Shown piece after piece: positions 1 through 64,000 of a DNA stretch of 64,000 nt (positions are counted from its first letter, which is position 1; each line of letters starts with the position of its first letter). Source of the stretch: Glandiceps talaboti (lineage: Eukaryota; Hemichordata; Enteropneusta; Spengelidae); contig NC_135552.1 in assembly GCF_964340395.1 (NCBI RefSeq), positions 13,716,694 to 13,780,693 of the forward strand, given 5' to 3'. Position numbers and translations under genes: made by a program. The notes under the pieces were generated by a model. It was given only the letters and a program-made list of their open reading frames with translations, was not told where the DNA came from and did not search any database.

Positions 1-307
1 TCATTCTTTACTTCAGGACTACCTCATTTTATAGCTCTGCCAAACAACTGACTTTCACGCCTACGTTTTAATCCTAATCCGAAGTTTGGCCTTTACATGC
101 TCATTTTAACCAACGAGAACACATCTTACTGTGGTTCATTGGTTTTGATTGGCCACGTTTACACACAAGATTTGAACGTTACCTGTAATGAGAAATCAGT
201 AAGATGTAGTGACAGCAACCAAGACAAAAATATGAACAAATAAAAGAATTGAGAAAAGGAGAACACAGCATCGACATCAAATATAATAGTGAACTTTGTT
301 TTTGCAG
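1..307 (+). other. Intron of the first (partial) gene
   Basis: No coding region is supported here. The stretch ends in a pyrimidine-containing acceptor (tttgtttttgcag, AG at 306-307) that starts the exon at 308. The upstream exons of the gene lie outside the window. Confidence 0.5.
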
Positions 308-1409
308 CTTCAGTTCAAGTAGTGATGAATCGGAGGAACCAACACCAACACCATCACCACCACCACCACCACCACAACCTATTAATGTCAGAACAGTTCC
401 TAAAACTGCTTCACCTACCAAAACTGTACCCAAGAAGGCAGTAGCTACAAAAGCACCACCCAAGAAAACTGTGACTGTGACCACTACGATTACAAGCCAA
501 CCTCGTACCCGACCAGCGCATACACAACCAAAGCAGACTGTTGTCAAGTATAAATCTAGTAGCAGTGGGTATCGATCCATGCTATGCTGTAAGCCAGAGG
601 GTCATAACTGTTCCTTAGTCAAAGGACCTGATAGAACCCATCTGATGTGAGTAGTTGTAAACTAACACATTTTATGTGTCTTTTCTGTAGAAAAGATTGA
701 GAATCATGTATATTCCTCTGTGGGTAACTACGTTTCTCATGACCCAACCAACCCTATAATTCTTCAACCTTGCAAAATAATTGACTCTTTCTATGACAGG
801 ATTCAAAATAAAAATCACAGCATCACTGATTGTATGGCGACTCCTATGAGTGCAGATCTGAGCTAAAATTATCGTTTATTGCAGAAATTTTGGAACTTTA
901 ATAAAACATATGGTTCACAGTTTCTTTCTGACTTCACTGTTATTTCAAAGTCATTCATAGCGTTAAAGTATGATTTGAAATGAAAGTAAGACCAAGATAT
1001 TTTTTTTTACTGACCGACTGACCCATCATTTTTAAGGTGCTGGGATGAGAAACCTAGTTAAGTACGGTGCCCTTACATAGTCCCTGTAGGGGTTGGGTTT
1101 TTTGGAGCAAAGTAACAGCAAAAGATTTTTATTTTCTAATGATACATTAATTGCTTTCCTTGACATGATAAACCCTGGAGTATAACACACTACACTGATT
1201 TGAATTACAGATCCGAGTATACAACTGCTGAAGGCCCTAACCCTGAGTACAGTCATGGTCCAAACCCAGACTATGTCAGTGGTCCTAGTAAGAAGAAATA
1301 TAACAGGAGAAGAAAATCTAAGCTAGCTTGTGGACCTGAAGCTGCTTTACACGAAGGACCACAGCGACATCTTACCATGGGTTCCATGTATAACACTGTT
1401 CAAACTTAA
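308..1409 (+). CDS. 3' end of an unrecognised Pro/Thr/Ser-rich protein (two terminal exons)
   Basis: I do not recognise this gene. Two exons are supported: 308-646 (acceptor ...ttgcag, donor GTGAGT at 647) and 1211-1409 (acceptor ...gaattacag), with stop TAA at 1407-1409. Phases agree: the first exon ends after codon position 2 and the second supplies position 3. A nearer donor, GTAAGC at 589, would break the frame. The visible C-terminal part, about 179 residues, starts with an acidic-serine stretch (SSSSDESEE), then a poly-proline run, a Lys/Thr/Pro-rich stretch and a short Cys-containing segment. It ends with two GPNPxY-type repeats, a basic cluster (KKKYNRRRKSK) and the C-terminus YNTVQT. 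Composition suggests a disordered tail, such as a cytoplasmic or adaptor region, but no domain is visible. The last codons and the stop lie in the first unit of a 60-bp tandem repeat (see 1401-1655). Confidence 0.6.
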
Positions 1410-1655
1410 GTTGTCAGAAATTATTGTAACTGTGAAACTTGGTAGGAGCATACCGCTTTTCAAACTTAAAGAAGTTGTCAGAAATTATTGTAACTGTGAA
1501 ACTTGGTAGGAGCATAGTGCTATTCAAACGTACGTTATCAAAAATTATCGTAACTGAGAAACTTGGTAGGAGCATAGTGCTATTCAAACTTAAGTTGTCA
1601 GAAATTATTGTAACTATGAAACGTGGTAGGAGTATACCGCTATATAAACTTACAA
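1401..1655 (+). repeat. 60-bp tandem repeat, about 4.2 units, overlapping the stop codon
   Basis: Units start at 1401, 1461, 1525 and 1585, with a partial fifth at 1645. Each begins caaact(t) and contains ttgtcagaaattattgtaac and a ggtaggagca core. The first unit includes the final codons and the TAA of the upstream gene. Unit 2 is 4 bp longer. Confidence 0.85.
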
Positions 1656-3225
1656 CAGTGTGATATACATGTAATTGTGTAACACAGATTTGTGCATGGA
1701 ATATAGTTAGGAGTCAGCATTGTGACTGTATCACTGTTATTGAAAATAGACTAGATCAGCTAGCTGTATTTTAACTTGACCCAATGTAGTAAACTTCAAT
1801 GACTGAGTAGAGATAACTGTTATTAAGTGTCAGTATTTACTATATGTTTCAAACTAGTTATGTCTGCAGTCAAGTCTATATCATCTCACAAATGCTAATT
1901 TCTGCTTCTATTGTACGAGTATTAGTTGTTTCACTATGTGACTATCAAAATTACCGTGGTTGTGATTAAAAAGGAGTGTTGGGTATGAAACTCTTTATGG
2001 TTTTAACATTAAGTGCAATTTTAATGTCTTAGTTTCGTATAAGTTTATTGTGTAGTATGAGATTTATTGCCCTGTAATATCACAGATTTATTGTTCAGTA
2101 ATATCTCTGATTTATTGCCCTCAGCAGAGGTTCATGGGAAATATCCAAGATGGCTGCCGTTCAGTGAAAGGGCATGTAGATACTTAGTTTTCAACTATGT
2201 ACATATATTTTACATGTAATATATAATTATGATATTATTATTATATAACAACAGTTCATTATCAGAACTCATTCTATCATAATCTATTTTTCCAGGTTTT
2301 CTGTCTTTCCGTCAATTTCAGCCAAATTTGTTCTCATGAAACTATACTGTTACCAACTTTTCTGTTGTTGGCTAGCTGTAGGTAAAGTCTGATGGAGTTC
2401 ACGGAACATTTCAGCCAGGTGCCTCTCCAAAGCTATGCGAAAATATCGATGGAAAACTGTAGATTTGACTACTGTTAACTTTTCCCGGTACAGTGGCTCT
2501 AATGTGTGTGTTTTGAGTGAGTTTTGATAATGATCAGTTCTCTGAATTACATTGAATTGTTTATTTTGAAAGCAGTCTCATTTAAATGTACATAATACTG
2601 TAGGTAGACTAATCAATACTAGGTTTTCACGTCTACAATTATGTTTAGGTTGTCAATCAAATTCATATGAACTTTGACCTTTAATGTCTAGTGTGCCATT
2701 GTGTCTTTGTATATGCATAGTAGATAATAGAACTATGATAGTGTAAATAAGTGAATGCATGTTTTAGTTATAAATGCAGGCGGAGAATTAAGATATATTG
2801 GTAACAGAAAGACAAATTTCAAGACAAAGGCAGTGCTTGTATGTGTGTCTCCAGGTCTCTATTAGACCTTTCTGAAAGCTTTGTTTGTGTACTGAGGAAG
2901 GTGTATTCCAAATCAGAGACAATACACAGACTGGTAATTGGCAATTGTGGACTGTAAATATACAGCCCAGAGACTTGTTATAACGTAACTATCTCTAGCC
3001 CAGAGACTTCGCTATCTGGCTTGACAATGTCCATCTGATATTCAGTATTTATAATGCAAATAGTCAAATCACATGGTTATACTCTGAAACTGTTCACACT
3101 GTGCCAAGACATTCAGTTAGCACAGAAATCAATTAGTTTCTGGACTAGTGAATATGTTATAGTTGTTGGGGATGCTCCATTCATCTACCTTACACAGACT
3201 ATTGAACTGTATGCATAGCTCAGGC

Positions 3226-3311
3226 TACACTATAAGATATGTCATGTCGCTTTGCCCTGACAGGTTGGCAAATGTGTGAGGGCACACCGACATGGCATAC
3301 CGTACAGATTA
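3226..3311. mobile_element. Palindromic MITE-like element, diverged copy 1
   Basis: The left arm contains ataagatatgtcatgtcg and the right arm cgacatggcataccgtacag, which are inverted and complementary with a few mismatches around a gtgtgaggg-containing centre. It belongs to the same family as the copies at 10443, 31087, 31502 and 57665. Flanks agctcaggc and agcttggac match at 6 of 9 positions, so they may be a decayed target duplication. Confidence 0.6.
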
Positions 3312-3406
3312 AGCTTGGACCAGTGGATTGCCATCAACTACTTTAATGTAATCTTGTTATTCCAGATTATAATCTCAGGTCAGCACTGTAGTTTTGATAG
3401 TGTAAA

Positions 3407-3858
3407 GATTGACCTTTGACACCAAGAGGGTTCAATGAACTGAACAATTGACCTTTGACACTGAGACGGTTCAATCACTGAAAGATTGACCTTTGACACT
3501 GAGACTGTTCAATGACTGAAAGATTGACCTTTGACACTGAGACTGTTCAATGACTGAAAGATTGACCTTTGACACTGAGACTGTTGGAAGAACTGAAAGA
3601 TTGACCTTTGACACTGAGACTGTTCAATGACAGAAAGATTGACCTTTGACACTGAGAATGTGCAATGACTGAAAGATTGACCTTTGACACTGAGACTGTT
3701 CAATGACTGAAAGATTGACCTTTGACAGACTGTTGGAAGAACTGAAAGATTGATTGACACTGAGACTGTTCAATGACAGAAAGACTGACCTTTGACACTG
3801 AGACTGTTCAATGACAGAAAGATTGACCTTTGACACTGAGACTGTTCAATGACAGAAA
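3407..3858 (+). repeat. 38-bp minisatellite, 12 units, with nuclear-receptor-like half-sites
   Basis: Twelve units of about 38 bp, each starting gattgacctttgacactg and continuing agactgttcaatgac(t/a)gaaa. Eleven of the twelve contain TGACCTTTGAC, which reads GTCAAAGGTCA on the other strand, a near DR1 arrangement. Units at about 3713 and 3748 carry internal deletions. Confidence 0.9.
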
Positions 3859-4774
3859 CTATACTATATATTCACAAAAAACTGAGGCTTACAACTTGGA
3901 TGTATATGTGTGTCTATCTCTCTGATTGTCTGTCTTTTAAGTAACAGTTATATCACATGAAGATGGTAAAGAAATATGTGCTACTGTAATTATCAATAGT
4001 AAGGGAGCAGGGTCCTTTATCATTTTTCTCTGAATGCTGTAGAACTACACATGGTAATCCCTTTTTGCAAAGCGTAATATCCACAAGGGTTTGAGTGGAA
4101 ACATGAGTATTATTCAGAATAAATGGTTTTATCTCTTGTTTCGGTAAAAGTACAACATACTTCAAAGTTGTAAAAAAAAAATAATTTCAAATTCTCAATT
4201 TCACATTTAAGAAACTGTCTGTTATGGTTTTATTAGAGAAAATATATAAACATTAACCAGTGTATCTTATCTTTTTTTTACTCCATTTTAGCAGTTTTTC
4301 TTCCAAGATTTCAGGTATTTTCTCGGTACCTTATTTTCTCACTTTACCCATACAGTCAGTCATTGCCTGGGAATAGCAACAGGTAGTGTTATCAAAGTTA
4401 TCAGAATTTTGACACAATTGAAAATAAGTATTGGATGTGAGGCTGATTAACAAGTTTGATGGATGCATTTTAAAGCATGTGCAAGTTTTTTTTCTATTAT
4501 TGTAATATTCTTATGAAATAAATTATTATTACTACTTGAAAAATCTGAATGTCTTGCAGTTTAAGGTTGATATACATACATACATCCAATCTACACAGTG
4601 AGAATTATTGAGGGGAAGTTTGAAACTGAAAATTTGTATCTGTTTGGATTTTAGAACCTGCTTGCATTATATGGGTACAAACTACAGTTTATTTCAATTT
4701 TGTATGGGCAGTTGGAAATGGAACTATAGACAAACTAAGGTAGACACAAACGCAAACTATACCCGGTAGTATTG

Positions 4775-5213
4775 TATGGGACGCTCACACAATGTCGCAC
4801 AAGCTCAATAAATGAATGTCATTCGTTTAGGTCAAAACCCCCTCCCCCTCCCCTTAAATAAACATTCACAAGTGCGACATCAAACATTTATATATGATGT
4901 AAAACTATGAAGAAAACTGAAGTGGTCACTCCACTACGATCAATGTAATGTAAAAACATGATTGTAAACGCATTAAAATACTACCAGAAACGCAGCACCA
5001 TATTTCACATCAGAAGTAAATTTTTATCAACTTAACATCTCAGTACTAAATTCAAAAGCTGTTATCTTTGAAGAAGTGAAAGTTTTCCTTCGAAATTTGG
5101 TTTATAAGTGTGAAAATGAAGTTCAGTAATCGGATTGATTCCAGAATCCCTCCCCTCTAAAACAAACAAAGTTCGCTTACTGAGCTTGCGTGACATTGTG
5201 TGATCGTCCCTTA
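4775..5213 (+). mobile_element. TA-flanked MITE (Tc1/mariner-like), copy 1, about 440 bp
   Basis: The terminal inverted repeats are about 33 bp: the left end begins TA-tgggacgctcacacaat and the right end, read in reverse, TA-agggacgatcacacaat. Both ends abut TA. Further copies are at 16895-17282 and 53246-53640, with the same internal sequence and no long ORF. A TA target and short inverted ends are typical of non-autonomous Tc1/mariner elements; the superfamily assignment is inference. Confidence 0.75.
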
Positions 5214-7273
5214 CAACATGTTGGTACAGACTGTCAATAGTACACTACACAGACCAAATTTATAGCATTCACACATGCACAGACCGAATTTGAAAGCACC
5301 ACCAACTTCTATATACATGTAGTTGACATGCACAGATCCGATTTCAATATAAGCTATCATACATGTATGTACACGCAGTTAATCACAAATAACATGACAA
5401 CTTTCTAATTCTGAAGTCTATTTCAGATTTATTTTTCCTTTTTTAATTATGACGCCACAAGAACGTCTCCTGTAAAGTTATTGTACAAAATGCATGGAAT
5501 CAGAGAGAGAACTGTTCCCTCTACTGGTATGCAGGAGAATTAAAACACCAACTCACGAAAGTCCCATACTCCAATTCTTATAAAATGTAAAAAATAACAA
5601 AATACTGGGTAGAATCTATAACTTACTTTATCAGTTATGAAATGCTGAATATTGCACTTACATTTTAATCTAGTTAAAGAAATGGTCCACCTTAAATTAT
5701 ACATTCATACAGTCCATCCAACAATATGTACATTGATAGCCACCTGAAAAAATCTCTTGGTAACCAAGGGCAACAAAAGGAAATATATCTACTAATGGTT
5801 ATGAGTATTACATGTATTACACTTCTGTTGTAATTTTCATACTTTTCCCCGTGAAACTAAAAAGCAAATCTCAACTTTGAACTTAGCTGATAAAACATAG
5901 CCAGGTTACAGTGCTTGGAGGTCAAAGACAAACCGAAGTAAGTAGAAAGATATACCATTTAGCTGATGAAAATTTAACTTACTCTTGTGCAGAATTAGAA
6001 GATACACTCTCATGAATCATTATCATTTTGAACTTTGACCCCAAGACAGAGAAATATAACAAAGTAAATTTACAATAATTTTGTCACAGAAAAAAAAAAG
6101 TTAAATGAAATATTAATGGTGATGTGAAAATAAAAATGTATGTACTGTATTTTGCAAGGGTAACTTTAATATCCTTTCAGTACAGTTGGAGAGAGAGAGT
6201 TGCATTTTATGTTGAGTATGACCTTGATCTTCAATCAAATTATCCACTGTTACAGTGTTGAGGGCACAATTTTTTTTATATTTGCCTAAATTTTCCACAT
6301 AAAATTATGGCAGAGTGTAACTTCACAAAAAAATACTACTATTTTATAATATACCAGACTTCACTGTTTGGCGTACTGAAGGTCAAAATTGCTTTGCAAA
6401 TAAATGTAAAAAAAAAATGTACAAGCCTTAATAATAATACTAGTCTAGTCCTATACCTGTCATCATTTTCTACAATCACTATCCTCGCCAGGTATAGTCA
6501 AACTGACAAATTTCACTGAAAATCTGGCTAAACCACCTCCTGCTGGGCAAGGGTGAACAGCACATGTCAGGAGTAATCCATCACAAACTGACAGGAAGTT
6601 GTAATTGGTTACAACATTCAGACTATTGCTCATTAATATTCAATTAGTACAGCTGTTTTGATGTTTGTATCACCACTCCAATACCATTAAACTATCCCTG
6701 TTGAGGGTAAGCACAAAACCTTGTGCTAGAGTAACCAGTGTGACTATACTATGGAGATGATCATGGTGATGGGGAACGCATATAGGAAACTAGACTATAA
6801 TGATACATACATCCTGGTATATTAAAAGAAATTATAGACCATTGTTATAGATCACTTCAGTACCAAAAGAATCTTAAAATGTATTTTGAAAATATAAAAT
6901 ACTGTTTTTCTTCAAAAAATCCATTTTTAATGATTAAACCTTTCACGATGTTCATCTTAAAGCTATGGTTCATATTAAACAGATTTAAATATTGTATTCT
7001 CTATAAAGTTTAAGCCTAATTTACACATGCACTAGTTGTACAGTAACATTAGGACTCCAGTGGGGGGGGGGGGGGGGGGTCTTAGTTCCCACCAAACCTT
7101 ACTCAATCTTTCTCATGCACTAAATTGCAAACAAAGTTACTTGATTTTTAATTGTGCAGTGAAAGTTTTGTCTGAGTAACTGTCAAGATTTAAGGACACT
7201 GGTTGAGGTATGATGGCATTTTGGTGAACTTGACGTACTAGTTCATCCGTTGTAATGTATGTGACATAATATC

Positions 7274-9667
7274 TCACTGGTGAAACAACAGTTGGTGAAC
7301 TTGATGTACTGGTGGAACAGAATAGGCACCTATGACATCTTGGGGTTGGGGTTGTTGTGAATGGGTTATTGGCAGTGGTTCCACACCTAATTGTTGTGGG
7401 TGTGTTACTGGGGGTGGTGCTTGCTGGTGTTGGTGGGGATGTGGGTGTGGATGTGGTTGGGATTGTGGCTGCAACTGAGGGGATGACTGTTGGTGTGTGT
7501 GTGTTGGATCCACAGAATGGGTCAGTTGCATTGTAGGTTGGGTGTAATTGTGATAATGATAGATTTCATCTGTTTCTGAGGATGGAAGTGGAGTCACTGT
7601 TGAGGCTGAAGTAACCGGCTGTGGCATTGTTACCCGAGTTGGCAAATCTAGCATGACTAACTTCATGTCAGCAAATGCTGCCTGCACAACTGATCGGCCA
7701 CGTCGCCTGCCTCGTTTTGTGGGTCCATTAGGGTTTCTTGTGATGCCATGTTCCCGTTTCCTGTGTTTGTATATATTGCTTGGTGTTGATGTCACATAAT
7801 TACAGAGTTCACATTGGAGTGGTTTCTCACCTGTGTGAACACGTCTATGATAGATCAAAGATGCAGACTTCCTGAATAGTACGCCACAGTAATCGCATTT
7901 AAAGGGTTTGTATTCGGGGTGCGTTTTAAGATGAGCCTTCAGTTTATACTCTGTAATAAATGAACCCGGACAAAGTGGGCACTTGTGTGGCGTTATCCTC
8001 TGTGAATGTTTATTCCGGCGATGGGACTCCAATTCTTGTTTACTATAGAATCCCTTACCACAGTTATCACACAACAATGTTTTCATTTTGATATGTTTTC
8101 TCGCTCGGTGACTTTCAAGCATATCTTTGCGAACGCATTTATAGTCGCAGTTTTCACACTCGTATAAGTTTTCTGTTTTATGGATACGACGATGCATCCT
8201 CAGGTTGATATCTCGTCTGAAAGCTTTCCCACATTCCTCACATAAATAGTTTGTTTCAGTTGTGTGACGACCTTTGTGTTTTTCTAGATTACCCTTTTCA
8301 GAGAATCGCATCCCACATTCTTCGCATGCAAACGGTTTCTCGCCGGTATGTTTCCTAACATGTCTAAGAAGCTTAGTCCTATTCATAGCCACATATTTAC
8401 ATATCTCGCAGATATAAGTCTTCTTCAGCTTTTCGCCAGGTGGTGGTTTTTCCTCCTTGTGATGTTCATTTTTGTGTTCCTTCAATCTGTATTTAAACTT
8501 ACATGAAAAGTCACACTCGCGACATCGATATCGGTCTGAGGGTACCAGTTTCTTGGTCCCTCGTTTTGACACACTCTCTTTTCTACTGACCATTCCTTTT
8601 CCAACTGAACCCATAGCTTTTGCATGAACCTTCTTATGTTGATTAAGTCTATATTTATACTTACAACTAAAGTGACACAGATTACATTCATATTTTTGTC
8701 TCTTTACGTACTTGGCATGCCGTTGCTTTCCCGCAACTTTTGGGGCTGTATTAGCAATGCTTTCTGTACTCTGTCCCTCTGTGAACTGATGAATTTGTAT
8801 CTGTTCATCACGACTTCTTGTAACAACACGGTCACCTCTAGTGCTGATCGTTTGGATATTTTGATCAGGTTCGTAATCCTCATCATGTGAGAGATCCTCT
8901 ACAGCTCCAGAGTCTTTCTCAGGTTCTTCTTGCTCCCATTCTTCATTTGTCATTTCTTCAACTCCTTTGATAGCTTTCTTGGGTATGGGTGGTTTCCGTC
9001 TAGTTTTCTTCTGCAGGTCATCTGTGCTGGGAACAGAATTTCCTAACCAAACAACAGTCTTGATACCTTCACTGCCTGGTATCATTTCAGCTGAAAACTG
9101 ACCAGAATTATCTAACATTCCCTCTGTTACATCACCAGCATCATCACGACTACCATTATCAAGTTTACTCTTTTCACTATCATCCTTATTTTCAACATCC
9201 TCATTATCATCCTCTTCCTCATCACCCTCATCTTCATCTGTAACGTCTTCTTCACTTGATTCATAATTTTGGCTTCTGTCTTCAGACCCATCATCATCAC
9301 TATCATCTGTCTCTGACTCTACACTTCCATTTTTACTATCTCCTATCTGTCCCTCATCATCATCATCATCATCATGATCATCTGCATCATTCTCCACAAC
9401 ATCATCATTTTCCCGAGCTTTCATATCATGGAACTCTCTATTTTGTTCTACTAACTGGGTGTCAGTTGTTTGAATTTGACCCTCTGCAGCACTAGGTGGA
9501 AGTGGCCCACTGTTGTCACTTGTTGCTTCTCCTGTAGTGACATCAATGCTTTGTCCAGTGGCTGCCTTCTTGTGATTGTCGACATGATCTTTGATTTCAA
9601 GGATATTTTTAGTTGAGAAATTACACCAGTCACACTTAAAACTGAAGCTGAATTCATTCATATCCAT
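7274..9667 (-). CDS. C2H2 zinc-finger protein, 11 fingers, 797 aa, intronless coding region
   Basis: Likely a sequence-specific DNA-binding nuclear regulator. One C2H2 finger lies at the N-terminus (about residues 10-32, CDWC...H...H). It is followed by a highly acidic Asp/Glu region (about 85-170) and a linker with a basic patch. Ten fingers follow at about 326-640, some joined by TGEKP linkers (HTGEKPF, HTGEKPL). The C-terminal tail (about 641-797) is rich in Pro, Gln and His. Several fingers have the [11 protein letters not shown] pattern rather than the classic KRAB-type consensus. The start has a strong context (accATGG), and a splice acceptor (tgtttcag, exon edge 9689) lies 22 bp upstream, so a 5' UTR intron is likely. 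An acidic N-terminus followed by a finger array recalls ZFX/ZFY-type activators, but the orthologue cannot be named from sequence alone. Confidence 0.93.
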
Positions 9668-10442
9668 GGTTTCTCATCACACAGTTTCTCTGAAACATTA
9701 ACAACATGAGAAGCACTTGTCAAAACATGTCATTCTTTTTAGAATATTATGATGGGGTAGCCTAAAGACTTGGCTCTCTGACTTGACATACTGGTGACAG
9801 CTTGTTCTGGTGAACAACATTGAAGCCAGATAGCTAACTCTCTGGGCTATTAATGATGGGGTATCTAACATGTTGCATTTACATGCGTGTAATTCCTTGA
9901 TTTGGGTTTCCTCTGACAAAAATAAAAAAATACATTTCAGCATTCTCCCAAGAAAATATGTCATGCGAAATTTGCTAAAATGCCCTACATGACCCGGAAC
10001 AAAAGAATGTGATTTATAAGACATCACATAACATTAATACGATGACCCAGAATTGAAACACAGCCTTTCAGCATATTTCAGAATCTACCCTGTTTGATGA
10101 CTTTGCCTGAATTTTCCAATTGGATGGAATGCCGTTAAATTCATTGAACATAGCAGAAACTATGAAACTAGCTTGACAAAGGAATACCATTTTAACTAAG
10201 GTCTGTTGTCTAAATAAACCATAGGGTTACTCATTAAAATTAGTCTTTGCAAGCCTGGGAGAACCCTGTTAGGGTTGCATTTACGGTTTATAAATTACAT
10301 CCCCAAAAAAGACCCCCTTCTCTTTTAGGGCTTCCCCTTTAAATAGTGGAGGGACTGTGATTCAGTATTCACTTACAAAAGTAGCTCACATTCAGGATTT
10401 AGTAACAAATGTATGTATATGCATAGCCGTCATGGTGGGTGG

Positions 10443-10514
10443 TAGACTGTAAGATACGTCGTGACGTTTCGCCGATGTTTGAGGGCGCCCCGTCACGGCG
10501 TACCTTACAGACTA
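10443..10514. mobile_element. Palindromic MITE-like element, copy 2 (72 bp)
   Basis: The arms are tagactgtaagatacgtcg... and ...cggcgtaccttacagacta, 24 bp each with three mismatches. Both flanks are GGTGGGTGG, a 9-bp direct repeat that fits a target-site duplication. It has the same gagggcgccc centre as the other family members. Confidence 0.75.
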
Positions 10515-11828
10515 GGTGGGTGGTGGTGGCGTGGAGTATTTGCCATCAAGAGAACAAAATACAAAATTGGGCCAAGTAGGGATTTTTTTCTAAACATTTT
10601 GCAACATTCAGGCACTTTGTCACATGTCCATGACTTTGTCAAATCTGCAAAATGTAACACCTTTCTCACCATTTTTCATCTCTGAATTTTTTTTATCAAA
10701 ACACTTAAATTCATTTCCCACTTTTTTATCTTTTCAGACTACCTAGTTTATTCGCGAGAAATATCATTATTTTTTCTTTTGCGCAAAGATAATAACCTTT
10801 AATACAGGTGATGGTACATTAATTAAATATTTAAAAACATTAAAACAATTTAAATCAAAATTAAAATTCTGTTATATTATAGTCTGGGCTTTTTTTGTGT
10901 GTGTCCAATCTAGGTTAGTTTGTTCTTTCATGATAAACATACCTTTATCCCATGCATTTTGTGATATACATGTATCTATAATTATGCGTAATTTCTAACT
11001 AAACATAAAATGTGTACATAATGCACCTTGAAATTCGCAGAATAATGATATACTGTACGTCACATGTACAGTGTACACAAATTTGCATGTGAATGGCCAA
11101 GCCACGTCAGCTCCATGTACGCCCATCTTTCGACCTTACAAATTTCATCTGAGCGTAATCTTGGCACAACAATAAATTTTCTCATATATTACTGTAGGCA
11201 TATGTTCACTTTGATGTAAAATTGTATTATTTGTGGTTATATCCTCGATAACACTGTTGCCGAGACCATAAAAGAGACATATTTATCAGAAAATAATGGC
11301 GTCCATTTTTGCACAACCAGTTTCCATTCAACAAATGACTCCGTAAGGTTTGCCGTTCGTATGCACGCCTCCTTGCCAACTAGCGGTCAATTTACGACCC
11401 ACTCTCGCCCAATAAACCTCAAGAAAATTGTTGTTGTATATCTCACCTGTACAAGGGTACCTATTTAGACGACTTCTGCAATTCTGGGCATGTACTATAG
11501 CAAAATCGTTCCCTTTTCATCGTATCGCTCCGGAAAGATAGGCAATGGCCTAATATCACCTACGAGGGCGCACTGCAGCCCAAGGTCAACTTTTACCACA
11601 ACACTGCACTGTCCCATTCCAGTTCAGCAGAACTCAAAACTCAGTGTGAAAGTATCTACTCAATGTCAACCATATTCTCAATATTTCAAAATGGAAAATG
11701 TGGACTTCTTTCATTTCCTATCACAGAATAGTCCACCAACTGTGTACAAATGTGAGTCAACGCGAGTAAAAGTTGCGAAAAACTAAAGTTTTAGTCAGTT
11801 TTCAGTGAGCAAGTATGAATACTTGTCG

Positions 11829-11829
11829 T

Positions 11830-11869
<40 letters not shown>

Positions 11870-11960
11870 CCAACAACCTCCTCCGTCTCATCATTATCAT
11901 TCTCCTCCTCCTCCTCATCATCACTACTAACCACCACCACCACCACCACCACCACCACCT
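11829..11960 (+). repeat. (ATC)n, (CTC)n and (CAC)n triplet repeats
   Basis: A pure tcatcatcatc tract is followed by ctcctcctc and (cac)n. The apparent ORFs over it (poly-Ile, poly-His) are low-complexity artefacts. Confidence 0.9.
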
Positions 11961-13034
11961 TTACCACCGTTCAACTTATTCAAAATTTGAAACACACAAA
12001 ATAGCATAAAGTATCAATTTAATTCAGTTTCTTAATAAAAACAAAATACATTTACACAGACCAATAAAATTTTACCCATTCTGTGATAAAGTGACGCCTT
12101 CATGACACAAGCAAGTTGAAAGTAATATCATGGAGAAAGAATTTAGATATCCGTTTCTAAAAAGCTAGATCTTCTGATAAACTTTGTTTTCTACAACCTA
12201 CTTTGATTACTGTGTAACGTGACTAGAATCAGTTACTAGTAATGTAAAATATTTGTTTGACAACAACAACCAGTTGTTACTTTAAAGTTTCTGTGTCTGA
12301 ATCTTAATTGATAGTCATTCATAAATGCTTTTTTATAAATGTGAGCCTCAGTCCCTCTAGGGACTGTGTGTGAACCTTTGAGGGGAGCACTCCTCATAAG
12401 AGAGCGCCCTCTAAGGAATTAATTACACAAAGCTAGGGAGTCAACTTTCAAACATTAGGATTTGATAGAATTTGCATGCATTTCTTGACCAAACTTTTGG
12501 TGGGGAAATCCAAGTACAACACCTGAGGAACTCATATAGGTTTCACCTTTTTACCACACTCACATGTACGGCTGGCCCTTTCAAACTTACAAAAGTTTTC
12601 ATATACTTATCACTAGATAAATAAAATAAATAACTTAGGTGTCTGTACTGCGCAAAGAACTAACTTCAATTCACCTGGACTGCATATAAATCTGTCCAGT
12701 CTCAAATACCACATTTGCATTAATAAATCTCACAGGAAATGATGTCATAAATATATCTACATAGTAAATAGACTCATGGCTGAAAAAACAGCAACTACGA
12801 GGGCGCACACACTTAGCCAAGAGGATCTTTCAAAATAACAGCCTGGCTTTGTATCCTTATCATGTTTTCCAATTTCATCAGAGCAAAATCTCAAGTCAAG
12901 TGACATATTTTTCAACTTCTCTTGAAGAGCATGATTCCTGGTACATTCTATTTCTGCATCACATTAGAAACACTTTTGTCCAATCTTTAATTTTAGAATT
13001 CATCAAAACAAAACACTGTCCCTCTCGTAATTTT

Positions 13035-14740
13035 TTACTTCTTCCGTTTGTAAATTTTAGCAGCAAAGTCAATAAAGAGCTGACTTGGAAGATGTCCATG
13101 ACATTTCTCAATAAGTTTCAGCAGATTATCATAACTTTCATTTTCATAATCCTGATACACCTTCCTCAGGTTTAAGTCATCATACAGTTTCTTAATTTTA
13201 TCAGCTTTCTCCGCGTCATTAATACCATAATTTTCCTGCAGAAAGAAAACAATACACAGATTGAGCTATTTCGTTAATGATACATCAACCCTTACATCTT
13301 CACAAAAAACAATTATGTTTAGCTTCACTTCTGGCAGGCATTTATCAAAAAAGTACAGATTTTTTTAAAGTAGAAACATTCGTGGCAAAGTCAAGTCAGA
13401 TTTATTTTTGCTTTCAGCACATCTTTATTGATTATTGCTAAATCAACTTATGATTTTAGGTGATAAAATAACATCTCAGTAACAACATTGAGATCTTGTA
13501 AAGAAGTGCTGCTGTACTTGATTTTGGAGATTTCCTGCAAGGGTTTATGGGAAAACCTGTGATGTCATCACATCTACCCTAATCTCTTTGTCTTGACAGT
13601 ACAAAGTGAAAAGTTAATGATATTTAGGTATTAAGTACTATTTTATCACCTAAACTTGTACATGATAGCAGTAATCAATGCATGTAAAGGTAGGAATAAG
13701 GTAATGAGAAAAATTCATACAGGGGGGGGGGGGAGAAGGAGGGAGACTGCTGAAATTAAATGGGGTCAAAAAGCCACAAATCAAGAACAAAATATTTCAT
13801 TCACCAACTCCCTCCCCTCATCAAAACTTCTGTTCCTTCCATAAGCCTACCTAGACTTTTTCTTGAAATTACAGAATCAAAATCTATTTCTATGTGATAA
13901 TGCAAAAGCTATGTACCACGAAAGTAATGTACTTATCACAGCTGTCGCAGTACCAAACATACATGAATGAGATCTCCTCACCTCTATGATTTTTTTCTGT
14001 TCATCAGTGGCTTTCTGTAATGCCTGTACAACCAACCAGCTACACTTATTATCTTCAATGTCCGTGCCTATCTTGCCAGTGATGGTTGGGTCACCATAGC
14101 AATCCAAGAAATCATCCTAATAATATACAAGACAAAAAAAAAATAAAATGATCATTATTCGTATATTTGATTGCTACCTGGATCTGACCACACCAACTTT
14201 TGATTCTTGTCAATCTTTATATGAATATCAATAACAGACAATAATTCTTTGTCAAATTATAAACTCAGATCTGACCACAATAACATGCTAACCTCTATTC
14301 GCAAACTATAATAAAAAGAAACTCCACACTCCATTGTACTTTTGATTCTTGTAACAATTTAACACTTTGTCAGAATACAATATGTCTACACGAATAAGTA
14401 TGCTTTACATAATATTTTCACCAAGCTTTCATTCTGGGCGGATTGATAGGTGTGTTATGTCTGGTGACATATCAACCTTTATTCACACACTATCAATTTT
14501 TTGACAAGAGAAACTCTGAACATACAGTCATACTCCACCAAACATTACGGCATTTGAAATACACAAGAAAATTATTTATCTGTACATATTTATAGAAGGA
14601 TAATGGAATTTTAAAAAAAATACTCAAAATATTACAGATCAGTGCATTGAATAGGCTGACCAGTTTAATTTTTTTCAGCTGTTACACAAAAAACCTAGCA
14701 AATGATAACATTTGATGCAACATTTACCCTTCTTTGTGTG

Positions 14741-14793
<53 letters not shown>

Positions 14794-15187
14794 TTCAATT
14801 TTACAAAATAATTCTTACCTGTATTTGAAAGAATCTTCCCATTTCTAGAAGTATTTGTTTGGCGTCTGCATGTGATTCTGTGTCATCGATGCCATACTGA
14901 AATCAACATAAAATTGTCAGGTTAACATACTAGATTCATGTATAGACTAAATCCCAAACTGAAATCAAAACAACGCTTAATTACAAACAAAATCTGTTTA
15001 CCATTATGATATTAGACACATGTAAACAGTCTATCATTGGTACAGCAATGGATGTCTTCTGTTATTGCCTTGGATTTGACATTCAATATTCAGTTCCCAT
15101 TTTCTAGACGAACTGATACATTGACAATTTCAATTCATATATATTTTAGATGTTGGAACCAGGGTAACTGATTGAAAACAATGAAAC

Positions 15188-15228
<41 letters not shown>

Positions 15229-18200
15229 GTGAATGTACATGCACATGCATACAAACAGATACATACACATACATGCATACATACATACATACATACATGC
15301 ATGCATTGCATGCATGAATGCACATGTATGTATGGTACATATATACGTACGTACGTACGTACGTACGTACGTACGTACATACATACATGTAAACACACAC
15401 ACAATAAAACACTACATGAAATACATCATGCTACATAAATCTACATCACTGTATTAAAGTTTGCACACATAAATATCATCCAACAACTTACCATATACAT
15501 TGCTAAGGCAACTGGTAAATAAAATGAATAAAAGGCAGTCTTCCACTTCACAATAGCATTATATCTGAAAGTATGAAAACAATAAGTTTATTTCTTAAGT
15601 GTCTATTCAACTTTATGCAAACTGGTGTTGTATTTGACCATTTTGCCTACATCATATTGTCAGTGCATTGGCTATTTTGCCTGCGTTCATGTATACCACT
15701 TTGCACTGAAGATTTTACAGTGATAAATAACTGTCAGTTTTTATGGATAGCCCTTGCATCAGTTTGTTTAAGGTCATTATTGTAATAATAATAATAATGA
15801 TCTTTATTTCTACTGGATAGTTCTTTAAGTATATAAACGCTTGCCTCCCAAGAAGTCCAGTGAGGGCCATCCCTCATTGGTCCAGTGTTAATGCAGGGGG
15901 AAACTGGAGTACCTGAAAAGCTGCGTTGTTCGGTAGAGTCAAACTGAACCAAACTCTTCTTACTTACAGTGTGGTAAAATTAATCAAACCCTGAATGGGT
16001 TCCAACACTGACTGTAGTGGTAAGAGGCAAGTGGTTTAACCACTCAACCACCGACAACCCACAGTACTGCTTTGTGCAGTATAAACTCACAATCTGTTGG
16101 AACATCAACCTACCTTACTTCTGTAAATCTTGTTAAATCTCTACTGCCCTCTGGAGCTGTTATCAGGTCTAAAGACTGACCTACAATTGTTTGATATGTT
16201 GTCTGGAAAAAAATTGTACCACATTAGAAAACAAGATGTATATCAGTACAGCACATTTCATGTTACTGTTCACTTGCTGTTTGATACAACCATGCAGAAA
16301 CTAATAAGAAACTGCACATTCTACACTTTTAAGATAAATAAACTATTTGAATTTACTGTAACTAGACACAGACACACAGGCATCAATATTTGATGTATGC
16401 ATTGTGACACGTTAGTTCATTTCATTTCGACAAAATGTAGCAAGAACTGTATTCAAGGACAATTTCTTATTAGTTTCTGCATGGTTGTTTCAAACAGCAT
16501 GAGTCAACAGCAACCTGCAACAAGCTGTACTTATGGCTAAGAGTCAACATTCTAATTAAACACACAACAAAAGAAAGTTGAAAAGTTAAGTATAATAATT
16601 ACATGCAAGAATGAATGTTCATGAACTTTGGGTTCATAGCATAAAAATGAAAATTTTCACTAGACATCTAAAAACATTTTTTTAAGTGAATCCCAAATTT
16701 CTCTGATATTTCATCAGCATTGTCAGGAGTATATTAAAATGACATATTTTCAAAACTAATTAATTAAATGTGCTGGTAAAAAATGCGGATTATCGAATTT
16801 GCATACAGCTTTATCATGTAGAGGAAATCAGCAGGTCAAATCAATGAACTAAAAAGAATAGTGCCAATGGCACAGTAGCACAACTGATATTCTGTAAGGG
16901 ATGATCTCAAAATGTCACACAAACTCAATAAAACTAATTTCGTTTGTTGACACTCGAACCTTCTCCTCCTCCACTAATGAATGTGACATTGACATGTAAA
17001 CCATGGTGAAAATTGTAGCGCGGTCACAACACTATGATGGATACAATGTAAAAGCCCTGGTAAACACATTAAAAATACTACCAGGAAACCCAGCACTGTA
17101 TATCACATTAGCTGTAGATTTTTATCAACTTATCAGCATCCCAGTACTAAATACAGAACCTGTTCTAAATTGAAGGTATGACAGTTTTTCGAAATTTGGT
17201 AAAAAGTTCAGCAAATTGCACTTATGCCAGACCCTCTTCCCATATTGAATGAAGCTTGAGTGACAGTGTGTCATCGTCACTAACTATGTAGTCATTATCA
17301 ACTTACATACTGACCAAAACTTCACATTATCATTACTACACCTTAGTTCTCTATTAACTTTCAAAATTCTATTGTACCAAATGTTGCGTGTTCATGTTTT
17401 CCTTTTCTGTAATATGTATTTCTGTATTTTGCATTCCTTTTCACCATGTGTCTCTAAATTATTATAAACATCACTGAAATGTACAACAAAACTTGCATAG
17501 CTAGCTTTGTGTGACTTGACATGTATTACTTAGGATGGTGCCATTTGCGTGTACATTATACTTAGAGATTTACACTTCAAATGCTCCTTCAAGTTGACAA
17601 ACTTTGATTGAACTTCTCACCTCATGAAAGAGTTCCATGATGTTGACATAGTAAGGTTTACTCCTGATCACCTTCTTCAGCATTCTATAGATGCAGGCCT
17701 CAATGTAGAATGAGTCGTTGATGGCATCATGACCTACTCCTTGCTGTCAAATGACAAATAACAATAACATACATTCATCATCAAGCTAGGAAGTTAAAAG
17801 ATCAACCCTTTAATCACCATTCCGCTGATTTGCAATATTCAACAACGGATGCATGTTTATTGGCAAGTTAAGGAGTCAGGGTAAGGATAAATGTAGACCC
17901 TATACCATTGCTTAAATTTGTAATATTCCGTAAAGGATATACATTCATCATCAAGCTAGGGAGTCAGTGTAAGGATAGGGATAGAGATAGAAATAAAGGT
18001 AAACCCTTTGCATTCCCTTAACATTTCTAAAATTTGTAATATTCCAGTGTGGCCAACTCTTTTAACTTGCATGAACTTTGAACTTCTCACGTTCAAGCTG
18101 AATCACTCTGCCATGGATTCCTTACATCTAAGGAAAACCTCCACGGATACACGTCTTGATTATTCTAATTTCTGATCAAATTCATATGACGAAAAATACT

Positions 18201-20428
18201 CCTTGCTTCTGGAAACTGTAACCATGATATAACATTTCTTATACATACATTGCGTCAAAATACAGGCAACTTTCAATTTAAATCAAAATTTACTAACTAT
18301 ACGAAACTCACTACCTACAGGCTGGCACCCTGAATAAAATAAAAATGGTGAGAATTTTACCTTTCTATACCAACACGCCTGCCCTCTTCTTGTCACAGAC
18401 TGATCCATAATGTCATCAGCAACCAAAAAGAATGCTTGAAGCTGAGAAAGAAATGGATTCATATTCTTACTTGGTATTCTTTACCGAAGAAAAATACAGA
18501 TACTGGATAAGTATAGCTATATTATATCAGAGATACTAGACAAGGATGGTAACTGGTAAACAAACAGCTCATTCTCTTGTGTGAACTAGGAGGCTGTCTG
18601 CCACTGTTTAATTACATGTAACTATATACATGGGTATGTTTTACAGCACATCCGACTTTAATGACATCACATCTAAAATAGCATATGGGATTTGTTGCGT
18701 TGGTAACACACCTGAACCAAGGCTGACAACAGGTTATCCCCCCCCCCAAAAAGAAAAAAAAAGAAAAAAAAAAAGAAGAAAAAAAAATGGAACTGCAACA
18801 CAAAAGAGGTAGTAGCACCAATGTTAAACTTATTTTCACTGCAAGGTTGCGATAATACAACACAGATATTAGAGAAAAGGCTTTCATGGTCATTTTTTGT
18901 ATGACATTATACATGTACACACACACACAGCCACAAGGAAACTTTTCAAAATTCTTCACTAAAAATAAGTGTTTACATTGACTGACACTAACTGTAAATT
19001 AGTTTTTGTTCTAAGAATTCAAAAAAAGTAGTATTGTCTACAGTTACCTAACTGTAAATTAATTTTTGTTCTTTCTAAGAATTCAAAAAAAAGTAGTATT
19101 GTCTACAGTTATCTAACTGTAAATTAGTTTTTGTTTCATTTCCTCTCTTCTAAATTACCATATGCGACTTCTGACATGTCTCTTTTGCATTTCAAAAAGA
19201 AATATTTGTAAACAGTGCACCCCAAAGGGCAGCACATGTATGTATAGTCAAATAATGGGACCACCACCTACCCATTCAACACACCATCCAAGTACCATTG
19301 CACATTTGACGTCGTCAGTACTTATATCAGGTTCACCAACCAATGACCGATAAGCTGAGATGACGGTCAAACCTCGGTTTCTTTTCCCACCAGGCACATT
19401 GTACTCAATCACCTGTTTTGTACATGAAGGAAAAAAAAAAGAACATAAAATTTTCATTATATAATTAGGAATTTATAAGATCTAGCTAGCACTGTCAAAA
19501 ATGTATTATTGAAGTTTTAAACACGAGTGAACGGTTGTCATGTGTTATTTTAAGTGTGTTCACTTTTGGTACAATGAAATATAACTTAAAACTAAAACGG
19601 TAAGTAATTTCAAAACTATCTTGAATTTACTGGAGAAATCATTGGCAGTAAAATGCCAAGTCTAGGTACATACATGTATGATGTATAGTAAGGGTGTGTT
19701 CTTTCAAATTCCACATCTGTGATACATCTGTGATACAATCTCTGGCGCTTATGTATACATTAGAGATATCTAATCAGTGGAGCCACAAGAATTACATAGG
19801 ATCATGGGAGGGGGAGGGGGGGGGGAAGGGGGAGGGTGAGCAGGTCCAACTTTTTCCATACCCCAGCTAGAGATATGTTTTCCAAACCCAAATTTTAACC
19901 CCAAACTGACACAAGCACTGCAACTGGGTATACAAAATAGTTTCAAACTCTGTGTAGCATTACTAATATAGCTGTTTCTCACATAATAGTAGTGCTTTTG
20001 TTTAGGGGGCAGTATGCTGGTAAAATCTACCCAAATTCCCCAAGTAATTTTACAACGGTTCCCTAACAAAATTATTATAACAATGCATTAAAACTCATGT
20101 CAGTTTTAACTCATTTACTACTTCCTGGTAACAAGGGGATCTAAAACTTCAGCAAAATCACTGAACACAGTCTCCAAATTTGCACCCCACCCCTAAAAAA
20201 AATCATAAAAGTACTCACATCTTTAAATCTTTTCATAGCATCACCAATTTCCTTGTTTTCAAGGTCAGGTTCTACCAGCTCATTGACAAGATCTGTGAAA
20301 AGTTTATCAAACTCTTTACTGTCTTCTTGCTTCTGTTTCTTCAGAACTGGTTCCTCCATTTTATAAACCTGGTGTTTTATCTTCCCTGTAAATGATACCA
20401 TAGGCATTTCAACTGCACATCCTGCCAT
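13035..20428 (-). CDS. FDPS: Farnesyl diphosphate synthase, copy A (no leader; likely cytosolic)
   Basis: Condenses IPP with DMAPP and then GPP to make farnesyl diphosphate in the mevalonate pathway. Nine exons (minus strand): 20219-20428, 19272-19412, 18361-18441, 17621-17743, 16114-16202, 15492-15564, 14819-14896, 13982-14116, 13035-13235. All junctions are GT-AG and in phase, giving 376 aa. Motifs: GGKRNRG (IPP binding), FARM DDIMD preceded by FF at -4/-5 (the chain-length residues giving a C15 product), [44 protein letters not shown], and a basic C-terminus KIYKRKK. Human FDPS short form is 353 aa; the extra length is N-terminal. The ATG at 20426-20428 is the first in its ORF, but the frame stays open upstream and Met 8, 10 or 24 are alternatives. 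The N-terminus has no clear targeting signal. A likely 5' UTR exon lies at about 22243-22460. Paralogue of the gene at 29324-36121. Confidence 0.95.
14735..14791 (+). repeat. (GT)n microsatellite
   Basis: About 28 TG units with one GC interruption, in the FPPS-A intron between the exons at 13982-14116 and 14819-14896. It lies close to the donor of the latter (minus strand). Confidence 0.95.
15189..15396 (+). repeat. Compound microsatellite: (CA)n, (ATAC)n and self-complementary (ACGT)n
   Basis: (CA)n runs about 15189-15228. ATAC/ATGC-type tetranucleotides follow to about 15320, then a pure (TACG)n tract at 15344-15378 (35 bp, about 8.7 units) and (ATAC)n. The ACGT tract is fully self-complementary and CpG-dense. 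It lies in the FPPS-A intron between the exons at 14819-14896 and 15492-15564. Confidence 0.92.
15780..16060 (-). mobile_element. tRNA-derived SINE, copy 1 (minus orientation)
   Basis: Read on the minus strand from 16060, the head gtcggtggttgagtggttaa matches a Ser/Leu-type tRNA A box. A degenerate B box (gttggaaccc) follows, then a body containing gagggatggcc and ctttaagtatataaacg-type sequence. It ends in an (ATT)n tail at 15783-15798. The second copy, at 49081-49335 in plus orientation, has a perfect B box. It lies in an FPPS-A intron. Confidence 0.75.
16259..16516. repeat. Foldback: about 55-bp inverted repeat arms, 150-bp spacer
   Basis: The left arm (16259-16312) contains acaaccatgcagaaactaat; the right arm (16462-16516) contains its complement attagtttctgcatggttgt. 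Arms match over about 50 bp with few mismatches. It lies in an FPPS-A intron just upstream (minus sense) of the exon at 16114-16202. It may be a small inverted-repeat element or a hairpin. Confidence 0.75.
16895..17282 (+). mobile_element. TA-flanked MITE (Tc1/mariner-like), copy 2
   Basis: The left end is TA-agggatgatctcaaaatgtc. The right end, reversed, is TA-gtgacgatgacacactgtc. The interior aligns with the copy at 4775-5213 (for example actaccaggaaacccagcac and tttttatcaactta). It is more diverged than copy 1. Confidence 0.7.
17765..19135. repeat. Short intronic tandem duplications
   Basis: A segment starting acattcatcatcaagctagg occurs at about 17770 and again at about 17941, a roughly 170-bp partial duplication. 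Separately, a unit of about 67 bp with actgtaaatta(g/a)tttttgtt and aagtagtattgtctacagtt repeats about 2.4 times at 18990-19135. Between them lies the exon at 18361-18441. Confidence 0.7.
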
Positions 20429-21624
20429 TGCAAAGTTGTCAGCACAGCGTACACACGGAAATGTACAAATGTCTAGCGTAATATTAAAATGATCACACAG
20501 TTATGAAGTCATCAGCATTTGTTATTGTTTACAAGATCATGTTTTCACTGTGTTCTATTAAAAGATTCTGACATCAGTCATAGAAATATTTGAGGCAGAT
20601 ACAACCAGATTGCTCATGTCATGTGGTCACTCCCTGGTCCTACACAATGTGTCTATTCTGTGACCATGTGTGCATTGTTCTCGGACAATCTTGTGACTTT
20701 GTGCATGTTGTGTGCATGTTCAGAGTGACAGAGGTCATAATATATATTATATAACAAACTCTACTTTGTGTGACCTCCACATGTTCAGTCTGGTTAAGTA
20801 ATCTACCAACACTGGTGTTCCCCATATTTTCATTTTAACCGAGAATTTTCTCAAACCATAACCAAAATGTAAGAGAAACTGTGCAAGAATATCATTCTAA
20901 AACACCGGGGAACATTAAGGAAGATAACACCCATTTAAAGATTGAATTTCAAGTTTGTATGACAATTACGTTTCAGAAAAGGAAATTAAGTTAAAAAATA
21001 GTCATCTCATGACTACATCAAACATGTTGTACACTGTTACAATCTCAAGAAATAAGAATTCTATTTACAAGAGGATTTTATATGCCATGAAATAAATTCA
21101 GATTTCAAACAGATTTTTTGTTTATTACCATGTTTATCAAATATTGATAGTTATGGCACATAGCATTTTCTCTAGACTTTTTGTTCATGAAACTTAGATA
21201 ATTGGATCAGTAAGGCGTATGGCAAAATGAAATAAATTAAAACGTTGTTATAATTATTTTGGACTGGTTGAGCAACATGTTTTGATACATCTATCAAAGT
21301 ATGTTGTGAATTGGATCGCAACATATGACTACATTTTTAAAATTCAACACACATATAACTGCTTCCAAACTTTCTTGAACATGGCTGTAAAAAAAAAACA
21401 CACCAAAAAACACCAAAAAACATGGCTACTTGCATATATTAAATTTGGCTAGGGTTTGTATGAATGCACAGAATCAGAAACGTGTGAAATTAATAACATA
21501 ACAGAACCTTGGTAATTGTATAGGAATATAAGCATGTGATAAGTTCCATTGTATAGGTTTAGTGTACACCATTGTATCAATATACCAATTCTATTTTGTA
21601 ATGTATATAATGTTATGTTATTTA

Positions 21625-21766
21625 AACAATAATGTACGCCCTCCCAGCCCATAATGGACGAAAGCAAACTTTGAACGACATAATGGGCGAGGCGACAGCC
21701 GAGCCCATTATGGAGTGCAAAGTTTGCTTGAGTCCATTATGGACTGGGAGGACGTACATTATTGTT
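21625..21766. mobile_element. 142-bp foldback element
   Basis: Two arms of about 60 bp run from aacaataatgtacgccctcc to its near-complement ggaggacgtacattattgtt around a gaggcgacagccga centre. Repeated cccataatgg motifs lie within each arm. It contains no ORF. This looks like a palindromic MITE; no clean target duplication was identified. Confidence 0.7.
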
Positions 21767-22242
21767 ATTATTTTATAGTTTTGCCAATTCCAGTGAATTT
21801 GTAGACTTGTATAGATAACTACAATAAAACAAAAGTGTAGTTCATCCTCTGGTGAGTTTTGGCAAAAGTCACATTTCCTGTCTTCGACTTCAAGACCACA
21901 AAGTCTGCCTGTTTGTGTTTCTATTTTGATTGGCCATTCTAATTTGAGCGATTATGCGTTTTGCACGGGACATTCCTTCTATAATATATATTAATATAAA
22001 AACATGAAATAATTAACAAATTATTAATACAGTTTAATAGTGCAGTGGGTTTCTACAATCTCTTTCCATGGAGATTGATCGTATTCGTAGCGCCTAGACG
22101 TAGATAAACATTGAATTAATAAATTGATACAAACAAACAAGAAAGACTATTTAACCTAATTTATTTAAAATTCAACTAAAGTTTAACATAAAGGAAATTA
22201 TTCAATAAATCACTACATGTTATTTATACTATAGACTCACCA

Positions 22243-22460
22243 GAAATATTCAATGATCTCTCGGCCAATACAGAATTCCAGGCTGGGTATAATTTCGATC
22301 TTGACCTAGGCTTCGGTATCCGGGAAAGGTGTACAATGGAAAGTCGGAGAATAATGAATGATCTCACGCCAGCGGAAGGGTCGAAACTTGATTGGTCGAT
22401 CGACAGATTGCGCGATCGTGTGATTTCGGTTATAACCAATGAATGATGCTGGATGATCAC
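22243..22460 (-). promoter_or_regulatory. Probable FPPS-A 5' UTR exon and promoter
   Basis: On the minus strand a consensus donor (TTTCTG|GTGAGT) has its exon edge at 22243. The upstream 200 bp has no ATG and is CpG-rich for this AT-rich region (gcgcgatcg, ccgg, cgatcgac). Two CCAAT boxes flank it (attggtc at 22391, accaatg at 22434). This fits a non-coding first exon spliced to the coding exon that ends at 20428. CCAAT (NF-Y) sites are usual in vertebrate mevalonate-pathway promoters. The link to FPPS-A is inference. Confidence 0.45.
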
Positions 22461-22900
22461 AGTTTCGGGTTTCCTAAAAGCTGTGCAATATTATGCAAGA
22501 TACGAAGTGTGCCTCCAGGGTGTAACAAAGGGCAAAACTTTAAATAATACACTGTATTGGACACTGGGACTGGCATTTACCACAGAAACTGTCAGACGAC
22601 CATTACGTAAACTTTAACCTCTTAAAATCCCCTAGCTTCCTCATAGTTCTAACAAAACTTATTTGTAACAATTCTAAAACAGAATAAAATGTGATATTAA
22701 TTCATCGCAAAGGCATGTTAATTTAACAGTGTGATAAATATCATGGAAATATCGTGGGAAAGCTCTAAATCATTAAGATTCATCAACACTTTCTCCGCAC
22801 TAATTCTAACTAGCCTAGGTGGTCGAAAAATATATCATTGCCACTCGAATCTCACAGAGGGCGTCCTTTTAGACGACTAAACTAACAATCCCATCCCAAT

Positions 22901-23126
22901 CACAGGGGCGTGTAATATTTCATAGAAGATTGTTGTTTTCCAGGTGTACAGACGTAAATATAACAACCTTTTGATTAATATATATTCCTACATGTAAGGG
23001 AATATTTCTTCGTAGTATAGAGATTGATACATTTGTAGCAGCAAGATTCGTACGATATTTTCCTAAGAAAACGACATTCTAAGCAATAAGAAAACAACAA
23101 TTTATGAAATATTACACGCCCCTGTG
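22901..23126 (+). mobile_element. hAT-like MITE, copy 1 (226 bp, perfect 8-bp TSD)
   Basis: The ends are CACAGGGGCGTGTAATATTT and its complement ...TATTACACGCCCCTGTG. Both flanks are ATCCCAAT, an exact 8-bp target duplication. There is no coding capacity. The inverted-orientation copy at 30404-30627 is over 90% alike by eye. An 8-bp duplication with CA(G)GGG-type ends is typical of the hAT superfamily. Confidence 0.92.
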
Positions 23127-24783
23127 ATCCCAATCACGGGGAAGAGTGGTAACGCAATATGTGTTCTCCCCATCCGTTTATACGCTTAATACAAGTAAGA
23201 TTATGCACCGCTTGTGCACGAAATGATTTAGTTCACTAAAGAAACATAAAACCCTGAACATTATTAATATGATTCTCAGTAATTTCCGGTAAACATTATA
23301 AATATCACTGAGAAACTTGCATCACCACACCCCCTCATCATATATAGTTTACATCATGTATTTGATACATGTAATTTATTTTTAATTTGATGTACATTGT
23401 ACGCAATATAATATGGCCACTCCAGCTAGTGGTGAGCTCATTTAAAAGCTAGAATTAAGTTAAGTTACCCACACTGTCATTAACTGCATATCTTTCTTAA
23501 CCTATCACAGAATTCTGCCCAATAATAAGTTAGTGTTTATTGCGTGAATGAATATTACCCTTTCTTTGAAAAGTGAGTACATGTATTAAATTACAACTAA
23601 TTAGCATACGACACAGTAAAGTTAGTAGTCAAAGTACGTGCAGGCATGCACTGAACCGTTTCTTTCTTTTGTAAACACTCAAACCAGGGTTCTCTGGCGA
23701 ATTCGAACAAAATCTCCAAAGAAATTCAAAACAATAGACTCTGCCAATAGTTTTACGCTTTTTGGGCCTGGAGGTCTTTTGAACGTACGCTTCCTACACA
23801 CAAAAAACCCCCACACATGCGTCGACGACCGACCTGTTGTGGTGCATACTAACCTGTCCTATTCAACTGACAACGCTGAAGTCCCACCATTGTCGCCAAA
23901 CATGAACCATTCTTGATTTCTGGTCTTAGTTTAGTACGGTATCACTGGATCGATATAAACGTTACTGGTAGAAATGAACACCACCGGCACATTTGACATT
24001 AACCGGAAACGTCTGAAGTCACCCTCTCCGCAAAATTGGAAACCACTACCAGCTAAGTGTCGAGGTATGGTGTGATGTCTAATTTCGTAATATTTGTGTA
24101 GTAATTTTGTAAATTGGGAAAAACTGACAAGCACTAGTATCAAATAAGCCTGTTTTTAGTTTTAAGTCATACTTACCATGTATACATTTAGTCACTTATA
24201 AACCGAGAATCAACTCATATTATGTCCTAATATAGCGCGATGAACCCTAGGCTATTAGAACATTCATAAAACCATTCCTTGAATGAAAGTGAGCTAAACT
24301 ACCTACGTGGACGATTAGGAATGTTCTATATATTATATAGTTAATTCACACTTTCATTTTGTACCAGGTTAACTGTTAGCTTACAAATGATACGTGATGT
24401 AGGTAGTTAACGTGTACGATTGTTAAACTAAGCAATCGACGAAATCTTCTGTCATTTATGGAATTGAAACGAATATATAACTTCATAAACCATAGAAAAA
24501 CCCTCTTTCTTAGATTATACATTACTTATGTGGGATATGGGTATATGACACTATCATGTCGTGTAGTACTGTCACAGCAGTGTTGACAACATTTTCAGTG
24601 TTCCGTCCAGACTATATTATCTATCTTGACAACTTTAAGGATGGTGGGATTTGAGGTCACTAAGTGTTGACTGGAAGTTGTCGTCAATGTTGACAAAAGC
24701 TTTTAAAGTCGGACACAACAAGAGAGGTTTTGTTATCAGTATTCACCTTTCATTGGAAGTTAGAAAACGTGAGCACAATTACA

Positions 24784-24799
24784 AGGTCAAAGAAGGTCA
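24784..24799 (+). promoter_or_regulatory. Perfect DR4 nuclear-receptor site
   Basis: AGGTCA-aaga-AGGTCA: two exact half-sites with a 4-bp spacer, the spacing preferred by LXR/RXR and TR/RXR in vertebrates. It lies about 1 kb upstream of the oxidoreductase start and 4.4 kb from FPPS-A. Function is not shown. Confidence 0.4.
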
Positions 24800-25558
24800 T
24801 GTCAACAGGTCGCCTTGATAACAGACAACGCTTTCACTGCGAATCCACTGTGTGTTAATTGATGGCCTTATTTGGGACACTCCTTCTGTTATTTAATTAA
24901 GATATCACGTCACGTCCGTAGGAACTGAAGGGAACGTGTTTTAAGTGCAACCTGTGTTATCACATTACAGTATGGCTTGACCTTACATGGACCCTGTTTT
25001 GTTATATGTTTGTTGTATATAACACAGGAATTCGTTCCTGTGCTGTGATTATGAGCTAAAGAATGTAAATTGAATGAAAAGAACGAATATAAACTAAACA
25101 AGTATGTCTATCATGACAGTAAATAGAAGCTTTCACTAAACATGATGTAACATGTTACGTGACACTAAATATGTACGAGAATAATCCGTGACAAATTGCG
25201 TCCAACCTAGACTAGCACCAGTCCTTTGGGATTTTTTGTTTTTATCTCATAATATTCACATGTTTTGAATTTGTTATTCATTTCAAATTTTGTAAGGGAA
25301 AATGATGTGGTCACCCCCCCCCCCCATTTACTTCTCCCAAGGGCTATACAGGATATCTTTACTGTTTTGCAATCTCTCACTCATGTGACTACTTCACACA
25401 AAAGAAAAAGACCAAATTTGTGTTTAAAATATTTATTAAAATAAAAGAGTATGGAGGTTTGTCACACTTGGGTAACTGTTTTAACTGTGCAATAGTCAAT
25501 TGTGGGTTATAATTACATTTCGCTGTTCTTATTTTCATTTATGAACAGAGAAACTATA

Positions 25559-25625
25559 TATGGCGCGCAATCAAGGCCAAAATTGATTATTACCCACTCA
25601 ATTTTGGCCTTGATTGCGCGCCATA
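25559..25625. repeat. Perfect 28-bp inverted repeat with 11-nt loop
   Basis: Arms 25559-25586 and 25598-25625 are exact complements (tatggcgcgcaatcaaggcc... / ...ggccttgattgcgcgccata). The loop is ttattacccac. It would form a very stable hairpin about 165 bp upstream of the oxidoreductase ATG. Confidence 0.95.
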
Positions 25626-25791
25626 AGAGACTATGAATGAAACGTTATGTTTACAGCTAGACTGTGATCATCGTTTATTTGTAGTCCCTTGTTTTAGAAG
25701 CACGGAAGGTGTAACTTTTTTTTTTTACAACAATGTGAATCTTCTCGTCGAATACCGTATGAGAAAACTATTCTGAACAATCGCACTTTAG

Positions 25792-28402
<2,611 letters not shown>

Positions 28403-29323
28403 CAGAGTTTTCATGTGTACATTTTATTAGTCCTGGAACTATGTCTATATTTCAAGACTCTTAAGCGGTATTATGATGTGAATACCAAGCTAATGAGTAT
28501 GCATTATACGAAATCTTGCCAAAGATAACCAGTGAGAAATAATCAAAATGTCAGTGTAGAAACAGTACTAAGAATTTTATATATGAACATAACGAGGTCA
28601 TAATATGACGAAGCGTCCAGGATAGGACGTGAAACTGTTGCCATTCAAAAACAACAGCAAGTCCAGTAGGATAGATTATAATTACTTCGTGAATAACGAG
28701 GTCATGGTGACACACACTTTTGATAATTCTCAATTTGCCTTTATTATCATTTGTTGAGTGTAAACAATGACGTATGAAAACAGTTGCTCACTAAAATCTC
28801 GTTTCCATGGAAACAAACGAGCAATTTGCATATCATGTTTCAACGATATGGATATGAGCTATTGTCCCGATCACCTGACAAAATTCAATATGAAATAATT
28901 TCATGCAAACTTCCGACATGTTCGTGCGTTAAATCTTAAATTCACGTGCATACTATGTAAGTTGTAAAACAAACCAAGATGATGTATTGTCTCAATTATT
29001 CATCGTTGATGGCGCTATATTGACTCAATTATTCGTCGTTAATGGCGCTATGCGGCTATATCGAAGCCAAGCGAGGTGTGCGGAGAACGACAAATTGCTA
29101 AGTCTACAATGTATCACCAGCTGTGGATTGTATGTCTGTTACTGTATATCTCGATTTCTCTTGATTCGAAACTTTGTCGTTCAGAATTTACAAAATTAAG
29201 ACCACTATGTTACCAATTGAGTACTTCAAGAGTGAATCTGAATCGACATCCTGCCAAGTATTCAACAATATTTTGATAGTGTCTTTAGAAGCTGAATGTT
29301 ATCAAAAATCATGTGCAAGTTTT
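28403..29323. other. Convergent intergenic region with an X-box-like palindrome
   Basis: This is the 3' flank of the oxidoreductase (+) and of FPPS-B (-). No coding exon is seen. GTTTCCATGGAAAC at 28801-28814 is a 14-bp perfect palindrome resembling RFX-type X-boxes. Short tandem copies of caattattc(a/g)tcgtt(g/a)atggcgctat occur at about 28993-29051. Confidence 0.55.
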
Positions 29324-36121
<6,798 letters not shown>

Positions 36122-36162
36122 TTTAGTCTCAGGAGCTGTTTATGTTACCTGTTTGTTGAAAC

Positions 36163-36171
36163 ATCACGTGA
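36163..36171 (-). promoter_or_regulatory. E-box ATCACGTGA 41 bp upstream of the FPPS-B ATG
   Basis: TCACGTGA is a palindromic E-box bound by bHLH-zip factors (USF, MITF/TFE, and SREBP, which accepts ATCACGTGA). Its position just upstream of a mevalonate-pathway gene suggests sterol or bHLH control. This is inference from motif and position. Confidence 0.4.
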
Positions 36172-36635
36172 ATATCTGACACCAGAGGTTCTGACGTAGA
36201 GTTAGTTTACTGATTACAGTATCCCCGTAATCTCACGTCTAATCACGAGGAATACGTTAACGGAAGCACACAGCGTATTTTTGTTGAAAAAATATCCAAT
36301 GAAAATTCTGTTAGATTTTAGACAGCCTTCAGTAAGTATAAAGGGTGGTGGGTCAAATTAAAAAAAAAAAATCAGTTCTCGAGGGAGAGCTATAAGGTTT
36401 TAGAAAGTGGGATTAGGGGAGGGTCACATTTTACTTTGGCTCATTTTAATGTCTAACTTTGCATTATTTTGTGATTCTGGCATCCCACTGCTGCCACCAA
36501 TTCCATATCGGTTGGATTTAGGGTTAGGGTTAGATCGGGTTAGAGTTTGGTACCGTACTATCAGAACATAACGTAAATATCGCTGATGACCACCTTGCAG
36601 TGAATCTCAGACCAATGTGAGAGTGAATAAATTGT

Positions 36636-36690
36636 CACTTGTGATGTGATGTGATGTGATGTGATGTGATGTGATGTGATGTGATGTAAT
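36636..36690 (+). repeat. (GTGAT)n pentanucleotide repeat
   Basis: About nine GTGAT units, ending in a gtaatg variant. Confidence 0.95.
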
Positions 36691-36884
36691 GAGAGGAGTG
36701 GGTCTAAAAGGAGTAAAATAGGAACAATTGCCAGGTAAATATTGTGGATAATGTTGTGAAGACAGTGGAGAAGTTGACCCACGGTCCGGACAGTGAAAAG
36801 AGTGTGTGCATGCCCATCTAGACTTTGTGAGCACCGGTATTGATTAATGCAGTGTCTTCACATGAAGTCCCTGTACATGTTGAT

Positions 36885-36965
36885 GTGGTGGTGGTGGTGG
36901 TGGTGGTGGTGGTGGTGGTTACGTGGTGGTGGTGGTGGTGGTGGTGGTGGTGGTGGTGGTGGTGG
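36885..36965 (+). repeat. (GGT)n triplet repeat
   Basis: About 26 GGT units with one tacg interruption. The poly-His and poly-Thr frames here are artefacts. Confidence 0.95.
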
Positions 36966-37732
36966 ATGGGAAATAACCACATCCTTCTAAAACTATCAAT
37001 GTAACATTGCATCACGTGTCTGCATAGATAGAGTGACTTTGAATTTCTTTAAATCAAATCACAAACAAACAAATATATCAGATACCCAAATAGTTTATGC
37101 TTTTATTGGAACATTGAATATTAACCTTTGGCAAAAAAAATGTGTGGTTCCGATAACCTGGTCGTCCCTAAGCATTTTTTTTGAACATTTGAAACAAAAC
37201 GATAAGAATTTCTTTGTCTTCTTTACCAGTGGACCGTCTGTTTTCTTTCCAGCAGTGATACCTGTACACATTTCATCAACAGAAGGGATATACTCTGACC
37301 GATGGTTTTGGGTCGATGCAATATTGTTCAAAAATAAAAATAATTAAAACGATAGGATAAAATCACATCACATCAAATCAAATATGTTGCAAGTCCCAGA
37401 TACCATGGTAACCATATCAGAATTTTGAATAGATAAACAGGCTAGACCTTAGGGATAACATCTTCTATTTTGGTAAAAAAAAAGAAAATGTGTGTTTCCG
37501 ATAACCTGACCATCCTAGTTAAAGCATTCTCTCAAACCAAAGCTATTATTTCTTCGAAATAATAGCTTTATTTCCAGTAGGAACCGGCTCGTTAAGAACG
37601 GTGCCGTAAAACGGTCGTGGTTTGCGACGATGAGTTAAATCCGCAGACCCCAAACGTTTGATTTAAAACGGAAAAGATCAGAACTTTTCGTCTTCATGCA
37701 CGTCTGTTTTCTTTCACCATTCATTTCTGTAG

Positions 37733-37910
37733 ATGCATACATACATACATACATACATACATACATACATACATACATACATACATACATACATACATAC
37801 ATACATACATACATACATACATACATACATACATACATACATACATACATACATACATACATACATACATACATACATACATACATACATACATACATAC
37901 ATACTTACAT
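37733..37910 (+). repeat. (ATAC)n tetranucleotide, about 43 units
   Basis: A nearly pure catacatac run about 460 bp upstream of the TGFBRAP1 start. Thr-Tyr-Ile-His frames across it are artefacts. Confidence 0.97.
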
Positions 37911-38275
37911 ACATATGAATTTCATCAAAGTATCACAGAAGGGGTATCCTGATCGACATTTCGCAATATTTTTTTCAAAAATAAAACAATTCATAAAATA
38001 AAACGAAATCCCGACCTATCTTCTGATGCCATTATCGGAAACACATAATTATTTTTCGCTTTGACTGGCATTGTATTGTACAGCTTGATCTCACGCATAA
38101 TCTTGAAACAAAACATCTCTCATATTTTAACTTTATTTGTTCAAACTATCTAAATGGAATAACCCCCCCCCCCTCCCATACGTCAGCATTTCAAAAATAT
38201 TATTTTTTTCAGGTGTTTGTAGGAAAATTGCACAGCGCCCTCATTATTTGTGCCTTCGAACAAACGAACACACAT

Positions 38276-38285
38276 ACAGGAAGTG
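38276..38285 (+). promoter_or_regulatory. ETS-type site near the TGFBRAP1 start
   Basis: ACAGGAAGTG contains the GGAA ETS core in a favourable context, about 85 bp upstream of the ATG and with no TATA box near it. That pattern is common in housekeeping promoters. Motif evidence only. Confidence 0.35.
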
Positions 38286-38368
38286 AACCCGTACGAGTGA
38301 ATGGCAAGTGACACAGACATAAATATTGTTGAATTGCGACAAATGTAATCCAAAAACAAGATAGAAAT

Positions 38369-41300
38369 ATGAGCATCAAAGCTTTCGAGCTAGTACCAGC
38401 CATCGAACGGCTACAGCTGATGGGAGAGAAAGCAAAAACAGCGGTGAGTCCATTTTTCATAGCTATACCGGTAGATTCGTTTGCATTTTCAATTTTGGAG
38501 CTGTGTGTGTTACGATCGAGAAGGTCCGCCCTCCAACGGTGGTCCATGTAACGTTAAAAGTACACAAATGGTCTTGCGAGATTTGGCTATAGATCGAGAA
38601 TATTATCAACATTAATTGCATATCATATGATATAGAAATTAATATGATTATGCAAATAAGACGATAATTATGATAACCCTTCTTTAATAACAATAGTTAG
38701 TCGGAAGTTCCATCAATACAATTGCCATACATAGATACATACATATACACTGTATACATATATATATGTATCTGTGAAATCTCTACAATATTAAATTTGA
38801 CATCTTAAATAAAGTGATATATTTTGTAAAATGTAGTATCCATGGTTACAATTGATACAAAGATGTCATTGGGTTTAGATTATACAAAAGATTTAGAAAC
38901 CCAAAACCTTCCTTTGTCCTAGCTATACTGGTAATGTTACATGCTGATATTCCTGGATTGTCCATTGTTATAATGGGAATATCTACTGGGCCGTTTACCA
39001 TTTACAGCTTACACATATCCGATATCTATGTTGTCAATTGTGTATTAGAATTAACCAATTCACATAACATAATTAGATAAACTGAGAGCTTTCGACTGCA
39101 AGCTGTCTTTGTTGTTGATCGTTCTATTTGTCTTTCTCTTGTGTCTGATCTATTTCTTGGTATTAGGAGATAGTTCCCTTGTCATTTATTTGGTTTCCAT
39201 CGTAGGAATTCAAGCCATAAATACAGTTTTGTAGTTTTATTTATCATTTTTGATAATCTTGTTTTATTTTCACAGATTGAATGCATAGAATGCTGTGGTA
39301 AAAATCTCTATATTGGGTCAAGTGATTGGTGAGATTCAGTTGTTACTGTTTTTTACTATGAATTTAGAACTCCTATAACACAGGGGAATTCTTGCCTGTT
39401 TCCTGTTCTCTCAAGATACATCGTTAGCTGGTTATTCCTCCTAGCCCTCGTATTCTCCCACTTTTCAAAGCTCAGATGATAACGGATTGACAGTTCTTGT
39501 ACATATTGCATTTCTTAGAAGTAAAGTGAAAAATGTTCAATTTCCCAAAACAGTACAGATAAACAAGTAGTCTGCAGAACCAAACTAATGAGGCTACTGA
39601 ACTACTCAGATAATCAAACTGTTCATTTTACCAAACAGCTGAACTGATTTACCCATTAGGTCAACCAAAAAGTTCAGATAGCCAAATTTTTCAAAATACC
39701 CAGATTGTCCAAACTTTTCAAATAAAGATGTGTTTCATAGAAACTAAACATTTCACATAAAAACAAAACATTTGGCATAATTAGAATCTAAACAATCATC
39801 TATCACAGTTACCCTAGATATATGCACACATACACTCTACACCATTTAAAAAAAAATAAACAAAAAAAAAACTGAGGCACATCTTAAAGTAGCCATATGG
39901 ATGACAAAGGTATTTATTTTGGATTTTTAATGTTTAAAACAATTATGTCATATTTTCCTACTTGAAAAAAAATGTGATACAACATAGACAAGGTCCATGT
40001 TTATAATTCAATAAATTGCAAAAATCTATTTTAAAAGATGTGTGAAAATGCTGCTATTGTACGTACTATAACAAACATTTCACACACTAGTTAATTTTTT
40101 TGGCAATTTATTGAGTTACAAACAAGAGCTTGGTATGTTTTGTTTGACATTGATTTTTTTTCAAGTAGAAAGATATGGTAAAGTTGTTTTTATAAATCAA
40201 ATATCCAGACTAACTACCCCTTTGTCATCCGTATGGACATTTTAGTATTAAGTAAAATGTTTTGTTTTTTTTATGTTGTAGTTTCGTCATCCATTTTTTA
40301 CTGGAAGAGAAGACACAAGGAAATGGAAAGGTGACATTAACAAGTAAAAAACAAAGCCATAAATACCTAGCAGTGGTAAGTAGCAATGAATTGGAAGTAA
40401 ATTCTATAATGTGTAAGTATTGTGGAGTCGTAATGGTCAATTTGTTGTTTTATTTGATCTCATACCTTCATTTTTGCTTGTACTATCACTCATATAATAA
40501 CACATTTTTGTCTGGTCATTGTTCCTACATCTGACATATTCACATTACTGATAGCAATCACAACTTGTGTATACGGATACCCAAATCAAAACAATGAACC
40601 AGAGTAAGATGTGTTCTCATTGGTTGAAAAAAGCATTCATACCAATAAACCACAGTAAAATGTCTTCTCATTGGTTAAATAGAGAAAATGTTGATAACCA
40701 TGTCTGCTAATGAAAAAGACCAATATTAAACAAGTTCTGAGCATTCAGAACCAATAAACCATAGTAAGATGTGTTCTCATTGGTTAAATAGAGCAGTAAG
40801 ATGTGTTCTGATTGGTTAAATGGAGCAGTAAGATGTGTGTTCTGATTGGTTAAATAGAGCTGTAAGATGTGTTCTCATTGGTTAAAGAGAGCAATAAGAT
40901 GTGTTCTCATTGGTTAAATAGAGCAGTAAGATGTGTTCTCATTGGTTAAATAGAGCAGTAAGATGTGTTCTCATTGGTTAAATAGAGCAGTAAGATGTGT
41001 TCTCATTGGTTAAATAGAGCAGTAAGATGTGTTCTCATTGGTTAAATAGAGCAGTAAGATGTGTTCTCATTGGTTAAATAGAGCAGTAAGATGTGTTCTC
41101 ATTGGTTAAATAGAGCAGTAAGATGTATTCTCATTGGTTAAATAGAGCAGTAAGATGTGTTCTCATTGGTTAAATAGAGCAGTAAGATGTGTTCTCATTG
41201 GTTAAATGGAGCAGTAAGATGTGTTCTCATTGGTTAAATAGAGCAGTAAGATGTGTTCTCATTGGTTAAACAAACCTATAAACCACAGTAAGATGTCATT

Positions 41301-44300
41301 GGCAAAACAGAGCATCAAACCAGTATTGTTTGAATATTACTGGTAATGAGAATCAGTCAGATGTAGGGATGGCAACCAAGACAAAACATGAACATGTAAC
41401 ACAAATGGCAATTCAGGGTTATAGGTAACGGATAGTTGACCACTACATCAAATTTTAATCAGATAAGGACAAAAACGAACAACACACTAATGTTATAGTA
41501 TTATCTGCTTTGTTGTCCATAGAAAAAACCAATAGTTCAACTGAAGGCAGCGTCAGCGTTAACAAGAATATTAGTTCTATGTGACAATACATTGACATTG
41601 CTTCATATGATTAACTTAGAGGTGAGTCAGATTTCGTAACGGTAAAGAAGAGTTACAAAGAAAACCAGAGGACTTCAATTTGACTCTAAGATATGTTGGT
41701 TTTCTCTGTTTACCCTTACAGAGAGTATCTTACAGACTAACAGATAACCTGAATCTAGACAAAGATTTACAAAGATAACATGTGTATTTCATTTTGAAAC
41801 CACACATTTAAGATTATAACTAGTTCAGCAGAATTCATTTCTTACAATTTCAATGCATTGGTTTATTTTGACCAATGTTTGATTCTTTTGAGCAACCGAC
41901 ATTGCGTATTGATTTTAATGTATTTGAATTTATTTTAATTGACAAATGTCAACAAACTTATTAAAATTGTTTCTTTCCTTTAGCCAATTATGAGTGGAGC
42001 AAAGGTGAAAGGGGTAAGTTTGTGTGTTTGTTATTCATCCTTGAGGAAACAGTAGTAACTTTGTATGCATAACAAAACAAAAAAATTACCAATATCAGTT
42101 TTCCATCATGGCATTTAGAGGCATAGTATACCTGGAAGATATGTCCCTCACTTGACCAATCGGTGATCAGCAATCGTTTACATCATGAATATTAATGAGT
42201 ACAATTTTAGTGCCATGGCCATCATAGCAGCAACAATGAGCTTTCTCATTTATGGAGGTGTTGTACTCCACCACTAGAGGGCACACTTCAATGAGGTACA
42301 TTGTACTGTAGTTCGGGCCAAATCTACGTCAGAATTTAATCACTATCTGTCACCACTTGATATACCACTTGTTTACTATGGTTCTAGTCTGGGTTAGTTT
42401 CTAAACTTTTGATATATCGTCCTCTTTTTATTTTTAGGTGAGTTCATTCTGTGTAAATGAAAACCCAACCACTAGTAATCCATTCAGTATTCAGGTATGT
42501 CAAAGTTGTTAATTGCCATCGTGTTGTCATAGATACAATAGCTGTCTTTATTTTGATCTAAACTCTTCTCTCCTGTGTGTCACCACTCTTGTAATCCAAC
42601 TATTGTACTTACGTTGAGGGCGATGTTGTTCCTTCTTTGTTGTAACCTCTAGATGATATAATGTATATTATCCAGTGTGTTTCTGCTGAATACTGATTTT
42701 TCCTTAAACAAACAAACAAACAAACAAGCAAACAAAACAGACAGACAGACAGACGGACAAACAGACAGACAGACAGACGGACAAACAGACAAAAGTGAAA
42801 ATGGTACAAAATGAAAACAATACAGTTTTACCATATTTTGAAATTTTACATTTTGAAAATACTTTCATTAGGAACTCTCTTAAAATGGTTGGGGAATATA
42901 TCTCAGAGTTGATCATCACAGTGTTCTGAGACCACTCCCATAAAATCATGAAATAAAAACAAAAATCTCCAAAATGAATTAATGGTATATTCAGTGACCC
43001 CACAACATGACAGATGAAGCCATTTCATGAAGTGGCTCCTGACACCCCTTCCCCCTTTTCAAGTGCATTTTGACAAATAGTAAATGATATCATTAAAAAA
43101 TACGCTCATTCACCCTAAAGTAAACTTGTCAAATTTGAAATCTCATCTTTGACTTTTCCCATTTGAAACTTTTTTTTGTTAAAAAATATGTATACTTTAT
43201 GCCATAGTTTATGTTTTATCATTCATATGCTTATAATGTATGTACATGTGTTATTCAAACAGGTGTGTGTAGCTACCAAGAAGAAATGTCTATATCTTTA
43301 TACCGTGACTGAAGATAAAATGAATTTCATCCGAGAAATCACAACTACAGATTTTCCTGTCACAATGGTCAGTCTTGACTTTTATTTTTGATTTACTTGA
43401 ATTAATATTTATGTCATTTTTTTTTCAAGTGAGGCAAGTGTGAAATGCATGTCATTATTTTGATAAAATGTTTCTGAAAAATAATTTATCATTGAAGTAT
43501 GAAATTAAAGTTTCGGTAATAACAATGAGCAGGACAACTGTCCTATCTCCAGTAAACATTTTGGACTTGTGGGAACTTTATTGCAAAGTTTGTGTTCTAT
43601 TGTTGCATATACACATTTTCTGACTTCTTGGAACAATGTTTGTCCATAGCAAGGACCTGTTAAAATGAATGAGGAACAAATTTTCAACTCCATGTATATT
43701 GGTTGTCACATATAAATGAAATGTTATTCCCCAATATTTTTCTTCGTTCAGCCAAGGAAAATACATTTGTAATGTACCTTTGTGACTATGAGTCGCTAGA
43801 CTAGTAGTGACAACCCTTAGGTCACAAGTATTTTCTGGTGGAATAAAGAAAAATATTAGAGAATAACATGATTATAGCAGTGCCAGTAATATGAAAGAAA
43901 AAAGGAGAGAGTAATGACAATTTTGAATGTTTTGACTCATATTTTGAACACAGCAGAACCAGTGATGTAGACATGTGTTGTCATGACATGGTGTTCCTGT
44001 TTAAAGTGGTGTACACAAGTTTAACTGATTTTAGCATAAATACAGAGAACATGTCTCAGACTCCAAAAAGAAATGTTGCCGTTGATCATTATAATGTTGT
44101 GATTCTGTGTTCTTTTCCTATACACATATCAGGACATGGATGCCTACTTTATCTGTGTAGCCCAATCAATACAATATTTCATGATCAACTTTGACACCAA
44201 TGAATCAACTGATCTATTTCCGTATGAAGCTGATCAAACTAATCCCATCGTCAAAAGAATTGGCCAGGTAAACTTACATATTTATCAATAACTTTGTTGA

Positions 44301-47300
44301 ATTTTTCCCTTTATTTTGATATCTTGTGCAACATTACTTATGTTATTTAGTCATTACCAGAAATCAGTAGGCTGGTTAATACCCGAAAGACAAAAGATTT
44401 ATATGGTTTGGCCACTAGGAGTGCTGTTCACTTTTTCGACTGCATCTTTTCCCGGTATTTCATGTCAAAAGTCGATAACATTCTTGGCCAGTTCAGTTAT
44501 GTTCAATATTCTCAAATTTTGATTAATTTTAGGACTCTAGAAATTATTTTACAAATATCATGTTCAGGACTTCAGTGACTGCCAAGTGGTTGGTATCCAT
44601 GATGAAAATTTGGTGTTGGTAATTCTATTGCATTTCAAGAGTTTATATCTGGTACAATAGTAAGCTAAATTCTGATTGGTACATAGATAGAATATTGTAA
44701 GATTAAAGATATTGCAGCCAATCACAGTACTTGTTCTATCATAGTGTAAGGTACTGTTACCATCAGCTAGCAGGCTTTTTGATGGCAGTGCCAAGTTTCA
44801 CCTTAAATAACCAGAATTTAACAATCTTTTCAAGATGATTTCTTCACTATTTTTGCTTGTCCTTGTCAGGGAGAATTCTTACTAAATGGTCCCAATGCAT
44901 TAGGAATGTTTGTCACATCGGAAGGAGTGTCACAACGACCACCATTACAGTGGTCTAGTAGCGTCATGGCAACAGGGTATGTCTATCCTTACGTCTGTGC
45001 ACTGGACGATGAATTTATCACCGTACACAGGTAAGTCTATTATGGGATATACTGGTACTCCCAAATAATGTAATCTGGCTTAGAATGTAGTTGTGTGAAC
45101 TGATGAATTACAAAAAAAAATTAACTGAAAATTGTCAATAAATATCAATAAAAGTTGGACCTAGATAATACTTGAAAATAATGTATCATAGAAATCTGTA
45201 ATAAAACAATTATTATAAATATTCATAATATTGAATTTATATGTTTTGTGAAAGAATATTGCCATAACTGGCAAAATTAATTTATTTTTGTTATTACTGG
45301 TTATCATTTTTATGGAAACATCCACCTGTTGACATTATTGTTTGCACTAACTTATCAAGAAATCTAAATTTGTAATAAATCTTTATTGAAATATCTCTCT
45401 GCGGACATTATTGTTTGCCCTTTGACCTCCAACCCTTCAACCTATGACTGAATCTTTCAACCTTTGACCTCTGACCTAAGCTCTGTATCATGATCAAATT
45501 TGGTTATTCATCTTTTCAGTATTCTAGATCAGCAGCAGAAACAGACCATTCCATTTCAAGGAGGTAAACTAATGAATAACTTTGAGGGACGAGTGTACGT
45601 AGCATCAAATAAAGAAGTGTATGCTCTGATACCAGTACCGGTTGACAAACAGGTACGTCATTGTCAAGTTCAACACCTGTCAAATCTTTCTTAATGTATG
45701 TGTAACTGTCTCAGTATTTATCGAATTACATGATAGCTTGAATTCTAATATCAAAAAGGGTATACTCATATTTTTAGTGAGTGATTGTATATTGGTTGGG
45801 GGGTGGGGGGTGGGGTGGGGTGTGTCTCCATTGAGATTAGCCTATAGATCTATAGTATCACTGTTACCATATTATTGATATCCATGTTACTGTTTCAGAC
45901 ACCAAATGTTTGATACTCATATTTCTGTTTTCAGATACCCAATCTTTGATACTGTTTTCAGACACCAAATCTTTGATACTTGTGTTACTGTTTTCAGACA
46001 CCCAATCTTTCATACTGGTGTTACACTTGTTACTGTTTTCAGATACCCAAGCTTTGATACTCTTACTGTTTTCAGACACCCAATCTTTTGATACTCATGT
46101 TACTGTTTTCAGATACCCAATCTTTGTTACTGTTTTCAGACTCCCAATCTTTTGATACTCGTGTTACTGTTTTCAGACACCCAATCTTTTGATACTCATG
46201 TTACTGTTTTCAGACACCCAATCTTTGATACCTGCATTTCTATTTTCAGATACAAGCTCTGTTGAATGACAAGCGAGTAGAGGAAGCTCTAACATTGGCA
46301 AAGAATGCAAAGAGAGTTGGTATCAATAGAGAGAACTTTCAAAAGGTTGGTTTCCTAGGACTTACAGTTTCTCAAATTATTTCTGTATTTCATGTACTAA
46401 AAACAACAGTTCACAAAACTTTGGAAGATGTTTTCAAAATTAAAGTGTCATTTGGTGGATTTGTGAATCATTTTGGATATTTTTAACAAGAATAATTGTA
46501 ATTGTAATAAAGTAACGTATAACGTACGATGAAATCTGATTGAACTTACACAAAATTCTTTTCAATCACAATCCTGCTGTGTTGAGCTATAAAAATACTC
46601 TTATATCTAGTAAGTAAAACAACAATCTCAACTTGCCTAATAATCAGCTTTGATCATCAGATGTGTATATCGTCTGCAGTCTTCTGGCAAACATTCCCTG
46701 TTTTAGCTGTAAGTGCACAATGTATTGACACAGAATTGCCAACTTCAACATCAAATTGATGACTTTTTTTAGTGATATTAGTTTTCTGCGCTGTCTTTTT
46801 TTTCAGTTGTACTACCGTATTCAACAGCAAGCTGGTTTCATTGAGTTATCACAGTTTCATTTCAAAGAAGCAGTTGATTTGTTTAAAGCTGGTAGACTTG
46901 ATGTCAGAGAGGCATGTACAGTTATATTACTTCTATGTTGGGTAGTTATGTTTTAATGGTCCACTTTGGAATAGGATTGTAAAATTTTGGTGTGAGTACA
47001 GTTCTTTGGCCGAGCTATAGAAAAAGTTGGCCCAGCACAAAAGAATGATCCCATGTATGATGTAATCCTTACAGCTAAAATGATGTCGGCTTAGTGTTTC
47101 ACTCATGCAACATGACATTTATTACACACCATTAGACAACTTGTAATGCAAAAGAAACACATAGGTGCCGTACACAGTGAGGATGTAGATGTAGTCAAGT
47201 TGAAATGTTGATTATCAGTTAGAAAATGAACAATTGCAGCCATTATTAATCATCAAGTCCATGTGTAATGTGTTCATTAGAAGCCTCTTTTTACTGCACT

Positions 47301-50300
47301 GTGAAAGAATAGCAATGTTTATTAGTGTTCACTGTGATTAGGCAAGGGATCCTGCTGTGTTTATTGTGTCTCAGTTATTGTCAGTCTAGAGTCGAAATAT
47401 GTCTATCTTTGTGTCAAAAACATGATGTCCCATGAATGAAACACTAAGCCTACATCATTTTAGCTATAGCTGTATACAGGTAACAGTAAATCTCTGACAC
47501 CAGATTACACAATGAAGTATGCTTTATGAAACACTTCATAAGAAACATCAACACAGCAAAATTGAGATGAAACATAATGATTCCAATAAGGTCTCACACA
47601 GTGGCTAACACATATCCATCACAATCATTTGAAGTTTTAGGACGTAAACGTGCTGCCTTCATAGCACACATTTGGTATTACAACAATATAATATAAAGTT
47701 GAGGGCGCACTCTCTTATTTTTTTTGTGTGTGTCTTATTCCTTTACAGCTGATAAACCTATTCCCACTGTTACTGCCTTCCAATTCCAACTTCACCAGAT
47801 CAGTACCTCTACTACATGAGTTTGCTGACATTAATCAAATTGTCAAGTATAACAAGGAGAGGCTAGCTCAGTGCAAAGAATTCTTGATTTCGTACTTACA
47901 ACAAATAAGGGGCACTAGATTTGCTGTTGGCTACAAAGAGGTATGTTACCATGGAAACTGGCTTTTCTTGAATGCAGTTGTAACCCATTGGGTATATGTA
48001 TAGTTTAATTGGAATGGTTTGGAAGTTGAATTTTATATTGTTTGGGGGAGGGGGGGGGGGGGCAGATGAGGAAGGGGTGATTGCATACTTAGATTTTATG
48101 ATATATTTAGAAATATTTTCATGAATTTCATTAGCAACAGACTCTTCAACTTACAGTTTTGATTTCAATACGTTTTTTGTATGACATTGAGTATTGAGGA
48201 TTGTTGAATACCAGGTTAGGTTGTGAAAACAGCTGAAATGCAGACTTTCCATTTATTACATATTTTAGATTTATTTGAGATGCATTTTAGTTATTTCGGA
48301 CTATAATTGGCACTCAAACTTAACAATTATATCATGTACTGAATCATTGTTGTGATCCAGTGTGACAAGTATTGTTTTCAGCACCTTCACTTTCAATGGT
48401 TGCTAGGCAACCAAATAACAATCTCATCTCTATTTCCACTTCATCTTTTCCTACCATCATTTCACACTCATGGTTGCCAGGCAACCATATAACTGAATCT
48501 CATCCGTCTCTCCACTTCATCTTTACATACCATCACTTCTCACCCATGGTTGCCAGGCAACCATATAATTGAATTTCATCTGTATCCCCACCATATTCTT
48601 TGGTACCAGGAGGTAGACACAGCTCTGTTAAAGCTGTACTCTGAAATCAATGCACCAGAACTATCTGACCTGATAGCATCTGAGAATGGATGTATGTTTG
48701 AAGATTGCGTAGGAACACTACAGAAACATCAACGCTACTATGCACTGGGCTCACTCTATAAATACCATGGCGATAGCGATAAAGCTCTTCAGCTGTGGAC
48801 GGGGTAAGAAACTCAAAAGTATCAGTAGTTTGACCCATGGCACAATTCACAGCAAAATGTGGTTCAAGCGTCTAGTCCAATTGCTGCACTATGCACAAAA
48901 TATAAGGTCCATTGATTAAAAAGGAGAACTTTTGGGTTTTTATGGCTTGATTTGTATGAAATATCTGTTATACATTACTCATTCATTATATATCATGAAA
49001 GAATGATATTGTCTGGAGAAAAAATGTACGTAATGGTACTCACTTTGTAGTTGTATATCCTTTGTGTACATATGCACTAGGGCTATCGGTGACTGAGTGC
49101 TTAAACCACTCTGCCTCTTACCACTGCAGTCGAGGTTCGAACCCACTCAGGGTTTGATTAAATTTACCAGGCTGTGAGTAAAAGAGTGTCGTTCAGTTTT
49201 ACTCTACTGAACAACGCCCGTTTTCCCCAGGTTCTCCGGTTAACTCCAATGAGGGATGGCCTTCACTGGACTCCTTTGGAGACAAGTGTTTATATACTTA
49301 AAGAACTATCCAGTATAAGTGAAGATTATGTAAATTATATACACTCAAAAACCATGGATAAATAATGCAACTCTCCAAAGGATAACTTGTTGTTTATTTG
49401 TTTGTTTGTTTGTTTGTTTGTTTGTTTCTATTCTAGGATTGTTGATGGTCAGTACAAGGATCCATCATTTCCAGGTGTAGATTTCATTGTAGACTTTCTA
49501 GCTAAGTAAGTCACTCAATCTTTTGTCGTTTAGAAAGAAGCCATATGATTGGCTTGAAGTGGGGGTTTGGGAGAAGCCATGTCATTGGCTGAAACTACTG
49601 GATGTTTGTGTTTTAATTTTGGGATTTGTAAGAAGTCATATCATTGGCTGAAGTAATCCAATGTTTTGTATATTGAGTTGGGATCTAAACTAATCAATCA
49701 ATCAATCGATCGATCAATCAATCAAGTAATCGATCAACCGATCGATCAAATTTCTATAGTGCCTATTTCCAGAGCAATGTTCTGTTCAGTAGCACTGAAT
49801 GGCTAAAGCACACCATATGCTTTGGTGAACAAATAAGTCTTCAGTTTTAGGCTTGAGGCTTGGTGAATGTCTAGTGGCAAAGAGTTCCATAGTTTTGGAG
49901 CAATGAGCGACCTCCATAGGTGATTTGTCTGTAACTTGTAAACAGATTCTTGTTTGTAGAATGTAGTGTCTGACTCACAATTGTTTTTTATATTAACCCT
50001 CCATTATAATGGGTATCTGGTAGGATTCTATGAGTGTCGTGTGAAGGATGTCAGCAAGTATTGTATACTCCTCATTGGAGTAAAGAAATCACTAATATAG
50101 CAGGTTATACCATTATAGATCTTTACGCCATGCACAATCCAAGTTATTGTCTTTGAACAGAAAATGTGGATTACATACCCTAGTCATTCTACATCACAAC
50201 AATCTGTGTTTTCATCACTAGTTCTGTGGTACTTGAAATATTGGTCAAAACATTCTAAATCGCCATTATTTTTCCCCAATATTTCATATTTTACGCTTGG

Positions 50301-53300
50301 ATTTTCATAAATTATGATTGAGAATGTATAAATTATATTACACCCTAATATTTTTCTTCATTTTCTTTGAAAAATACTCAAGATTTGGAGGGTTTGTGTC
50401 CCTACTCATCTAGCAACTTGTAGTAACAAGACCCCTTAGGCCACTTGTAATTTTCCTTGGCTGAACGAAGAAAAACTTCTGATTGGCCGAGTACTGATAC
50501 TAATTGTCCTGTTCTCTGCACTTTTACACAAACTCTATACTAGTTTATTGGAATGAGCAGACTACAGAAAAAAATTTGTTTTGTTTTTAGATTAAGTGAC
50601 CATGAACTAATATGGAGGTATGTTGATTGGGTAATGCAGAAAGATGAATTATCAGGTGTTAAAGTAAGTCAGACTACATGATTATTCTTTCCAAATTTGA
50701 CATTAAAAAAACCAGACATGTAATCTTTCTTGTGGCTTCTTTAATTTTAACACCCACCCTGCAGTGTTTGTGTATACTAGCTACAACTAGAGTATTTTTT
50801 TTTTCGATCAGACAATATATTCACTGAAAATTGTTAAAATACCAATAATTAGACATTGGATATGTAAATTAAGGGGGGGGGGGGTTGATTTTTATCAAGA
50901 GACAATACAGCAACAGATTGAAATTGTGATCACATTGCAGTGCTGAGTCAATGTAATGTATAAACAATTTGATGACATTTAGTGTATGTAAACTGACATG
51001 ATATCAAGTGTACTAACAACAGTCTGTAAGGTACACTATGACAGGGTGGGCTACTACCTTATTTTAGCATACATATATGTGCCGACCTTTGGGGTGCGTT
51101 TTCTAGCCCATTGGTCTAAAATGGGGTCTGTTTTTTTTTTTGAGCTGAAGAGTCTAAAACGGGGTCCATTTTGCATTATTTGTTATTTTGCTTGGTCTAA
51201 AATGTGGTCCATTGTCATGTACCAAATCATAATTGCCATTAATTGCCCCAAAATGTTGCTTCCCAAGGAAAATGTATTTAGGTCTGAACTTTCATCTTTT
51301 AAAAAACCTGTAATGGTCTAAAATGTGGTATTGAGTTTTGGTCAAAGTGGGTCTTAAATGGGGCCTGGTGTTTCCAGCACTGGCCACACATCCCTACCAG
51401 AGCTGGCCACTGGTACTGCCTCCAGAATCCATCCATCAACAAAAAATGGTATACTAGGATAGTTTTATGCAGCAGTATTTTCACTTAAGGGTAAAAGCCT
51501 ATGAACTCAATTTGTGCAGCAACAAATATTTATGAGTATAAACACAGGTAATATGATGAAGTATTTGTATTTCTAACCACATTCATTTATACATTGCAGA
51601 TTTTCACAGAGAGACCACCTGGTGAGTCACCAAGTGAAAGACTTCGTTCTGATGATATCATTGATTATTTACATAAGTATCCTGGGGCTGTTATCCGTTA
51701 TTTAGAATATTTAGTCTTTATGAAAAAACTTGAGGTGAGAATTTTCATTTTCAGTATACTGTACAGTGTTAAAGTTATTTAGCTAGAACCTCGTCATGTG
51801 GGAATTTTACTCTCACATTTCTCCTACTACGCCTGGCATTTTGCTATAATGGTTGTATAGTCAAACCTAAAATTACTGATTACAGTTTCCTCACAGTGAT
51901 TATAAAATATGGTAATCATGTTTACATCGTGCAACTCATTCCTCCGAGTTGGTTCTGATCACCGAGTTGGTTCTGCCGTTGATGTCATCTCGCAGCGGAT
52001 GAATTAAAAACCCAATAACAATTTGCATCTGTTTTCCAGCCATAGCTCCATTCAAGGAATAGGTCGTAGCAAAAAGCCAGGCGTAGTAGAAGAAAAGTAA
52101 GAGCAAAATCCACACATACCTAAATTCTAGGTTATATATAAAGTTATAGACATTTGAAAGTAAGGTCAACAGTTCTGGCTTTATCAGCAGAATAAAAAAA
52201 AATGGATTTTGATATTTATATTTTGGATACATTACGGGTTGTTTGCTGAATGTAGAATGTTTGCCGAGTTTCATGGGAATACAGTCATTATGAAATAGTG
52301 GGATTACACGCAAAGGTGGTATTTGTTGTGAGTACGTCCTCACAGTTCATGTTTACTAATTATTTTGTTTTTATTACTCTTTATTTGTGCAGAAAGAAAA
52401 GTATCACACTCACTTAGCAGTACTATATTTAGATTCAGTCTTACAACTCAGGAAGAATGCAGATACGCCAAAGGAGAGACTGGACCTGGCACGGTCCAAA
52501 CTCCGTCACATGTTACAAACATCATCTATTTATAGAATTCAGCTCATTCTGGGAAAGGTCAAAGAAACTGACATGTATGCTGAATGTGCAATACTCTATG
52601 GAAAGGTATGTCGTGAAGGTAACAGATATGACTGTGGCATGCTAAGTATCAATAAGACAAGACAGATGCAAACTAAGCTGTTATCATATAGCATGTATAC
52701 TGGGTTACATAAATTGGTGATAGCGCTGCCTTGGTGATGCAGATGTAGTTGGCCTGTAATCGATATTTTGCAAACACTAGAAGTTCCCCAACACATGCAA
52801 CATGTACCGTGGATGTCTAGACCAATAAAACTCTGCATGGGTCTTACTATACTCTGAACCTTTCTACCCTGAGTGTAATCATATCAGCATCCAGTGTAAT
52901 GTCAGCATGTCACAGTAAAATTGTCAAAAGTGATCTGGCCAGAGTAATATGAGCATGATCGTCATAGCGATGGGGTCAATAGGTTGTGACTTAAAGTGTC
53001 ACTGTTTGTAAGTGAGGCTGCTGTTGTCAGAAGTTTGTGGTGTATAAAAACATAATTTTACAATACACTTTTAAACACGTTTAGCGAGTCTGCATGGACA
53101 CAATGTGAATGAGGTATGAAAGCTGAGACTGGATTTTATTGGTCCGGAAAAATTATGTCATGACATAGGGCATCTACAGAACATGTATGTCAAGATAGTG
53201 ATGGTCTTCTCCAAGTCCAGAGTCATGGCTGAAATCCAAGAACTCTAAGGCATGATTGCACAATGTCGTACAAGCTCAATAAATGAACTTTGTTCATGTA

Positions 53301-56300
53301 GGACAAACCCTTCCCACTCCCCCTAAACGGAAATTCACAAGTGTGATATTGACATGTTTATATATGATGTAAACCGTGATAAAAATTATAGAAGTCACAC
53401 CACTACGATCAATGCAATGTAAAAAACATGATGGTAAAGACATTAAAATATTACCGGAAACCCAGCACTGTATATCTCATATTAGAAGTAAATTTGAATC
53501 AACTTATCAACATCTTCAGTAGTAAATACAGAACCTGTTAAAAATAAACTAATTTTATCATTGAAGGCATGAAAGTTTTTGAAATTTGGTAAGAAGTGCG
53601 AAAATGAAGTTCAGCAATCGCATTGACACTAGACTCTAGACATTCTTGAAGTTGTGATAGTGGGTTGGTTGACCTATGACCTTTTGGTTGACCTTTGACA
53701 TGTTTATTACCTTTGACCTCTTCAGTTGGAAGAGCATGACAAAGCTTTAAGGATATTGGTGTACAAGTTGAAAGACTATGGAGCTGCTGAGAATTACTGC
53801 GATGTCAATTCTGTTGGGAAAGACAAAAACTACAGGAGAAGACTTTATCAGATTTTACTCAGTGTTTACCTAGATCCAATGGAAGGGTAAGTATTGTCAT
53901 TGTTTACTTAGATCCAATGGAAGGGTAAGTGTTGTTATTGTTTACCTAGATCCAATGGAAGGGTAAGTATTGTTATTGTTTACTTAGATCCAGTGGAAGG
54001 GTAAGTAATGTTGTTGTTTACTTAGATCCAATGGAGGATAAGTAATGTTGTTGTTTACCTAGATCCAATGGAAGGGTGAGTATTGTTATTGTTTACTTAG
54101 ATCCAATGGAAGGGTAAGTATTGTCATTGTTTACCTAGATCCAATGGAAGGGTAAGTGTTGTTATTGTTTACTTAGATCCAATGGAAGGGTAAGTATTGT
54201 TATTGTTTACTTAGATCCAGTGGAAGGGTAAGTAATGTTGTTGTTTACTTAGATCCAATGGAAGGGTAAGTATTGTCATTGTTTACCTAGATCCAATGGA
54301 AGGGTAAGTATTGTTATTGTTTACTTAGATCCAATGGAAGGGTAAGTATTGTTATTGTTTACTTAGATCCAATGGAAGGGTAAGTATTGTCATTGTTTAC
54401 TTAGATCCAGTGGAAGGGTAAGTATTGTCATTGTTTACTTAGATCCAGTGGAAGGGTAAGTATTGTCATTGTTTACTTAGATCCAGTGGAAGGGTAAGTA
54501 TTGTCATTGTTTACTTAGATCCAATGGAAGGGTAAGTATTGTTATTGTTTACTTAGATCCAATGGAAGGGTAAGTATTGTTATTGTTTACTTAGATCCAG
54601 TGGAAGGGTAAGTAATGTTGTTGTTTACTTAGATCCAATGGAAGGGTAAGTATTGTCATTGTTTACCTAGATCCAATGGAAGGGTAAGTATTGTTATTGT
54701 TTACTTAGATCCAATGGAAGGGTAAGTATTGTTATTGTTTACTTAGATCCAGTGGAAGGGTAAGTAATGTTGTTGTTTACTTAGATCCAGTGGAGGATAA
54801 GTAATGTTGTTGTTTACCTAGATCCAGTGGAAGGGTAAGTATTGTCTGGCACCACCAGAAATATAGGAGATTATGTACATCATGCTGGAGAAGTTGTGGG
54901 TATAGGGATGTGGGGATGGGGTGGGGTGGGATGGGAGGGGGGATTGTATTTCAGAGCAACGTGCATAAGCAACTTCAACTTAAAGGGGGAACATCACTGC
55001 ACCACTCCAGGAAATAAAGGTACATGTAGTTTTGTAAACTCTGGGTTCTGGAGAGTTATTTCATGATTTAACATCACATAAATTGTGCAAGATTGCCAAG
55101 AAACTCAAAATTGCAACTCTATTTCACCTTCATAGCTCTCATACTGGTCTACCGTAACATTGCCTCGTTGACTTAGCAGACATACATATGTACTAGTTGA
55201 ACAATGAATATTCATGATTACTGAAATGAAGATAATAAGCACTTAGGAGTGATGAATATTCACTTTTCAGCTAATATGTATGTGTGCTAAGTCCCATGAT
55301 GCAACATTGTCTTCATAAGACTCAAAACCTTCCTACTGTTCACAAGAAAAAAAAAGTAACTGAATTCCCATACCAAAGACTACCATCACATTTAGCTTCA
55401 TATTCCGTTTTTTCACATTGTATTTTTCAGACCAAAAGATGCATTAGTTGGTCCAGCAATATCACTACTCAATAGCAATTCATCAGAATTCGATATTATT
55501 AGGGTAAGTGTACATATAGTACCCGTGTCAACACAACTAATCGGTAAATAGTGTGAATAGCGCCCTCAGTGTTACAGAAAGGTGTATTCATCTCAGTCCA
55601 ATATTTATGTATTTTGATTTTTTTTTTTTTAACTTTTTGCCGTTCAGATTGATGTCTTTTTTGCCAAAAGTTACTTTGTCATAATTATATTAAAAATTTA
55701 CAACTTGCATAATATTTGAACCTCAATCATTATAAATAATTGATTTTAAGAAAATGAAATTACAACAGCAAGTAGTTTTATATATCTGGATTTGTCACAG
55801 TTGTAGTAATTCAGTTATTGATCATTGTCAGATCTCATAGGTGACATTCTTTCATGAACTACAACACATTCTCAGATTTTCTATCCAAGAGTTGTACAGG
55901 GATGTATGAATACAAAACACAGGGGGGTGACTTTGATTTTCAAAATACATCTGCAAGTGAAAATGTCACCATTTTGGAGAATGTTCTGTTGTATCTACAC
56001 TTAACTTCCACTCACCATACTATGACTATAAATTACCAAAAGCCAAATTTTCTGTAGAAAAATTAATGTCTGATGATTTCCAACAACATCAATGGAAAGA
56101 GAATGTCTTAGGATATGTCAGCTCCTTTCAAAAGATCCAATGAATTTCTGACGTTGGTTGGATTATCAATCAGTTCATACATTGACAGAATTTTGATTGG
56201 TTAGACTTATCTATACTTTCTTAATCCAAAATTTTCTTGCCAACCTTTTGGGAATATGTTTGATGTATTTATCTTTTCTTGCACCCGATTACTATCTTTT

Positions 56301-59045
56301 TTTCTGTGGAAGTGCATTTTAATTCAGTTTCTTTTTTTTGGAGTGCTAATTATTCTAGTATAATGTTAATGTTTAGAATTGTTGTTGCATGCCTTCTGTG
56401 ACATTACAAGTCCTTTATGGCATTGTGAGAACAGTTGATTGCACAGCAGGGATTTCCTCAACATTTTTTATGCATATAAAAAATTATGTTCATAAGTTGT
56501 ATTGTAATACCAGGTTTGAGTTTAGTTCATTGCAAGTGATGGCTAAGTGTGGTTCAGTAAGTAGAATACTGCGAGTACCTCATGTATATGCAGCAAGATT
56601 TATGACCCAAAAACTTGTAAAGTGTGTCCCGATAAGTATCAAAATCACAGAGTGTTATCAGATCAAATGTCTGCTGTCTGTCTCACGGTTTTATTTATGT
56701 TTCTATGATGTTTTTTTTTTCCACATCAGGTTCTTCAAATTTTACCGGACAACTGGTCAATAGGACTTCTGCAGCACTTTCTTTCCAGAGCACTCCGTAC
56801 AAACATGCACACTTGTAGGGCTACAAAGATTGAGAGAATGTTAGCGAGGGGAGAAAATCTACAACTGAAAGCTCAGACGATACGAGAAACCAGACATCCA
56901 GTAGCAATGACAGATGACAGGTAAAATATTTCATGTCATTTTTGTTTGTGCAACGACACTGATCATTTTTTTTGTACCTTGAATTGTGTACTGTTGGATA
57001 TCTGCTATTACAAGTAGTAGCCATTTGTAATATTGTCGAAATCAGTAAAACTATGAAATTGAATATTTTCACAAGTTGTGTCATAAATAGTTGTTATGCC
57101 ATTCTATTCATCCCTGGTGACCAGAAGTTGAACAGAACAGTACATTATTGAGCATGATTTTATAGTGCCCTGTCTTCTGATGTTCGCAGTGTTTATCTTT
57201 AGCCATATCACAGTGTCTTTCATGGGGTTTGTCACTACATTTGACTCTGGCGGTATTACAGTCTCTTTCCCAGGTTATGTTGCAATGTATCTGTTTCTGT
57301 CTGTAACTTTATGATTATGTTTTAGTCTCTGAGTGTAACACAGTGCCTGTCTCAGGTTATGTCACACCGTCTCCAGCTGTATCACAGTTTCTTTCTCAGG
57401 CTTTATAACAGTATCTGTCTGTATAGCTGCATTAGTTTGTAAGATACAACTTTCGTGCCATGCTATCAGTAGGCTGAACAACATGGCATATATGACAGTC
57501 TATAGCAACATGTTTATATCACAGTGTCTTTCTTGCTTTACGTTACACTGACGGTCTCTGGCAGTATCAGTTCCTTATCTAGGGGATTGTCACAGTATTT
57601 ATCTCCTGCTGTGTCACAGACTGTGTCTTTATCACTCTCACTCAACTCTGAGTAGTCTCAGTCCTAGACTGTAAGATGTGTCGCTCCGCCCTCACTGGCC
57701 GATGACCGATGTATGAGGGCGCCCTATCACAGCATACCTTACAGACTACTAGTATCTCAGTCCTAGCATAGTCCAACCATGTCTGTCAGTGCATCCGCAA
57801 CTATTCAGCCATCATTCTCATCCCAGGTGAATACAGGTTAAACAGAACAGTACACTCTGACCATGTGTTTATAGTGACCTGTCTTGTAGTATTTATCGTT
57901 AGCCACATCACAGTGTCTTTCGTGGGGTTTGTCACTACATCTGTCTCTGGCTGTAGGATGAACAACATGATGTACATTACAGTCTATATAAACTACATGT
58001 GTTTATCACTGCCTTTCGTGTGTTATGTCACACTGTCCTTGGCTGTATCAGTTTCTGGAGGATTGTCATAGTATTTAATCACTAAATCACTACGGATTAG
58101 GATTAAAATTTACCGGTAGGTGTGAAAACCGGTTTGTTGGCAGAACTATAGAAAAATTTAGTTCAGAACAAAAGCATTATGCCATATAATCCTTATTAAG
58201 ATAACACTAATATGATGACCTGGGATTGAAACATGGCCCTTTAAATACTGCAGTTACTACTCTATTCTGTGAATGTTTTATTTGTACCTATATGTTATAG
58301 ACCAAGTTTGGCCAGATTGTTGAATTTGATCTTGTGCCCAGTCCTTGTCAAGACAGAGTCACTGATCTGGGACTGATACGTGCCTGTGTGTCGGGAGGGG
58401 GGGGGGGCACCTGCTCCCCTTATTTTAGTGTACGCATATGTACCACCCTTTGGGGTGTGTTTTCTAGCCCTTTGGTCTAAAATGGGGTCTGATTTTTTCA
58501 AGCTGAAGAATCTAAAATGGAGTCCACTTTGCATTATTTTAAATTTTGCTTTATCTAAAATGTGGTCAATTGTCCTTTACCAAATCATAACTGCCACTAA
58601 TTGCCCCAAAATATTGCCTCATAAGGAAACTGTCTATCAACTGTTCAACTGTTCAAGGTCAAACTGTCTGGCCGGAGAAATGGGATGATGTCGTTATCAT
58701 ATTAGCAAATAAAATGCCATTAGAAACATTTATACTTTATAGCCAGGGACCCATACTCATTAAATAATTTGATATTATTTTCTATATTATGTTCTGAGGA
58801 ACATGAAAACATGAATTCCAGGCTAAAACATGTCCAGGCATATACTACTATTGACCTGTCAAAATTCAAGTCTAGGTCGACACTGTCTTTACCAAAGCTG
58901 GGGTAAAATATGTCTTTTGTTGTGGTGAAACGAAATACACACTGATCATGACAAACCAAGGCTTTTTGAAAGTTTTAGTGTGTAATTGTATGAATACATA
59001 TACATTTTGTCAACTTATGTCTTACTTTCTTTCTTTCTTTCTGTC

Positions 59046-59098
<53 letters not shown>

Positions 59099-60956
59099 GT
59101 CTGTCTGTTGGTTCACCCACCCTATAATGGTCTGTCACTATGTATGTGTTACTGGTAGTCTGACTGATGGTCTTCATGACTCTGTCCATCCATTTGTCTG
59201 TTTGTCTGAATTGTCTTATTTAAGCATAGACAATGGAGTAGAAATCCCCTCACTGTCTATTCACATGTCATTTTCCACCAATATTTTATTCTTAATTCAT
59301 GTGTTTATATCTCAGATCAGGTTGTATCTCTACATGTATCTCAATCTGTGTTTAGGTACCTCCTTCTCCCCCCCCCCCCCCAGCCCATTTTCTCTCTTGA
59401 ATTCTCGTACAACACCAAATGCATATATATCCACTAAATCAAATGTTACATTTTGTTTATCAGTTTGGTGCACTTCATCCAATGGTACTTAGAATCAACT
59501 CCGCCCTACCAACACAGTAAAGTAGAACAATTCCTGTCAAAACCAAGATGGCCAAACCCTGATAAGCATCCGACAAATTCAGGTTGGCCGTATATGCACC
59601 TCTTTTAGCCATTCCTAACATGGCAACAAGTGATTTTAACACCTTCAAAATTTGACAATCGGAAACGAGTTCAATCTAATGTACCCTGACCTTTTATCTT
59701 TGATATGAATGGAATTTTGGAATGATAGGTTTATTGGATGGGAAAATTGTCAGGTGTGTCTCAGGAGACTCGAAAAAGGAAGCAAATTCTGTGAAATTTA
59801 GTGTTAGCTTGAGATTGTAAAAGTAGCTGAAATATTGCTTTAAATCATGATAAGTGACTTATCCAAATAGTTTCTCCATTTTGTGTCTGTACACGTCTGA
59901 CATAGTTTATCATAGTTTACAATCAGTAGTCAGTCAGCCAATATCAACGAGATATAATCAAACTGATAACACGCTAGGACTTTGTAGTATAGAAAAATGA
60001 GGTGGTTATAAAAAAAAAAACCCACACCATGATAAAACCCAAATTTGTTGATACAAACCACGCATGAACCATTCTACGTCTATGTTGAGTTTGTCCCTCT
60101 GGTGAGAATGCTCCCAAGTTGACTTTCAGCTGAAGATTTTCTCTTTAGCTTAAGTTAGGTCAGAGGTCATGACATGAGCAAACACACAATGGCTGCACCT
60201 GTTTCCATAACAACAACTTTTCAGGCAGCCATTTTGGAGTCAAGTGTGTCAGAGTTCCAGTATGGACTTTGAAAAGTTCCATGACCCCTATGTATCATCA
60301 ACTTTATATTTTCAATGATGTATTAAAGTAAATATATCTAGTTCTAGAGTTTCGAGAGATGATTGAATAATTTCTCAAGAATACCTATCAAATACATTAG
60401 TAGTAAGTCAGATACAAAAAATTGTTCATGTGTATCAAGATTATATTGACAGTGAAATGTGAGGCTCTGACAAAATATATGCAATTCGAAATATTATTGT
60501 TAGATGCAGTACATTAGGTTTGTGTACAAAAGTGTAAAATATTTACAGGAAACCCTTGATCCATAATCTCTTATGTAATTAATTTATTACATTTAAAAAA
60601 CAATAAACAATTGTGTAATAATGTTTGATAATCTCTTGATAATTAGACCTTTTAAAATTACAGAATTATACTCGATGTTTTTTTTAAACTTAGAAAGGAA
60701 TTTCACAGAGAAACAAATCCATGAAAACAATATTTCAAATTTACAAGTTGAAATATTTTTTCTGCAATATTGCTGTCATTTAATATTTTATTTATCTTTT
60801 TCTTCATGCAGGATATGCGAGGTTTGTCGTCGTCCATTCAACGATACTTCCTTCTCAAGGTACCCGAACGGCGTAATCACACACACGCAATGTGCCAGGA
60901 ATAAAGTTGTGTGTCCAATAACTGGAAAGGTATTCAGTACAAAGAAGAAATCATAG
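38369..60956 (+). CDS. TGFBRAP1: TGFBRAP1 / Vps3, CORVET endosomal tether subunit (22 exons, 862 aa)
   Basis: Rab5-side subunit of CORVET, which tethers early endosomes; human TGFBRAP1 has 860 aa. Exons: 38369-38443, 39276-39328, 40282-40375, 41523-41621, 41984-42013, 42438-42494, 43263-43367, 44133-44267, 44870-45030, 45520-45652, 46250-46345, 46807-46911, 47749-47940, 48610-48803, 49437-49505, 50591-50663, 51600-51734, 52393-52605, 53726-53886, 55431-55503, 56730-56920, 60812-60956. All phases agree. It starts MSIKAFELV; the N-terminal CNH (citron homology) domain, about 25-300, contains IECIECCG, LLEE and YVCALDDEFITVHS. Clathrin-type repeats and the Vps39-1 region follow (RIQQQAGFIEL, EVDTALLKLY, EKYHTHLAVLYL). 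The C-terminal Vps39-2/zinc region has CEVCRRPF, RYPNGVITHTQC and CPITGK (about 817-852). Oddities: exon 12 ends in a GC donor (GAG|GCATGT), and repeats copy the exon-11 acceptor and exon-19 donor. Introns are 0.3-3.9 kb. Confidence 0.97.
40763..41270 (+). repeat. 32-bp minisatellite, 16 units, each with an inverted CCAAT box
   Basis: The unit is agtaagatgtgttctcattg followed by gttaaatagagc. Sixteen units are nearly identical; two degenerate ones lie just upstream (about 40603 and 40650). Each holds ATTGGTT (AACCAAT on the other strand). It lies in TGFBRAP1 intron 3. Confidence 0.95.
42271..42284 (+). promoter_or_regulatory. Candidate CTCF core site
   Basis: CCACTAGAGGGCAC fits the CTCF core consensus (CCASYAGRKGGCRS). 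It lies in TGFBRAP1 intron 5. Motif evidence only. Confidence 0.35.
42711..42793 (+). repeat. (AAAC)n and (GACA)n microsatellite
   Basis: AAAC units are followed by GACA units interrupted by ggacaaac, in TGFBRAP1 intron 6. Confidence 0.92.
43722..43868. mobile_element. Palindromic repeat family P2, copy 1 (about 147 bp)
   Basis: The left arm is gttattccccaatatttttc and the right arm gaaaaatattagagaataac, near-complements. Inner parts (ttcagccaaggaaaatac) are also partly complementary. A related inverted copy is at 50342-50476. It lies in TGFBRAP1 intron 7. Confidence 0.65.
45880..46249 (+). repeat. Minisatellite of about 35 bp copying the exon-11 splice acceptor
   Basis: About 10 units of (a/g)tgttactgttttcaga(c/t)acccaatctttgatac, 31-45 bp each. 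Each contains a good 3' splice site (ctgttttcag|a). The array ends at the real acceptor, ttctattttcag|atac, of TGFBRAP1 exon 11 (46250). The real acceptor is a diverged last unit. Confidence 0.93.
47073..47465. repeat. Inverted-repeat element with about 34-bp arms
   Basis: The left arm is agctaaaatgatgtcggctt... and the right arm ...aagcctacatcattttagct, complementary over about 34 bp with two mismatches. The span is about 390 bp in TGFBRAP1 intron 12. It could be a MITE; the outer ends are not certain. Confidence 0.6.
48390..48609 (+). repeat. 75-bp repeat, 3 units, each with a palindromic RFX X-box, ending at exon 14
   Basis: X-box cores are at 48398-48412 (GGTTGCTAGGCAACC), 48470-48488 and 48546-48564 (both ATGGTTGCCAGGCAACCAT). 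Between them lies a cacttcatctttt(c/a)c(t/a)accatca-type spacer. The array runs into the acceptor ggtaccag of TGFBRAP1 exon 14 (48610). Confidence 0.85.
49081..49335 (+). mobile_element. tRNA-derived SINE, copy 2 (plus orientation)
   Basis: The A-box region is tgactgagtgcttaa, and the B box at 49134-49144 is exactly GGTTCGAACCC, as in tRNAs. The body gagggatggccttcactgga matches the copy at 15780-16060. A short frame across both copies gives similar peptides only because the element is shared. It lies in TGFBRAP1 intron 14, just upstream of a (TTTG)n run. Confidence 0.85.
49391..49427 (+). repeat. (TTTG)n next to the exon-15 acceptor
   Basis: About nine TTTG units end 9 bp before the acceptor tttctattctag, contributing to its pyrimidine-rich tract. 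Confidence 0.93.
50342..50476. mobile_element. Palindromic repeat family P2, copy 2
   Basis: The left end is taatatttttcttca; the right end ttttccttggctgaacgaag is the complement of the inner arm of the copy at 43722-43868. It lies in TGFBRAP1 intron 15. Confidence 0.55.
51019..51315 (+). repeat. Dispersed repeat family D1, copy 1, beginning with a half palindromic element
   Basis: 51019-51050 holds the left half of the 70-100-bp palindromic family (cagtctgtaaggtac...). From about 51055 the sequence (ttggggtgcgttttctagcc, ggtctaaaatggggtctg, aaatcataattgccattaat) matches 58410-58640 in the same orientation. Both copies lie in TGFBRAP1 introns. Confidence 0.7.
53246..53640 (+). mobile_element. 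TA-flanked MITE, copy 3 (right end lost)
   Basis: The left end TA-aggcatgattgcacaatgtc and the interior match the copies at 4775 and 16895. The right inverted repeat is missing after gttcagcaatcgcattgac. It lies in TGFBRAP1 intron 18. Confidence 0.7.
53862..54846 (+). repeat. 38-bp minisatellite, about 26 units, copying the exon-19 splice donor
   Basis: The unit is tgtttac(t/c)tagatcca(a/g) followed by tggaagggtaagtattgttat. The first unit contains the end of TGFBRAP1 exon 19 (53886) and its donor GAAGG|GTAAGT. The next 25 repeat both. About 24 units keep GTAAGT or GTGAGT; two read GGATAAGT. Block patterns recur (compare 54181 and 54541), showing higher-order amplification. Confidence 0.97.
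57108..57955 (+). repeat. Intronic segmental duplication with degenerate repeats
   Basis: 57108-57245 and 57826-57955 are direct copies (aacagaacagtaca(t/c)t, cacagtgtctttc(a/g)tggggt, ttgtcactacat). Between them are degenerate atcacagtgtctttct-type units and a palindromic MITE. It lies in TGFBRAP1 intron 21. Confidence 0.65.
57665..57748. mobile_element. Palindromic MITE-like element, copy 5
   Basis: The left arm is tagactgtaagatgtgtcgc and the right arm cataccttacagacta; the core contains gagggcgccc. TCTCAGTCC occurs directly left of it and again shortly right, fitting a 9-bp duplication with extra bases. It lies in TGFBRAP1 intron 21. Confidence 0.7.
58410..58640 (+). repeat. Dispersed repeat family D1, copy 2
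   Basis: It shares ttggggtgtgttttctagcc, ggtctaaaatggggtctgat and aaatcataactgccactaat with the copy at 51019-51315, same orientation, roughly 75-80% alike by eye. It lies in TGFBRAP1 intron 21. Confidence 0.7.
59041..59109 (+). repeat. (CTGT)n tetranucleotide repeat
   Basis: About 16 CTGT units in TGFBRAP1 intron 21. Confidence 0.95.
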
Positions 60957-63900
60957 AAGCAAATGATACACTACTTGATTGTTGATAGTTGATTGAAAAT
61001 CCTCAGCTAGACACATTGTAAGCAGACTGCCCTCTATAGACAATGTAAAGAAATGTTTTCAGCCCTCGCCCGTTGAAGGAAACCGTATGAGTATTTTATT
61101 ATATCTGAAATATATGAACTGTTTGTTTTGTAGACTATTAGCATCAATTTATATTCAGACTGTTTTATTTTATTCCTGTTATGGTCAACATAAGCTGTGC
61201 ATGGAATTAAAAAATGAAGAAAAAAGTGTAATTTTCTTTAAGACATGGCTAAGCCTATCCAAGCAACTGTTGATGGATTTATGACCCTGCTATACCTGTT
61301 CTGTACATGTATCTTCATTGTCACCATGGCAACTAATGAGTTGGCCTACAACAAAAGTGGCATAATGAACACTTTTCTTTCTAAACTGTGTTTGTTCTGC
61401 TAGGTATTTTTAGAAACAATTATATGTTTTTTTTATGGCAGTACACATTATAAAATGTAAACGCCTTGTTTGTTTTCTATCATTTTCTGTCATCATATGT
61501 ATATATAATATATATATATACACTGATGTATACTGATACAGTCAAATGTTACCACATGTAGGACTTCCAGATATATGGTAGATATATATATAATGCTGTG
61601 CTACCTAAAAAGGGAACGATAGTGGCTGGTGCACACCCACTGTTTATGAAATTTTGTCAGATATGGAAAGCTGTCATTTCCCTTTTCCCTGGGGGTTGGG
61701 AGGTGGGCGGGGGATAATAGAAGTGGGTCAATTTATAGAAGTGAATTGTGAATTGAATGGATATCTGAGCAAGTAATCATGAATTCTGAGTAACTGAGAG
61801 ATAGTAGTGACATTGACCTTTGACCCATTGCTAGTCATTCATTGGCTAGTAATGATCTTTGACTCATTGCTAGTCAATTATTAGCAAATGGTGATTGACC
61901 TGTGACCCTGTACGAGCCCTCATTAATTCATTGGCCAAGTGAGAAAGGAGCAGAATCTTGTTTAAAATACACACCAGTATTTGATGCCAGGACAGTTCTG
62001 GTTTTTTTTCAGTGTTCAAGCAAGTTTTTGAAAAACAAATTTATTATACATGCATAATGTAATCAGCAAATAGTACAGAACTTGACCCAGAGAGTTGGTA
62101 ATCTGGCGGAACATACTAGCTAAACACAGAACAACATTGTCAGGCCAGACGACCAAGTCGCTGCTACACAGAACTGTACAGAGAAATGTGTTTGTTTGAT
62201 AACATTGATAAAATTATGATAGTATAAATTTTTTGCTGTTTTCTGAATATGGTGTATACACTTTGAACATGAATGTACATTTTAATATGCAGTTAGCTAT
62301 TTGACATGTTGAAACAAAAAGAAAGCATGTATATTGCATTGTCTAAAACATGTAGAATAGAACACATACAAGGGCCTTTCCCTACCAAACTACCCAGAGA
62401 TAGACTAGGTACTAGAAATGTATCTCATTTGAGTTATAATGTAGCTTTATGACTGCAAGAATGATTTATACAGCACTATTAAACTGTTCCATTCTGTATG
62501 AACTTAATCAGTATCACCCAACACACGACACCCACTCTCACCACAGATATACGTTGAAATATTTATGAAGAGATTTGTAAACTGATACCTTTGCTTTGGT
62601 TTTAACCTCGTCACAGTGACTACTTTCCAAAATCATTTGAAATACCAAATTCTAATTTTTCAGTAAATTTTGGGCCAGTTTTGATTTTCTTTTTGGACAG
62701 GAATTAAAGAAATAACCTTTGTTTTTAAATTGGTGCCAACATTTTGGCTGAAAAAGAGATATTTTCACAAATATGTCTGATTTTGATGAAGTAGAATATT
62801 TCTTGTGTGAAATTTAGTTTGGAACACATCTGTGCCTTCAAACACAAGAAATGAAGTGCAATTAAAGCACAGGCACTTGAATCAATCTGTATGATTTAAA
62901 CAAAAATGTATAGTACTATACTATACATTTTTTTAAATACCCAAAGTACCTGATGAGAAACAAAATCTAGTCTGCAGACGACACATACATAAGTTTGGTT
63001 TACTCCATTTGAGCAATGATATGGAACATGAAACTTTGCCCTTTTGCCCTCCCATAATAAACAGCTAGAACAATGAGGTCAAAGGTCAATGGTCTAGTCT
63101 ATCACAGACATAAATTCAGTGAAGTATATATTGTCTACAAAGTGAGTCTAAACAGTGAATGAATGATTGACTGATCTACTTTGTCAGTTTCATAGTTTTG
63201 AACAGATTTTTTTTTCTGCTGTTCGCATAATAATGTCATCATCTCTCTATATACGTACATATTTGTATTGTACGTTATCAGAAATTAATTTCACATATAA
63301 GAAAAAATGTTCATTGCATTACAATGTATTTTGGCTCATTTCTGTAAACAAACACGTTTGTTTGTTTGTTTGTTTGTTTTTTATTTCAGCACTAATGACT
63401 TCCTAGTATTGTGTATTAATTATGCAGAAAAATAAAACATACATCCCAAGTACTTGATTTCTCCAATGACATAATTTCGATAAGCCTGGAATCCATGCGG
63501 ATAAGGGATTTTAAATTTTGCTTTCCCATTTTGCGTTTGAAGGAAAAACAAAATTCAGAATCCTCGATAGCCTGGATTCTAGGCTATCATTCGATCAATA
63601 TCACTTGGCAGATTTTTTTATTAGTGTTTGTGTTTTTGACATGAGTCGACATCAATATCTGGTGATTCAAACAGTTTATACTGATTTATAGCCACACAGA
63701 AGGGCTTTCTCAAACATTGACATTTTTAGAATGATGTATTTCATGTTCAAATGACTTTCCAAGGCATGAAACTAGTTGATTTGTTTTAAAACTGATGTAT
63801 TGTTTGATTTATTTCCGTTTTCGATGACTTTCCAAACAGATTCCCCCCCCCCCAAAAAAAAACAAACAAACAAACTTATCATGAAATAAATCATTCAGTA

Positions 63901-64000
63901 CAATTATATCAACTTCAAAATTTCTTTTCGAGATAATTATCCCAATTTTTTTGAAACTGAAGTTTTCTTTGGCTCAATAGATTTCAAATTCTATTAAAAT
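60957..64000 (+). other. TGFBRAP1 3' UTR and downstream DNA
   Basis: No further coding exon is seen. A possible polyadenylation signal (AAATAAA) occurs near 63430, but the UTR end is not determined. It contains nuclear-receptor-like sites (TGACCTTTGACCC at 61814-61826; a perfect DR1 at 63075-63087), a (TTTG)n run at about 63356-63380 and a C/A homopolymer pair at about 63843-63861. Confidence 0.55.

Follow-up and report, generated by a model that had tools for sequence, protein, structure and literature searches.

The host gene and its reading frame

The window, that is the whole stretch of 64,000 nucleotides analysed here (C5:13716694-13780693 in an assembly of 590,416,875 bp and 47 contigs), contains a gene of the TGFBRAP1/Vps39 type, whose 22 exons can be joined by frame and splice sites into a coding sequence of 2589 nt with a single, terminal stop codon (Table 1). 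The predicted protein unites a CNH domain (PF00780), Vps39 domain 1 (PF10366) and the C-terminal Vps39 zinc finger (PF10367) in one chain, all of them above the Pfam cut-off, and the Clathrin match (PF00637) is marginal (30.2 vs. a cut-off of 29.6 bits). We presume that the gene is TGFBRAP1 and not VPS39. Furthermore, an alignment to yeast Vps39 (7zu0_E, E 1.2e-5) covers the junction of exons 19 and 20, where it contains three gaps of 1-3 residues. The coding sequence, the Pfam domains and the yeast alignment all agree with the gene family, exon 19 and donor given in a preliminary description of this DNA. In this frame the skipping of exon 20 results in a stop after residue 737, and the skipping of exon 11 keeps the frame.

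Two further observations concern the same gene. The donor of exon 12 at 46911/46912 is of the GC type (GAG/GCATGT), which makes the following intron a GC-AG intron, and intron 21 contains a long imperfect duplication, recognized by eye, at window positions 57090-57950. The GC content amounts to 35.6% in the window and 35.9% in 158 kb; that of Branchiostoma is about 41%.

Table 1. Features of the host gene (window positions) and exon-edge arrays of the genome sample (L numbers, positions within their own stretches).
Feature	Position	Strand	Description
TGFBRAP1/Vps39-type gene, 22 exons, coding span	38369..60956	+	862 aa; CNH, Vps39_1, Clathrin repeat, zf-Vps39_C
Acceptor array	45875..46253	+	10 intronic copies of T-rich tract and CAG, 27-45 nt apart, then authentic acceptor 46249/46250
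Exon 11	46250..46345	+	96 nt, phase 0; downstream of acceptor array; from frame and splice sites
Exon 19	53726..53886	+	161 nt; entry phase 0, exit phase 2; from frame, splice sites, Pfam and yeast Vps39 alignment
Donor array	53863..54848	+	26 units, 24 of 38 nt and 2 of 37 nt; unit 1 holds authentic donor 53886/53887
Exon 20	55431..55503	+	73 nt; partner of authentic donor 53886/53887; from frame and splice sites
L014 donor array	3650-3793	minus	frame open over all 240 nt examined, ending at the first of 6 donors; exon end inside the unit
L028 acceptor array	2130-3072		copies of acceptor and beginning of exon, upstream of an exon with a MAM domain; PF00629 match over the splice junction, E 8.5e-23
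L017 possible donor array	4408-4519		signal-peptide-like first exon (our own interpretation), its end apparently coinciding with the first donor

A donor array at exon 19 and an acceptor array at exon 11

The edge of exon 19 is part of a minisatellite, as the preliminary description had noticed with its estimate of about 26 copies. TRF reports a period of 38, 25.9 copies and 93% matches for 53863-54845, and dissection at the anchor TGTTTAC(C/T)TAGATCC, which delimits the units, gives 26 units of 12 types. A full unit comprises the last 24 nt of exon 19 and the first 14 nt of the intron, i.e. the tandem units run across the exon-intron boundary; unit 1 is the end of the exon and the remaining 25 units are all on the intron side. 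The donor reads GTAAGT in 23 units and GTGAGT in one, so the GT is intact in 24 of 26, the proportion of consensus donors that had been proposed before; it is lost in units 5 and 25, both of 37 nt. With a PWM built from the gene's other donors (each of the 21 donors left out in turn, range 3.0-12.5), a score of 11.0 is obtained for unit 1 and 22 further units and 10.1 for one, leaving two without GT. Among 1290 intronic GTs outside the array, only one reaches 10 or more with this matrix.

When exon 19 is ended at any of the 25 later units (two of them without GT), the protein stops after residue 727 instead of 862; the earlier statement that skipping of the first donor leads to an immediate in-frame stop is hence correct for the entire array. 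The donor of unit 1 is the one that gives the family protein, because the unbroken frame, the Pfam domains and the yeast Vps39 alignment depend on it. More precisely, the unbroken frame requires the first donor at exon 19 together with the last acceptor at exon 11, and the resulting protein fits Pfam and yeast Vps39.

The unit pattern has 13 matches in the whole assembly, all of them inside the exon 19 array, and the array is the only one among the window's retained minisatellites with a GTAAGT-containing unit. Unit types recur in blocks (IDGCI at units 9-13 and again at units 19-23), and an exact repeat of 213 nt occurs at an offset of 380. We found no sign of selection on the array donors: with the last unit left out, 22 of 25 units have an unchanged donor 9-mer, and for other 9-mers the number is 9 to 23.

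The array just before exon 11 is the mirror image of the donor array and was missed in the preliminary description. Here overlapping TRF rows contain 11 CAG sites, namely the authentic acceptor and 10 upstream copies, which score 5.0-11.3 vs. 7.2 for the authentic site. All 10 upstream acceptors lead to a premature stop, after residues 318-364. As a structure across an exon boundary it is weaker than the donor array, since the TRF array includes only 4 coding letters of the exon and the match is mostly on the intron side. Nevertheless, the copies carry splice signals in both arrays, with 24 donors in 26 units and a CAG in 10 of 10 intronic acceptor copies. Both sites also stand out in a scan in which 44 nt around each of 42 splice sites were aligned to at most 2.5 kb of their own intron with 200 shuffles: only the exon 19 donor (z 28.9) and the exon 11 acceptor (z 6.1) have prominent intronic copies that span the site, and the next site-spanning match has z 2.3. 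The exon 15 acceptor takes the third row of the scan with z 4.5, but its match does not extend across the site. Branch points do not mark the acceptor copies, as yUnAy precedes the CAG in 10 of 11 stretches but its 14 matches in 379 nt are about what composition predicts according to a hand calculation.

Two other arrays of the gene region were considered and dismissed. The array at 48396-48591 stops 18 nt short of exon 14, whose acceptor, however, is not copied in its intron (z 0.6), and the array at 40763-41270 does not look exon-derived by eye, related pieces being present elsewhere in the window. Rfam and tRNA scans gave no matches.

Exon-edge arrays elsewhere in the genome

The genome was sampled with 20 stretches of 10 kb each (200 kb, including 1962 N), in which 24 minisatellite arrays of 21 families occupy 11.5% of the bases. 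Two of these are supported exon-edge arrays (L014 and L028) and a third is a possible one (L017). In a coding-potential scan the exon at L014 scores 21.6 and that at L028 15.3; they exceed the 99th (17.8) and the 98th percentile (14.5) of random sites, respectively, whereas the score of L017 was not significant. For comparison, the exon 11 acceptor scores 10.5, above the 95th percentile (8.7), and exon 19's own donor 9.4, just below it (9.7). The scan is weak, because the exon 19 donor falls under the 95th percentile and L017 fails.

Five donor arrays (L029-L033) were found in the first 5.05 Mb of C1, among the matches listed. Two of them, L032 and L033, are of the donor type: each comes after an open stretch that has an acceptor in front of it and that ends within the unit; L030 and L031 are undecided as exon-edge arrays. 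No Pfam family above the cut-off was obtained for the exons of L014, L032 and L033. L029, L019, L021 and L024 were rejected as exon-edge arrays, as no exon is seen at their edge.

Some side observations belong to the same repeat landscape. At L013 (1-5634, C2:2000001 on) an array of satellite size contains at least 149 copies of a 38-mer including ACAGTAAGTACTGTCAG and is cut by the edge of the stretch. Within the window, an array of 4.2 copies of 60 bp at 1399-1652 starts approximately where another predicted gene has its stop codon (..TVQT*), which may represent a coding end copied into the 3' UTR. Moreover, two exon sets on the minus strand at 13035-34814, which we take to be farnesyl-diphosphate-synthase-like, suggest a tandem gene pair; one of the exons has a sub-threshold polyprenyl_synt match.

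Chance location or seeding by splice sites

How such arrays came to lie at exon edges is a question of origin that can be separated from their anatomy. The chances are about even that location alone is responsible, i.e. that in a minisatellite-rich genome an array touching an exon persists only by growing into the intron, so that occasional exon-edge arrays are expected even if splice sites play no part in the birth of repeats. The high density of minisatellites in the 200-kb sample is in line with this. It also agrees with a placement test: when the gene's four minisatellites with a TRF score above 200 are positioned at random, allowing at most 30 or 40 covered coding bases, at least two of the four touch an exon edge with P 0.046-0.084, for a required coding overlap of at least 1 or 4 nt (the choices under which the exon 11 array is included). 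Two exon-edge arrays in one gene are unusual, but they are no proof of bias, and the gene taken alone is compatible with chance location.

The hexamer content of the units points in both directions. GTAAGT, counted on either strand, is narrowly the most over-represented hexamer in the family units of the 200-kb sample (6 of 21 vs. 0.82 expected), which speaks against pure chance with an uncorrected P of 2e-4. However, this is not significant after correction for about 2080 hexamers, and it must be mentioned that donors had been noticed in the array list before the count was made. With the window included, GTAAGT is found in 8 of 26 arrays vs. 1.02 expected. Chance is again favored by the related motifs, as AGGTAA occurs in 2 of 21 family units with 1.06 expected and TTTCAG in none with 1.38 expected; GGTAAG (2 of 21, 0.49 expected) is not clearly enriched either. 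Before families were merged, GCTATA (7 of 24, 1.05 expected) was about as frequent as GTAAGT (7 of 24, 1.00 expected), and L029, L021, L019 and L024, the four arrays without a visible exon at the edge, all contain GTAAGT.

A similar ambiguity is seen genome-wide. The pattern of three AGGTAAGT with 15-45-nt gaps has 1379 + 1267 = 2646 matches and its reversed control 554 + 369 = 923, which argues against chance, but matches pile up in big arrays and the counts are inflated by them. Over the initial 5.05 Mb of C1, 5 arrays show the donor pattern and 2 the reversed one, among the matches listed; the 12 arrays of the reversed control in 34.8 Mb, likewise among those listed, include 6 or 7 GGAT-like microsatellites.

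Altogether, the evidence that donors seed minisatellites above chance is suggestive, not decisive. We consider it doubtful, though worth stating, that minisatellites arise preferentially at splice donors and that arrays of a gene's own exon edges occur in hundreds to thousands of genes; equally tentative is the associated idea that a large minisatellite class derives, as a side effect, from splice-site sequence or from transcription at exon edges. This reading is weakened by the nearly equal enrichment of GCTATA and by the lack of it for AGGTAA. If it were true, the spliceosome would routinely have to pick one of many identical sites, and the seeding question is the more interesting one. If exon-edge arrays are as common as the small sample suggests, they would supply natural splicing variation on a large scale and possibly raw material for new introns. 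The abundance of such arrays may also be what is novel, and no genome-wide survey of exon-edge arrays was found among CC-licensed PMC papers.

Birth of the donor array and choice of the donor

We interpret the exon 19 array as a mirage, i.e. a boundary minisatellite that has grown into the intron together with the donor and whose unit next to the exon still serves as the functional splice site, and assign a probability of about 0.85 to this reading. A tandem duplication at the exon-intron boundary would have given birth to the array and carried the splice donor along, and unequal exchange would then have let it expand into the intron, which tolerates such growth. Unequal exchange fits because unit types recur in blocks and because of the 213-nt exact repeat. 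Exon-edge arrays probably change their length between generations.

U1 could bind any of the 24 near-identical donors. Most likely, exon definition leads the spliceosome to match the exon 19 acceptor to the nearest downstream donor, and the exon-side unit is the probable choice because it gives the shortest exon (161 nt) and the intact frame. In test transcripts, identical strong donors can favor the intron-proximal one, which would oppose the use of the first donor; a literature search on the rules for competing donors recovered nothing usable. A slip to a later unit would produce an mRNA with an immediate TAA that is probably cleared by nonsense-mediated decay. In the mirror case of exon 11, the last, exon-side acceptor would be used. 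Judged by the precedents discussed below, use of the exon-edge site with a small leakage to the next copy may be expected, so that the array would be mostly neutral and its small splicing cost would consist of this leakage or, if it behaves as in ABCA7, of exon 20 skipping. Two dozen equally strong donors in a row offer a natural test of spliceosome choice among identical sites, and RNA and long-read sequencing could be applied to the host animal.

Other readings of the arrays fare much worse. It is improbable that they act as a regulated poison device, in which the cell would deliberately choose later donors or upstream acceptors and adjust the protein amount via stops and mRNA decay. All 25 later unit ends and all 10 upstream acceptors do give premature stops, but these are expected anyway, since intronic letters read as codons soon contain a stop; moreover, the donor letters are no more conserved than their neighbors, and amphioxus mirages are reported, in the part of that source available, without disturbance of splicing (PMC3087553). 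Still less credible is an assembly artefact that multiplied a short repeat. The 213-nt exact repeat could mislead short reads on copy number, but 12 unit types in a non-trivial order, unique flanks, similar arrays elsewhere in the genome and an assembly of 47 contigs (four contigs examined are 29-36 Mb each) stand against it.

Finally, we regard as the least probable reading that the units are spliced in as 13-nt micro-exons, a proposal of the preliminary description that we rejected on the weak acceptor scores. A stretch of 13 nt is indeed framed by TAG and GT in 24 of 26 units, but the TAG scores only -3.3 to 2.6 over the 26 units vs. 2.8 to 12.2 with a median of 8.0 for the authentic acceptors of the gene, the level of ordinary cryptic AGs (90th percentile of 930, 3.3). 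Furthermore, the gap from donor to next TAG is 25 nt, less than the usual intron size, and insertion of one such exon (tested with copy 3) causes a frameshift and a stop after residue 745. The acceptor-like string tttac(t/c)tag atccaatggaagg on which the proposal was built is present as described, but its likeness to an acceptor needs no explanation because it is coding sequence in unit 1 (VYLDPMEG).

Comparison with known systems

An exon-edge array of splice sites is a known kind of structure, with the amphioxus mirages and the human ABCA7 VNTR as examples (PMC3087553, PMC3902484, PMC5954066; compared here by the portions available). Mirages are described in amphioxus for Adh3, the globins BflGb6 and BflGb9, TnC and PGBD5, with units of 10-72 bp in Adh3, 60 and 108 bp in PGBD5 and 150-160 bp in the globins, and globin RT-PCR and Adh3 data point to regular splicing, as far as these sources could be consulted (PMC3087553, PMC3902484). 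They resemble the arrays of the present gene in that minisatellite-like boundary copies lie at 5' or 3' sites and the authentic exon is retained (available parts of PMC3087553 and PMC3902484). In contrast, the exon 19 array has 26 units, whereas the portions at hand give 6 and 3 for two BflGb6 haplotypes; furthermore, donor and acceptor arrays occur here in one gene. The mirage cases found in the accessible literature have cephalochordate hosts. Canestro 2002 is reportedly the amphioxus Adh paper.

The human VNTR in ABCA7 intron 18 (25 bp, 23.7 copies in hg19) is similar in another respect, as its unit 1 starts with the exon 18 donor, later units offer further donors and use of the next one breaks the frame (PMC5954066, in part); in the exon 19 array, too, the authentic donor lies in unit 1 and donors of equal strength follow in later units. 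In the sections available, use of the next-unit donor in ABCA7 leads to retention of one unit and a frameshift in 2+/-1%, independent of VNTR length, exon 19 skipping rises with this length, and polymorphism and lower expression were measured (PMC5954066). A role of the present array as a source of regulatory variation, as suggested in the preliminary description, appears plausible because ABCA7 provides such a case, according to the same sections (PMC5954066). Unlike our array, in which 24 of 38 nt of the unit are exon, the ABCA7 unit starts at the GT without exon letters (PMC5954066, same portions).

The minisatellite of human IFI6 (6-16; Turri 1995) likewise consists of units that supply several donors, but its downstream units are used and result in isoforms, whereas every later donor of the exon 19 array leads to a stop (PMC4526556, in the part available). 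Finally, intron gain by tandem duplication (the Rogers model, with ATP2A1 and potato RdRp as cases) shares the feature that a duplication supplies splice signals (PMC4974935, in part). Unlike in that model, the gene with the exon 19 array can be explained without a new intron.
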